This document shows positions 1-54,209 of a stretch of 54,209 bases of DNA, in pieces. The stretch's first letter is position 1. Each line of letters opens with the position of its first letter. The stretch is from Bacteroidales bacterium (lineage in GTDB: Bacteria > Bacteroidota > Bacteroidia > Bacteroidales > GWF2-38-335): assembly GCA_016936815.1 (NCBI GenBank), contig JAFGXD010000027.1, forward strand, positions 1 through 54,209, read 5' to 3'. The notes under the pieces were generated by a model. It was not told where the DNA came from. It searched no databases and saw only the letters and a list, made by a program, of their open reading frames with translations. A program made the position numbers and the translations under genes.

Positions 1-64
1 AGCCTGTTTCCGTTTCGGTTCAACAAGTACAAAATTCAAACATTATTACTATATTTACAACTTG

Positions 65-535
65 TCAAAAAAGGCATCCATTTACCCCTTCATTATAATA
101 TTCAAAAAGCCTTATTTCATATAACTCCCATTTTTCTGCATTCTCATTTGCTTCTTTTATTATATTATATCCCTTTATTCTGTAACTGTCTATATCACTA
201 ATTGGCCTAGCGATTCCTTTAAACCCAAAAGTTTCTTCTCTTTCAAGCAATGAATCGTTATAATAGTACAGGCTCTTATAGATTCTTCCATCATATTTTA
301 AAAAATAAGTTGTTTTTTCTTTTAGTTTATTATTGTCGTAATAGTCCATAATACTATATCCCATATCCCCGGAAGAATTCTGTTGCTTTTGATAACCACT
401 ATAATACTCAGCAAGAATATTTCCATTCTCATCAAGTTTAATTGAATGTGTCACTTCAGCATTAAGACTGTCATTATCAAAATACTGAAAAACCTGCACA
501 TCCTCAAAATGTTTAAAATGCATTGTGGAATCCAA
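65..535 (-). CDS. C-terminal part of a frameshifted secreted protein (MORN-like repeats)
   Basis: This frame starts only with a TTG; its first ATG is four codons further in. It stays open upstream across the intergenic bases as far as 605, where it overlaps the end of the 579-1274 gene. If the run of eight A (plus strand, 581-588) had seven, both frames would join into one protein of about 402 residues. The visible part has short tyrosine-rich repeats of the kind 'YYDNNKLKE' and 'YYYNDSLLERE', which resemble MORN-type antitoxin/toxin-associated repeats. No catalytic motif is seen. I read it as the second half of the upstream gene rather than an independent gene. It could instead be a separate small gene with a TTG start, but no ribosome-binding site or promoter favours that. 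Confidence 0.5.
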   Translation of the reverse strand: MDSTMHFKHFEDVQVFQYFDNDSLNAEVTHSIKLDENGNILAEYYSGYQKQQNSSGDMGYSIMDYYDNNKLKEKTTYFLKYDGRIYKSLYYYNDSLLEREETFGFKGIARPISDIDSYRIKGYNIIKEANENAEKWELYEIRLFEYYNEGVNGCLF

Positions 536-578
536 ATGAAACAGTTCAGTATTAGTAATTGGTTTATTATCTTGGGTT

Positions 579-1274
579 TCAAAAAAAAGAAGTAGGCTGA
601 ACCTTCATAACTAAGGGAGGCATTCTTCGGGGGTCACCATCCGAACCTACTACAACTAAATCCTGTATTACAAAAGCCGTCCCAAATCTAAAACTTCTTA
701 AGGCATCTGTTTGCTTTTGATTTAACGAGTTGCCAACAGCCGGAATTTCAATGTACTTGTCAATTTCATCATCAAAAAATCTAATTGAAAATCTTTTTAA
801 TTCAAAGAAATCAGTTTTTTCGTCACAATTTTCATAAAAGTATCTTAGTTCCGGCTTTTCAAACCACTCCAATAATGTCAGTGAGTCAAAATTATAGGCA
901 CTTTCATCCATTAAAAAACACCTATCTTTTTCATTATCTTCAAAATATGGCCTGCATTTTTCAGGATAACTCTTTCTATAATTTCTACTGAATATCAAAG
1001 AATCATCCTTAAAAAGCCTTAATGAATCTATCCATCCCTTATTATGAATCAAAACAAAATCATATGGATAGCCATAAACTCTTTCAACCTCCGATCCAGA
1101 GGAATAAAGAGTAAAGGAAGAGTCTAATTCAACTCCAATAACCTTCATTTTATTTGGAAAAGAATAGAACATACTATAGGCTTTGCCGCAACCATTTTCC
1201 ACATAATGTATAATATTAATCTGTGAAAAGACTGTAACAGGAATTAGTACCAGAAACAAAAAGATTAATTTCAT
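579..1274 (-). CDS. Secreted protein of unknown function, N-terminal part (probable frameshift at its 3' end)
   Basis: Residues 1-17 form a signal peptide ending at a typical Bacteroidota 'FSQ' junction, so the product is exported. The body has several cysteines and many aromatic residues, and its last part includes 'VGSDGDPRRMPP'. I do not recognise the family. The frame stops inside a run of eight T on the coding strand (581-588), and the next frame continues directly as the 65-535 open frame, so the stop is probably premature. The gene lies downstream of kdsA on the same strand after a 204-base gap holding its own possible promoter element. Confidence 0.6.
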   Translation of the reverse strand: MKLIFLFLVLIPVTVFSQINIIHYVENGCGKAYSMFYSFPNKMKVIGVELDSSFTLYSSGSEVERVYGYPYDFVLIHNKGWIDSLRLFKDDSLIFSRNYRKSYPEKCRPYFEDNEKDRCFLMDESAYNFDSLTLLEWFEKPELRYFYENCDEKTDFFELKRFSIRFFDDEIDKYIEIPAVGNSLNQKQTDALRSFRFGTAFVIQDLVVVGSDGDPRRMPPLVMKVQPTSFF

Positions 1275-1355
1275 TATGCATTTTTTATATTAACAATTGA
1301 AGATTTTATTATTGATTCATTTTTTTCCTCAACAATTGCGACAAAGATTCTAAAC

Positions 1356-1363
1356 CAAATATA
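1356..1363 (-). promoter_or_regulatory. Possible -7 element (TATATTTG)
   Basis: On the minus strand this octamer matches the Bacteroidota -7 consensus TAnnTTTG and lies about 80 bases before the 579-1274 gene. The -33 position has only CTG in place of TTG. The rest of the 1275-1478 gap shows no clear terminator or other signal. Confidence 0.33.
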
Positions 1364-1478
1364 GTGTTTCTATTTAAGATTACAGATAAAATTAACTCAG
1401 GAATTGTTATTTCCGAATTTATTTTTTTTCAAATCCCTTATATAGCAAGCAAAACAAATGGAAATTAAACTTAACCCC

Positions 1479-2309
1479 CTACCACCCAAATTTCAAATTT
1501 ACTTTATGAATATCTAGCAGTGGTTTTAGGAATTCTTCTAAATCGTTAACGCAAAGTTGGGAAGCTGCATCGCAAAGTGCTGTGGATGGATTTGGGTGTG
1601 TTTCCACAAAAAGTCCGTCGATTCCGGAAGCTACACCTGCTCTGGCTAAAACCGGCAGATATTGCCTTGCACCACCATTTGGGTCTGCGCTGGGAATTCC
1701 GTATTTTCTAATGGCATGAGTAACATCAAAAACAACCGGATAGCCGGTTTCACGCAAATGATGAAAACTTCGGGGGTCTACTACCAAATCGTTGTAGCCA
1801 AATGTATAACCTCTTTCTGTAAGAATTATGCCGAAATTGCCGGATTCTTCAATTTTAGCAACCGGTTTGGTCATGTTTTCGGGAGCCAGAAATTGTCCTC
1901 TTTTCACATTAACAACCTTTCCTGTTTTTGCGGCTTCAACTACCAAAGAGGTTTGCATGCACAAATAGGCCGGTATTTGAATGATATCAAGAACTTCAGC
2001 AACATCTTTAATCTGCTCAGGATAATGCACATCCGACAAAACCGGGACATTAAACTCCTTTTTAATTTTTTGTAGAATTCTCATTCCTTCTTCAATACCC
2101 GGGCCATGGTAATATTTTAGTGCAGATCGGTTGTCTTTCATAAAAGAAGACTTAAAAATCCACGGAATATTTAATTTTTGGGCTGTTCGAGCAATTTTTT
2201 CTGCAGTTTGCATCATAATGTCGTCGCTCTCAATTACGCAAGGCCCCGAAATAATAAACAGTTCGTCTGAACCGCAATTTACATTACCAACTTTTACAAT
2301 TTTTTTCAT
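1479..2309 (-). CDS. kdsA: 3-deoxy-D-manno-octulosonate 8-phosphate synthase
   Basis: KdsA condenses phosphoenolpyruvate with arabinose 5-phosphate to make Kdo 8-phosphate, the precursor of the lipopolysaccharide inner-core sugar Kdo; it acts in the cytosol. The 276-residue length is normal. Visible motifs are 'GPCVIES' (22-28), 'KSSFMKDNRSA', 'RGYTFGYNDLVVDPR', 'FDVTHA', 'FVETHPNP' and 'LCDAAS'. Cysteine 24 in the GPC motif, with the later His, Glu and Asp, matches the metal-dependent class; the E. coli metal-independent enzyme has Asn at that place. The ATG follows the TAG stop of the upstream gene directly, which suggests translational coupling. It shares a transcription unit with a kdnB-like gene, so the pair probably serves Kdo synthesis and modification. 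Confidence 0.95.
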   Translation of the reverse strand: MKKIVKVGNVNCGSDELFIISGPCVIESDDIMMQTAEKIARTAQKLNIPWIFKSSFMKDNRSALKYYHGPGIEEGMRILQKIKKEFNVPVLSDVHYPEQIKDVAEVLDIIQIPAYLCMQTSLVVEAAKTGKVVNVKRGQFLAPENMTKPVAKIEESGNFGIILTERGYTFGYNDLVVDPRSFHHLRETGYPVVFDVTHAIRKYGIPSADPNGGARQYLPVLARAGVASGIDGLFVETHPNPSTALCDAASQLCVNDLEEFLKPLLDIHKVNLKFGW

Positions 2310-2798
2310 CTATTCTTTATATTTTTTATTCAGCATAATGGTAATCATTCTTGTATTTCCCTTTTCATCGTATTCGAAATGAAGGAATATTTTACCCATA
2401 TTATACTTATCCCACAAATAATTGCTAAATTCTTCATTAGAACTGTCAGGCTCACCCATCTTTTTTATTACCTCTTTTCTAGTTTTTAGTTCTAGCGATT
2501 TTTCAGGCATTTCCAGACCTTTTTCGTAAACCGAATAGCCATCTTTTTCAAACAAATAAACAAAAATTGTTGTAAGACTATCTTTTTCGAAAAGTAATTC
2601 AACCCCCGATTTCTTGTAACATAGATATTCGGAATGAAACTCGGGAAACGAACTATTAACAGGTTTTTCAGAAAAAGCAGAGGCCATTATTGTATCTGCT
2701 GCAACAAGGTTTTTTCCGAAAAGTGAATCAATGCTAATTTCCTGTGCATTAACCAACAGGCAAGAAACTATTAAAGTGAAAAGTATAAAAATTTTCAT
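2310..2798 (-). CDS. Small exported protein of unknown function between kdnB and kdsA
   Basis: A signal peptide (about residues 1-18, ending 'VNAQ') precedes a 140-residue domain rich in beta-type strands. Near residues 105-120 the stretch 'KTRKEVIKKMGEPD' resembles the 'T..eV...lG.P' motif of BamE/SmpA-like small periplasmic folds, but the match is too short for a family call. There is no lipobox cysteine, so it should be periplasmic or loosely bound. It starts 11 bases after the kdnB-like stop, and its own stop codon abuts the kdsA ATG, so all three are probably co-transcribed. Its link to Kdo metabolism is inferred from position only. Confidence 0.7.
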   Translation of the reverse strand: MKIFILFTLIVSCLLVNAQEISIDSLFGKNLVAADTIMASAFSEKPVNSSFPEFHSEYLCYKKSGVELLFEKDSLTTIFVYLFEKDGYSVYEKGLEMPEKSLELKTRKEVIKKMGEPDSSNEEFSNYLWDKYNMGKIFLHFEYDEKGNTRMITIMLNKKYKE

Positions 2799-2809
2799 TT
2801 TTTTCTTAT

Positions 2810-3892
2810 TTAAATTCTTCTGAAAAGATCTTCAATTTGCTCAATAGTTATTTTGTTTTTCCAGTCTTTACCAAGAGCGTGATCCCACATGTGTTCCAAA
2901 TTATAAGTTGTTTGCGCCATTTTTCTAATTTGCTCATCTGTGGCATTTTTGCAAACGTTTAAGGGAAGTTTAATATTATTTTTCTCAAGCATTTTGTGAA
3001 AATCTTTAACACCTTGAGGATAATAATCTTCTAATTGATTGAAAGCCAAACATCCGGCTAATCCATGGTGAATATCAAGAACATACGACAATCCATAACC
3101 CAAAGCATGGCAAACACCAACTTGGGAATAAGTTAGACTAAGGCCTCCCAAATAGCTTGCCACCATTAGAATTTCATCGGCATCAATTCCAGGTTCATGG
3201 TCTAAAAATACCGATCTGCACATTTCAAGGGATTTTTGGGCAAAAGCGTCGGAAAACGGATTTTTCCAGGTTCCCGAAAGAGATTCCACAGCATGTATAT
3301 AGCAGTCCATTCCGGTAAAAAACCTCTGTTCCAATGGAGCACCCTGAGTTAATTCAGGATCTAGAAGAATTTGGTTTGGAACAGTGTAATCGCATTTAAT
3401 ACCAAGCTTTTTTTCGGGACCTGTAAGTACTGTTGTCATTGAGACTTCTGCACCTGTTCCGGCAAGAGTTGGAATACAAACGTTAAAAATTCCGGGATTT
3501 TTTATTAAATCAAGGCCTTGATATTGGGCAGAACTTCCGGGATTAGTAATCATCATGGAAATTGCTTTAGAATAATCCATCACAGAACCACCACCAATTC
3601 CAATAATTCCAACCGGAAGCTGTTTCGAAAATTGAAGAATTTCATCCCTTAAACGGTCAACTTCCTTGGTTTTTGGTTCATCTTTTACATTTATAAAAAT
3701 AAGCAAATCGTTATGCTTTACGGGCAATCTTTTTTCAAGAGCTTTTCCCTTAAAAACGTCGTCAAGTAAGAAGACCATAAAATCTTCTGAACTATTTCTC
3801 TTTTTGTCCAAAATGCTATCTAAGTGGTTAAAACATCCCCTGCCAAAAGCAAAGTTTTCAACACCTTTAAAGTTTCTGAAATCGTAAATCAT
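2810..3892 (-). CDS. kdnB: Iron-containing alcohol dehydrogenase, probable Kdo 8-oxidase (KdnB-like)
   Basis: This is a group III metal-dependent alcohol dehydrogenase of 360 residues. The nucleotide-binding 'GIGGGS' lies at 98-103. The metal ligands are Asp196 and His200 in 'GMDCYIH', His262 in 'CHALGYG', and His275 or His276 in 'DIHHG'. The N-terminus and the region 'NPGSSAQYQGLDLIKNP' resemble Shewanella KdnB, which oxidises carbon 8 of Kdo as the first step to 8-amino-Kdo. Linkage to kdsA supports this substrate. The partner aminotransferase KdnA is not in the window, so 8-amino-Kdo synthesis is unproven here. The alternative is a generic Fe-alcohol dehydrogenase. It heads the minus-strand unit, divergent from mreB. 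Confidence 0.75.
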   Translation of the reverse strand: MIYDFRNFKGVENFAFGRGCFNHLDSILDKKRNSSEDFMVFLLDDVFKGKALEKRLPVKHNDLLIFINVKDEPKTKEVDRLRDEILQFSKQLPVGIIGIGGGSVMDYSKAISMMITNPGSSAQYQGLDLIKNPGIFNVCIPTLAGTGAEVSMTTVLTGPEKKLGIKCDYTVPNQILLDPELTQGAPLEQRFFTGMDCYIHAVESLSGTWKNPFSDAFAQKSLEMCRSVFLDHEPGIDADEILMVASYLGGLSLTYSQVGVCHALGYGLSYVLDIHHGLAGCLAFNQLEDYYPQGVKDFHKMLEKNNIKLPLNVCKNATDEQIRKMAQTTYNLEHMWDHALGKDWKNKITIEQIEDLFRRI

Positions 3893-3929
3893 TTTATTAG
3901 TTTTGAGTTTTAAGTTTTGAAACCAGAGG

Positions 3930-3937
3930 CAAAATTA
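3930..3937 (-). promoter_or_regulatory. Possible -7 element for the kdnB-kdsA unit (TAATTTTG)
   Basis: This minus-strand octamer fits TAnnTTTG and sits 38 bases before the kdnB-like ATG, giving a leader of about 30 bases. No TTG is found at the ideal -33 distance, so the assignment rests on the -7 box alone. Confidence 0.33.
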
Positions 3938-4086
3938 GCAAATTATTTCTATTGTTGTTTGCTGATTAGGGCAAAGGTTGAAATGCATTTTTCTTTTTTT
4001 TCACTGCTAAGTACCTCAAATTTCAGTTATTTTAAAAATGTTTGAAAAAATATTTTAATATATTCCTGTATTATGAACTTTATGAA

Positions 4087-4094
4087 TATATTTG
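4087..4094 (+). promoter_or_regulatory. -7 element of the mreB operon (TATATTTG), decides the mreB start
   Basis: A full TAnnTTTG match lies 34 bases before the ATG at 4128. It contains the TTG at 4092 that would otherwise open a longer frame. Transcription would begin near 4100, after that TTG, so translation must start at 4128. The -33 site is weak (CTG near 4066). Confidence 0.5.
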
Positions 4095-4127
4095 TTGGTT
4101 GCAAGAACGAAGCCAAAACTAATACGA

Positions 4128-5150
4128 ATGGGATTATTTTCTTTTTTAACTCAAGAGATTGCGATTGACCTGGGAACGGCCAATACAATTATTATACACA
4201 ACGACAAGATTGTGGTTGACGAGCCATCAATTGTTGCTATAGACAAACACACCAACAAGCTTATTGCCATTGGAACCAAGGCAAGACAGATGCATGGTAA
4301 GACACACGAAAACATTAAAACTATAAGGCCATTGCGAGATGGAGTTATTGCCGATTTCGATGCTGCTGAAAAAATGATTAGGGGAATGATTAAGATGATT
4401 AACAACAAACCTCGTCTTTTTACTCCTTCCTTAAGAGTTGTAATATGCATTCCTTCCGGTAGTACTGAAGTTGAAATTCGTGCGGTAAGAGACTCTTCCG
4501 AACATGCAGGAGCGCGCGATGTTTACATGATTTACGAACCAATGGCTGCAGCTTTGGGAATTGGCATTGATGTTGAAGCTCCGGAAGGCAGCATGGTAGT
4601 TGATATTGGAGGTGGAACAACTGAAATTGCAGTAATAGCATTGGGTGGCATTGTTTGTAATAAGTCAATTCGTATTGCCGGCGATGATTTTACCGACGAT
4701 ATTCAAGAATATATGCGTCACCAACATAACGTAAAGATTGGTGAAAGAACAGCGGAAGATATTAAAATTAATGTTGGCTCTGCCTTACCCGATTTAGATG
4801 ATCCACCACAGGATTTTATTGTAAGGGGTCCGCATCAAATGACCGCTCTTCCTATTGAAATTCCTGTAAGCTATCAGGAAATTGCTCATTGTTTAGATAG
4901 GTCTATTACAAAAATTGAGGCTGCGGTGCTCGACACTTTGGAGCAAACACCTCCCGAACTTTATGCCGATATTTACAATAAAGGAATTTATTTAGCCGGA
5001 GGTGGTGCATTGCTCAGGGGTTTAGATAAGAGGTTATCCGAAAAACATAATATTCCTGTTCAAGTCGCCGAAGATCCATTACATGCAGTTGCCAGAGGAA
5101 CCGGAATCGCTCTAAAAAATGTTAGCAAATTCCAGTTCCTGATGCGATAA
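4128..5150 (+). CDS. mreB: Rod shape-determining actin homologue MreB
   Basis: MreB is a cytosolic, membrane-attached actin-like ATPase that guides the cell-wall elongation machinery. The protein begins 'MGLFSFLTQEIAIDLGTAN', with an amphipathic membrane-binding N-terminus followed by the phosphate-1 loop 'DLGTANT'. The phosphate-2 loop is 'VVDIGGGTTEIAVI', and a C-terminal 'LAGGGALLRGL' adenosine motif follows. Length (340) is normal. A longer frame opens at TTG 4092, but those extra 12 residues do not look like MreB and overlap the promoter. It is the first gene of the elongation operon; mreC follows after 20 bases. Confidence 0.96.
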   Translation: MGLFSFLTQEIAIDLGTANTIIIHNDKIVVDEPSIVAIDKHTNKLIAIGTKARQMHGKTHENIKTIRPLRDGVIADFDAAEKMIRGMIKMINNKPRLFTPSLRVVICIPSGSTEVEIRAVRDSSEHAGARDVYMIYEPMAAALGIGIDVEAPEGSMVVDIGGGTTEIAVIALGGIVCNKSIRIAGDDFTDDIQEYMRHQHNVKIGERTAEDIKINVGSALPDLDDPPQDFIVRGPHQMTALPIEIPVSYQEIAHCLDRSITKIEAAVLDTLEQTPPELYADIYNKGIYLAGGGALLRGLDKRLSEKHNIPVQVAEDPLHAVARGTGIALKNVSKFQFLMR

Positions 5151-5170
5151 AATTGGAAAAATAAATATTT

Positions 5171-5989
5171 GTGAAGAATCTTATTCAGTTTATAATTAAG
5201 TTCCATTATGTTTTTCTATTCATATTTTTGCAATTTGTTTCTATATGGATGGTGGTTACTTACAATGTGAAACAAAGAAAAGGTTTCATAGATTCTTCAA
5301 ATGCTATTTCAGGTTTTTTTTATGAAACATACTCCTCGGTAAGCGACTACTTTTCATTACATGAAATAAACAATCAACTTTCTACTGAAAATGCTGCATT
5401 AAGAGATTCTTTAATTTATTCTTATTATTCTATGGACAAAACTGTTGATACTAATGTGGTTAGGCAGTTTATTCATATTTCATGTAAAGTAATAAACAAC
5501 TCTACAAATAGGAAATACAATTTTATTACACTTAATAAAGGTAGTTTACACGGAATAGGAAAAGATATGGCTGTTATTTCTCCATCGGGTGTTGCAGGAA
5601 TTATTGTTGGAGTTTCTTCTCATTATTCTGTTGCAATTTCTTTACTAAATGAGAATTTTAGACTAAGTTCCAAACTCAAAAAAACCGGTCAATTTGGCTC
5701 AGTTGTTTGGAAAGAAAGTGGATACGACAAAGCTTTATTAATAGATATTCCATCTCATGTTTCTATTAATAAAGGAGATACGATTGTAACATCGGGTTTT
5801 TCGGCAATTTTTCCTGAAGGTATTATAGTAGGGACAATAGATTCTTTTGATAAAAAGACCAGCGAAAGTTTCTATGAAATTGAGATTAATTTAAGTACAG
5901 ATTTTACAAATCTATCATCGGTGTATGTTATTGTAAATAAGTTTCATGCAGAACAAATAAAGCTGGAAAAGGAGTTTGAAAATGAATAA
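5171..5989 (+). CDS. mreC: Rod shape-determining protein MreC
   Basis: MreC is a bitopic inner-membrane protein whose periplasmic part links MreB to PBP2 and RodA. Residues 10-31 form the single membrane helix, residues about 60-80 a short coiled coil, and the rest the MreC beta domain with motifs such as 'ISPSGVAGIIVGVSSHYS' and 'DTIVTSGFSAIFPEGIIVG'. The start is GTG; no nearer ATG preserves the membrane helix. The length of 272 is typical for Bacteroidota. Its end overlaps the mreD start. Confidence 0.93.
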   Translation: MKNLIQFIIKFHYVFLFIFLQFVSIWMVVTYNVKQRKGFIDSSNAISGFFYETYSSVSDYFSLHEINNQLSTENAALRDSLIYSYYSMDKTVDTNVVRQFIHISCKVINNSTNRKYNFITLNKGSLHGIGKDMAVISPSGVAGIIVGVSSHYSVAISLLNENFRLSSKLKKTGQFGSVVWKESGYDKALLIDIPSHVSINKGDTIVTSGFSAIFPEGIIVGTIDSFDKKTSESFYEIEINLSTDFTNLSSVYVIVNKFHAEQIKLEKEFENE

Positions 5990-6491
5990 TGGTTTTGTTA
6001 GGTATTCCTTAATGTTTGTCTTTTTAGTGCTTATTCAGGTGCTTTTTCTCAACAATATTGAATTGGGAGGTAGTATTAATCCCTTCCTTTATATACTATT
6101 TATCTTAATTCTTCCATTTGAAACACCTTCATGGATGCTGCTTGTATTAGGTTTCTTTCTTGGTTTTTCAATAGATATTTTTGTAAACACTCTTGGAATC
6201 CATACTTCAGCCTCAGTTTTTGCTGCCTTTGTTAGACCTATGGTACTTTCACTTATTATTCCAAGAGATGGTTATGAATCCGGAACTTTACCAAGAATTA
6301 GTTTTTACGGCCTTCCATGGTTTATTAGATATTCCTTTTCTATTGTTTTTGCTCACCATTTGTTTTACTTTTTTATGGAAGCATTTACTTTTTCAGGGTT
6401 TTTCAATACCTTTGGGAAAGTATTATACAGCTTTGCCTTTACAATTGCTTTAGTTTTTGTGGGACAGCTTTTTGTAACCAAGAAGAAATGA
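5982..6491 (+). CDS. mreD: Rod shape-determining membrane protein MreD
   Basis: This is a small, very hydrophobic protein with about five membrane helices, as expected of MreD, the integral partner of MreC. The ATG at 5982 is chosen over a TTG two codons upstream because a GGAG sits 8 bases before it, one of the few Shine-Dalgarno-like sites here. The gene overlaps the end of mreC by 8 bases and the start of mrdA by 4 (ATGA), so translation is probably coupled. Sequence conservation in MreD is low; the call rests on hydrophobic profile, size and position. Confidence 0.9.
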   Translation: MNNGFVRYSLMFVFLVLIQVLFLNNIELGGSINPFLYILFILILPFETPSWMLLVLGFFLGFSIDIFVNTLGIHTSASVFAAFVRPMVLSLIIPRDGYESGTLPRISFYGLPWFIRYSFSIVFAHHLFYFFMEAFTFSGFFNTFGKVLYSFAFTIALVFVGQLFVTKKK

Positions 6492-8323
6492 ATCCATTCT
6501 CAGGAAGAAAATATATTATTGCAGGACTTATTGTCTTGCTGCTGGCAACTTTTGTTGTGAAACTTTTTCTGCTCCAAATATCAGATGTTTCATATAAAAT
6601 TTCTGCAGAAAATAATTCAAGGAGAATTGTTACTGTCTATCCAACCCGAGGCCTTGTTTTCGATAGAAACGGGGTTTTGTTAATTGGCAACCAGAGGTCT
6701 TTCGACTTAATGGTAATTCCTTCGCAGGTTAAATCTTTAGATACTACCGAATTTTGTAGGCTTTTTAACGTTGATTCCGATTTTATCATTTCTTTTTTTA
6801 GAAAATATAAAGGTGGGTTACGTCCTCAGGTGTTCCTTAGTCAAATTAGTAAAGAAGATTATGCTATTATTGAAGATCAATTGCATAAATTCCCCGATTT
6901 CTATATTCAGGAACGTTCGGTTAGAAAATATGAAACATCGGGTGCAGCTCATGTTTTAGGATATGTAGGCGAAGTAGATTCTGCTAAAATAAGAAGCGAC
7001 AATTATTATTCAATTGGCGATTATATTGGAGTAAGTGGTCTTGAAAAAACTTATGAAAAACAACTTAGAGGAGAAAAGGGAAAAATTATTTATCTGGTTG
7101 ATGTTCACGTTAGAATAAAGGAAAACTACGCCGGGGGAGAATACGATGAGCAAGCTGTTGCAGGGAAAGATTTGATATCTTCAATAGATATTCAGCTTCA
7201 AGAATATGGTGAACGTCTAATGAAAAACAAGAAAGGCGCTATTGTAGCAATTGAGCCTGTTACAGGTGAAATTCTTGCAATTATTTCAAGTCCTACTTAC
7301 GATCCAAACTTACTGGTAGGGCGAGCAAGGTCAAGAAATTATTTAGAGCTTGATAGAAACGATTCCCTCAGACCTCTTTTTAACAGAGCTATTCAATCTT
7401 CTAAAAATCCTCCCGGTTCAACTTTTAAAATGGTAATGGGTTTGACAGGACTTCAGGAAGGTGTAATTCTTCCACATTCAACTTTTGGTTGTTCTGGAGG
7501 ATATGTGGTGGGCAATTTTAAACTCGGATGCCATAATCATGCTTCTCCATTAGATTTAACAAGGGCTGTACAGAATTCTTGTAACGCTTATTTTTGCAAC
7601 GTTTTTAGAAAGGTGATAGATAATCCTAAATATAAATCTGTTGAAAAAGGATTTATTGCTTGGCAAAATCATATTAAATCTTTTGGTCTGGGGGTGAATC
7701 TCGAGATAGATCTTCCTTACAGCGAAAGAGATAAGGGACAAATTGGAGATACAGCTTACTATAATAGAAAACATGGAAAAGGCAGATGGAAATCTTTAAA
7801 TTTTATTTCATTGGCAATTGGTCAGGGAGAGGTTGGTGTAAATACCCTTCAATTGGCAAATATGACAGCCGCAATTGCTAACAACGGTTATTATTATATT
7901 CCCCATATAATTAGGGAAATAAGTGGTGATGAAACAATTGACAAAAAATATTACAAAAAACAGTTCACAAGCATAAGTAAAGAACATTTTCAACCAATAA
8001 TTGATGGTATGTACCTTGCGGTTAATGGCGGAGCAGGTAGTACAGCAGGTTTGGCCATAATAGAAGATATAGATTTGTGTGGAAAAACAGGTACAGCTCA
8101 AAATCCACAGGGGGAAAATCACTCGGTTTTTGTAGCCTTTGCACCAAAAGATAATCCAAAAATTGCTATTGCAGTTTTTATAGAAAATGCCGGCTATGGT
8201 GGTACCTGGGCAGCTCCAATGGCAAGTCTTATTGTTGAAAAATATTTGAAAGGCTATATTCCGGAAAATCGCAAGTGGCTTGAAACAAGAGTTTTAGAAG
8301 CTGATTTTATTAACAAAAAATGA
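6488..8323 (+). CDS. mrdA: Penicillin-binding protein 2, elongation-specific transpeptidase
   Basis: PBP2 is the class B transpeptidase that crosslinks new peptidoglycan during rod elongation, together with RodA. One membrane helix covers residues 9-31. A PBP dimer domain follows, then the transpeptidase domain with all three active-site motifs: 'STFK' at 311-314 (serine 311 is the nucleophile), 'SCN' at 364-366 and 'KTGT' at 533-536. Length 611 is normal. It begins inside the mreD stop (ATGA) and ends inside the rodA start (ATGA). Confidence 0.96.
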   Translation: MNPFSGRKYIIAGLIVLLLATFVVKLFLLQISDVSYKISAENNSRRIVTVYPTRGLVFDRNGVLLIGNQRSFDLMVIPSQVKSLDTTEFCRLFNVDSDFIISFFRKYKGGLRPQVFLSQISKEDYAIIEDQLHKFPDFYIQERSVRKYETSGAAHVLGYVGEVDSAKIRSDNYYSIGDYIGVSGLEKTYEKQLRGEKGKIIYLVDVHVRIKENYAGGEYDEQAVAGKDLISSIDIQLQEYGERLMKNKKGAIVAIEPVTGEILAIISSPTYDPNLLVGRARSRNYLELDRNDSLRPLFNRAIQSSKNPPGSTFKMVMGLTGLQEGVILPHSTFGCSGGYVVGNFKLGCHNHASPLDLTRAVQNSCNAYFCNVFRKVIDNPKYKSVEKGFIAWQNHIKSFGLGVNLEIDLPYSERDKGQIGDTAYYNRKHGKGRWKSLNFISLAIGQGEVGVNTLQLANMTAAIANNGYYYIPHIIREISGDETIDKKYYKKQFTSISKEHFQPIIDGMYLAVNGGAGSTAGLAIIEDIDLCGKTGTAQNPQGENHSVFVAFAPKDNPKIAIAVFIENAGYGGTWAAPMASLIVEKYLKGYIPENRKWLETRVLEADFINKK

Positions 8324-9741
8324 GAAGAAACACAAATATTATTTCTAATCTCGACTGGCTTACAATTGCCATGTTTGTGATGTTAGTTTTTATTGGGTGG
8401 ATAAATATTTATTCCGCTGTTTATAGCGAGGAACATAAAAATATTTTCGATTTCTCTCAACGATATGGAAAGCAAATTATTTGGATTATGGCTGCAGGAC
8501 TTATTGCTGTAATTCTCCTTTTGCTTGATTCGGGAATTTACTCCCTGTTTGCCTACGGAATTTATGCCTTCATGATTTTTTTACTAATGGCAGTTCTTGT
8601 TTTGGGAAAAGAGGTCAATGCTTCAAGATCTTGGTTTGAAATAGGCTCGGTGAGATTACAACCTGCCGAATTTGCAAAGTTTGCAACCTTACTTGCCCTA
8701 TCTAAACTTATTTCCGATACAGGTTTTTCCTTTAATAATATTAAAAGTTTATCGCGTCTGGCTTTAATTCTTTTTCTGCCGGTAGGGCTTATTTTACTTC
8801 AAGGAGATGCCGGCTCTGCTTTGGTATATTATATTTTTGTGCTGGTTCTTTATAGAGAAGGGCTATCTCATGTAGCATTTTTTCTTGCAATTTCTATTCC
8901 TGTATTGTTTATTTCAACTCTTATTTTCGAAAAAGTTAATGTGTTTATACCAATTGTAAGCATTGCTTTTCTTTTTGTTTGGCTTATGTCGGGATGGAAA
9001 AAATTACTTACCGCACTTGGCATTTATATCGGCTCTACTGCTATTTTTCTGTCGCTTAATGAGATAAGACTAATTGACATGGATTTATATTATATTCTTC
9101 TTTTGGCTTTAGCTCCTTCTAGTTTGGTTTATTTTATTTTGCAATATAGATACAAACTAAGAAATCTATTCCTTTTACATTCTATTTTACTGGGAATAAT
9201 TTTGTATACTTTTAGTATTAACTATATGTATTCTAATATTTTAAAGGAACATCAGAGGTTAAGAATTGATGTGCTTTTGGGGAAAGAAAAAGATCCTCAT
9301 GGTGTAGGTTATAATGTGGAGCAATCGCTCATTGCAATTGGTTCCGGAGGGGTTTCCGGTAAAGGATTTTTGCAGGGTACTCAAACCAAATTGAACTATG
9401 TGCCGGAACAAGATACCGATTTCATTTTCTGTACCGTTGGAGAAGAATGGGGTTTTATTGGAACTACTTTTGTTATTCTTTTCTTTATTGCCTTTTTGCT
9501 TAGGCTTATATTTTTAGCCGAAAGGCAACGTTCACAGTTTAGTAGAATTTATGGCTATGGAGTTGTTTCAATTTTATTCCTTCATATTCTTATAAACATT
9601 GGTATGACAATAGGCTTAGCTCCTGTAATAGGAATTCCTCTGCCATTTTTTAGCTATGGGGGTTCATCTTTATGGGCATTTACTATTTTAATTTTTATAT
9701 TTTTACGGCTTGATGCAAGTCGTATGGAAATGCTAAAATAA
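8320..9741 (+). CDS. rodA: Peptidoglycan polymerase RodA (SEDS family)
   Basis: RodA is the SEDS glycosyltransferase that polymerises lipid II in the elongation complex. The protein has about ten to twelve membrane helices and the SEDS signature 'GSGGVSGKGFLQGTQTKL' followed by 'PEQDTDFIF'. Aspartate 325 in 'KEKDPHGVGYN' aligns with the catalytic aspartate of E. coli RodA. At 473 residues it is longer than the E. coli protein (about 370). The extra length is hydrophobic sequence near residues 190-310, which I recall as common in Bacteroidota RodA. It overlaps mrdA by 4 bases. Confidence 0.95.
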   Translation: MRRNTNIISNLDWLTIAMFVMLVFIGWINIYSAVYSEEHKNIFDFSQRYGKQIIWIMAAGLIAVILLLLDSGIYSLFAYGIYAFMIFLLMAVLVLGKEVNASRSWFEIGSVRLQPAEFAKFATLLALSKLISDTGFSFNNIKSLSRLALILFLPVGLILLQGDAGSALVYYIFVLVLYREGLSHVAFFLAISIPVLFISTLIFEKVNVFIPIVSIAFLFVWLMSGWKKLLTALGIYIGSTAIFLSLNEIRLIDMDLYYILLLALAPSSLVYFILQYRYKLRNLFLLHSILLGIILYTFSINYMYSNILKEHQRLRIDVLLGKEKDPHGVGYNVEQSLIAIGSGGVSGKGFLQGTQTKLNYVPEQDTDFIFCTVGEEWGFIGTTFVILFFIAFLLRLIFLAERQRSQFSRIYGYGVVSILFLHILINIGMTIGLAPVIGIPLPFFSYGGSSLWAFTILIFIFLRLDASRMEMLK

Positions 9742-9747
9742 TTTATT

Positions 9748-10932
9748 ATGAATATAATTTTAACCGATAACGCAAAACGAGAGAATCTGCTTCCTCTAAC
9801 TTTTACAAGACCTGTAGGAGAAATTCGGGTTGGCGCTTTTACTTTTGCAGAACGTTGGAAGAAAATTTTTAATGCAAATGTCTCCTTTTACACTCTTTGC
9901 TATTTGTCAAAGAAATATCCTTCCAATATTAAAGAAACAAATATTCTTATTGACGGTGGAATTTTTCCCGACCACAATATTATTCAACTAATTAAAAAAC
10001 TGAAATTAAATCAAGCTCTTGTATACAATGGTGCTATTGTTGCAGCAAATGTTTCAGAATCTGAAGTTATGCCAACCGACCAGCTTAATATATCAAATTT
10101 TGAATGTTTTGAGCTTGAAAAACTCTTGGAAATAAACTACTGTTTCGATATTTTTAGGCTTAATGGCGAGGCAATTGACATAGATTATAAATTAATAACA
10201 AAAGGCAGAAAATCGGCTGTTCCTTCAACTACTAACACCTTAATAGCCGCCGAAAATATTTTTATTGAAGAAAGCGTTCAGATGGAAGGCGTAATTATTA
10301 ATGCAAAAACAGGTCCGGTTTATATTGGTGAAAATGCCGAAATTATGGAAGGTTCAGTAATTAGAGGGCCTTTTGTTTTGTGCAATAATTCTACTCTTAA
10401 AATTGGAGCAAAAATTTACGGGCCAACTACAATAGGACCACATTCTAAGGTTGGTGGAGAAATTAATAATTCGATAATTTTTGGTTATTCAAACAAAGCC
10501 CACGACGGGTTTTTAGGAAATTCTGTTATTGGTGAATGGTGCAATATAGGAGCAGACAGCAATAATTCGAATCTTAAAAACAATTATGCAGAAGTTAGAT
10601 TGTGGAATTACAAAAGTGAAAAATTCGACCATACCGGCTTGCAATTCTGTGGTTTAATTATGGGCGACCATTCAAAATGCGGCATAAATACAATGTTTAA
10701 TACCGGAACTGTAGTTGGTGTTTCGGCAAATATTTTCGGCCCCGGATTTCCAAGAAACTTTATCCCCTCATTTTCCTGGGGAGGAAATCATGGATTTATA
10801 ACTTACACCAAACCAAAGGCCTACGAAGTTGCCAAATTGGTAATGGAAAGAAGAGGAATAGAATTTAATGCAACAGAAAAGGAAATATTGACATATATTT
10901 TTGAATTAACCGCTAAATACAGGAATTTTTAA
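9748..10932 (+). CDS. Alternative GlmU-type sugar nucleotidyltransferase/acetyltransferase
   Basis: Residues 1-100 look like the divergent nucleotidyltransferase domain of the Bacteroidota GlmU-like family, with an N-terminal 'FTRPVGEIRVG'. Residues about 165-340 form a left-handed beta-helix of hexapeptide repeats, as in acyltransferases ('GVIINAKTGPVYIGENAEI'). The family is thought to supply UDP-N-acetylglucosamine, doing the job of GlmU with a different N-terminal domain. That fits its place 6 bases after rodA at the end of the elongation operon, since UDP-GlcNAc is the first peptidoglycan precursor. Whether both activities are present cannot be read from the sequence. Confidence 0.85.
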   Translation: MNIILTDNAKRENLLPLTFTRPVGEIRVGAFTFAERWKKIFNANVSFYTLCYLSKKYPSNIKETNILIDGGIFPDHNIIQLIKKLKLNQALVYNGAIVAANVSESEVMPTDQLNISNFECFELEKLLEINYCFDIFRLNGEAIDIDYKLITKGRKSAVPSTTNTLIAAENIFIEESVQMEGVIINAKTGPVYIGENAEIMEGSVIRGPFVLCNNSTLKIGAKIYGPTTIGPHSKVGGEINNSIIFGYSNKAHDGFLGNSVIGEWCNIGADSNNSNLKNNYAEVRLWNYKSEKFDHTGLQFCGLIMGDHSKCGINTMFNTGTVVGVSANIFGPGFPRNFIPSFSWGGNHGFITYTKPKAYEVAKLVMERRGIEFNATEKEILTYIFELTAKYRNF

Positions 10933-10963
10933 TCTTGTTGAACTTTTTGGCATATTGATTGTC

Positions 10964-11010
10964 ATTCCAATAGTCCACTTTATTTTTTTGTGGAATACTG
11001 ACAATTTGTC
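10964..11010 (+). promoter_or_regulatory. Inverted repeats in the lon leader
   Basis: Three short perfect dyads crowd this region: ATTCCA (10964-10969) with TGGAAT (10991-10996); TCCAC (10974-10978) with GTGGA (10990-10994), mutually exclusive with the first; and GACAA-T-TTGTC (11000-11010), 18 bases before the lon ATG. They could be an operator or alternative RNA folds, but short dyads in AT-rich DNA are often chance. Confidence 0.25.
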
Positions 11011-11028
11011 GTAAGAACAATTTTTATT

Positions 11029-13458
11029 ATGAGTGAAAGAACATATTTTGGTGGAAAAGATGAGTTTCTATCTTTAGGAAAAGAAGAGGAAGCAGAATTT
11101 ATTCCCATTATTGCTGACGAAGATGAGGATTCAATAATTGCAATGGAAATTCCGGAAAACCTGCCAATATTGCCTTTGCGTAATACAGTGCTATTTCCGG
11201 GGGTATTGTTTCCCATTTCTGTAGGAAGAGAAAAGTCAATTAAATTAATTAGAGAAGCATACAAAAGCGGAAAAATAATTGGTGCCGTATCTCAAATAGA
11301 TTCAAAAATTGAAGAGCCCGAACAAAAAGATCTTTATACAACCGGAACTGTTGCAAAAATAATTAAGATTCTTCAAATGCCCGACGACTCAACAACTGTA
11401 ATTATTCAGGGAAGGAAGAGGTTTGTTTTGAATGAAATTATTACCGATGAACCTTACCATATTGCAAGAGTTACAGCTTTGGAAGAAGTAAAACCCCCGG
11501 TAAAAGATGAGGAATACGATGCATTAATTGGTTCGCTTAAGGAATTGTCGATGAAGATTATACAGCTTTCTTCGCACATTCCATCGGAAGCAGCTTTTGC
11601 GGTAAAAAATATTGAAAACGCTTCATTTCTTATTAACTTTATTTGCAGTAATAGCAATTTGCCTGTAGAAGAAAAACAAAAACTTCTGGAGATAAGCGAC
11701 TTAAAAACAAGATCTTCACGGCTTCTTGAACACCTAACCGTTGAGGTTAAGAAACTGGAGTTGAAAAGGGAAATTCAATCTAAGGTAAAAACTGAAATAG
11801 ATAAGCAACAGAAAGAATTTTTCCTTCATCAGCAGATGAAAACTATTCAGGAGGAACTGGGCGGAAATCCTGTAGATCAGGAAATTAAGGACATGAAGGC
11901 CAGAGCCAAAAAGAAAGTCTGGCCCGAGGAAATTTCTCAAACTTTTAACCGGGAAGTTGAAAAGCTACAGAGACTAAATCCTGCCGCCGGTGAGTATTCC
12001 GTACAACTTAATTACCTAACGACATTGCTTGAACTCCCATGGAACGAATATTCGGAAGATAAACTTGATTTGAATATTGCACAAAAGGTTTTAGATGAAG
12101 ACCATTACGGATTGGAAGATGTTAAGGAAAGAATTCTTGAACATCTTGCGGTTCTTAAGTTAAAGGGAAATATGAAATCGCCCATTTTGTGTCTTTACGG
12201 CCCCCCCGGTGTTGGAAAAACTTCTTTAGGAAAGTCGGTGGCCAGAGCACTTGGCAGAAAATATGTTAGGGTTTCGTTGGGTGGTTTGCACGACGAGGCC
12301 GAAATAAGAGGCCACAGGAAAACCTATATTGGTGCTATGCCCGGAAGAATTATTCAAAACATAAAAAAAGCAAAGACTTCTAATCCTGTATTTATTCTCG
12401 ATGAAATTGATAAAGTTGGAAACGACTATAAAGGAGATCCTTCATCTGCGCTTCTGGAAGTTCTTGATCCCGAGCAAAATAACGCTTTCTACGATAATTA
12501 TTTGGAATTGGAATACGACCTTTCCAGGGTAATGTTTATTGCAACTGCCAACAATATTTCAACCATAAATCCTGCTTTACGCGACAGAATGGAACTAATA
12601 AATGTAAGTGGCTATGTGGTTGAGGAAAAAATAGAAATAGCAAACAGACACTTGGTTCCAAAGCAATTGGAAAATCATGGGCTAAAACCCAAAGATATTC
12701 AGCTAAACAAAAAGGCTCTTGAATTAATTATTCAAGATTATACAAAAGAATCGGGAGTTAGGGAACTAGATAAGAAAATTGCCAAACTAATTAGAAACAT
12801 TGCCAAACAAATAGCTTTTGAAAAAGAGTACAACAAGAAACCCGATATTGAAGAATTGAAGGAAATACTCGGACCCCCCGACTACATAAAGGAAAAATAC
12901 GAGGGCAACAGCATTGCAGGTGTTGTAACAGGTCTGGCTTGGACAGCAGCCGGAGGAGATATTTTGTTTATTGAAACCAGTTTAAGCAGAGGTAAAGGAA
13001 AACTTACCTTAACAGGAAATTTGGGCGAAGTAATGAAGGAATCTGCTGTAATTGCTCTAGAATATATTAAGGCTCATGCATCATTTTTTGAACTGGATCC
13101 TGAGACTTTCGATAACTGGAACATTCACGTTCATATTCCGGAAGGTGCCATTCCAAAAGACGGCCCTTCGGCAGGTATTACTTTGGCTGTTTCTCTGGCT
13201 TCTGCTATTACTCAACGAAAAGTAAAAAAGGGCATTGCAATGACAGGAGAAATAACCCTTAGAGGAAAAATTCTTCCTGTTGGTGGAATTAAAGAAAAAA
13301 TTCTTGCAGCAAAACGTGCAGATATTAAAGAAGTTATTCTACCTGCAGCTAACAAAAAGGATGTGGAAAAAATCAACAATATATATCTTAAAGGATTAAC
13401 ATTCAAATATGTAGAAACAGTTATGGAAGTTTTTGAATACAGTATTCTAAAAAAATAG
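11029..13458 (+). CDS. lon: ATP-dependent protease Lon
   Basis: Lon is a cytosolic AAA+ serine protease degrading misfolded and regulatory proteins. The order is N-terminal substrate domain (about 45-240), coiled coil, AAA+ module with Walker A 'GPPGVGKT' at 391-398 and Walker B '[10 protein letters not shown]', then the protease domain with catalytic Ser714 in 'KDGPSAG' and Lys757 in 'GGIKEKIL'. Length 809 is usual; an acidic stretch at about 15-40 precedes the substrate domain. It stands alone, with 96 bases before it holding overlapping inverted repeats, and the next gene has its own promoter. Confidence 0.97.
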
Positions 13459-13484
13459 AAAAAACACCTCACCGTCTCTTTTCT

Positions 13485-13516
13485 TTTGGAAAAAGAACCT
13501 TTTGATATTATATTTG
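13485..13516 (+). promoter_or_regulatory. Bacteroidota-type promoter for the HMG-CoA-lyase-like gene
   Basis: TTTG at 13485-13488, a 20-base spacer, and TATATTTG at 13509-13516 match both boxes of the Bacteroidota housekeeping promoter. Transcription would start near 13523, leaving a leader of about 75 bases before the ATG at 13599. Confidence 0.6.
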
Positions 13517-13598
13517 TTAGCTTAATAATTCTTTGAGTTCTTAACTTACTGAATTTTAACAAGAAATAAATAATTACTAATTAATACAAAAAGCAATT

Positions 13599-14606
13599 AT
13601 GAACTATCCTAAGAAAGTAACGATTGGAGACATAACGGTTAGAGACGGTTTTCAACACGAAGAACAATTTATCCCAACCGAAGCAAAACTTTGGGTTTTG
13701 GAACAGTCAATTTTGGCAGGGTTTAAACACCTGGAAGTAACAAATTTTGGAAACCCCAAAGGAATGCCACAGTTTAAAGATGCCGATGTGCTATTTAAAG
13801 CAATTCGCAACAGCAAAGTGGTAAAACATTTAATCGACGATGTAAAACTAACAGCAGTAACAATAAGGGAAAGAGCAATTGAAAAAGCTATTGAAGCAAA
13901 GAAAGAAGGTTGGGGTCCCGACAGAATTCTGGTAATGGTTTCTACAAGCGAATCTCATCATAGAAAAAATTCAGGTATAAGTTTAGATGAATACTGGAAA
14001 ATGTGCGAAAAATATATTCCAATGGCACAAGATGCAGGTATTAAGGTAAATGGAACAGTAAGTACAATTTGGGGCTGCCCAATTGAAGGTCCAACAAAAC
14101 TGGAAAAGGCTATTGAGTTTACTCAGCGTTGGTTCGATATTGGTGCAAACGATGTAGAACATGCCGACCACGACGGTTCTGCAAGTCCTGATAGAGTTTA
14201 CCGCTATTTTTCAATGTTGCTAGACAAGGTAGATAATCCACATAAGCAAATTGCTCACTTCCACGTAACTAGAGGTTGGGGATTAGCTAATGTTCTTGCT
14301 GCATTACAGGCAGGAGTTACAAACTACGAAAGTACAATGGGCGGAATTGGTGGTCAACCTGCAAACTTTGTAAGCGGAGTTCCTGTTTCCGGTACCGGAA
14401 GCTATTATTACAAAGATGCCAGTGCAGTTGGTCTTGTTCAAACCGAGGATATGATTGTAATGATGGACGAGATGGGTATTGATACTCAACTTGATATTGA
14501 TAAAGTTCTGGAAGTTGGTAAAATGGTTGAAAGAATTGTTGGAAGAAAACTTCGTTCAGAAACTCTTCTTAATGGAAGAATTCCAAAAACACTTACCGGA
14601 AGATAA
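13599..14606 (+). CDS. HMG-CoA-lyase-like carboxyltransferase-domain protein lacking the catalytic cysteine
   Basis: The protein is a TIM barrel of the DRE-TIM/HMGL-like family: 'ITVRDGFQHEE' near residues 12-22 carries the family Arg-Asp pair, and His220 and His222 in 'AHFHVTRG' match the metal ligands. Two canonical HMG-CoA lyase features are altered. The catalytic cysteine of 'GLGGCP' is Gln253 in 'GIGGQP', and the Asp-Thr of 'HDT' is Val-Thr. It probably cleaves or condenses a different acyl-CoA or keto-acid, or uses another mechanism. It has its own promoter and terminator, so no operon partner helps. The aldolase/lyase barrel call is firm; the substrate is not known to me. Confidence 0.8.
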   Translation: MNYPKKVTIGDITVRDGFQHEEQFIPTEAKLWVLEQSILAGFKHLEVTNFGNPKGMPQFKDADVLFKAIRNSKVVKHLIDDVKLTAVTIRERAIEKAIEAKKEGWGPDRILVMVSTSESHHRKNSGISLDEYWKMCEKYIPMAQDAGIKVNGTVSTIWGCPIEGPTKLEKAIEFTQRWFDIGANDVEHADHDGSASPDRVYRYFSMLLDKVDNPHKQIAHFHVTRGWGLANVLAALQAGVTNYESTMGGIGGQPANFVSGVPVSGTGSYYYKDASAVGLVQTEDMIVMMDEMGIDTQLDIDKVLEVGKMVERIVGRKLRSETLLNGRIPKTLTGR

Positions 14607-14628
14607 TTTGATTATTAGATAATAATTG

Positions 14629-14658
14629 ACGGGAAGTTTTTGCTTCCCGTTTTTTTTT
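14629..14658 (+). terminator. Rho-independent terminator
   Basis: An 8-bp perfect stem (ACGGGAAG at 14629-14636, CTTCCCGT at 14643-14650) with a 6-base loop is followed by a run of nine T ending at 14658. It lies 22 bases after the HMG-CoA-lyase-like stop codon. Confidence 0.9.
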
Positions 14659-14718
14659 CTTAAACCTGTTTCATAAACAAATAATTTTTTTACTTTTATT
14701 GCCGGAATTTAAAAATCT

Positions 14719-16362
14719 ATGGAAATGAAAAGAAATACCTTAAGCACTATCTTTATTATTGTTGTTATTTGCTGCTTTATTAATAAAACAGAAGCTCAGG
14801 AATTAGATAATGAAGTCTATCCAAATTACGAATCTGTTTGGCATCATGAGGATTTAGAAACAAATGGCGTTGTTGGAATTAGCTTGGAAAAAGCTTATGA
14901 GTTTCTTAAAAAAACGGGAAGAAAATCTACTTCTATTGTAGTTGCCATAGTCGATTCAGGAATTGATACATCACATGTTGATTTAAAAGAAAATCTTTGG
15001 AATAACCCTGGAGAAATTCCTGCAAATGAAAAAGATGACGATGGAAACGGTTACGTTGACGATTATTATGGCTGGAATTTCCTTGGCAACAGCAAAGGTG
15101 AAAACGTAAATGGAGATACTTGGGAGTTAACTCGTTATTATTCAATTCTTAAGAAAGAGTTTGATGGAAAAACCAAAAAGCAAATTCAAAAAAACCAAAA
15201 AGAAGAATACGAAACATGGCTAAAGGTTAAGGAAGATTATGAAGCACAGAAACTTGAACAACAGCAAGAGGTTGAATATTTGGCAAAAATGGTTACTTTA
15301 TATGAAATTGTAAGCGAAATACTCGCTAAACATCTTGCTAAACAAGATTTTACATTAGAAGATGTTTTAGCCATTGAAACCAAAAATGATACTCTGGCAG
15401 AAGCAAAAAGAATATTCTCAAATTATGCTTCAAGGGGTATGGAATTAAGTGAAATGAAATCGTGGCTTAAAAATTCTAAATCGGAATTAGATACTAAATT
15501 AAACCCTTTATTTTTTGCCCGAGAGAATATGGGTGATAATTTAAATAGCATGGAAGACAGTATTTATGGAAATCCTGATGTTATGGCAGAAACTCCCGGT
15601 CATGGAACCAGTGTAGGTGGAACTGTTGGTGCTGTTAGAAATAATGGAATAGGTGTAAATGGAATTGCCGATAATGTTAAACTTATGGCGGTTAGAGTTG
15701 TGCCGGGTGGCGACGAACGCGATAAAGATGTGGCAATGGGTATTAGATATGCAGTAAATAATGGGGCAAAAATAATTAACGGAAGTTTTGGAAAGGACTT
15801 TTCGCCAAACAAAAAGTTTGTTGACGATGCCGTAAAATACGCTGAATCGAAAAATGTACTTATTGTGCATGCAGCAGGAAACGATGGAAAAGATATTGAC
15901 CTTGGAAACAATTTTCCTTGTCCTGTATATTTAGATAATGGCAAAAGAGCAAGCAACTGGATTGAGGTTGGGGCTTCTTCCCGAACTAACAATGAAAATC
16001 TGAACGCAGACTTCTCAAATTTTGGAGTAAAAACAGTCGATGTTTTTGCTCCGGGTGTTGATATAATGTCAACTAAACCCGGAAGTAAATTTGGAGAATC
16101 GAGCGGAACAAGTTTGGCGTCTCCTGTGGTTGCAGGTGTTGCAGCATTGGTTTGGTCATATTACCCCGAACTTACTGCCGTAGAACTAAAGAAAATTATT
16201 GAAGATTCTTCAGTAAAATTTCCGGGGTTAAAAGTCAATATTCTTAATGCTAAAGGGAAATATGTAACCATTGACTTTGCAAAAATCTCCCGAACAGGGG
16301 GTGTATTAAATGCCTATGAAGCTGTAAAAATGGCAGATGAGTTTGTAAAAAACAAAAAGTAA
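14719..16362 (+). CDS. Exported subtilisin-family (S8) serine protease with a large insert
   Basis: A signal peptide (about 1-27, ending 'TEAQ') is followed by a subtilisin fold whose triad is complete: Asp79 in 'IVDSGID', His295 in 'GHGTSVGG' and Ser465 in 'SGTSLASP'. The Asp-to-His distance is 216 residues, far more than in plain subtilisins. Residues about 115-285 are charged, helical and probably coiled coil. Calcium-type 'DDDGNGYVDD' lies near 105. There is no T9SS C-terminal domain and no lipobox, so it should be periplasmic. A second ATG two codons in is an equally possible start. Its gene stands alone between a terminator and a 149-base gap. Confidence 0.9.
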   Translation: MEMKRNTLSTIFIIVVICCFINKTEAQELDNEVYPNYESVWHHEDLETNGVVGISLEKAYEFLKKTGRKSTSIVVAIVDSGIDTSHVDLKENLWNNPGEIPANEKDDDGNGYVDDYYGWNFLGNSKGENVNGDTWELTRYYSILKKEFDGKTKKQIQKNQKEEYETWLKVKEDYEAQKLEQQQEVEYLAKMVTLYEIVSEILAKHLAKQDFTLEDVLAIETKNDTLAEAKRIFSNYASRGMELSEMKSWLKNSKSELDTKLNPLFFARENMGDNLNSMEDSIYGNPDVMAETPGHGTSVGGTVGAVRNNGIGVNGIADNVKLMAVRVVPGGDERDKDVAMGIRYAVNNGAKIINGSFGKDFSPNKKFVDDAVKYAESKNVLIVHAAGNDGKDIDLGNNFPCPVYLDNGKRASNWIEVGASSRTNNENLNADFSNFGVKTVDVFAPGVDIMSTKPGSKFGESSGTSLASPVVAGVAALVWSYYPELTAVELKKIIEDSSVKFPGLKVNILNAKGKYVTIDFAKISRTGGVLNAYEAVKMADEFVKNKK

Positions 16363-16396
16363 ACTCATAAATATATAGGACTTTGGTTGTTTCACC

Positions 16397-16437
16397 ATTT
16401 GTTTTGGTTTGATAATCAAATAATAACTAAAACAAAT
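16397..16437. repeat. Nested inverted repeat (17-bp imperfect hairpin)
   Basis: Outer arms ATTTGTTTTGG (16397-16407) and CTAAAACAAAT (16427-16437) pair over 11 positions with one G-U. Inside lies a perfect TTTGAT-A-ATCAAA dyad (16408-16420), with a 6-base bulge on one side. It sits 34 bases after the S8 protease stop and has no T run after it, so it is not a classic terminator. Confidence 0.45.
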
Positions 16438-16511
16438 CAAAAAATATACTACTTTATTGCTTTGCTTTCGTAAGAACGGGAGTATTAACTAATTGCAAAA
16501 ATCAATTTGGT

Positions 16512-17621
16512 ATGAACAAAATAAAATCTTCTCTAATATTGCTTTTGAGCATTTTTCTTTTTGCTGCAAGTCCCGAAGACGAAGGCCTCTATCAATTGGA
16601 TTTAGAAAATCTTGAATCTTATGAAGTTTCCTGTTACGAACAACTTAACACAAAATGGGTTGTTAGCAACGATTCTTGTTGCCTGTTAACTGCAGTTATT
16701 AATTTGCCCGGAAATCCCGATTCAGACCCACTTTTGGATGTCCCAATAGACATTAATATTTACAAAACCGGAAATCTTGAAGATGATGATTTAGCCAGGC
16801 TGGAATACAGGGTAAATGAATTCAAATGGATTACAATGGCTGAACTAACAGGAACAGAAATTCCAAATAGTAGCCACCTGTTTTCATACATAGCAATTGG
16901 AATTGATGCAGGCTCCGATATAGAATTCAGATTAACTTTTATTACAAATGCAGCTAATGAAAAATTAACGTTAATGTCAACTCCGGCCAATAATATGGTT
17001 ATTGGGGTTCCATTAATTACCGGTACAGAGGAAAGATTTGAGGGCGGTTCTCTTCCCGTTGTTCTTAGTAAATTTGCTTACGAAAACCATCAAGATTATG
17101 TACTTCTTGAGTGGACAACATCTTCAGAAATAAATAATGATTTTTTTGAAGTACAAAAAAGCATTAATGGAAGTGATTTTGATGTAATGGCAACAATTCC
17201 CGGAGCAGGTAATTCTAATGAAATTATTGAATATGAATGGGAAGATTTGCTGCCATATAACGGAACGGTTTATTACAGATTAAAGCAAGTTGACTACGAC
17301 GGTCAGTTTGAATACTCAAAACTTATAGCAGTTACAAGAAATTCATCTTCAATAGATTGTATTGTAAAAGTAAATCCTAACCCCTGTTTGGGTTCTTGCA
17401 GGGTTGTACTGGAAAACTGCAACGAAATGGCAAACGAAAATGTAAATATTCAGGTTTTCGATGCCCTTGGTAATGTAGTTACCACACAATCGGCAATGAA
17501 TAATAGCGATGGTGACGGACTCTTTTCATTTAATTCCTCTAACAATCTGGCTCCCGGAATTTATATTGTGAAGGCCTCAACTTACAACAAATCCGCTGAA
17601 TCAAGAGTAATTTTAAACTAA
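16512..17621 (+). CDS. T9SS-exported protein with a type A sorting domain
   Basis: The N-terminus is a signal peptide (about 1-19). Residues about 20-180 form a domain I do not recognise, with four cysteines. From 'PVVLSKFAYENHQDYVLLEWTT' (about 181-275) comes a fibronectin-III-like domain of the kind that often precedes sorting domains. The last 80 residues are a type A sorting domain: 'VNPNP' near 294, 'VFDALGNVV', 'LAPGIYIVKAS' and a final beta strand. Such proteins cross the outer membrane by the type IX system and are attached or released. The neighbouring lipoprotein starts 10 bases later and may be co-transcribed. Its function is unknown. Confidence 0.82.
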   Translation: MNKIKSSLILLLSIFLFAASPEDEGLYQLDLENLESYEVSCYEQLNTKWVVSNDSCCLLTAVINLPGNPDSDPLLDVPIDINIYKTGNLEDDDLARLEYRVNEFKWITMAELTGTEIPNSSHLFSYIAIGIDAGSDIEFRLTFITNAANEKLTLMSTPANNMVIGVPLITGTEERFEGGSLPVVLSKFAYENHQDYVLLEWTTSSEINNDFFEVQKSINGSDFDVMATIPGAGNSNEIIEYEWEDLLPYNGTVYYRLKQVDYDGQFEYSKLIAVTRNSSSIDCIVKVNPNPCLGSCRVVLENCNEMANENVNIQVFDALGNVVTTQSAMNNSDGDGLFSFNSSNNLAPGIYIVKASTYNKSAESRVILN

Positions 17622-17631
17622 TACATTAGTA

Positions 17632-18504
17632 ATGAGATATTTTGTAATATTTTCAGTAATGTTTTTGTTATTTTCATGCAATGAGAATAATAATAAGAAA
17701 ACAACCGGAGATTCCGAATCTTCAGCAATTACAGAAGGAAAAGTTTCCGGAAATGACTTTGTTGCCTTTTCAGTTCCTTCTCCAACAATGATTGCATCAA
17801 GTATTAAACTATTGGAAATGGATTTTAATGAGAATCTTGTATTTACCTCAACAACAAGTAAAAACGATTATCCCCTTTCAAAAGATAAAGCAATGAATTT
17901 AGGAATTTCACTTGTAGATTTGGGATACGCAGCACTTTACAATCAAAATCAGACCTTAATTAAAATGGTTGGGATAGTAAGTAAGTTGACAGCAGAACTA
18001 AATATTGAAAACAAACAGATTATTGAAATGACCAAAAAATTTGAGGAAAATCTTAATAATCAGGATTCTTTAATGCAATTGTTGCACGATGTACAAAGCG
18101 GAATTGACAAATATTACATAAGCGAGGAAAAACACGAAATGGCTCTGCTGATTGTTACGGGGATGTTTGTTGAAGGACTTTACTTCACCTGCGAGTATTA
18201 CAAAAGTCTTGACAAAAAGAAAACATCAGAAAAGTATTTCGATGCCTTAAAACAACTGCTTTTTCAGCAAAGAATTCATCTATCCGGAATAACAGAATTG
18301 ATGGATATTTATAATAAAGACGAAGATTACACAGAAATTAAAAACATGCTTGGAGAAATAAACGAAATTTTTAACAGTATGAGTTTCTCTTACACAATGG
18401 ATGAAAGCGGTAAGAACATACAAAATGTAAGTTTCAGAAGAAATTACCTACCTTTATTGCACGAAAAAGTTAGCAAAATTCGTTCAGAATTAATTGCTCC
18501 TTAG
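17632..18504 (+). CDS. Lipoprotein of unknown function
   Basis: A short signal peptide ends in the lipobox 'LLFSC', with the lipidated cysteine at residue 16, followed by an asparagine-rich tether. The rest (about 50-290) is predicted to be almost entirely helical, with no motif I know. It follows the T9SS cargo gene by 10 bases and precedes a ThiS gene by 25, so the three may form one transcript. A role beside the cargo protein is possible but only inferred from position. Confidence 0.75.
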   Translation: MRYFVIFSVMFLLFSCNENNNKKTTGDSESSAITEGKVSGNDFVAFSVPSPTMIASSIKLLEMDFNENLVFTSTTSKNDYPLSKDKAMNLGISLVDLGYAALYNQNQTLIKMVGIVSKLTAELNIENKQIIEMTKKFEENLNNQDSLMQLLHDVQSGIDKYYISEEKHEMALLIVTGMFVEGLYFTCEYYKSLDKKKTSEKYFDALKQLLFQQRIHLSGITELMDIYNKDEDYTEIKNMLGEINEIFNSMSFSYTMDESGKNIQNVSFRRNYLPLLHEKVSKIRSELIAP

Positions 18505-18529
18505 TTTTAACATATTGGTTATAAATGCA

Positions 18530-18733
18530 ATGAAGATTTTTTTAAACAACAGAGAAGAGGAATTAGCAAAAGAAGATATTACCGTTAAGGAGCTTTTGGA
18601 AATAAAAAATTTCACTTTTAAACTATTGGTAATAAAAATTAATGATGTTTTTGTACCTCGCGAATACTATTCAACAACAAAAATAAAAAACGGAGATATT
18701 GTTTCCGTTCTACACCTTGTTTCGGGGGGGTAA
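18530..18733 (+). CDS. thiS: Sulfur carrier protein ThiS-like
   Basis: This is a 67-residue ubiquitin-fold protein ending in the diagnostic Gly-Gly ('LHLVSGG'), whose C-terminus is adenylated and thiocarboxylated to donate sulfur for the thiazole of thiamine. 'MKIFLNNREEE', 'ITVKELLE' and 'KNGDIVSVLHLV' are typical. The ATG at 18530 is used; the frame runs 12 codons upstream to a TTG overlapping the previous gene, but those residues are foreign to the family. No other thiamine gene is nearby, which is unusual. A MoaD-like or tungsten-cofactor carrier is a less likely alternative. Confidence 0.82.
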   Translation: MKIFLNNREEELAKEDITVKELLEIKNFTFKLLVIKINDVFVPREYYSTTKIKNGDIVSVLHLVSGG

Positions 18734-18818
18734 ACAGAAAGTCCATATTTTGTTTTTTAAGACATTGGTGTTCTCTTTCCTACACTATTTAGTATTATAT
18801 AAAAAACCCCCTGTTTCA

Positions 18819-18860
18819 TATATTTGTTTTAATTCTTTGCAATTTATAATAGTATATTTG
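18819..18860 (+). promoter_or_regulatory. Tandem -7 elements before the PAD-like gene
   Basis: TATATTTG occurs twice, at 18819-18826 and 18853-18860. The second lies 28 bases before the ATG at 18889, giving a short leader. TTTG boxes precede it at 18836-18839 (13-base spacer) and 18823-18826 (26-base spacer), neither ideal. Confidence 0.45.
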
Positions 18861-18888
18861 GCAACGTAATGATTAAAAATTTAAGGCA

Positions 18889-21800
18889 ATGAAAAAACTT
18901 CTTTACTTCCTAACTTTTGCATATTTTTTTCTAAACAGCTTTAACTCTCATTCTCAGGAGGTTTTACCCAATTATCTTACCGAAGAAGAAAGGGCTTTGC
19001 TTCCTTTCTACACACCTCCCGGTAGTTCATCAAAGGGAATTTCTACTCCGCCTTCTTCACCGGTTAGGTCGGTTGCCGAATGGGAAGAAATGGATGCCGT
19101 TGTTATTTCATGGAAAGGCTATACTTCTTTTCTTACCGAAATTGTTAGAAATGCTGTTGATGAGGTTGATGTATACATTTATACTACTTCTCCAACAACT
19201 ACAAATAACACTCTTGTTAGTGCCGGCGTAGATGTTACTAATGTTCATTACCTAAATGTTGCCACAAATAGCGTTTGGATTAGAGATTTCGGTCCAAATA
19301 ACGTCTATTCAGAAGAGGTTGGAGAATTGTATTTTGTTGATTGGGTTTACAATCGTTCTCGCCCAGACGACGACGATTCACCACAAGATATTGCAGATGA
19401 ACTTGGTGTAACCCTTTATGAAAGCACAGTAGCTCCAACAGATTTGGTAAATACAGGCGGTAATTTTATGTCGGATGGCTTTGGAACTGCTTTTGCTTCT
19501 GTTCTCGTTCTTGAAGAAAATGAGGCTGTTACGGCTTTTAATTCAACTCCCAAAACCGAAGCCGAGGTAGATCAAATAGTTTCAGATTTTATGGGAATTA
19601 GCCGATATATTAAAATGGAAACTCTCCCTTACGACGGAATTCATCACATAGATATGCACATGAAACTTCTTGATGAAGAAACCCTGCTGGTAGGCGAATA
19701 TCCTGCAGGTGTTTCCGACGGTCCTCAAATTGAAGCAAATATTCAATACATTCAAAACAACTTTATGTCTGTTTTTGGCACTCCCTATCGTATTATCAGA
19801 ATACCAATGCCCCCCGACAATTCAGGCGATTATCCAAGCACCGGAAGCGATTATTTAACTTATACTAATTCAGTAATTCTTAATAAAACTATTCTTGTAC
19901 CAATTTATGGGCTTTCTTTAGACGATGAGGCTTTACAAATTTACAGAGATGCCATGCCGGGATATAATGTTGTGGGAATTGACGCTAATTCTCCAATTAC
20001 CGCCAGTGGGGCAATTCATTGTACAACACACGAAATTGCAACCAACGACCCTCTACTAATTTCCCACCAACGACTTAGAGATGTTGATGCTTCTGTTGCT
20101 CAGTACGAGGTTGAAGCTTATATTAAACATCTTTCCGGAATTCAATCGGCAACGGTTTATTACAAAAATACTTTTGCCTCAGCTTTTTCTAATTCGGTTA
20201 GCATGACGGCAAGTACAGGCGACTATTGGTCTTGCTTTATTCCCGGTCATTCTCCGGGCGATTCTATTTATTACTATATTGAAGCTAACGCTGTTTCGGG
20301 TAAAACTCAGGTAAGACCAATGACTGCCCCCTATGGTTATTGGGCTTTTAAAGTTGTTGAACCGGCCATTCCGGTTGCCGATTTTTCTGCATCCTCAACA
20401 AGCATTGTAATTGGTGAATCTATTAGCTTTACTGATCTTAGCACCAACTTCCCCACAAGCTGGCTGTGGAATTTCCCGGGAGGCTCACCGGCTTCTTCTA
20501 CCGAACAGTTTCCTACCGGAATAACTTACAATACTCCCGGAACTTATGAGGTTTCTTTAACGGCTACAAATGCAGAGGGAAGCGATACCGAAACAAAATC
20601 TGCCTATATTACCGTTTCAACTGTAAGTTATTGTATTTCAACATATACCCAAGGAGGTAGCGAATATATTTCAAATGTTCAATTTAATACTATTAACAAC
20701 TCAAGCGGCGATGATCCCGATAATGGTTATACCGATTTTACAAGCGTTTCAACAGAACTTACCAGAGGTGAAACTTACACACTTTCCGTAACAATAAATA
20801 CGGCAGGAAATTACACAGACCATTGTCAGGTTTTCTTCGATTGGAATGTTAACGGCAGTTTTTACGAAACTAATGAAATGGTAGATTTAGGTCAGATTAC
20901 CAATGTAACTGCCGGTGTTCTTTCTGGCGATGTTACTGTTCCTGTTGATGCCGAACTTTCAGCAACAAGAATGAGAATTAATATTGAATACAACGGAAAT
21001 CCGGGACCCTGCGAGGTAGACCATAACGAAGAATGGGGCGAAACCGAAGATTATACAGTGGAGGTAATTTCTGCAACCCCTCTTGTTCCTGTTGCCAATT
21101 TTTCAACTGTTTCAACTTCGGTATGCGTTGGCAATAATGTTAGCTTTTCAAACTCAAGTGCCAATGCAGATTCATGGCAATGGACTTTCGATGGAGGCTC
21201 CCCTTCTTCAAGCACAGAAGAAAATCCTACCGTTATTTATAATACTCCCGGAACTTACTCTGTTAGTTTAATAGCTTCTAATTCAAGCTTTTCAGATACT
21301 GAAACAAAAACAAACTACATTGTTGTAACAAGTCCTCCAAATCTTTCTGCAACAGCAGTAGATGTAAATTGCTTTGGAGAAAACGATGGTAGCGTTGACC
21401 TTACCGTTAGCGGAGGAACGGCTCCATTTTCTTACTTATGGAATCCTTCAGCTTCAAGTCAAGACCTAAGCAATATTGAAGCCGGAACATACAGCGTAAC
21501 TGTAAGCGATGCAAGTTCTTGTACTGCAACAACAAGTGTTACGGTTAATCAGCCTGCCACAGCTCTTAGTCTTTCGGGAGATTTTACCAATGCTGAATGT
21601 GGAGAAAATAACGGCTCAGCTTTTGTTTTTCCTTCGGGAGGAACAAGTCCATATTCATATTTATGGTCAAACGGCAGCACCACAAGTATTATTACAAATT
21701 TGGCTGTTGGAAATTACACAGTAACTGTAAGTGATAATAACGATTGTGAAACGGTTTCATCTTACTATATAGACCAACCACAAAGCCCTGTATTGGATAC

Positions 21801-22266
21801 AGTTTTGGTGGTTGACGAGGAATATTTTGATGCATGTAACGGCAGTGCGACGGCAAATATTTCGGGTGGTAATCCACCATATTCATACTTATGGAGCAAT
21901 GACCAAACAACCGAAACCGCAACTAACTTATGTAGTGGAAATTATTCGTTAACCATAACAGATAGTTTGGGATGTAGCGTAACAGGTACATTTGTTGTAA
22001 GTTTTTCTAATGTTATAACTGAAAACGAAATATCAGACTTTATCCTTTATCCTAATCCAAGTTCAGGAATTGTTAGGATTGAATTTTCGGGCATTGAGAC
22101 TACAGAATTAATAATTACTGATTTGCTCGGAAAAGTCGTTTATACTTCCGAAATCTATTCAGGAAAAACCAACATTGACCTTAAAAAATTCAATAGCGGA
22201 ATATATTTTGTTTCATTAAACTACTCCGATAGGAAATACATTAAAAAACTAATCTTAACTTTGTAG
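18889..22266 (+). CDS. T9SS-exported peptidylarginine-deiminase-like protein with PKD, GEVED and SprB-type repeats
   Basis: This is a very large secreted protein. The signal peptide covers about 1-22 and the deiminase domain about 60-400. Next come a beta domain (about 405-495), PKD (about 500-565), GEVED (about 580-705), a second PKD (about 705-790), three SprB-type repeats ('GGTAPFSYLW', 'GGTSPYSYLW', 'GGNPPYSYLW') and a type A sorting domain (about 1050-1125, with 'LYPNPSSG'). Catalytic residues of Porphyromonas PAD are present: Trp130, Asp133, His253, Asp255 and Cys378. So is the Arg156-x-Arg158 pair matching Arg152/Arg154, which read the C-terminal carboxylate of the substrate. It therefore probably citrullinates C-terminal arginines of peptides, not agmatine. 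Whether it does so in vivo is unknown. Confidence 0.85.
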   Translation: MKKLLYFLTFAYFFLNSFNSHSQEVLPNYLTEEERALLPFYTPPGSSSKGISTPPSSPVRSVAEWEEMDAVVISWKGYTSFLTEIVRNAVDEVDVYIYTTSPTTTNNTLVSAGVDVTNVHYLNVATNSVWIRDFGPNNVYSEEVGELYFVDWVYNRSRPDDDDSPQDIADELGVTLYESTVAPTDLVNTGGNFMSDGFGTAFASVLVLEENEAVTAFNSTPKTEAEVDQIVSDFMGISRYIKMETLPYDGIHHIDMHMKLLDEETLLVGEYPAGVSDGPQIEANIQYIQNNFMSVFGTPYRIIRIPMPPDNSGDYPSTGSDYLTYTNSVILNKTILVPIYGLSLDDEALQIYRDAMPGYNVVGIDANSPITASGAIHCTTHEIATNDPLLISHQRLRDVDASVAQYEVEAYIKHLSGIQSATVYYKNTFASAFSNSVSMTASTGDYWSCFIPGHSPGDSIYYYIEANAVSGKTQVRPMTAPYGYWAFKVVEPAIPVADFSASSTSIVIGESISFTDLSTNFPTSWLWNFPGGSPASSTEQFPTGITYNTPGTYEVSLTATNAEGSDTETKSAYITVSTVSYCISTYTQGGSEYISNVQFNTINNSSGDDPDNGYTDFTSVSTELTRGETYTLSVTINTAGNYTDHCQVFFDWNVNGSFYETNEMVDLGQITNVTAGVLSGDVTVPVDAELSATRMRINIEYNGNPGPCEVDHNEEWGETEDYTVEVISATPLVPVANFSTVSTSVCVGNNVSFSNSSANADSWQWTFDGGSPSSSTEENPTVIYNTPGTYSVSLIASNSSFSDTETKTNYIVVTSPPNLSATAVDVNCFGENDGSVDLTVSGGTAPFSYLWNPSASSQDLSNIEAGTYSVTVSDASSCTATTSVTVNQPATALSLSGDFTNAECGENNGSAFVFPSGGTSPYSYLWSNGSTTSIITNLAVGNYTVTVSDNNDCETVSSYYIDQPQSPVLDTVLVVDEEYFDACNGSATANISGGNPPYSYLWSNDQTTETATNLCSGNYSLTITDSLGCSVTGTFVVSFSNVITENEISDFILYPNPSSGIVRIEFSGIETTELIITDLLGKVVYTSEIYSGKTNIDLKKFNSGIYFVSLNYSDRKYIKKLILTL

Positions 22267-22276
22267 AAAAAATTTA

Positions 22277-22618
22277 ATGTATTCTCAAAGGCAAAATAAG
22301 GTAGGTCGCTTAATTCAGAAGGAATTGGCAGCAGTACTTCAAAAAGAAGGAAGAAATTTGTTTCAGGGTGCCATGCTCACAATTACTGTTGTTAGGATGA
22401 GCCCCGATTTATCTATTGCAAAAGTTTACTTGAGTATTTTTCCATCAAATAAAGCAGATGAAATAATGCAAAACATTGATCTTCAGGCTGTAAATTTGAG
22501 GAGGCTGCTTGGCAACGAAATTAGCAAACAAGTTAGAATTATTCCTGAATTAAAATTTTTCCCCGACGATTCACAGGATTACGCTCAGAGAATTGACGAT
22601 TTGTTGAAAGAAAATTAA
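22277..22618 (+). CDS. rbfA: 30S ribosome-binding factor A
   Basis: RbfA is a small KH-fold protein that binds the 30S subunit during late 16S rRNA maturation. The start 'MYSQRQNKVGRLIQKELAAVL' and the pattern 'MLTITVVRMSPDLSIAKVYLSIF' are characteristic, and the length of 113 is normal. It begins 10 bases after the large PAD-like gene and leads a run with a methyltransferase and a LolC/E-like permease, spaced 12 and 5 bases, an order I recall as common in Bacteroidota. Confidence 0.93.
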   Translation: MYSQRQNKVGRLIQKELAAVLQKEGRNLFQGAMLTITVVRMSPDLSIAKVYLSIFPSNKADEIMQNIDLQAVNLRRLLGNEISKQVRIIPELKFFPDDSQDYAQRIDDLLKEN

Positions 22619-22630
22619 AATCATTTATTC

Positions 22631-23395
22631 GTGAAATTTATAATAAGCTTTGTAACACGCTTTATTCCCCGTCATTATTTACACAGGGTTAGTCATTTTT
22701 TTCTTTCCATAATTGGTGTTTTCTATTTGGGGAAGAATTTTGAAGACCCTATTGATGGTAAGAAATACAGAAAATTATTGCCTTACGGAAGGTTAAATTC
22801 AAGAAAAAATGCCTTGGCTCCTTTTTCCATGTCGCTCGAAAGACACCGTTTGCTTTGGATATTTTTAAAAGAAAAAACCGAATTTTTTACAGGAAAGCTT
22901 GAAATGCTTCATGTTGCTCCCGAATATTGCTTTATAAAGAGATTTAAGAAACTTCCCAATTTAAAATACACTACCGCCGACCTTATTTCCCCATGGGCAG
23001 ATGTAAAAATGGATGTACAGGAGATTCCATATCCCGAGAATTCTTTCGATGTAATAATGTGCAACCACGTTTTGGAGCATGTTGACGATGATTTAAAGGC
23101 AATGAAGGAATTTTACCGTGTTATGAAGCCGGGTGGATGGGGAATTTTTCAGGTTCCTATTGATTATTCTAGAGAAAATACTTACCACGACCCTTCAATA
23201 ACCGACCCAAAGGAAAGGGAAAAGCATTTCTGGCAATCGGATCATCTTAGACTTTACGGCAAAAACTACGGTCAGGTGCTTTCCACAGCTGGTTTTACAG
23301 TTCAGGAAGTTAATCTTACCACCGAGCTTTCGAAAGAACTGGTAACAAAATTTGCCCTTCCGGAAAAAGAAATTATATATTTGTGTAAAAAATAA
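22631..23395 (+). CDS. SAM-dependent methyltransferase (class I)
   Basis: The core resembles the Methyltransf_11 fold: motif 'DVIMCNHVLEHVDDD' at about 138-152 and 'MKPGGWGIFQVP' after it. The first SAM-binding loop is degenerate ('MLHVAPEYCF' in place of the Gly-rich E/DxGxG). The N-terminal 35 residues are basic and hydrophobic, suggesting membrane contact. The start is GTG, 12 bases after rbfA. The substrate is unknown; lying between rbfA and a lipoprotein-transport permease does not settle it. Confidence 0.8.
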   Translation: MKFIISFVTRFIPRHYLHRVSHFFLSIIGVFYLGKNFEDPIDGKKYRKLLPYGRLNSRKNALAPFSMSLERHRLLWIFLKEKTEFFTGKLEMLHVAPEYCFIKRFKKLPNLKYTTADLISPWADVKMDVQEIPYPENSFDVIMCNHVLEHVDDDLKAMKEFYRVMKPGGWGIFQVPIDYSRENTYHDPSITDPKEREKHFWQSDHLRLYGKNYGQVLSTAGFTVQEVNLTTELSKELVTKFALPEKEIIYLCKK

Positions 23396-23400
23396 AAAGA

Positions 23401-24636
23401 TTGAGATTTGCCCTTTTTATAGCACGTCGTTATTTGTTTTCCAGGAAATCTACAAATGTTATTAATGTAATTTCCGGAATTTCCGTTATTGGTGTAGCTA
23501 CAGTAACCGCAGCTCTAATTGTAGTATTATCGGTTATGAATGGCTTTAACGGTCTTCTAAGCAATCTTTTCAGCAGTTTCGATCCCGATATAAAAATTAC
23601 TCTGGCTGAGGGAAAATCTTTTTCAGTAGACTCTGTTCCAATAAATACAATAAAATCAGTTGAAGGAGTTGAATTTGTTGGTGAAGTTATTGAAGATAAT
23701 GCAGTTCTTTCGTACCAAAAGAAACAATATGTGGCTACCCTAAAAGGAATGTCTGCTGAATATGCTTCTCACACCGGAATAGACAGTATGATTGTTGATG
23801 GAGAATTTATTTTGGAAAAAAATGATATTCCTTTTGCAGTACTTGGCATTGGGGTAAGACATCATTTAGGAATTACAGTTGACCCCAGATATCAGATTTT
23901 TTTAAATGTTTATGTTCCCAAACGAACAGCCAAAGCTTCGAACGACCTAACCACAATGTATTCCGAAAAGAAAATACAACCTTCGGGAGTTTTTAGCATT
24001 CAACAGGATTTCGATACAAGGTATGTTATTGTTCCTATTTCATTTATGCGTGATTTGTTAAATTATGAAGGAAGAGCTACATCTTTGGAAATAAAGCTAA
24101 AACCCAATGCAGATGAGAGAAAGATTAAAAGTGATATTCAGAAAATTTTGGGAACAAAGTTTATTGTAAAAGACAGATATCAGCAACACGAATTTATTTA
24201 TAAAATAATGCAGTCGGAGAAATTGGTAATTTTCCTTATCTTATCTTTTATTTTAATGATTGCTTCTTTTAATATTCTGGGTTCATTAACCATGTTGATA
24301 ATAGATAAAAAACAAGATATTTTAATTCTTAGAAGCTTAGGCGCATCTAATAAATTAATTAAAAAGATTTTTCTTTTGGAAGGATGGATGATTTCACTGC
24401 TTGGAGCAATTTTAGGACTTATTATTGGAGCAGCAATTTGTTGGGTTCAAATAACTTTTGAGGTTGTTGAATTGCAGTCGGGTGGTTCATTTATTATTAA
24501 TGCTTATCCTGTAACAATGGAATGGTTTGACTTTTTACTGGTATTTGCAGTCGTTATTGCAATAGGATTTCTTGCTGCCTGGTATCCTGTTCGTTACCTA
24601 AACAAAAAATATATGAATAATGAAGAGATACGATAA
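23401..24636 (+). CDS. LolC/LolE-family ABC transporter permease
   Basis: The architecture is that of LolC/E and FtsX-type permeases: one N-terminal membrane helix (about 18-45), a large periplasmic MacB-like domain (about 46-275), then three helices in the last 140 residues including 'LRSLGASNKLIKKIFLLEGW', the conserved coupling region. In this role it releases lipoproteins from the inner membrane to a LolA carrier. The start is a TTG ('MRFALFIARRYLFSRK' is typical), 5 bases after the methyltransferase. The ATPase LolD is not in the window. Confidence 0.88.
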   Translation: MRFALFIARRYLFSRKSTNVINVISGISVIGVATVTAALIVVLSVMNGFNGLLSNLFSSFDPDIKITLAEGKSFSVDSVPINTIKSVEGVEFVGEVIEDNAVLSYQKKQYVATLKGMSAEYASHTGIDSMIVDGEFILEKNDIPFAVLGIGVRHHLGITVDPRYQIFLNVYVPKRTAKASNDLTTMYSEKKIQPSGVFSIQQDFDTRYVIVPISFMRDLLNYEGRATSLEIKLKPNADERKIKSDIQKILGTKFIVKDRYQQHEFIYKIMQSEKLVIFLILSFILMIASFNILGSLTMLIIDKKQDILILRSLGASNKLIKKIFLLEGWMISLLGAILGLIIGAAICWVQITFEVVELQSGGSFIINAYPVTMEWFDFLLVFAVVIAIGFLAAWYPVRYLNKKYMNNEEIR

Positions 24637-24691
24637 TATTTTTTCTTTTAACTTTATGCCTCATATTTTTAATTCAAAAAACAAATAAGAA

Positions 24692-25162
24692 ATGAATGTT
24701 GATAATAAAACCTCAGTAGTTAAGGGAAAATTTTTTAGATTTATTTTAGCAGTTTTTGTAATGATTATTTGTGTGTTTATAGGATTTGACACTTTGGTTT
24801 TTGCAGAAGTAGGGCTAACAAAAAATATAATGTTTATGATAGTTCTAATACCATATGCATTATATTATTTATCATTTATTTTAAGAAATGTGTCATATTT
24901 CAGCATTGAAAGAAAAGCTCATACAATAACTGTAAAACATAGTCCTTTGTTACCTGGAGGAAAAAAGGTTTCATTTATGATAAAACTCGATGCTTTTGGT
25001 GGTGTTGAAATTGTTAATCAACTTTTTGGTTTAAGAAAATATATCATTTTTTATCAAAAAAGCCCTAAAGGTCTTATGAAATTTCGCCCTCTTAGTATTT
25101 CCGGACTTCCAAAATCTGAATTAGAGAAATTGAATAAGTATTATTTGAAAACAAAAAAATAG
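24692..25162 (+). CDS. Small membrane protein with a possible bacterial PH-like domain
   Basis: Two membrane helices (about 15-37 and 44-64) are followed by a soluble domain of about 90 residues with 'YFSIERKAHTITVKHSPLLPGGKKVSF', a strand-turn-strand pattern seen in PH-like domains that follow paired helices. I do not recognise a named family. A possible -7 box (TAACTTTA, 24649-24656) lies upstream, so it may be expressed apart from the permease gene. Function unknown. Confidence 0.65.
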   Translation: MNVDNKTSVVKGKFFRFILAVFVMIICVFIGFDTLVFAEVGLTKNIMFMIVLIPYALYYLSFILRNVSYFSIERKAHTITVKHSPLLPGGKKVSFMIKLDAFGGVEIVNQLFGLRKYIIFYQKSPKGLMKFRPLSISGLPKSELEKLNKYYLKTKK

Positions 25163-25296
25163 CAAATATTTATCCTTTGCTAAAACCAATACAGCCGAAA
25201 ATATGTCTAAACATACCGTTCAACAGTGTTTATTAACTCAACTGGTAATTTTACGTATCTTTAACAAACTTACATTACATACTTTTTGCTGAAAAA

Positions 25297-28200
25297 ATGG
25301 AAAACCAAGGCGTTATGATAAAAATTGTTTTATGTAAAAAATTGATAACTCTGTTTTTACTTATTACAGCTAATGTCTTAATTGCACAGCCTGATTTTTC
25401 AAATATGAAAGTGCAACGTCTTGCCTCAGAGAACTATATTATTGAAAAAGGGCTTTCACAGAATTCGGTTTTTTCCATTTTGCAAGACAAACGTGGTTTC
25501 TTATGGTTTGGAACCTGGGATGGACTAAACAAATACGATGGATACGATTTTCAGGTTTTTAAGAGTAATTTCATGGACGCAAAAACCGAACTAAGTAACC
25601 AAACTATCCTCTCACTTTTCGAAGATTCCGAAGGTTTGATTTGGATTGGAACTAACAAAGGATTAAATGTTTTCGATAGAAATTCAAAGACTTTCAGAGT
25701 TTATAAGAAAAATATTGGGAATCCCGGATCTATTAGTTCAGATACAATTCTTTCAATAAATGAAGACTTACAAGGATATATTTGGATTGGAACGCAAACC
25801 GGATTAAACAGAATTGATAAAAAATCGGGGAAGGTTTTGCAGTTCTTTTCAAGTATTAAAAATCCGAATGAATCATTGTTGGGTAATTCAGTCTTTTGTA
25901 TTTATGCCGATAAAAATGGATTTTTTTGGATTGGAACAAATAATGGTCTAAACCGATTAAGTACCGAAAATATAAAATTCTCCAAATATTGCGATAATTA
26001 TAAACAGCCAAACAGCTTATGCGGTAATGTTGTAAGAGACGTTTGTTGCGATAAGAATGGAAAAATTTGGGCTGCAACAAATAATGGGCTTTTTAAGCTA
26101 GATCAGCAAAAAGGTGTAGAAAAAGTTTATAGATTTAATCCTCACGATTCAAATACTATACCGGGAAATAATTTAAACGCTATTGCAATTGATCAAAATG
26201 GTTATATCTGGATAGGAACAAAAGGAGCCGGTCTCTCGGTTTTCGACCCTAAAAACGAAGCTTTTACAACTTTGGAAGGGGGAGACTTTGAAAATAATTT
26301 AATTTCTGCCGACGATATTACCTGCATTTATATAGATAAAACCAATATCGTTTGGGTTGGAACAAACTGGAAAGGCGTAAATAAAATAAACCTAAATGCT
26401 TTCAAATTCGACCACTATAAAACCAGCAGCAAGCCAAATAGTTTGAATTCCGATATTGTTTGGGGTATGTGCGAAATTGATGAAAAAACAATTTGGATTG
26501 GAACAGATAAGGGAATAAATATTTTCGACCGTAATACACAAAAATTTTCATACCTAACAAAAATACCCGGAACAAAAAACTCCCTAAGCTCTAATCAAAT
26601 AAGGTCGTTTTTAAAAGATAGCAAAGGAAATATCTGGATAGGAACTTTTGGGGGAGGACTTAACAAATACAATCCAAAAGACAAAACTTTCTTGCATTTT
26701 GGAACTTGGGAAACAGCCGATTATAAAATTAAAAATGACGTGATTTGGACAATATTTGAATGTTCCGATGGATATATTTGGGTAGGCTCAGAAGGCGGAT
26801 TTTGTAAAATAAATCCTGAAACTTATGAAATAATCAACTTTACAAATAATCCAAGTAATCCCGAAAGTCTCTCACATAATTCCGTATTTCATTTTCTTGA
26901 AGATCATGGATCTCTATGGATTTCTACCTATAATGGAATTAATATTCTTGATAAAAAAACAGGAGAAATTGAAAGAATGCAAACAATTAAGAATGGGCAA
27001 CAAACGGTTTCTATTGAAGGAGTATTCTATATTCACAAAGATAAGAATGAGATTTTTTGGATTTCAACAATAGGAGGAGGATTAATGAAATACGATTTGA
27101 AAACCGGTATTTATAAAATATACAACGAATCAAATGGTCTTCCAAATAATGTGATATATTGCACCCTTGAAGATTTAGATGGTAATATTTGGATGACAAC
27201 AAACTATGGAGTGTCAAAGTTTGACAAAAATCAGGAATCTTTCCTAAATTTTAGCGCCGAAGACGGTATTCAATCAAATGAATTTAACTTAGGTTCGCAC
27301 CTTATAACACACGACGGACTTTTTCTTGTTGGAGGAATGGGAGGGTTCAACATTTTTCATCCGGGTGCTGTTAAAAAAAACACCTTAATTCCACCTGTTG
27401 TAATTACATCAATAAAAATTCTTAATGAAGAAATTACCCGCGAATACCATCATGGAGATGTTTTGGAGCTCGACTATAATCAGAATTTCATTTCTTTCGA
27501 ATTTTCAGCACTAGATTTTACTAATCCTACCAAAAATAAATATGCATATAAACTTACAGGTATAGATAAAGAATGGAAGTATTCCGACGCAACCCGTAGA
27601 TTCGCAGATTACAAACAATTAGACCCCGGTAAATATACTTTTACTATTAAAGCTTCAAACAACGATGGGGTATGGAACGATGAAGGTATCTCCATAACTA
27701 TTATTATTAAACAACCTTGGTGGCAAACATGGGCTTTTAGAATACCATTTTTTGGAGGATTATTTTTAATAATTTCATTAATTCTACTTTCTAGATTTAG
27801 AGGTCTTAAGAGAAAACATAGCATTGAAAAGAAAATTCTTGATGTGGAAAAACAATTGTTCGACCATGAAAGGAAAGCTCTTAGATTACAAATGAATCCA
27901 CACTTTATTTTTAATACCCTTAATTCAATACAGTATTTTATTCTTCAGAACGATAAATTATCGTCAAATAGGTATCTTACAATGTTTAGCAAATTAATGA
28001 GACTAACTCTCGACAATTCTCAACATAACACAATTGTTCTAAACGATGAGCTGGAATCTCTAAAACTATATGTGGAACTGGAATCCCTTAGATTTGAAGA
28101 GAAGTTCGATTATAAATTTGAAGTTGACGAAAACCTTGCCCTTGCAGATATTCAAATTCCAAGCATGATAATTCAGCCTTATGTAGAAAATGCTATTAAA

Positions 28201-28515
28201 CACGGACTTATGAACAAAGAAGGCAAAGGAGAACTGTTAATAATTGTAAAACAACAAGAAGATGATATTCTTTGCATTGTGGAAGATGATGGCGTTGGTA
28301 GAGAAAAAGCTGATGCCATAAAAAAACAACGTCAACTGCAACATGTTTCTCTTGGAACAAAAATTACCGAAGATCGCTTGAGATTAATTAATATGTTATA
28401 TGGCAGCGATTTAAGAATTACTTATACAGACTTAAAAGATGGAGCAGGAATAGGTTGTGGAACTAGAGTCTCGATACTTATCCCAATTATGAATAATAAC
28501 CCCAAAAAACAATAG
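25297..28515 (+). CDS. Two-component-propeller sensor with LytS-type histidine kinase
   Basis: The protein is exported and membrane-anchored. After a signal sequence come many propeller repeats of about 45 residues with the motif 'WIGT..GLN..D' (about 40-700, probably two seven-bladed propellers), then a Y_Y_Y domain (about 745-805), a membrane helix (about 813-835), and a kinase of the LytS/YpdA type: 'NPHFIFNTLNS' with phospho-accepting His869, and an ATPase domain with 'PYVENAIKHG' and 'DDGVG'. In related proteins the propeller senses sugars or other ligands in the periplasm. Unlike hybrid versions, the receiver is on a separate gene 2 bases downstream. Translation may begin at ATG 25315, which gives a cleaner signal peptide. 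Confidence 0.93.
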   Translation: MENQGVMIKIVLCKKLITLFLLITANVLIAQPDFSNMKVQRLASENYIIEKGLSQNSVFSILQDKRGFLWFGTWDGLNKYDGYDFQVFKSNFMDAKTELSNQTILSLFEDSEGLIWIGTNKGLNVFDRNSKTFRVYKKNIGNPGSISSDTILSINEDLQGYIWIGTQTGLNRIDKKSGKVLQFFSSIKNPNESLLGNSVFCIYADKNGFFWIGTNNGLNRLSTENIKFSKYCDNYKQPNSLCGNVVRDVCCDKNGKIWAATNNGLFKLDQQKGVEKVYRFNPHDSNTIPGNNLNAIAIDQNGYIWIGTKGAGLSVFDPKNEAFTTLEGGDFENNLISADDITCIYIDKTNIVWVGTNWKGVNKINLNAFKFDHYKTSSKPNSLNSDIVWGMCEIDEKTIWIGTDKGINIFDRNTQKFSYLTKIPGTKNSLSSNQIRSFLKDSKGNIWIGTFGGGLNKYNPKDKTFLHFGTWETADYKIKNDVIWTIFECSDGYIWVGSEGGFCKINPETYEIINFTNNPSNPESLSHNSVFHFLEDHGSLWISTYNGINILDKKTGEIERMQTIKNGQQTVSIEGVFYIHKDKNEIFWISTIGGGLMKYDLKTGIYKIYNESNGLPNNVIYCTLEDLDGNIWMTTNYGVSKFDKNQESFLNFSAEDGIQSNEFNLGSHLITHDGLFLVGGMGGFNIFHPGAVKKNTLIPPVVITSIKILNEEITREYHHGDVLELDYNQNFISFEFSALDFTNPTKNKYAYKLTGIDKEWKYSDATRRFADYKQLDPGKYTFTIKASNNDGVWNDEGISITIIIKQPWWQTWAFRIPFFGGLFLIISLILLSRFRGLKRKHSIEKKILDVEKQLFDHERKALRLQMNPHFIFNTLNSIQYFILQNDKLSSNRYLTMFSKLMRLTLDNSQHNTIVLNDELESLKLYVELESLRFEEKFDYKFEVDENLALADIQIPSMIIQPYVENAIKHGLMNKEGKGELLIIVKQQEDDILCIVEDDGVGREKADAIKKQRQLQHVSLGTKITEDRLRLINMLYGSDLRITYTDLKDGAGIGCGTRVSILIPIMNNNPKKQ

Positions 28516-28517
28516 CC

Positions 28518-29273
28518 ATGATAAAAGCAGTAATAATAGACGACGAACAAAAAGCCATTAAATCTATTGAGCTGATTGTTAAAGAATATTGTCCTAATGT
28601 TAGTATTCTGGGTAATGCATCCTCGGCAAATGAAGGAATTCAACTAATAGCTGAAACAAATCCCGATTTAGTTTTTCTTGATGTTGAAATGCCCCAGGGT
28701 AACGGCTTCGAAATGCTGAACAGAATTCCTGAAAGAAATTTCGATGTAATTTTTATTACAGCTTATAATCATTATGCCATGAAAGCCATTAAGTTTTCGG
28801 CAGTTGACTATATTCTTAAGCCAATTGATATTTACGAGTTTATTTCTGCCGTAAACAAAATTGAGGAAAAAAGAAACCAGGGACATTCTACTACCGATTT
28901 TGAAGTGCTTTTAAATAATATTAAAGCCGACAAACCAACAAGATTGGCAGTTCCAATTACTGAAGGAATTGAATTTGTCGACCCCAAAAATATTATTTAC
29001 ATTAATGCCGACAGAAGCTATTCCGAAATTTTCCTCACCAATGCTAAAAAAATGGTTGTTTCAAAAAGTTTGATGGATTTTCAGGAATTGCTTTCTGATC
29101 ACAGTTTCTTCAGAATTCATAAATCTCACCTTATTAATCTAGATCATGTTAAGAAATTTATTAGAACAGATGGAGGATATGTAGAAATGACAAATGGAGA
29201 AAGAGTAATGATTTCCAGACGAAAAAAAGACGAGTTTATTGAGGTGATGAACAATTACATAAATAAAAAGTAG
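28518..29273 (+). CDS. LytTR-family response regulator
   Basis: The receiver domain (1-118) has the acidic pair Asp8-Asp9, the phosphorylation site Asp55 in 'VFLDVEMP', Thr81 and Lys101 in 'ILKPID'. The C-terminal LytTR DNA-binding domain (about 145-248) shows 'FFRIHKSHLINLDHV', the usual signature. It begins 2 bases after the sensor kinase stop, so the two form a cognate pair. LytTR regulators bind direct repeats near promoters of envelope or uptake genes. The target genes cannot be told from the window. Confidence 0.95.
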   Translation: MIKAVIIDDEQKAIKSIELIVKEYCPNVSILGNASSANEGIQLIAETNPDLVFLDVEMPQGNGFEMLNRIPERNFDVIFITAYNHYAMKAIKFSAVDYILKPIDIYEFISAVNKIEEKRNQGHSTTDFEVLLNNIKADKPTRLAVPITEGIEFVDPKNIIYINADRSYSEIFLTNAKKMVVSKSLMDFQELLSDHSFFRIHKSHLINLDHVKKFIRTDGGYVEMTNGERVMISRRKKDEFIEVMNNYINKK

Positions 29274-29452
29274 TTTTTTTTGATTTTTTGTTGCGAACTG
29301 AATAATTATTAACTATTATTGCATAAAATTTCTCATCCGTACTTTTCTGGATGGATAATTCACGAATCTTACAAATTATTTTCTCAGATTATTTTATGTA
29401 ATCGAAATTCAAAAAAAATTAAAAACTTCAATATTTATTTATTAATCTATTT

Positions 29453-31354
29453 ATGTACGATATCCTTGAACTAAATGAAAAACTCTTGGCCGATTTAAGG
29501 GTAATAGCCAAAGAATTAAAACTCAAAAAAGTAGAGTCTTTTAAAAAACAAGATTTGGTTTACAAAATTCTCGATCAACAAGCTATTAACGCCGCTGCCA
29601 AAAGTCCTGATAAAGATAGAACTGCTAATACAAATAATAATCCAAAAAGCAGGAGACCTAGAATAAAAGGTAGAGACAATCAGGAGGTTAGAGTTGAAAA
29701 GGTTGTAATTGAAAAAAAACAACCCGTCGATGAAAACGATGCTGCAAAAACTGCCGCAACCAACGAACCCAGATTACCTTTTCCAACAACAGAAAATAGT
29801 GATATTAGTAGCCGATTACCTCTTGAACAGGCTAGAAACTATGGCAGAGGTAATGGACAAAGGTTGGATCCCAGAAATCCGGGAAGACCGGCCAAAAATC
29901 CTTTTAGTACATCAATACCGGCCAATGAGCCTGAGAAAAAACCGGTTTTTGAAACTAAAACTAAACCTGAAGTAGCTAAAGAGACTGTTTCAGAAATAAA
30001 ACCTACAGAACCAAAGGTAGTTGAGCAAAGTCCAGTTGAGCAAAATATTGTTGAGACAAAACAAAATCCTGCTTCAAATCAAAATACAGGAAGAAGCTCT
30101 TATCAGGGAAACCAGGAAAAAGGTAATAACCCTTATCAAGGTAATGGCAGTAATAATAATCAACAAAGTAACCAAAACTATCAAAATTCAGATAGAAATC
30201 AGGAAAAGAAAAATTTTAACAAATTCGACTTCGATGGTATTGTTTCTGCTTTAGGTGTTTTGGAAATTATGCCCGATGGTTACGGATTCCTAAGATCTGC
30301 CGATTACAACTACTTGAGTTCACCCGACGATGTTTATGTTTCACAATCGCAAATAAAACTTTTCGGACTTAAAACAGGAGACTCTGTTAAAGGAACTATT
30401 CGTCCTCCAAAAGAAGGTGAAAAATATTTTCCTCTTATTAAAATTGAAGAAATTAACGGTTGTACACCCGATATGGTTAGAGATCGTATTCCTTTCGACC
30501 ACTTAACCCCGTTGTTTCCAAACGAAAAATTTAATCTAACCGGTGGTGGCAGCAGAGGAAGCCTTTCGCCAAGAGTTATAGACCTTTTCGCCCCAATTGG
30601 AAAAGGACAGCGTGGTCTTATTGTCGCTCAACCAAAAACAGGTAAAACAATTTTGCTGCAGGAAATTGCAAATGCTATTGCAAATAATCATCCCGAAGTA
30701 TATTTAATTATTCTCTTGGTTGACGAACGTCCTGAAGAAGTTACCGAAATGGCCAGAAACGTTAGGGCTGAAGTTATTGCCTCTACCTTCGACGAGCCTG
30801 CAGACCGACACGTACGAGTTGCTAATATTGTTCTTGAAAAAGCAAAAAGAATGGTTGAATCCGGACACGATGTTGTTGTGCTGCTAGATTCAATTACCAG
30901 ATTAGCAAGAGCTTACAATACGGTTTCTCCGGCTTCCGGAAAAGTACTTTCCGGTGGTGTTGATGCCAACGCTCTTCACAAACCTAAAAGATTCTTTGGC
31001 GCTGCAAGAAATATTGAAAATGGAGGCTCTCTTTCAATTATTGCTACCGCTCTAACAGAAACCGGTTCAAAAATGGATGATGTTATTTTCGAAGAATTTA
31101 AAGGAACAGGTAATATGGAATTGCAACTCGATCGTAAATTATCTAACAAACGTATTTATCCTGCTGTTGATATTAACGCTTCAAGCACAAGACGAGAAGA
31201 CTTATTGCTAGATAAAGAATTCATTAACAGAATTTGGATTCTTAGAAATTATTTAGGCGATATGAATTCTCTGGAAGCAATGGAATTCCTGCGCGACAGG
31301 TTGCTTAAAACCTCAACCAACGAAGAATTTCTTATTTCAATGAATAGTCAATAA
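29453..31354 (+). CDS. rho: Transcription termination factor Rho with long disordered insert
   Basis: Rho is a hexameric RNA helicase that ends transcription. Residues 1-45 are the Rho N-terminal helical domain. Residues about 50-255 are a disordered insert, first rich in Pro, Lys and Glu and then (about 205-250) almost only Asn, Gln, Ser, Gly and Tyr. An RNA-binding OB fold follows ('[14 protein letters not shown]', about 268-281), then the ATPase core with Walker A 'PKTGKT' at 394-399 and '[13 protein letters not shown]'. At 633 residues it is much longer than E. coli Rho (419). The 179-base leader (29274-29452) is AT-rich with no clear promoter box; it contains a weak CATCC/GGATG dyad. Confidence 0.96.
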
Positions 31355-31378
31355 CCCAAAAACTCTTCTATATTCTTT

Positions 31379-31431
31379 AACTGCCTGAATAATCGTATTG
31401 TAAAAAATGCGGTTTTTCAGGCAGTTTTTTT
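31379..31431 (+). terminator. Terminator of rho
   Basis: Arms AACTGCCTGA (31379-31388) and TCAGGCAGTT (31417-31426) pair over 10 bp around a 28-base loop, followed by seven T to 31431. The T run overlaps the stop codon of the convergent radical SAM gene. Confidence 0.8.
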
Positions 31432-32497
31432 ATTCCGGAATTACATAACAAAATCCGGGGCTTTTTCTTTCAAGATTCCATAAATGAATTGAACCTCCAT
31501 TACAAGATTTAACATGTTTACAACCGGCACAATCGGTGTTTTTTAGCCACTCTCTTTTCCTGAATTTTTCAAACCCGTTCTGCCATAAGTTTGCCAAATT
31601 GTCTTCCAAAATATTTCCTTCATAAAAACTTGGATGATTGTTTGTGCAGCCGGTAATTGTGCCATCTGCTAAAATTGACGCAATATTAATTCCTGCCCTG
31701 CAAAAAAATGGCAAGTCCCTAACTTTCTTATCAGTATTATATGGTAACCATCCCTCGCAACTTAAATTTATATTTAATCCTTTCTCCTTAAACCTTGGCT
31801 TGTTTACTTTTATCCAGTTTACCATTTGCGAGGTTTGCTCGAAACTCAGTAACAGTTTGTTGTTGTTTTCTGCCCTTCCCGAAGGAAAAATTCTGAAAAG
31901 CCGCCACGACTCCATTTTCTTTTCAACCAACAAATTACCTATTTCATTAAGTTGGTTTAAATTATCAGGATAAACGCAAGTAACAGCATCTTTAAATTTT
32001 ATTGATGAATTTCCAAGCGCATCTAAAGCAACAAGTAATTTATTATAAGCAATTGGGGAATTTCTAAGTTTATTATGACTATATTCCAAACCATCGACGC
32101 TAATTGTTAAAGCAGAAATACCGGCCAGTTCGAGATTAGTCATTCTTTCAGAATTAAGCAAAATTCCGTTTGTAACCATAGCCCAATTCATTCCCTTGGA
32201 TTTAATATGATTGCCTATTTTAAACAAATCCTTATGCAAAAGAGGCTCTCCGCCTGTAATAACAAAAGTTATTTTCTCTGAAATATTTTCGTAAACAAAG
32301 TCAATAATTTTTAACCAACTGTCTGTTGTTAACTCAGATAATCCTGTTTCACTTTTACAGTCGGAACCGCAATGCAAACAATTTAAATTGCATCTACGTG
32401 TTATTTCTAAAAATAAATAGTTTAGGGGATGATTTTCGGCCTCTTTCTTTTTGTGCCAATTATGTAATATGGTTTTAATACTATCTGAAATGCCCAC
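31430..32497 (-). CDS. Radical SAM/SPASM enzyme of the rSAM/lipoprotein system
   Basis: The [4Fe-4S] cluster motif CxxxCxxC is at Cys36, Cys40 and Cys43, followed by 'TGGEPLLH'. The C-terminus has a SPASM domain: Cys266-x12-Gly-x4-Cys284, then a Cys-x2-Cys-x5-Cys group ('CAGCKHVKSC') and a last Cys in 'GFCYV'. The fourth position of the usual CxxCx5Cx3C is Ser. SPASM enzymes modify peptides or proteins through auxiliary clusters. The start is GTG, two bases after the stop of a small lipoprotein gene, matching the family known as the rSAM/lipoprotein system of Bacteroidota. The reaction and substrate are not known; the lipoprotein itself is the obvious candidate. Confidence 0.88.
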   Translation of the reverse strand: MGISDSIKTILHNWHKKKEAENHPLNYLFLEITRRCNLNCLHCGSDCKSETGLSELTTDSWLKIIDFVYENISEKITFVITGGEPLLHKDLFKIGNHIKSKGMNWAMVTNGILLNSERMTNLELAGISALTISVDGLEYSHNKLRNSPIAYNKLLVALDALGNSSIKFKDAVTCVYPDNLNQLNEIGNLLVEKKMESWRLFRIFPSGRAENNNKLLLSFEQTSQMVNWIKVNKPRFKEKGLNINLSCEGWLPYNTDKKVRDLPFFCRAGINIASILADGTITGCTNNHPSFYEGNILEDNLANLWQNGFEKFRKREWLKNTDCAGCKHVKSCNGGSIHLWNLERKSPGFCYVIPE

Positions 32498-32499
32498 AG

Positions 32500-32865
32500 C
32501 TAATCCATTTCTTCCATAATAATATCTCCATTCAAAGTATCAATATCTACCTCTTTTGTCTTGAAATACCCTAAATTAGCCGTGCTATCGTTGTCAGAAA
32601 TTTTCAATTTGTATTTGTTTGATTGACTATCCTCAACAATTTGAATTTCGAAGCCTCCTTCATCATCAGTAATAACGGTCTGTTGAGGATTATTGTTTTC
32701 GAAAGGCTCCACTTTTAAACCCGGAATTGGCTCACCATCGGGGTTTGTTGTCTTCATGTATTTGTAATATGTGTAATTAGCCGGAGCGCCATAACAGGCA
32801 GCTAGAATCATTGAGAATGAGCCTGTTAATATCCATGCAATGGATTTTCTAAAAAATCTGTACAT
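32500..32865 (-). CDS. Small lipoprotein paired with the radical SAM enzyme
   Basis: The 121-residue product has an N-terminal 'MYRFFRK', a hydrophobic helix and the lipobox 'ILAAC' with Cys24, then 'YGAPANYTYYKYM'. Residues about 45-115 form a beta-sandwich like the regulatory domain of carboxypeptidases ('GEPIPGLKV', 'TDDEGGFEIQ'). The open frame extends 23 codons further upstream, but those residues are not signal-like, so ATG 32865 is chosen. Arrangement and sequence match the putative lipoprotein of the rSAM/lipoprotein system. It should sit on the outer face of a membrane. Asn, Asp and Tyr are frequent, but no modification site can be named. Confidence 0.8.
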   Translation of the reverse strand: MYRFFRKSIAWILTGSFSMILAACYGAPANYTYYKYMKTTNPDGEPIPGLKVEPFENNNPQQTVITDDEGGFEIQIVEDSQSNKYKLKISDNDSTANLGYFKTKEVDIDTLNGDIIMEEMD

Positions 32866-32891
32866 AATCAAAAATTTTGAAACTAAAATAC

Positions 32892-32904
32892 AACAAATTT
32901 TGTT
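32892..32904. promoter_or_regulatory. 13-base palindrome upstream of the rSAM/lipoprotein pair
   Basis: AACAAA-T-TTTGTT is a perfect dyad 27 bases before the lipoprotein ATG, where a promoter or operator would lie. No full -7 box was found on the minus strand here. Such an AT-rich palindrome can be chance. Confidence 0.25.
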
Positions 32905-32967
32905 AGAATGAAAAAATGTGAAGTGTTTTAACAAATAATAATATTTGAACCTTTACAAGCATTTATA

Positions 32968-32997
32968 TTGGTCTTTTAATAAAACAAACTATTTTTG
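32968..32997 (+). promoter_or_regulatory. Bacteroidota-type promoter for the 33040 lipoprotein gene
   Basis: TTG at 32968-32970, exactly 19 bases, then TATTTTTG at 32990-32997 match both promoter boxes with ideal spacing. The leader would be about 36 bases. Confidence 0.6.
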
Positions 32998-33039
32998 TAT
33001 TAAAATTGAAATTTTAATTACAGATAAATAAAATTCTTT

Positions 33040-33543
33040 ATGAAGCAGTATCTTTCGACAGTTTTTCTAGTGTGTTTTTTACTATTTTCTTCCTGTAGCA
33101 GAAAAGAAAGTGAAGAAAAGTTAAGAATGATAAATATCGACGGACTAGAAATAATAAAACCTGATATAGAATCGGTTGTCTATTTGTTTGAATTACCTGT
33201 AAAAGAATGGAAAAAACTTATTGAAAGTAAAGGGTTTGAAGCGGGCGGAGAAGAAATGATGTTAATTTACACAAAAACCAACAGAGAAAAGAAAATGCTA
33301 GTTCAAGGCTTAAATAAATCTGCCGAAGAATTTGGGATTACATGGACAAATTTCGACTCCGGCAGCCTTATTATGGGTGAAATTGAAGTTGAATTAAAAG
33401 AATACTTTGTTGAAAAAGACGACATGGTTAATTATTACAAATACTCTAAAGACGGAAACGATTACATTTTTACCTTAAGCCGAGACAAAAACATGGGCAT
33501 TGAAGTTTTGTCTGTTCAGAAATTAGTTAAAAATGAAATTTAG
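33040..33543 (+). CDS. Lipoprotein of unknown function
   Basis: A signal peptide ends in the lipobox 'LFSSC' with lipidated Cys19. The remaining 148 residues look like a mixed alpha/beta domain, with lysine- and glutamate-rich surface segments and no cysteine or known motif. It has a good promoter of its own and is divergent from the rSAM/lipoprotein pair (174 bases between the starts). The TPR-phosphatase gene follows in the same direction but with its own -7 box. Function unknown. Confidence 0.75.
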   Translation: MKQYLSTVFLVCFLLFSSCSRKESEEKLRMINIDGLEIIKPDIESVVYLFELPVKEWKKLIESKGFEAGGEEMMLIYTKTNREKKMLVQGLNKSAEEFGITWTNFDSGSLIMGEIEVELKEYFVEKDDMVNYYKYSKDGNDYIFTLSRDKNMGIEVLSVQKLVKNEI

Positions 33544-33586
33544 ACTAGATATTTAGCCAAAATATTTAAGTTTTACCAATAATAAT

Positions 33587-33594
33587 TATATTTG
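33587..33594 (+). promoter_or_regulatory. -7 element (TATATTTG), decides the start of the TPR-phosphatase gene
   Basis: A full TAnnTTTG match overlaps the TTG at 33592 that opens the longest frame. Transcription would begin near 33600, so the ATG at 33613 is the start. No good -33 box is seen. Confidence 0.42.
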
Positions 33595-33612
33595 TTTTTC
33601 AAACGAAAATTA

Positions 33613-35925
33613 ATGCGTAGATTGTTTTTATACAGATTATTAATTATTGCTTGTTTTGTGCTTTATCAAAGCAATATTTCGGCTCAATCTATAATTGACT
33701 CGCTTAGCATTAAGTTGTCAAAAACCAAAGGAGAAGAAAAAATTCAAACATTAAACGCTTTAGCAAAAGAGACTTATAAGACCAATATTGATGAGAGTCT
33801 TAGTTTTGCAAAACAAGCCTTGGAACTTTCAAAAAAATCCAGATTTAAAAAAGGCGAAGGAGACGCTCTTCACCACATTGGAAACTATTATAAAAGAATG
33901 GGGCTAAACGATTCAGCAATTATTTTTTACAAAAATTCTTTGGAAATTAGGGAACAAATTGGTGATACTGTTGAGGTTGGCAGATCTCATAACAATTTGG
34001 GCTCCATCTATTTTGCATTAAGCGATTATCAGAATGCATTGGTACATTACGAAAAAGCCTATAAAAATAAAGTTCTTTTGGGTGATAAGAAAGGACAAGG
34101 GATTTCACTAAATAGCATAGGAAACGTTTATTTTAGATGGGGAAAGTTTGAACAAGCTATTGAAATTCAGCAGAAAGCACTAAAATTATTTGAAGAAATA
34201 AATTTTAAACCCGGTATTGCAGGATGCCTCTTAACCTTGGGAGCCATTACCGAAAATATTAGTGAGAATTTAACTGAAAACCTTGCTGAAGCTAATAATA
34301 TTGAAAATTTTAGAACCGCTTTAGATTATTATGAACAAGCTTTAAAAATTCAGAAGGAAATTAACGATTTACAAAATATGGCCTCCACTTATGGTAATAT
34401 GGGCAATATTTACAGTAGGGTAAAAGAGTATAAGAAGGCCATTGAATATTACAACGAAGAAAAATCTTTAAGAGAAAAAATAAATGATTTGCAGGGATTG
34501 GCAGGATGCTTAAACAATATAGGAACTACTTACGGCTACATTCAAGACCATAAAAAAGCTTCCGAGTATTTTGTAAAAGCAATGGAAATTAACGAAAAAC
34601 TTGACGATAAATACGGTTTGGCTCATATTTTGGCTGCACTTGCAACCTCTAAAATGGAGCTTAAAGAATATACAGAAGCCATTTCGTTGCTAAAAAGAAG
34701 TTTAGTTATTTCTCGTGAAATAAATATTGTAAATCTCATTAAAATTAATTTAAGGAAAATTTCCGAAACCTACGAAAAAAGTGGAATGTTCGATAAAGCT
34801 CTTAAAACCTATATTGAATACACAATGGTAAAAGACTCTTTGCTAAATGAGGAAACTCACAAGCAAATTGCCGATATGCAAACAAAATATGAAACCGACA
34901 AAAAAGAACTGGAATTAAAAAACAGAGAAAGCATAATTGAAAAGCAACAAGAAATTAATAAGCAACAAGAAAGACAACTTATTTTTGCAATAATTGGTTC
35001 TATTGTTGTTCTTATTGTACTTGTTCTAATGATAATTCAGTATATTCAGAAAAGAAGAGCAAATATAGAACTTGCAGCTAAAAACGACCTTATTACCCAC
35101 CAAAAACAGGAAATAATGGATAGTATTTTGTATGCAAGAAGAATACAAACTGCTATTTTGCCCCCGGGAGATTATGTGCAAAAGATATTGCCGGAACGAT
35201 TAATATTTTTTAAACCAAGAGATATTGTTTCGGGCGACTTTTACTGGATTAAACACATAGAGCATGCTGATGTAATTATTGCAACTGCTGCCGATTGCAC
35301 TGGCCACGGCGTTCCCGGAGCTTTTATGAGTATGTTGGGAGTGGCTTTTTTGAATGAAATTGTTAGCAGACCAAATATTAGTCATCCCGACGAGGTTCTA
35401 AATCACCTCAGAGATAATGTAATTACTTCTCTGCACCAAACAGGAAGATTTGGAGAAGCTCAGGATGGAATGGATATTGCGCTTATTGCCTATTATCCGC
35501 AAGAATTAAGGGTTGAATTTGCCGGTGCCAATAACCCTCTGTATATTATTAGACAAACTAATAATTTAGAATGTAATGGTGCATTAATTGAACCTGCATT
35601 ACTTCACAACGAGCTTTATCTATTTGAAATAAAAGGAGATAAAATGCCTATTGGTATTCACACACGAGTCGAGGAACCTTTTACTAACAAAAACATTAAA
35701 CTTGAAAAAGGAGATTTAATGTACATATTTTCAGATGGTTATGCGGATCAATTTGGCGGCCCCGATGCTAAGAAATTCAAATATAAGCCTTTTAAACAAT
35801 TGCTTATGGAAAATTGCCACAAACCAATGGATGAACAAAGAGATATATTAGACGACTTCATTATTAAGTGGCAAGGAGAATTAAGTCAGGTAGACGACAT
35901 TATTATTTTAGGAATTAGAGTATAA
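33613..35925 (+). CDS. TPR-containing SpoIIE/PP2C-family serine phosphatase
   Basis: The 770-residue protein has a signal sequence (about 1-26), about eight tetratricopeptide repeats (about 60-400) in the periplasm, a coiled coil, one membrane helix (about 456-478), a second short coiled coil, and a cytosolic SpoIIE phosphatase domain (about 510-770). Metal-binding residues are visible: Asp542 in 'SGDFYW', Asp561 in 'DCTGHGVPGAFMS', 'SDGYADQFGG' and the final 'VDDIIILGI'. Such proteins may dephosphorylate an anti-sigma antagonist or another signalling partner, but no partner gene is nearby. xseB follows after one base. Confidence 0.9.
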   Translation: MRRLFLYRLLIIACFVLYQSNISAQSIIDSLSIKLSKTKGEEKIQTLNALAKETYKTNIDESLSFAKQALELSKKSRFKKGEGDALHHIGNYYKRMGLNDSAIIFYKNSLEIREQIGDTVEVGRSHNNLGSIYFALSDYQNALVHYEKAYKNKVLLGDKKGQGISLNSIGNVYFRWGKFEQAIEIQQKALKLFEEINFKPGIAGCLLTLGAITENISENLTENLAEANNIENFRTALDYYEQALKIQKEINDLQNMASTYGNMGNIYSRVKEYKKAIEYYNEEKSLREKINDLQGLAGCLNNIGTTYGYIQDHKKASEYFVKAMEINEKLDDKYGLAHILAALATSKMELKEYTEAISLLKRSLVISREINIVNLIKINLRKISETYEKSGMFDKALKTYIEYTMVKDSLLNEETHKQIADMQTKYETDKKELELKNRESIIEKQQEINKQQERQLIFAIIGSIVVLIVLVLMIIQYIQKRRANIELAAKNDLITHQKQEIMDSILYARRIQTAILPPGDYVQKILPERLIFFKPRDIVSGDFYWIKHIEHADVIIATAADCTGHGVPGAFMSMLGVAFLNEIVSRPNISHPDEVLNHLRDNVITSLHQTGRFGEAQDGMDIALIAYYPQELRVEFAGANNPLYIIRQTNNLECNGALIEPALLHNELYLFEIKGDKMPIGIHTRVEEPFTNKNIKLEKGDLMYIFSDGYADQFGGPDAKKFKYKPFKQLLMENCHKPMDEQRDILDDFIIKWQGELSQVDDIIILGIRV

Positions 35926-35926
35926 A

Positions 35927-36127
35927 ATGGCAAAGAAAACAATTACCTACAAAGAAGCTTATGAGGAAATGGAACAACTCATAAGAAATATTGAAAGCAA
36001 CGAATACGATGTTGATGAGTTAACAGAAATTGTAAAAAAAGTTAACAGTCTTATTCTTGTCTGCAAAGACAAACTCAGAAAAACCGAGGAGGAAATAGAA
36101 AAAATTATTTCCGAAATTGAGGATTAA
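35927..36127 (+). CDS. xseB: Exodeoxyribonuclease VII small subunit
   Basis: XseB is the small helical subunit that assembles with XseA to degrade single-stranded DNA. The 66-residue product has the expected pattern 'TYKEAYEEMEQLIRNIE' followed by 'VDELTEIVKKVNSLILVCKDKLRKTEEEI'. XseA is usually next to it but is not in the window; instead it follows the phosphatase gene by one base. Family assignment is good despite the small size. Confidence 0.85.
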   Translation: MAKKTITYKEAYEEMEQLIRNIESNEYDVDELTEIVKKVNSLILVCKDKLRKTEEEIEKIISEIED

Positions 36128-36173
36128 TAATAAGCTGGATTCTTCAATAATTTTGAGTTCTACAACACAATCC

Positions 36174-36223
36174 TTTACCCTTACTTAACACAAACTTAAC
36201 ATTGGGTAAACTTTCCGCTAACA
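36174..36223 (+). promoter_or_regulatory. Pho-box-like array of 11-bp direct repeats
   Basis: Two perfect TTAACA hexamers start at 36185 and 36196, exactly 11 bases apart. In the same register lie TTTACC (36174), TAAACT (36207) and CTAACA (36218), matching TTAACA at 4, 4 and 5 of 6 positions. TTAACA repeats with an 11-base period are the binding pattern of PhoP/PhoB-type regulators as known from Bacillus. The array lies just before a phosphate transporter gene, with a possible -7 box 10 bases after it. Confidence 0.58.
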
Positions 36224-36232
36224 TGATAAAGG

Positions 36233-36240
36233 TAATTTAG
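36233..36240 (+). promoter_or_regulatory. Possible -7 element of the PiT gene (TAATTTAG)
   Basis: This octamer fits TAnnTTTG at all but one position, 26 bases before the ATG and 10 bases after the last Pho-box-like repeat. The missing -33 box would be replaced by the activator, as in E. coli PhoB promoters. Confidence 0.3.
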
Positions 36241-36265
36241 CCGGAAATTATAAATTCAAAAAATC

Positions 36266-38539
36266 ATGGATATTTATTTGATTTTGGTGGTTGTTTTGTT
36301 TGCTCTGGCAATCTCCGATTTGGTAGTTGGTGTTAGTAACGATGCCGTTAATTTTCTTAATTCTGCAATTGGTGCAAAAGTGGCTCCTTTTAGAATAATA
36401 ATTTTAGTGGCTGCAATAGGTGTCTTAATTGGAGCAACCTTTAGCAGCGGTATGATGGAAGTTGCCAGAAACGGTATTTTCCACCCCCAACATTTTTATT
36501 TCAATGAAATAATGATAATATTTCTTGCGGTAATGATTACTGATGTAATTCTGTTAGACTTGTTTAACACCTTCGGAATGCCCACATCTACAACAGTTTC
36601 CATAGTTTTTGAATTACTTGGTGCTGCTGTTGCCGTTTCTTTGGTTAAACTTTCGCATGGTAGTCAGGAAATTGTTACTGAGGGAGGGCTTACCAAAATA
36701 GCCGATATGGGCGACTACATTAATACCGAAAAAGCTCTGGGAATTATTTCCGGTATTCTGCTCTCGGTGGTAATTGCGTTTTCTGTTGGCGCGCTGGTTC
36801 AATGGTTATCCAGATTACTTTTCTCATTTAACTACAAAAAAAGATTGAGATATTTTGGAGCAATTTATGGAGGTCTTTCTATTACTGCCATTGTATATTT
36901 TATGCTTATTAAAGGTGCTAAAGGGGCTTCGTTTATGAGCTCCGAAACCCAAAAAGCATTATTAGATAATTCATTGGTTATTATGGCTTTTTGCTTTATT
37001 GGCTTAACAATACTTTTTCAGTTATTAATTTGGCTGTTTAATCTAAATGTGCTTAAGGTTATAGTTTTGGCCGGAACTTTTGCCTTGGCAATGGCTTTTG
37101 CCGGAAACGATTTAGTTAATTTTATTGGTGTTCCCCTTGCAGGTTTCGAAGCATATAAAGACTTTGCAGCAACAGGGTTAACCGACCCCGGAGCTCATTC
37201 CATGGAAATTCTTTCCGGAAAAGTGAAGACTGATACATATATGCTAATAATTGCCGGATTAATTATGGTTTCAACACTTTGGCTATCAAGAAAAGCCAGA
37301 ACGGTAACCAAAACTTCCGTTGACCTTTCCAGACAAGGTGAAGGCGATGAAAGATTTGGTTCCTCCTTATTTGCAAGATCTCTTGTTAGAGGCTCAAGAA
37401 ATATTGGAAAATCAATTAGCTCAATTGTTCCACAAGGATTAAAAAATGGAATTAATAAACAATTCGACCAATCGCATTTTAAAACTGAAACCGCTGAAGC
37501 CCCATCCTTCGATTTAATTAGGGCTTCTGTAAACTTATTGGTTGCTGCTATGCTTATTGCTTTTGCAACATCTCTAAAACTACCTCTTTCTACAACTTAT
37601 GTAACTTTTATGGTTGCTATGGGTACTTCCCTTACAGATAGAGCATGGGGCAGAGATTCGGCTGTTTATAGAATTACCGGGGTTTTATCTGTTATTGGAG
37701 GTTGGTTTTTTACTGCATTAATGGCATTTACTGCTGCTTTTGTTTTTGCACTGGTTATTTCCTGGGGAGGAATTGCTGCAATAATTGGTCTAATTCTTAT
37801 AGCACTAATCATGGTTATTAGAACTCATGCTATTCATAAGAAAAGAACTCAAAAAGAAGAAGAAACTGAAAAAGAAGATTTTGAGGAAGATTCTATCTAC
37901 CCCGAAGATGTTAGAGAAAAATGTAGTGCTAATGTTCTCGGCATTTTAGATACAGTTAGAAATGTTTATAACGATTCTATAAATGCATTAATTTCAGAAG
38001 ATCGCAAAACTCTAAAACAGAAAACCAAGGAGGTTAAGGAAGTTAATGAAAGAACTAAACATCTAAAAGACCGTGCTCCTTTTACAATTACTAAATTACA
38101 GGAAGATTCAGAAATGACAAGTCACTACTATGTTCAGGTGCTCGATTATTTAAGAGAAACTGCTCATTGTTTGACATATATTTCAGAACCTTCTTACCGT
38201 CATATTGATAATAATCATTCAGGGTTATCTATTATTCAGGCAGAAGATTTAAGAGGAATAGCCGGAACGGTTGACAAATTGTTTGAAGAAATTGTTAGTG
38301 CAATAAAGAACGGAAATTATTCAAAAACCGATTTAATTATTCAACAACAACAAGATGTTCTTGCAAAAATACAGGAAACCAGAAGAAGGCAAATTAAGAG
38401 AATTAAGAGCAGTAAAACAAGCACTAAACTTGCTATGCTTTACTTAAATATTCTGCATGAAAGTAAAAATATGTTGCTGTTTGGAATAAATCTGCTAAAA
38501 TCGCAAAGAGATTTCGCAACTTATAATAAAAAACAATAA
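36266..38539 (+). CDS. PiT-family inorganic phosphate transporter with a PhoU-like C-terminal domain
   Basis: The membrane part (about 1-520, ten to twelve helices) carries both PiT signatures: 'GVSNDAVNFLNSAIGAKVA' near residues 22-40 and 'FAGNDLVNFIG' with Asn281-Asp282. A hydrophilic linker lies at about 345-410. The last 215 residues (about 540-757) are cytosolic and helical, with acidic and basic coils as in PhoU or DUF47 proteins, which regulate transporters when encoded separately. At 757 residues it is longer than usual PiT proteins. It symports phosphate with H+ or Na+. The upstream Pho-box-like array suggests induction by phosphate starvation. A strong terminator follows. Confidence 0.9.
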   Translation: MDIYLILVVVLFALAISDLVVGVSNDAVNFLNSAIGAKVAPFRIIILVAAIGVLIGATFSSGMMEVARNGIFHPQHFYFNEIMIIFLAVMITDVILLDLFNTFGMPTSTTVSIVFELLGAAVAVSLVKLSHGSQEIVTEGGLTKIADMGDYINTEKALGIISGILLSVVIAFSVGALVQWLSRLLFSFNYKKRLRYFGAIYGGLSITAIVYFMLIKGAKGASFMSSETQKALLDNSLVIMAFCFIGLTILFQLLIWLFNLNVLKVIVLAGTFALAMAFAGNDLVNFIGVPLAGFEAYKDFAATGLTDPGAHSMEILSGKVKTDTYMLIIAGLIMVSTLWLSRKARTVTKTSVDLSRQGEGDERFGSSLFARSLVRGSRNIGKSISSIVPQGLKNGINKQFDQSHFKTETAEAPSFDLIRASVNLLVAAMLIAFATSLKLPLSTTYVTFMVAMGTSLTDRAWGRDSAVYRITGVLSVIGGWFFTALMAFTAAFVFALVISWGGIAAIIGLILIALIMVIRTHAIHKKRTQKEEETEKEDFEEDSIYPEDVREKCSANVLGILDTVRNVYNDSINALISEDRKTLKQKTKEVKEVNERTKHLKDRAPFTITKLQEDSEMTSHYYVQVLDYLRETAHCLTYISEPSYRHIDNNHSGLSIIQAEDLRGIAGTVDKLFEEIVSAIKNGNYSKTDLIIQQQQDVLAKIQETRRRQIKRIKSSKTSTKLAMLYLNILHESKNMLLFGINLLKSQRDFATYNKKQ

Positions 38540-38544
38540 TACTT

Positions 38545-38589
38545 AAAAGGCTGTTTGCTAGTGTAATAATCTACAAACAGCCTTTTTTT
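38545..38589 (+). terminator. Rho-independent terminator after the PiT gene
   Basis: A 13-bp perfect stem, AAAAGGCTGTTTG (38545-38557) and CAAACAGCCTTTT (38574-38586), with a 16-base loop and a T run to 38589. The preceding A run makes it potentially bidirectional. Confidence 0.92.
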
Positions 38590-38626
38590 GGTTTCTTGTG
38601 TTAAATAATTGTAATTGAATTGTAAA

Positions 38627-39619
38627 ATGAATGTAAAAATCTTATTCTTAAGTCTGTTTTTTTACGGATTTGTTGTAACTGCCCAACAAAAAGAAGATTC
38701 TGAACCATTTGGACAAGCCTACGGGACAGTTTATACATATTTTAATTCCAGTCTAAACAGCAATTATACTGCTTTTGAAGTCTCCAGAGCATATTTTGGC
38801 TATAAACACAAAATTTCGGAAGAATTTTCGGCAAATATTAAACTAGACATTGGAAGTATTAACGACGAGTCGGAATATGCTCTTATTAGAAGATATTCTT
38901 ATTTTAAGAACGCATTTTTGGCATATAAAAAAAATAAACTTACAATAAATATAGGCTTAATAGATTTGCTTCAATTTAAAACACAGGAAAAATTTTGGGA
39001 TTACCGTTATGTTTATAAATCTTTTCAGGACGAAAGTAGATTAGGATCAAGTGCAGATATTGGCATTTCGGCTACATATAAATTTAATAAAATTTTTACT
39101 GCCGATTTAACTCTAATGAATGGCGAAGGATATAAAGATTTTCAATCGGATAATAGTTTTAAATTTGCTGCCGGATTACTCCTAACTCCAATTAAAGAAT
39201 TAACTGCAAGACTATATTACGATTATTCAGAAAAACAAGTCATTCAGTCAACCTATTCAGGATTCCTTGGATATGACTTTAAGAAAAAATTTAAATTGGG
39301 AGTGGAATATTCTACCCAGACAAACAATAAATTTTACGAAAATCAGAATTTTGGAGGATATTCAGGCTTCCTTATGACAAAAATAAATGATAAAATAGCC
39401 TGCTTTTTTAGATATGATAGACTTAAATCAAATAAAGTTAATGCTACCGACCAGAACAATTGGAATTTTAAGAAAGATGGGCAATTATTTTTGGGTGGCA
39501 TTCAGTACAAACTTCACGAAAAAGTAAGAACAGCACTAAACATGCAGATTTATCAATCCGATGACGAAAATGAGGAACATAGCGAGTATTTGTTTATAAA
39601 TCTGGAGTTTAATTTTTAA
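38627..39619 (+). CDS. Outer-membrane porin-like beta-barrel protein
   Basis: A signal peptide (about 1-20, ending 'VTAQ') precedes a protein made of alternating amphipathic strands with aromatic ends and a final Phe ('NLEFNF'), the hallmark of outer-membrane barrels. The length of 330 and the 'AFEVSRAYFGYKHKIS' start resemble phosphate-selective porin O/P relatives. ATG 38627 is used; a TTG four codons upstream adds nothing signal-like. It lies after the PiT terminator, and a role in phosphate entry is suggested by that neighbour only. Its 3' end overlaps the convergent UPF0280 gene by 4 bases. Confidence 0.72.
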   Translation: MNVKILFLSLFFYGFVVTAQQKEDSEPFGQAYGTVYTYFNSSLNSNYTAFEVSRAYFGYKHKISEEFSANIKLDIGSINDESEYALIRRYSYFKNAFLAYKKNKLTINIGLIDLLQFKTQEKFWDYRYVYKSFQDESRLGSSADIGISATYKFNKIFTADLTLMNGEGYKDFQSDNSFKFAAGLLLTPIKELTARLYYDYSEKQVIQSTYSGFLGYDFKKKFKLGVEYSTQTNNKFYENQNFGGYSGFLMTKINDKIACFFRYDRLKSNKVNATDQNNWNFKKDGQLFLGGIQYKLHEKVRTALNMQIYQSDDENEEHSEYLFINLEFNF

Positions 39620-40359
39620 ATTATTTTCAATTCAAGCCCTCCACAAACAGCCATTTTTTTGCCCTTTATAACCACTGCAGAAAGTATTTCGGGATGGCTT
39701 TTTATTGAATTTATTACAGTTTCAACATCGTTTTCATGTTTTACAAGATTTGCAAAAGCTGTGGCATAAGCATCTGCTAATAAAGTGTTTCTACAGGCTA
39801 TCATTAAAGCATCGGCAGTTCCATAACTAAAAGAATGCCCAACAGTTCCCGAAGATGTGCAAACTCCAATATTTCCAAAGTTTTGTGGAATTACAATCGC
39901 AATTTTTTCGGATAGGGGCGACTTTCCAGCATAAACAGAAATTGTTAATTCCTTTTCAACAGAAATAAACAAATCGCCTCCATTTTCAACAACCAATTCT
40001 CTACATCCAAAAGTTTCAATTAGGGCAAGGCCAATATATTGGCTAAAAGCTCCGGCAACAGCACTCATTGGTCCAATTCCGGCTTTGTTTCCGGCAATTA
40101 TCATTTCCCGGGCAATTTTGGAAAAATTCAGACTATTTTCTATCGGCTTAAGGCTGTTTTGAAATTCAGGATTGCTTTCTATATGGCTTTCCAGAGATTT
40201 CCTAAGATTTAAGATATATGTAGAAGCATAATCTGCCATCTCTTTTTTAAAAGAAGCCGAATCGCAACCAATCCACAAATCAGACTCCTTAATACTTAAC
40301 ACAAAGGAAGTAAACCTTCCTGTATTCATTTGGTTTCTATAAACTCTTGGCTCGTACAT
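39616..40359 (-). CDS. UPF0280 family protein (ApbE-like)
   Basis: The 247-residue protein matches the UPF0280 family, distantly related to ApbE flavin transferases. Typical segments are 'GPMSAVAGAFSQYIG', 'VVENGGDLFI' and 'GVCTSSGTVGHSFSYG', followed by 'ADAYATAFAN'. There is no signal peptide, so it is cytosolic, unlike ApbE. Biochemical function is not established. It is the last gene of a minus-strand run; the alkyltransferase-like gene lies 24 bases before it. Confidence 0.85.
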   Translation of the reverse strand: MYEPRVYRNQMNTGRFTSFVLSIKESDLWIGCDSASFKKEMADYASTYILNLRKSLESHIESNPEFQNSLKPIENSLNFSKIAREMIIAGNKAGIGPMSAVAGAFSQYIGLALIETFGCRELVVENGGDLFISVEKELTISVYAGKSPLSEKIAIVIPQNFGNIGVCTSSGTVGHSFSYGTADALMIACRNTLLADAYATAFANLVKHENDVETVINSIKSHPEILSAVVIKGKKMAVCGGLELKII

Positions 40360-40383
40360 TAATCTGTTATCTGTAATCCGTAA

Positions 40384-40710
40384 TCAAAAATCCGGTTTCC
40401 AAAACCTCTCCTTAAAATTTACCACTGTATCATTAATAACCTTAATTCCTTCACTTTCTAGAAGTTGCTGCATGGCCGAATGTGTTCCGAAATGATGTTT
40501 CCCGGTAAGAACTCCATTACGGTTAACAACTCTGTGGGCAGGCACATATTCTTTTTGGGTATGCGAATTATTCATTGCCCAACCAACCATTCGTGAGGCA
40601 CCGGGACTGGAAAGATAAGTTGCTATTGCTCCGTATGATGTTACCCTGCCGTAGGGAATTTGCCTTACAACTTCAAATACTTTTTCGAAAAAGTTTTCAT
40701 CCGTTTTCAT
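40384..40710 (-). CDS. Alkyltransferase-like DNA-binding protein (Ada/MGMT fold, no acceptor cysteine)
   Basis: The 108-residue protein is the DNA-binding domain of O6-alkylguanine-DNA alkyltransferases: 'VRQIPYGRVTSYGAIA' (helix-turn-helix, about 15-30), 'SRMVGWAMNNS' and 'PAHRVVNRNGVLTG'. The acceptor cysteine of 'PCHRV' is Ala here, as in alkyltransferase-like (ATL) proteins, which have Trp or Ala. ATLs bind alkylated guanine and hand it to nucleotide excision repair rather than repairing it. It overlaps trmB by 14 bases, so translation is likely coupled. Confidence 0.88.
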   Translation of the reverse strand: MKTDENFFEKVFEVVRQIPYGRVTSYGAIATYLSSPGASRMVGWAMNNSHTQKEYVPAHRVVNRNGVLTGKHHFGTHSAMQQLLESEGIKVINDTVVNFKERFWKPDF

Positions 40711-41407
40711 AATCAGGATTTTCCACTATATTTAATTCGGTGGGAAGTTCAAGTTTAAGATATGTTATTGGCATTCCTTTTTGCAAAAACTGAGTTTCAT
40801 AGAAGGTCTGTATTTCTTTAACAGGACCGTTTAAGGCCGAATTGTACAAATCTGAAGTACATTCTAAAATTTTTATTTTATTGTAATCTGCGAGTTGAAC
40901 TGTGTAATCGTGCAATAGTTTACTATCGGTTTTTAAATGCACTATGCCCTTTTCTTTAAGCACTTTTTGATATGCCGAAAGAAAACGAGATGAGCTGAGT
41001 CTTTTTTTGTATCTTCTGTCTTTTGCTTGTGGGTCGGGGAATGTAAGCCAAATTTCATCAATTTCTTCCGGAGCAAAAAATGATGAAATATGTTCAATTC
41101 GGGTTCTAATAAAGCGAACATTTTTAATCGATTCTTCTATTGCCGTTTTAGCACCTCTCCACATTCTAGCTCCTTTAATATCTATTCCAATAAAGTTTTT
41201 ACCGGGAAAATGCTTTGCGAGTCCAATTGTGTATTCACCTTTTCCGCAGCCTAATTCAAGTATTATTGGATTATTATTCTTAAAAACTTCGGCATTCCAC
41301 TTACCTTTAAGAAAATAATTTTGTGAAAACACATCACTGAATTCAGGTTCAAAAGTATTATCGAAACCTGATAATTCCTTAAATCTGGACAGTTTTTTCT
41401 TGCTCAC
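40697..41407 (-). CDS. trmB: tRNA (guanine-N7-)-methyltransferase
   Basis: TrmB adds the N7-methyl of guanosine 46 in the tRNA variable loop. The SAM-binding 'ELGCGKGEYT' lies at about 51-60 and the substrate-binding 'FPDPQAKDRRYKKRL' at about 124-138. Length 236 is normal. The start is GTG, overlapping the gldH stop in GTGA; the 3' end overlaps the alkyltransferase-like gene by 14 bases. Confidence 0.95.
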   Translation of the reverse strand: MSKKKLSRFKELSGFDNTFEPEFSDVFSQNYFLKGKWNAEVFKNNNPIILELGCGKGEYTIGLAKHFPGKNFIGIDIKGARMWRGAKTAIEESIKNVRFIRTRIEHISSFFAPEEIDEIWLTFPDPQAKDRRYKKRLSSSRFLSAYQKVLKEKGIVHLKTDSKLLHDYTVQLADYNKIKILECTSDLYNSALNGPVKEIQTFYETQFLQKGMPITYLKLELPTELNIVENPDYENG

Positions 41408-41892
41408 TTTTTTTTCTTTATTTGCTTTGATTTTTCAATTCTTAGACCAATATTCTTAATTCCCTCAAGATTTTCTTTACGCATGGCTTGACAAATTTTT
41501 ATGGTATATTTTCCTTTTATAGGCAATGGTCTATTTATTCTGTAAGGTAGATATCTCCCATAAACTTCCCCTAATGAAAGACCAAACCATTTTCCTCTGG
41601 GATTTTGAAGAATGTAGTCAATTGTGTCTGTTATCTGCTTTTTGTCCGGAAAAACAGTGGTTACAAAAAACCAAATATTATTGAATGGATAATTATCGTT
41701 GTTTTTTAGTGAGATTAAAATATTTAGAGGAATTAATGTGTCTGAGTTTGAAAATTCAAAAAAGGCTGTATCAGTTGAATTCCAAACACTTCCTTCAAAT
41801 ACATGATTTTCCTCATAAACAACTGATTTATCGCATGAAACCAACATTATTGCAAGAATAAAAAAGCCAATGGCAAATATTTTAGTTTTCAT
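41404..41892 (-). CDS. gldH: Gliding motility/T9SS-associated lipoprotein GldH
   Basis: The product is a 162-residue lipoprotein with the lipobox 'LVSC' (Cys20), followed by 'DKSVVYEENHVF', a typical GldH beginning, then an immunoglobulin-like beta domain. GldH is needed for gliding and type IX secretion in Flavobacterium and is also found in non-gliding relatives, in agreement with the T9SS cargo in this window. ATG 41892 is the start; the frame extends 26 codons upstream into ricT, but those residues are basic and non-signal. It overlaps ricT by 11 bases and trmB by 4. Confidence 0.85.
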   Translation of the reverse strand: MKTKIFAIGFFILAIMLVSCDKSVVYEENHVFEGSVWNSTDTAFFEFSNSDTLIPLNILISLKNNDNYPFNNIWFFVTTVFPDKKQITDTIDYILQNPRGKWFGLSLGEVYGRYLPYRINRPLPIKGKYTIKICQAMRKENLEGIKNIGLRIEKSKQIKKKK

Positions 41893-43039
41893 TATTATTA
41901 CGGGGATTCCTGTTGTTATTGGGTCTTGGTTTGTTTTTTCTTTTTGGTTTTTTCCTGTTTTTATCTTCAAAACGAGTTAAACTATCTTGTCCCACAACAT
42001 TTGAGTAATCCATTTCTTTTGGTTTAGAATCCGGAACAATATTAGTTAGTTTGTCAATATTTTCACCTTTTTTGTTTAGAGCAATAATTTCGTGAACTCT
42101 TTCAACAGGAACAGGAGTAATGTTAACAGCATAATCTTTAGCAGATGAATACCACATAACACCTCTAAAAACATCTGTTTTTTGGTGAAAATAAGGGCCG
42201 TCTTTTGTATGTAAAACCACTTCTCTTGGTGGAAAATCCTTTTGAGCATCAATATAACAATCTACCTCAAAATTTAGGCAGCATTTTAGCTTCCCACATT
42301 GTCCGGCAAGTTTTTGGGGGTTAAGAGATAATTCTTGATATCTTGCGGCAACTGTTGTAACCGAAACAAAATTTGTAATCCAGCTCGAACAGCATAATTC
42401 TCTGCCACATGACCCTATTCCTCCAATTCTACCGGCTTCTTGTCTGGCTCCAATCTGTCGCATTTCTATCCTTATTCTAAATTGTTCGGCAAGAACTTTA
42501 ATAAGTTCGCGAAAATCTACTCTGTCGTCTGCTATGTAATAGAAAATGGCTTTTGTTTTATCTCCCTGATATTCAACGTCGCCAATTTTCATATCTAGTT
42601 TTAAGCTTTGTGAAATTTCTCTGGATTTTAGCATGGCAGCATGTTCCAAATCAATAGATTCTTTCCACTTTTCTAAATCGGCTTGCTTGGCTTTTCTATA
42701 TACTTTCTTAAACTCGTAAGTTTCGGGATTAATATCGTATTTTTTTAGCTGATATTTTACTAAATCTCCCGTTAAGGATACAATGCCTATGTCGTGACCC
42801 GGTGAAGCTTCAACAGCAACAAAATCCCCTATTTTTAGATTTAAGTCGTTAACATTTTTAAAAAAAGCCTTACGTGTGTTCTTAAATCTTACTTCAACAA
42901 TATCTATTGTCTCCCCTGCTTTAGGCAAATCTTCCAGCCAATCGTAAATATGTAGCTTACCCGATTTACAGGAGCAATTTTCGCAAGCTGTATCGAGTTT
43001 TTCTATATCGCAACCACGTGTGTAATTATCTTTGTTCAT
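41882..43039 (-). CDS. ricT: RicT/YaaT family protein (PSP1 domain) with a cysteine-rich N-terminus
   Basis: The PSP1 domain (about 50-270) contains 'GIGSCGRELCCSSW' and 'QCGKLKCCLNFE', the conserved cysteines which in Bacillus RicT take part in the Fe-S-binding RicAFT complex that stimulates RNase Y processing and phosphorelay. This version has an extra cluster at the N-terminus (Cys10, Cys19, Cys22, Cys24) and a C-terminal basic Asn/Arg/Lys-rich tail (about 355-385), perhaps for RNA binding. RicA and RicF are not in the window. It lies 22 bases after ribF and overlaps gldH. Confidence 0.88.
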   Translation of the reverse strand: MNKDNYTRGCDIEKLDTACENCSCKSGKLHIYDWLEDLPKAGETIDIVEVRFKNTRKAFFKNVNDLNLKIGDFVAVEASPGHDIGIVSLTGDLVKYQLKKYDINPETYEFKKVYRKAKQADLEKWKESIDLEHAAMLKSREISQSLKLDMKIGDVEYQGDKTKAIFYYIADDRVDFRELIKVLAEQFRIRIEMRQIGARQEAGRIGGIGSCGRELCCSSWITNFVSVTTVAARYQELSLNPQKLAGQCGKLKCCLNFEVDCYIDAQKDFPPREVVLHTKDGPYFHQKTDVFRGVMWYSSAKDYAVNITPVPVERVHEIIALNKKGENIDKLTNIVPDSKPKEMDYSNVVGQDSLTRFEDKNRKKPKRKNKPRPNNNRNPRNNNEN

Positions 43040-43061
43040 TATGCAAAAATACCATAAAATA

Positions 43062-44018
43062 CTAAGAAAAAAAATTGACCTCTTTTAAGTTTTTTGTAAG
43101 GTTCAAAACCATTAAGCGATCCCTATTAAGTTGTTCAACAAGTAAGCTAAGGGAATCGAACTTTTTTTCTTCTCTAATTTTTGTAATAAATTCTATTTCA
43201 ATGCTTTTGTTATAAATATCTTTGTTAAAATCAATTATATGAACCTCAATAGTAAGATTCTGAGTTTTGCTGCTTACTGTTGGTTTATAACCAATATTCA
43301 TCATTCCGTTATATTTTTCACCTTCAACCCTAACACAAACAGCATAAACACCATTAACAGGAAGAAGTTTTTGTTCGGCGGGTAGGGCAATATTTGCAGT
43401 GGGAAAACCAATTTTCCTTCCAAGCTTCATTCCCCCAACAACAGAGCCTTTCAAATAATAATTATATCCTAAATACTCATTGGCTCTAAGCAAATTTCCC
43501 TCTGAAATAAGTTTTCTGATTTTTGTAGAACTAATATTTTCTCCTCTTATACTAAAAGCTGGAATCTGTTCTAAAGAAAAGTTAAATTCTTCCGCACATT
43601 TTTCAAGACTTTGAAAAGAACCCTCACGATTTTTACCAAATTGATGGTCGTATCCAAAAACTAAGTGGTTTACGCCAATTTTTTCAACCAAAAAATCCTT
43701 AACGAAATTATATGACGATAATTGGGCAAATTCTTTAGTAAAAGGAAAAATAATAAGATGATCTATACCTGATTTTTGAAAAAGAGCAATTTTTTCATCC
43801 AAAGAATTAAGAAGATAAATTTCATCAGAATTGCCTGAAATTACAATTCTGGGATGAGGCCAAAAAGTAAATATTACAGTTTCTCCATTTAATTCAAGGG
43901 CTCTTTTTTTCATTAACTCTATTATGGAAAAATGTCCCAAATGTATTCCATCGAAAGTTCCCATGGTTACTACGGGATTTCGGAAGCTAAATGTTTCTAT
44001 GTTTCTGTAAACTTTCAA
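43062..44018 (-). CDS. ribF: Bifunctional riboflavin kinase/FAD synthetase
   Basis: RibF converts riboflavin to FMN and then FAD. The N-terminal FAD synthetase has 'GTFDGIHLGH' at 20-29 and 'ISSTKIRKLI', and the C-terminal flavokinase has 'KLGRKIGFPTANI' at about 198-210 and 'GVYAV'. The length of 318 is normal. It heads the minus-strand run ribF-ricT-gldH-trmB-ATL-UPF0280. Confidence 0.96.
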   Translation of the reverse strand: MKVYRNIETFSFRNPVVTMGTFDGIHLGHFSIIELMKKRALELNGETVIFTFWPHPRIVISGNSDEIYLLNSLDEKIALFQKSGIDHLIIFPFTKEFAQLSSYNFVKDFLVEKIGVNHLVFGYDHQFGKNREGSFQSLEKCAEEFNFSLEQIPAFSIRGENISSTKIRKLISEGNLLRANEYLGYNYYLKGSVVGGMKLGRKIGFPTANIALPAEQKLLPVNGVYAVCVRVEGEKYNGMMNIGYKPTVSSKTQNLTIEVHIIDFNKDIYNKSIEIEFITKIREEKKFDSLSLLVEQLNRDRLMVLNLTKNLKEVNFFS

Positions 44019-44034
44019 TTTATTAAAAAGAAAG

Positions 44035-44042
44035 CAAAATTA
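44035..44042 (-). promoter_or_regulatory. Possible -7 element of ribF (TAATTTTG)
   Basis: This minus-strand octamer fits TAnnTTTG and lies 17 bases before the ribF ATG, so the leader would be very short. A TTTTG near 44069-44073 is 26 bases away, longer than ideal. The rest of the gap 44019-44167 holds only a weak dyad. Confidence 0.33.
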
Positions 44043-44167
44043 ATAAATATATTACGTATTAATGGAAGCAAAATTCAAAATTCGGAGTTTTTGCATTGTT
44101 TTGAAAGTACAAATCCTGTAAATCAGTATTTTATAAGATACATTTTATTAATACTTTCAGTAAATAA

Positions 44168-46963
44168 TTAAAGCGGAAGTTGAATAAATTCAAACCTATT
44201 AGAGTCAATCATTATTTTCTCTGCAAATTTCTGAATATCAATCATTTTTTGATTTTTCAACTTTGTTACATAAGAATCATCAAGCAAATGATTTGTGTTG
44301 GTATAATAGGCTTTTAGATTGGTTAACCACCAATTGTTTTGCTTCATTTTTTCTTCCTTTTCCTTAATTTTGCTCTTAATGGAATTGTCAAGATAATGCT
44401 TTTCTAAACCATTGTCAATGAAGCTCTTAATCTCCTGATATGCCACCTTCTTTAATTCATCTGCTTTTTCGGGATCGCAATTAAAGCTTATTTGTATAGT
44501 GAAAATGTTTTCAGGAGATTTGGTAAGGTAACCTCTAACTCCCACTCCATAAGTTCCACCTTTTTCTTCTCTAATGGTTTCTGTATATCTAACATCCAAA
44601 ATATCTACAAAGGTCTCAAGTAATATCATATTGTCGATTGAATACTCCAATTTGCCGGAATAATTAATCAAAACCGTAGCTTTTGGAACTTTCATTTCAC
44701 TCTTAATAACCTTTTCTACAGGAGCTTTGGGTGTTCTAATTCCCAAATCTTTATACTTTTCTTCGGTAGCTTTTCCGGGAATACTGCCTATATATTTTTC
44801 CAACAATGGTTTTGCTTTTTCAGGATCTATATTTCCTACAAAAACAAAAGTGAAATCTCCCGGATTCGAAAATCTTTCTTTATAAATTGATTGCGAGCGA
44901 TTAAGTACAATTTTATCAAGAGTTTCAACTGTAAAAGGTGTTCTACGGGGATGGTAATTAGCCAATGTTACCTGAACAGTATCTCGAAAAGCCGTTGCCG
45001 GATTTTTGGATTTATTTTCCATATAAGTGGTCATTTTGCTTTTGTATGTCGAAAGCCCGGCTTCATCAAGTCTTGGGTAAAGAAAAGTTGCATGAATCAT
45101 TTCCAGCATTGTTTCTAAATCTTTGGGACTTGCATTTCCGTTAATATCTTCTCTTAACTCCGAAATAATAGTATAAACCGATGCATTTTTACCACTCAAA
45201 TATTTTGACAACTCAGTATTATTGTAGTTACCCAAGCCCGATTCGTTAGCAATACTTGAGGCAAATTCAGCAGAAAATTCATCTTCCAAACTGTATAAAG
45301 AAGAACCTCCGGGAGAAAATGCGGTAAATAGTATTTCATCTTCTTTATAGTCGGTTTTTTTAATAATTACTTTTGCCCCATTGCTAAGAATAAATTCGCT
45401 TGCACCGGTAAGCTTGTTTTCAGTAGTTTTTTCAATTTTACCGGGGTTAGGTAGTTTTTCAAACAAAGGTTTTGTAATAGCTTGAAAAACATAAGCTTCT
45501 ACTTTTGCATTGGAGGTTTTTTCAAACACAGAAAGCAGTTCTTTTTCGGAAGGAATCGATATTTCTGAGCTTTTTGGTCCAGTAACAACAACAATAACAT
45601 TATCTTTAGTAATCCACTGTTTGCCATATATATTAACATCCTCAACCTTTATTTCCGGCATATTTTTCTGAACAAACTTATAAGTATATTCAATGCCCGG
45701 TATTGGTTCCTGATTTAAAAAATGACTGAAATACTCCCATGTATAGCGCCCTGATTCTTCCTTTTCTTTTTCCTTAAAAGACTTTTCGTAGGCAATCATT
45801 AAATCTTTTTTAGCCATTTCCAACTCTTCCGGAGTAAAACCAAATTCAGCTATTTTTTTGTGTTCCAACAAGATTATTTCAAGACTTTCCAACGCTTTAT
45901 TATTTCCTACATAGGCTCTAGTACTAAAAGCATCTTTTGTTTTTTTCATAGAGCCATAATATCCAAAAGCCATACTAAATGCAGGATTCGGTTTTTGTGT
46001 ATATTCTCTTAATCTATTGTTTAGCATTTCGTTAAACAATCTTATCTTAATTCCTCTTAACAAATAATCCACAGTAGTTTTATCGGTAACCACATCGTGC
46101 TTATACGAAACCAAAACATTTGTCATTCTAGCTTCTTCATCGCTTGCAATGGCCACTCTTACTCCTTTATGGTCGGGGATTTCATAGTATTTTCTTTCCT
46201 TAACTTCCTTGGGCATTTTAAGCTTGGAAAACTGTTTTTTGATTTTTGCTTCCATTTCGGCAACATCAAAATCACCAATTGCTATTATTGCCTGCAAATC
46301 GGGTCTGTACCAGTCTTTGTAAAAACTTCTCAAAGCCTCGTAAGGTGCTTTATCAATAATATCAATACTACCTATTACATCTCGTTTTCCGTATTTTGAG
46401 CCTTCATAAACAATTTTATCGGTTTCAATTCCCAACCTAAAATCAGCTCCTCGTCTTGTTCTCCATTCTTCATGAATTACACCTCTTTCATTGTCAATTT
46501 CTTCGTCTTCATAACTTACCCCACCGGCCCAGTCGAAAAGAATTAGTAGCGCAGTATCAACATTTTCCTTAATATCTGTTGGCACTTTTTGCAGCATGTA
46601 ATTGGTAACATCGTGACTTGTAAAAGCGTTAATTTCGGGTCCGAATTTCATGCCAATCGATTGCAGGTAATTAATAATATCGTGCTTTTTAAAATTTTCG
46701 GTTCCATTAAAAGCCATGTGCTCGCAAAAATGAGCAAGCCCGTCCTGATTGTCTTCTTCCTGCATTGCTCCTGCATTTACTACTAAGAAGAATTCGGCTC
46801 GATTCTCAGGTTTTGAATTTTTTCTAATGTAATAAGTAAGGCCGTTTTCCAATTTACCAATTTTTACAGCGGGATCGGTTGGTAATTTTTCGGTTTTAGT
46901 TTGTGCAAGTGAAAAGTTAGTCAATACAACAAGTAGAGATAGAAAAGCTAAAACATTTTTCAT
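44168..46963 (-). CDS. M16-family zinc metalloprotease, exported
   Basis: A signal peptide (1-20, ending 'SLAQ') leads into two tandem M16 halves. The zinc-binding inverted motif HxxEH is His78-x-x-Glu81-His82 ('HFCEH'), with a downstream acidic motif 'ERGVIHEEW' near 159. The C-terminal halves contain 'FVFVGNIDPEKAKPLLEKYIGSIPG' and 'REEKGGTYGVG', as in periplasmic M16 proteases. The product has 931 residues. ATG 46963 is used because the upstream 28 codons spoil the signal peptide. It probably degrades small peptides in the periplasm. It is followed at its start side by a T9SS cargo gene on the same strand. Confidence 0.9.
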   Translation of the reverse strand: MKNVLAFLSLLVVLTNFSLAQTKTEKLPTDPAVKIGKLENGLTYYIRKNSKPENRAEFFLVVNAGAMQEEDNQDGLAHFCEHMAFNGTENFKKHDIINYLQSIGMKFGPEINAFTSHDVTNYMLQKVPTDIKENVDTALLILFDWAGGVSYEDEEIDNERGVIHEEWRTRRGADFRLGIETDKIVYEGSKYGKRDVIGSIDIIDKAPYEALRSFYKDWYRPDLQAIIAIGDFDVAEMEAKIKKQFSKLKMPKEVKERKYYEIPDHKGVRVAIASDEEARMTNVLVSYKHDVVTDKTTVDYLLRGIKIRLFNEMLNNRLREYTQKPNPAFSMAFGYYGSMKKTKDAFSTRAYVGNNKALESLEIILLEHKKIAEFGFTPEELEMAKKDLMIAYEKSFKEKEKEESGRYTWEYFSHFLNQEPIPGIEYTYKFVQKNMPEIKVEDVNIYGKQWITKDNVIVVVTGPKSSEISIPSEKELLSVFEKTSNAKVEAYVFQAITKPLFEKLPNPGKIEKTTENKLTGASEFILSNGAKVIIKKTDYKEDEILFTAFSPGGSSLYSLEDEFSAEFASSIANESGLGNYNNTELSKYLSGKNASVYTIISELREDINGNASPKDLETMLEMIHATFLYPRLDEAGLSTYKSKMTTYMENKSKNPATAFRDTVQVTLANYHPRRTPFTVETLDKIVLNRSQSIYKERFSNPGDFTFVFVGNIDPEKAKPLLEKYIGSIPGKATEEKYKDLGIRTPKAPVEKVIKSEMKVPKATVLINYSGKLEYSIDNMILLETFVDILDVRYTETIREEKGGTYGVGVRGYLTKSPENIFTIQISFNCDPEKADELKKVAYQEIKSFIDNGLEKHYLDNSIKSKIKEKEEKMKQNNWWLTNLKAYYTNTNHLLDDSYVTKLKNQKMIDIQKFAEKIMIDSNRFEFIQLPL

Positions 46964-47053
46964 TATAGTAAATCTATTAGTTAACAAAATTTTGGCTGAA
47001 AGATACAAGATTTTGTATTCAGTATTTCCTTTTTTATACAAAACCAAGTTTTC

Positions 47054-49033
47054 TTAGTTTTTTCCAACAACAATTTCTTTAACAACAATTTCATCGTTAA
47101 AAGATAATTTAAGTAAATAGAAACCTTCTGAAAGCCCTTCTTTAATAGGAATTATTTGTGTTCCTGAATTAGAAAACTGCTTTTCGAAATAATAAATTTC
47201 TTCCCCTAAAATCGACAAGACTGAAAGAGAAAATTTCTGTGGAGATTTTAATTCAAAAGAAATATTAAAATTGCCATTGGAAGGATTAGGATAAATATTT
47301 ACCTTGAAATTGTTATTGCTGAATTGTTCAATTCCCTCTCCAACAACATTATCCTCTAAATTTGAAACAGACTGACTGTAAGGACCTCCAACATCTTTTG
47401 CAGAACTTGAGGAATAACAAGCAGAAGGTTTTACAGCCGCAACCTGATAATAATAAACACCTGCCGGAGCGGTTTCGTCGGTGTAAGTATAGTTGGAAGC
47501 AGCTAAAGAATCAATTTGCATCATTGTGGAAGGAGATGTTCCCCTAAAAATCCTGTATTTAGAATAAGCAAAACCCTCGTAATGCTCCCATGTTAAGGCA
47601 AAACCCGTTGGAGTAGCCGGACTAACATTTAAGTGAATAGTTTTATGAAAATCTCCCATACCAACCACATTATCGCAAGTATCTACAATTGCAAGTTTGT
47701 ATTTTTCTGAATATGAAGAAGGATTTGAATTAGTATCAACAAACTCGCTTAAACCTGTAGCGGGAACATAACCAATAAAAGAATATCCTTCGGTAGATTC
47801 TCTGTAAACATTATAGCCATTAACCGGTAAATCTGCAATTGGCTCCCAAACAATTTTGTTATAAAGTCCTGAATTATCAACGGTTACCATGCATATTTCC
47901 TGAACATCTGTTACATACATAAAACAACCCGAACCGTCTGACAGAGTTTTAAGAAGGTAAACATTATTATCGGTTTCAAAAGTTTCTGGGTCGTAATTAA
48001 CAAATTTACCTGCTGCCGATAAACCACCATCGGAAGTTTCAATAAGATTGCCAATTGCGGGATCAATATCAAACCAATAAGTTCTGTTCCAAATTTCAGT
48101 TCCAGAGCTGTTCATTTTCAAAATTCCACTTCCTCCGGCCGGCGGATCCAACGTCATATATTTAAAGAGCACAGCATAACCTCCCGAAGATAATTCAGTT
48201 ACACTATAACCATTAGCATCTTCAGTATCCGGAAAAAATATTTGCGACCAAGTTTCTATTCCTGCAGAGTTTACTTTTAAAACATAAACCCCATTGCTGC
48301 TTCCTGAAACAATAAAACCATTATCGGAAGTTTGTTTCACAGAATATCCATATCCGGCAGCATAAGTATAATTCCATGTTTCGTTTCCTGAATCATCAAT
48401 TTTTATTAGATTTACCTCATAACCCGATGTAGCACCGGAATTTTCAGTTCCAACAACAACATATTGATTATCGGCAGTTTTTGCTATTTCATGATACTGC
48501 CAGTGATAGAATTCTTCCTGATAAATTTCCTGCCAAACAATATCGCCGCTTGCATTTGTTCTAACTATAAAACCGGCAAAATCTGCACTACCTGCAAAAA
48601 GATATCCACCATCGGAGGTTTGAACAATATCGTAAATTGCATCATTTTCCAAAAAATTGTAAGTTTTAGACCATAGTTTGTTTCCGGAAGCATCGATTTT
48701 TACAATGTAAGCATCTGTTCCGCTACCTGTTAAAGCTCCGGATGCTCCTGCAATAACATAGGAATTATCCGAACACAAAATCAATGAAGTTGAATTAGCT
48801 CCCAAACCCTCATCGTAAGTGTATTGCCACAAAACATCGCCGAATTGGTCGGTTTTCATTAATAAAGCCTTACCATCGGTTCCGCCTGTAATTAGGTAAC
48901 CATTGTCGGTGGTTTGAAGATGTTCAGTTCCGAATTCATGCTCGTAATTAAAATCGTACGATCTTTCAAAACTTACTTGAGAAAAACAGTTTATGGCAAT
49001 AAGAGCCAAGCAAAAAGAAAACAAACCTTTCAT
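47054..49033 (-). CDS. T9SS-exported protein with seven propeller-like repeats (paralogue A)
   Basis: After a signal peptide (about 1-18, 'CFSQ') come seven repeats of 45-55 residues of the form 'TSDNGYV..G...LIK.D.SGN..W...Y' (about 35-370), which suggest a seven-bladed beta propeller. Two fibronectin-III-like domains follow (about 380-560), with 'CMVTVDNSG' and 'DFHKTIHLNVSPATP', then the type A sorting domain ('IYPNPSNG', about 585-659). It lies 8 bases from the paralogue at 49042-51045 and is probably its co-transcribed partner. The propeller ligand is unknown. Confidence 0.85.
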   Translation of the reverse strand: MKGLFSFCLALIAINCFSQVSFERSYDFNYEHEFGTEHLQTTDNGYLITGGTDGKALLMKTDQFGDVLWQYTYDEGLGANSTSLILCSDNSYVIAGASGALTGSGTDAYIVKIDASGNKLWSKTYNFLENDAIYDIVQTSDGGYLFAGSADFAGFIVRTNASGDIVWQEIYQEEFYHWQYHEIAKTADNQYVVVGTENSGATSGYEVNLIKIDDSGNETWNYTYAAGYGYSVKQTSDNGFIVSGSSNGVYVLKVNSAGIETWSQIFFPDTEDANGYSVTELSSGGYAVLFKYMTLDPPAGGSGILKMNSSGTEIWNRTYWFDIDPAIGNLIETSDGGLSAAGKFVNYDPETFETDNNVYLLKTLSDGSGCFMYVTDVQEICMVTVDNSGLYNKIVWEPIADLPVNGYNVYRESTEGYSFIGYVPATGLSEFVDTNSNPSSYSEKYKLAIVDTCDNVVGMGDFHKTIHLNVSPATPTGFALTWEHYEGFAYSKYRIFRGTSPSTMMQIDSLAASNYTYTDETAPAGVYYYQVAAVKPSACYSSSSAKDVGGPYSQSVSNLEDNVVGEGIEQFSNNNFKVNIYPNPSNGNFNISFELKSPQKFSLSVLSILGEEIYYFEKQFSNSGTQIIPIKEGLSEGFYLLKLSFNDEIVVKEIVVGKN

Positions 49034-49041
49034 GAGAAAAA

Positions 49042-51045
49042 TTATTTAGAAATAACCAGTTGTTGAGTATAGATTTGATTGTTTAGTTTGATTCTAACCA
49101 GATACATTCCCGAATCTAATTCCTTTGTAGATAGCAATTTAGTGTATTTGCCGGGATTTACATCAGTTTGGATAGATTCGAAAACAACCTCTCCCATCAA
49201 ATTCAGAATACTAATTGAAACATCAGATTTTTCGAATAATTTGAATGAAATGTTTGAAATCCCATTACTAGGGTTTGGGAATACCTTGATGGCATTTTTG
49301 TTTGCTGAAATTTCGTCAACTGACTCGCCAAGACCATTATCTTCAAGGTTTGAAACAGATTGACTAAATGGTCCACCCACATCTTTTGCAACAGATGATG
49401 AATAGCATGGAACAGGTTTAACAGCCGCAACCTGGTAGTAAAGAGCAATAGAATCGGGAGCTGTAACATCGGTGTAAGTAAAATTGGAAGAAATAATTGA
49501 GTCTATTTGAACCAATGTTCCTTCACTTGTTCCTCTAAAAATTCTGTATTTAGAAAAAGTAAATCCCTGATAATGATCCCAGGTAAGAGCAAAGCCTGAA
49601 GGAGTTGCCGGAGAAACATTTAAGTGAATAGTTTTATGAAAATCACCGGTAGCGGTTTCAACACCACAAGTATCGATTATAGAAACTTTGTATTTATCGC
49701 TGTGAGTTCCGGGATTTGAAGTTAAATCGACAAATTCGCTTAAAGAAGTAGCAGGAACGTTACCAATAACTTCGAAACCTTCTGTAGTCTCTTTGTAAAC
49801 ATTATACGAAGCTGCAGGAGCGCTGGCGGAAGGCGACCAAATAACTTTGTTTTTGCCGGTGGTTGGATCAATTGTAACCATACAAATTTCCTGAATTTCA
49901 TCAAGGTAATTAAAGCAACCTTCACCATCCTGATTTGTTTTTAAAAGGTAATCGTTGGTATTAAGAATAATTCCTTCATCACTGTTATATTCATATTTTC
50001 CACAAACAAAATATCCATTGTCGGATGCAATTTTTACCTTGTAACCATAAGCAGAATTTGTGGAACCATATTCCTTCTCCCACAACTTATTACCATTAGC
50101 ATCAGTTTTTATCAAAACCGTGTGCATAACTTCCGGAGCAAAATATTGTTTTGTAGCAACAGAAATAATTGAACCATCCGAGCATGCAGCAAGATCATTT
50201 CCACCATATTGCCAATCGCCTAAAGTTTTTGTCCATAAAGTATCGCCTGCCAATGATAATTTTGCGACATGAATTCCTGAGGCAAATCCACCGGTTATAA
50301 TAGCATTATCGGTAGTAATATCAACGCTAAACAAATAAATAGTAGTCGATTCATTTGGATGTGGATAAAAAGTTTCCCATTCAGTTACTCCGGATGAATT
50401 GGCCTTTACAATCCATGCATTTCCGCTTCCAATAATTCCACTGTTTTTCTGACCACAAAGTACATAACCATTATCCGGGGAAATTGTCATACTATAAATG
50501 AAATCGTAGCTACTGCCACCGAAATATTGTGTCCATGTTTCGTTTCCACTTGCATCTGTTTTAATAAGAAATCCATCAGAATCTACATCGGAAGCATCAA
50601 TATATCCTGCAATTGCATATCCTCCATCGGAAGTTTGTTTTACCGAATAGGCTCTTTCACGACTTGTCGTTCCCAAAGTTTTTTCCCAAAGAACTTCGCC
50701 ATTAGAATCTGTTTTTATAAGGAAAATGTTTTGGTCAACATCATAATCTCCATAAAATCCACAAACTATGAAGCCGTTATCAGAAGTAATTTCCATAGAC
50801 ATTGGAAAATAGCCTTGAACAGAATTAATGTTCTTTCTCCATTGTTCAACACCGTATTCATCTAAACGAAGCAAAGAAACATATCCCTCAGAAGATGAAA
50901 CTAAAACGTAGCCATTGTCAGCGGTCTGAACCACATCAAATGATTCTTCAGCTAAATCTGTTCCGTAGTTTTTCTCGAAAGATATTTGAGAGAATGAACT
51001 TATGCAAAATCCTAATAACGATAGTAATAAGTAAACTTTTTTCAT
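49042..51045 (-). CDS. T9SS-exported protein with seven propeller-like repeats (paralogue B)
   Basis: The domain order is identical to the gene downstream: signal peptide ending 'SSFSQ', seven 'SDNGY...LIKTD..GN..W.K..G' repeats, two fibronectin-III-like domains and a type A sorting domain ('VFPNPSNG'). The fibronectin part is much more alike between the two than the propeller part; for example 'TGDFHKTIHLNVSPATPSGF' has a near-identical counterpart. The genes arose by tandem duplication. This copy is first on the minus strand and divergent from rsfS, with 194 bases between starts where no clear minus-strand promoter was found. Confidence 0.85.
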   Translation of the reverse strand: MKKVYLLLSLLGFCISSFSQISFEKNYGTDLAEESFDVVQTADNGYVLVSSSEGYVSLLRLDEYGVEQWRKNINSVQGYFPMSMEITSDNGFIVCGFYGDYDVDQNIFLIKTDSNGEVLWEKTLGTTSRERAYSVKQTSDGGYAIAGYIDASDVDSDGFLIKTDASGNETWTQYFGGSSYDFIYSMTISPDNGYVLCGQKNSGIIGSGNAWIVKANSSGVTEWETFYPHPNESTTIYLFSVDITTDNAIITGGFASGIHVAKLSLAGDTLWTKTLGDWQYGGNDLAACSDGSIISVATKQYFAPEVMHTVLIKTDANGNKLWEKEYGSTNSAYGYKVKIASDNGYFVCGKYEYNSDEGIILNTNDYLLKTNQDGEGCFNYLDEIQEICMVTIDPTTGKNKVIWSPSASAPAASYNVYKETTEGFEVIGNVPATSLSEFVDLTSNPGTHSDKYKVSIIDTCGVETATGDFHKTIHLNVSPATPSGFALTWDHYQGFTFSKYRIFRGTSEGTLVQIDSIISSNFTYTDVTAPDSIALYYQVAAVKPVPCYSSSVAKDVGGPFSQSVSNLEDNGLGESVDEISANKNAIKVFPNPSNGISNISFKLFEKSDVSISILNLMGEVVFESIQTDVNPGKYTKLLSTKELDSGMYLVRIKLNNQIYTQQLVISK

Positions 51046-51213
51046 ATAAACGGTTTTTAAAATTCAGCATGAAACTATAATAAATAAAAGACATTGAAGT
51101 AGATAATATCTATTTTTTTATAAACAATTGAATAAAAATGACGAAAGTTAACAATATGAAGTTAAATATTGTTTCAATTTTAAGTCAATCTTTAACAAAC
51201 CATAAAAATGTAT

Positions 51214-51221
51214 TAACTTTG
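51214..51221 (+). promoter_or_regulatory. -7 element of rsfS (TAACTTTG)
   Basis: A full TAnnTTTG match lies 19 bases before the ATG at 51240, inside a longer open frame that begins at 51138. This rules out the upstream start. The -33 site has only TTA. Confidence 0.42.
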
Positions 51222-51239
51222 CACTTTATTTATTTGAAA

Positions 51240-51605
51240 ATGATTAAAGACAATACTGAAAAATTGGTAAAGACCATAATTGAAGGCATACTTGAAAAGA
51301 AAGGCAGGGATGTTGTTAAAATTAACCTGAGCAAACTCGAAAACATGATTTGCAAATACTTTGTTATTTGTCATGCCGACAGCACTGTACAGGTTAACGC
51401 TATTGCCGATGCCGTGGAGGAATTCACAAAAAACAACCTCAAACAAAGAGTTTGGAAAAAGGAAGGTCATGAAAACTCACAATGGATACTTTTAGATTAT
51501 TCTAGTATTGTTGTGCATATTTTTCAGACCGAATACAGAAACTTCTACAACCTTGAGGGCTTGTGGGGAGATGCTGAAATAAAAAGAATAGAAAGTACTA
51601 ATTAA
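51240..51605 (+). CDS. rsfS: Ribosome silencing factor RsfS
   Basis: RsfS (Iojap family) binds protein L14 of the large subunit and blocks subunit joining in stationary phase. The 121-residue protein has the family segments 'KKGRDVVKINLSKLE', 'CKYFVICHADST' and 'WILLDYSSIVVHIF'. The ATG at 51240 matches the normal start and has a -7 box just before it; the frame extends 34 codons upstream, but that sequence is not conserved-looking. ftsH follows 14 bases later, an order I recall as common in Bacteroidota. Confidence 0.93.
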   Translation: MIKDNTEKLVKTIIEGILEKKGRDVVKINLSKLENMICKYFVICHADSTVQVNAIADAVEEFTKNNLKQRVWKKEGHENSQWILLDYSSIVVHIFQTEYRNFYNLEGLWGDAEIKRIESTN

Positions 51606-51619
51606 GTATTAATAAAAGT

Positions 51620-53590
51620 ATGGAAGAGAAGAAGAAGCCGGTGAAACCGAAGTTTAATATTTATTGGATTTACGGTTTAATTGCAGTAGCATTTATTGCT
51701 ATGACATTTCTGGAGCCGCAGGAAAGCGCTAAAGATCTTGAACCAAAGAAGTTTCAAGCTATTTTAAAAGATGGCGATGTTGAAAGAATTGTTTTGGTAA
51801 ATGAAGAATTTGCAGAAATATACATAAAAAAAGACAGCCTGGATAAGCATAAAGAAATAAAAGGCGATGGACCTCATTATAAAGTTCAAACCGGACCGGC
51901 CGACAAATTTATGGAGAAGGTTGAAGAGCTTCAAGTGGGGCAATCAGAAGCAGAACATGTTGTTATTGAACCTGAAAAGAGACACGATTATTTAGGTGAT
52001 GCACTTAGTTGGTTGCTGCCAATAATAATTATTGTAGCCATTTGGATTTTTATTTTCAGAAAAATGAGTGCCGGAGCAGGTGGCGGATCTCAAATTTTCA
52101 ATATAGGCAAATCGAAGGCACAACTGTTTGATAAAGAGACTCAAAGTAAGGTAAATTTTAACGATGTGGCAGGGCTGGATGAGGCCAAGGTGGAAATTAT
52201 GGAAATAGTTGACTTCCTGAAAAAACCCGAAAAATATACCCAATTAGGCGGAAAAATACCTAAAGGAGCCTTACTTGTTGGTCCTCCGGGTACAGGAAAA
52301 ACCCTATTAGCCAAAGCAGTTGCAGGCGAAGCAAATGTTCCCTTCTTTTCAATTTCAGGATCCGATTTTGTTGAAATGTTTGTAGGTGTTGGAGCATCAA
52401 GAGTTAGAGACCTTTTCCGTCAGGCCAAAACCAAAGCACCATGCATTGTTTTTATAGATGAAATTGATGCCATAGGCCGAGCAAGAGGCAAAAATCCAAA
52501 TCACGGAGCAAACGACGAAAGAGAAAATACTCTTAACCAATTACTTACCGAAATGGATGGTTTTGGAACCAATTCAGGAGTAATTATTTTAGCTGCAACA
52601 AACCGAGCAGATATTTTAGACAAAGCCTTGATGAGAGCCGGAAGATTCGATCGACAAATTCATGTTGAATTGCCGGAACTAAAAGAAAGAGAAGCAATAT
52701 TTAAAGTACATATAAAACCAATTAAAGTCGCTGATGATGTAAAAGTAGGATTTCTTGCCAAACAAACTCCCGGATTTTCTGGTGCCGACATTGCAAATAT
52801 ATGTAACGAAGCAGCTCTTATTGCAGCCCGTCACGACCACCCTAAAGTAACAAAACAGGATTTCTTAGATGCGGTTGACAGAGTAATTGGAGGATTAGAG
52901 AAAAAATCGAAAGTAGTTACAAGAACAGAAAAAACAACTATTGCTTATCATGAGGCCGGTCATGCAACAGTTTCATGGTTATTGGAATTTGCAAATCCAC
53001 TTGTTAAAGTAACAATTATTCCAAGAGGAAAAGCTCTGGGAGCAGCTTGGTATTTGCCGGAAGAGCGACAAATTACAACTAAAGAACAGATGTTGGACGA
53101 AATGTGTGCAACTTTGGGTGGAAGAGCTTCCGAAGAAATTAATTTTGGAAAAGTTTCATCAGGAGCTTTAAACGATTTGGAAAGAGTAACAAAATACGCT
53201 TATGCAATGGTTAGTTATTATGGAATGAGCGACAAAATTGGCAATATTTCTTACTACGATTCTACCGGACAAACCGAATTTGCCTTTACCAGACCATATT
53301 CAGAAAAAACCGCAGAACTTATTGACGAACAAGTTAAGGAAATTGTTGAAAGTCAGTATACCAGAGCCCTTGAAATTCTTAGATCTAATAAAGATGGTTT
53401 GGTTAATGTTGCAGGAAGACTATTGGAAAAGGAAGTTATTTTTAGCGACGATTTAGTTGATGTTTTTGGTGAGAGACAATTTAAAACCAGAGAAGAAGAG
53501 ATAGAATTTGAAACCAATGGCAAAGCTAAACCTGAGGACCTTGAAAATAAGGCAGAAACAATAATTCCTAATGAGGAAAACAAACAATAA
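51620..53590 (+). CDS. ftsH: ATP-dependent zinc metalloprotease FtsH
   Basis: FtsH is the membrane AAA+ protease. Two membrane helices (about 14-31 and 133-151) flank a periplasmic domain. The AAA module has Walker A 'GPPGTGKT' at 221-228, '[13 protein letters not shown]' and 'FIDEIDAIG'; the zinc site is 'HEAGH' at 444-448. The last 60 residues are an acidic, probably flexible tail. Length 656 is usual. It lies between rsfS and a small DUF2007 gene. Confidence 0.97.
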
Positions 53591-53645
53591 ATTTGTTAAT
53601 TCGATTTGAAATACTCATATTTATAAAATATTTAAAAATTAAAAA

Positions 53646-53852
53646 ATGGAAAGAAATTGGACAATGGCTTATTCAGTAAGCAAATTATACAGAGCAGAGT
53701 TAATAGTTAGAAAATTGCAGGACAATGAAATTGAAGCTCTTTTGATAAATAAAAAAGATACTGCAACCATGTCTTTTGGCTCAATTGAAATTTACGTTGA
53801 AAAAGAAAATCTTGATAAGGCTCTTGAAATAATAAAAGAAACCGGAATATAA
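53646..53852 (+). CDS. DUF2007-like putative signal-transducing protein
   Basis: The 68-residue protein has the ferredoxin-like pattern of DUF2007: 'YRAELIVRKLQDNEIEALLINKK' followed by 'IEIYVEKENLDKALEIIKE'. The N-terminus may start at ATG 53646 or at a second ATG six codons later. It is cytosolic, with no signal peptide. It sits between ftsH and cdsA, 55 and 11 bases from them. Its function is not known; the family is called putative signal-transducing because of its fusion partners. Confidence 0.78.
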   Translation: MERNWTMAYSVSKLYRAELIVRKLQDNEIEALLINKKDTATMSFGSIEIYVEKENLDKALEIIKETGI

Positions 53853-53863
53853 GAAAAAGGTAA

Positions 53864-54209
53864 ATGGAAAATCTAATAATCAGGTCGGTAACCGGATTGT
53901 TTTTTGCTGGAATAATAATAGCAAGCATAGCTTTTAGCTCTGCTTCATTATTTTTAGTATTTCTTGCTTTGTTGATTGCCGGAATGATTGAGTTTTATAA
54001 TATTTCTTCCAGAACCCGATCCAGACCTCAGAAAATTTCAGGAATAGCTATTGGAGTTATATTATATACTTTTAGTTTTCTTTATTCTATTGGAATAATA
54101 GAAATACAATATTTTTTAATTTTTATTCCCTTTTGTATACTAATATATATAAATGAAATATATCAGGATTCAAAACGACCCATTCAGAATCTTGCGGTAA
54201 CTTTTATGG
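53864..54209 (+). CDS. cdsA: Phosphatidate cytidylyltransferase, N-terminal part (runs off the window)
   Basis: A frame beginning with ATG at 53864, after AAAGG, is open to the edge (115 codons). It encodes a strongly hydrophobic protein starting 'MENLIIRSVTGLFFAGIII', with at least three membrane helices and 'LIAGMIEFYNI', typical of CdsA N-termini. CdsA makes CDP-diacylglycerol from phosphatidic acid and CTP. The catalytic signature lies in the missing C-terminal part, so the call rests on N-terminal pattern and the rsfS-ftsH-cdsA order. Confidence 0.8.
   Translation, partial: MENLIIRSVTGLFFAGIIIASIAFSSASLFLVFLALLIAGMIEFYNISSRTRSRPQKISGIAIGVILYTFSFLYSIGIIEIQYFLIFIPFCILIYINEIYQDSKRPIQNLAVTFM

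Follow-up and report, generated by a model that had tools for sequence, protein, structure and literature searches.

The window, by which we mean the whole stretch of 54,209 nucleotides that was analysed, carries a lipoprotein gene followed by a gene for a radical SAM/SPASM enzyme (Table 1). The lipoprotein reads from an ATG at 32865 to a stop codon at 32500-32502, two bases from the GTG of the enzyme, so that the layout given in the initial annotation, a radical SAM enzyme and a 121-residue lipoprotein separated by two bases, is confirmed with both open reading frames in place. The inverted repeat beyond the enzyme gene is strong, its arms (31379-31399 and 31406-31426) being 86% complementary. 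A search for RNA families gave no match at gathering score, and the promoter scan gave a signal at shuffle level.

Table 1. Features of the enzyme/lipoprotein locus in the window.
Feature	Coordinates	Strand	Description
Radical SAM/SPASM enzyme	31430..32497	-	GTG start, 355 aa; divergent TIGR04133-type clade
Partner lipoprotein	32500..32865	-	121 aa, TIGR04134-like, TGSFS-type signal peptide, beta-strand-rich tail
Candidate modification site	32776..32802	-	Lipobox Cys then Tyr-Gly-Ala-Pro; residues 22-30, AACYGAPAN
Inverted repeat, probable terminator	31379..31426		Between rho and the radical SAM gene; T run on the + strand side

In profile searches against NCBIfam, where TIGR04133 and TIGR04134 are labelled hypothetical equivalogs, TIGR04133 was the best-scoring family for the enzyme with 336.9 bits, 88 bits short of the curated cut-off of 425, and the lipoprotein barely exceeded that of TIGR04134 (40.3 bits, cut-off 39.8). 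The earlier assignment to this pair of families thus stands insofar as they are the nearest ones for both proteins and the lipoprotein just passes, but the enzyme lies under its cut-off and belongs to a separate clade of seven members, of which the other six score 332.8-371.4 bits against TIGR04133. As in the canonical pairs, the lipoprotein immediately precedes the enzyme, the Cys set is invariant and the substrate carries X-Tyr-Gly-x-Pro; besides score and clade, the window differs from them in that X-Tyr-Gly (XYG) starts at the lipobox Cys. The runner-up family of the enzyme was AhbD (127.8 bits), AhbD and NirJ coming next after TIGR04133, and TIGR04103 reached 98.3 bits. Pfam recognised Radical_SAM (8e-19) and SPASM (7.5e-7) in the enzyme, and CarboxypepD_reg in the lipoprotein below threshold (23.8 bits, cut-off 32.3). 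The structure model of the lipoprotein was poor (pLDDT 46.5) and that of the enzyme unusable in its SPASM half (residues 247-355 below 50); among the Foldseek matches shown, most were radical SAM enzymes of many kinds, giving no functional pointer.

The cysteines of the enzyme comprise Cys36/40/43, Cys266-x12-Gly279-x4-Cys284, Cys323/326/332 and Cys350. All those named earlier, including the CxxCx5C motif, are present, and they are invariant in 39/39 aligned TIGR04133-type proteins, the alignment (L054 left out) also covering TIGR04103, AhbD-like, NirJ, MftC, PqqE and TIGR04053 enzymes. It had also been remarked that the fourth Cys of CxxCx5Cx3C is missing; this is real, but family-wide (absent in 39/39 TIGR04133 proteins, present in 10/10 of TIGR04103) and not special to the window enzyme. 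Because the loss is family-wide and three other cysteines, Cys47 (39/39), Cys174 (38/39) and Cys247 (39/39), are conserved in TIGR04133 and found in none of the other aligned rows, the open site in the auxiliary cluster that had been suggested is not implied.

At E <= 1e-60, TIGR04133 matched in 30 of the 119 genomes surveyed from the order, at 37 places. TIGR04134 (E <= 1e-8) was detected in 14 genomes, all of them among the 30, and in none of the 89 TIGR04133-negative genomes; this co-occurrence, which the initial annotation had proposed as a check, is not due to chance. In a sample of 296 genomes of the phylum, the enzyme was found at the same threshold only in the window's genome and in one other, and it was also present in plasmid records of Parabacteroides distasonis, Phocaeicola massiliensis and Treponema saccharophilum. 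The 37 places, the three plasmid records and one locus from the phylum sample make up the 41 enzyme loci considered below. The Treponema plasmid pTS1 (L066) holds a complete enzyme/lipoprotein pair outside the phylum, adjoining an Mpi-family recombinase gene, and this pair was likely acquired by horizontal transfer. A search for viral occurrences gave 13 pattern matches, none of them confirmed.

The genome of the window (3.58 Mb, in which the window is contig C145) encodes a second, canonical TIGR04133 enzyme (541 bits) on contig C169. This enzyme is preceded by three small secreted proteins with the sites KYGGPTADY, KYGVPVNY plus KYGAVREDY, and AYGCPPNF, two of which were scanned and gave no TIGR04134 match. 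In addition, an orphan TIGR04134 lipoprotein with the site EYGCPHADY lies on contig C135 (L014:4848-5342), with no enzyme alongside in the 10.5 kb examined, and therefore its site would need to be modified in trans. In total, the genome holds two enzymes together with five XYG proteins, of which two resemble TIGR04134 and three do not.

A secreted protein with an XYG site, encoded on the same strand and either no more than about 1.3 kb upstream or immediately downstream, was found near 39 of the 41 TIGR04133-type enzymes, and in 35/41 loci the site reads X-Tyr-Gly-x-Pro (YGxP), the proline being absent from that position in L032, L046, L048 and L191. The two loci without such a partner are L052, which has only 96 bases of upstream sequence, and L054, a 222.7-bit outlier. 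Most partners lie upstream, those of L027, L032, L048 and L068 downstream. Their architectures are diverse, including beta-sandwiches, peptides of 50-70 residues, coiled coils and two proteins lacking a lipobox, and the presence of XYG is independent of protein architecture. The two without lipobox Cys, in L027 and L032, are larger secreted proteins encoded directly after the enzyme, and their signal peptides end in AQYG (IIAQYGAP, FAQYGSW). Coiled-coil-like lipoproteins occur in L026, L062 and L063, and the repeat units of L026 and L063 (KACLYGTPEV..., SACVYGSPEI...) give each of these proteins at least two XYGxP sites. The locus most closely related to that of the window (L045:3430-4021) has a 72-aa lipoprotein ORF with CYGSP, followed by a second lipoprotein ORF without YG.

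As a control, YG was counted in predicted lipoproteins from the same DNA. It is present in 32 of 33 located just upstream of an enzyme (26 as YGxP), the exception being the second lipoprotein ORF of L045, and in 2 of 14 others, both belonging to the same system. YGxP was also counted in the 135 remaining neighbouring ORFs, 43,040 residues in all: there are 14 occurrences, and within residues 15-110 the motif is found in four ORFs, each of them a partner protein. The earlier proposal that the lipoprotein is the natural target of the enzyme is supported.

It could be supposed that the lipoproteins use XYGxP as a signal for export or sorting, or in a structural role, and that the enzyme acts elsewhere, given that the motif often lies close after the lipobox, as known surface-export signals do. 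We consider this very unlikely, since the motif is also found at C-terminal ends of peptides, inside coiled-coil repeats and where no lipobox is present, is absent from the 12 lipoproteins of the same DNA that do not belong to the system, and has an X residue that tracks the enzyme clade. On this last point, CYG partners, with the lipobox Cys as X, accompany 6/6 window-clade enzymes with a known partner, 8/8 of a second clade and 2/2 in L048/L066, and the remaining 21 counted enzymes have another X (L030, with both CYG and KYG, and L052 are left out of these counts). The division into CYG and non-CYG requires a single change on the careful enzyme tree described below, against a mean of 12.2 and a minimum of 7 in 300 shuffles; the one-change result is obtained in 74% of bootstrap trees and the branch has a support of 37/97. 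Substrates with and without CYG split with the enzyme tree. In the window-type proteins, the signal peptide is conserved beyond hydrophobicity, with the pattern (T/S)G(S/T)...AACYGxP in 6/6, which would suit a role as leader.

The site table comprises 50 sites from 38 loci and was curated by eye; two further sites, LYGTP of L022 and EYGSP of L065, were lost to the script filter and are missing from it. X is C in 17 sites, K in 10, E in 7, M in 5, V in 4, A in 3, L in 2 and Q in 2; Tyr and Gly are constant in this list, which was itself assembled on the basis of that motif. One could also imagine a crosslinking enzyme of the sactipeptide, ranthipeptide or three-residue-cyclophane type, forming thioethers or cyclophanes at Tyr, at Cys or Pro, or at an aromatic residue further along. 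It would fit the many sites resembling YGxPxx(Y/F), the adjacent Cys in the window and the position of an ACGX-repeat peptide system (ACGX) as nearest neighbour in one tree, but is very improbable in view of the table. Cys is missing from the stretch X-3 to Y+11 in 24 sites, although sactipeptide and ranthipeptide maturases are expected to use a Cys thioether donor; Pro is missing in 7; x is Gly in 2; none of Y/F/W/H follows YG within 12 residues in 4; and in 4 the protein ends 5-6 residues past Gly. That two partners (L027, L032) have no lipobox at the site also speaks against it. The same table rules out, as universal chemistry, thioethers to Cys, linkage of Tyr to Pro, cyclophanes to residue x and links to a downstream aromatic residue. 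The general C-C, C-S or epimer chemistry first envisaged is accordingly narrowed, the table speaking against a universal C-S link or crosslink to Pro, residue x or a downstream aromatic, and the XYG site together with kinship to the nif11 spliceases pointing to tyramine excision.

This kinship was examined in three trees. The quick tree contained 65 enzymes, with 17 loci repeating others left out; the careful tree had 62 rows, leaving out L054, L168 and L165; and for a second careful tree of 50 rows the ACGX enzyme (L167) and 11 further rows were also omitted, for speed. Loci L169 (with two radical SAM enzymes), L170, L072, L073 and L003-L006 (the window's own genome) are in no tree, TIGR04103 is represented by nine of 80 loci plus the one from a Nostoc plasmid, outgroups are few, and PlpX itself is absent. 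In the quick tree, TIGR04133 had a support of 100, and a support of 99 was obtained for the clade that unites it with TIGR04103, GDL and four nif11-like rows. In the 62-row tree, the 39 TIGR04133-type rows were monophyletic (100/99), with the window clade inside (100/100), and TIGR04103, GDL and the nif11-like rows grouped together (100/91). Here the ACGX row, on an end branch of 3.11, was the sister of TIGR04133 (96/73), and because of this a joint TIGR04133/TIGR04103 clade without ACGX was not recovered. The joint group including ACGX was split at 100/97 from the AhbD-like (twice), NirJ, MftC, TIGR04053 and TIGR04347 rows. In the 50-row tree without ACGX, TIGR04133, TIGR04103, GDL and the nif11-like rows formed a joint clade (100/97). 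Therefore, the separation of the TIGR04133-TIGR04103 group from these other families is firm in this sampling, and the placement of TIGR04133 directly next to TIGR04103 with no family between, found in two of three trees, is not firm. HMM scores alone are ambiguous on kinship, TIGR04103 being the second-best family of the C169 enzyme (124.7 bits) and AhbD that of the window enzyme.

Conserved residues also distinguish these families, Gly44 (in CxHCGS) and His338 being present in 39/39 TIGR04133 and 10/10 TIGR04103 proteins and in none of the AhbD-like, NirJ, MftC, PqqE or TIGR04053 rows; Ser45 and Trp198 are common to TIGR04133, TIGR04103 and some other aligned rows. With AhbD and NirJ as its next HMM matches, the window protein might be taken for a haem or tetrapyrrole enzyme whose lipoprotein serves as cofactor carrier. 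This is highly improbable, given that the AhbD-like, NirJ, TIGR04053, TIGR04347 and MftC rows fall across a 100/97 branch in both careful trees, that the HCG following the SAM cluster is absent from those rival-family rows aligned, and that a signal peptide and XYG are the sole features common to the partner proteins.

The Nostoc TIGR04103 enzyme (853 bits, cut-off 725) belongs to the nif11-associated family that we take to be the same as IPR026482, the family of PlpX. A nif11 precursor ending in ALYGLPPELF lies before it, and the gene after it encodes a 71-aa protein in the position of PlpY. PlpX (WP_019503880.1, IPR026482) is described as acting with the RRE protein PlpY on nif11 or nitrile-hydratase-like precursors, in passages of PMC11002830. 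According to parts of PMC10533398, PlpXY excises tyramine (C8H9NO, -135.0757 Da) from XYG, its natural sites being MYG and LYG, and accepts an engineered GYG, no leader being needed; the tags derived from PlpA2 read IRP(L/G)YGLPI, i.e. YGxP, and among tags placed in FtsZ two GYGLP were accepted and both LYGLP tried were unmodified.

A small ORF of the leader-GG-core type with XYG was found in 55 of 80 TIGR04103 loci, all relatives of the Nostoc enzyme, and the filter used detected no XYG small ORF in the other 25; two proteins from the 80 loci (L076, L116) were scanned against NCBIfam. Among the 135 XYG sites, of which at least one resembles a chance ORF, 28 are YGxP and many others YGVV or YGVI, and the pentapeptides include LYGLP as well as KYGGP, AYGTP and CYGLP, which are like the lipoprotein sites. 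No convincing XYG precursor was seen near the nif11-like radical SAM enzymes L077-L082, one family in the phylum that falls inside the joint clade, and a DNA pattern for the PlpA2 core had no match in the genome contigs.

The window system shares with PlpX and TIGR04103 an X-Tyr-Gly site, partly as YGxP, and with TIGR04103 the residues Gly44 and His338; the two families group together in the quick tree and in the careful tree without ACGX, but not in the one that includes ACGX. It differs in several respects: PlpX-type precursors carry a nif11 or nitrile-hydratase leader, whereas the substrates here have a signal peptide instead; PlpX works with its RRE partner, whereas TIGR04133 enzymes have none conserved; the SPASM Cys set is altered; and identity of the window enzyme to TIGR04103 proteins is only 25-29%. 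In 22 loci searched for ORFs of at least 70 aa, no third component (RRE, transporter or protease) was conserved beside the enzyme, the one further group of related ORFs being confined to three loci. The GDL/DUF1843 systems (TIGR03913) have enzymes that are sisters of TIGR04103 in the trees, and their DUF1843 peptides (e.g. L067:4153-4866, L069:3028-3743), which unlike the lipoproteins have no signal peptide, contain X-Tyr near the N-terminus in 6/6 and X-Tyr-Gly in 3/6 cases. The TIGR03913 enzymes may be spliceases too, or relatives acting on Tyr.

Taking these data together, we propose that TIGR04133 enzymes are spliceases acting on lipoproteins and that the window pair is a splicease and its substrate, the enzyme splicing X-Tyr-Gly of the lipoprotein before export, a reading that we hold to be on balance probable, if only by a modest measure. 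In its favour are the XYG protein beside nearly all enzymes, the XYG sites of PlpXY and of TIGR04103 precursors, the residues Gly44 and His338, the tracking of CYG and non-CYG substrates, and kinship to the nif11 family in two of three trees. Counting against it are the lack of a conserved RRE gene among ORFs of at least 70 aa in 22 loci, the two LYGLP tags left unmodified in FtsZ, the altered SPASM cysteines, the low identity, AhbD as second HMM family, and the nif11-like loci and 25/80 TIGR04103 loci without an XYG precursor; the placement of ACGX also counts against it, and our confidence is slightly lower because that row is the sister of TIGR04133 in one tree. The enzyme might act on the same X-Tyr-Gly with another outcome: it could epimerise X, Tyr or Gly, oxidise Tyr or alter it by a decarboxylation-type reaction, or form a crosslink inside X-Tyr-Gly. 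SPASM enzymes catalyse many reactions, and such an outcome would agree with a Cys set unlike that of TIGR04103, the failure to find an RRE partner in the loci searched, a long branch to the remaining enzymes (1.1-1.4 changes per column) and the proximity, in one tree, of ACGX, which handles another kind of peptide. We nevertheless judge it rather unlikely, though far from negligible, because XYG with constant Tyr and Gly is the known splicease site, and because the joint clade includes TIGR04103 and GDL, whose substrates carry XYG or X-Tyr.

In the proposed splicing reaction, the enzyme would act on X-Tyr-Gly before export with the signal peptide as leader, and the tyramine part of a single Tyr would be cut from the backbone, leaving behind a reactive ketone, a ketoamide. 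The spliced protein would then be exported, lipidated and anchored, displaying the electrophilic ketoamide. At the C-Y-G site of the window, the thiol would still be free for lipidation; with the lipobox Cys as X in the window clade, the lipidated N-terminal residue itself would therefore be the homologated one. The reaction and the point at which it takes place, the leader function of the signal peptide and any role in protease inhibition or covalent capture are inferred.

Spliceotides are reported as protease inhibitors in parts of PMC11117315, and a passage of PMC10373908 likewise says that their products inhibit proteases; a review of February 2022 states, in the section concerned, that no naturally occurring spliceotide had yet been isolated (PMC8868522). 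If the splicing proposal holds, the partner proteins could be membrane-bound inhibitors whose specificity is set by X. By this analogy they might serve as anchored protease traps with X as a P1-like residue, which is conceivable but doubtful. With the paralogues for KYG, EYG, MYG and other sites included, the pair could, quite tentatively, belong to a Bacteroidota system for modifying proteins, by which covalent protease traps or capture groups with a specificity given by X would be presented on the envelope.

A search of one paper library returned no paper naming TIGR04133, TIGR04134, "radical SAM-associated putative lipoprotein", or splicease and lipoprotein together, and in the main text of a survey of Bacteroidales RiPPs (PMC10352776) the words "lipoprotein" and "splice" are absent. 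The priority of the idea that TIGR04133 enzymes are spliceases is uncertain, given a splicease survey from 2022. That survey, by Scott et al. (2022, Chem 8:2659), reportedly describes widespread ribosomal beta-amino acid peptides and proteins and may include the TIGR04133 family.

If the proposal is true, backbone splicing would not be limited to RiPPs of the nif11 type, but would also be used on anchored envelope proteins of Bacteroidota. It would take place in organisms whose records are named Parabacteroides and Phocaeicola and would have reached a Treponema replicon, and the TIGR04133/TIGR04134 pair would gain a testable chemistry.
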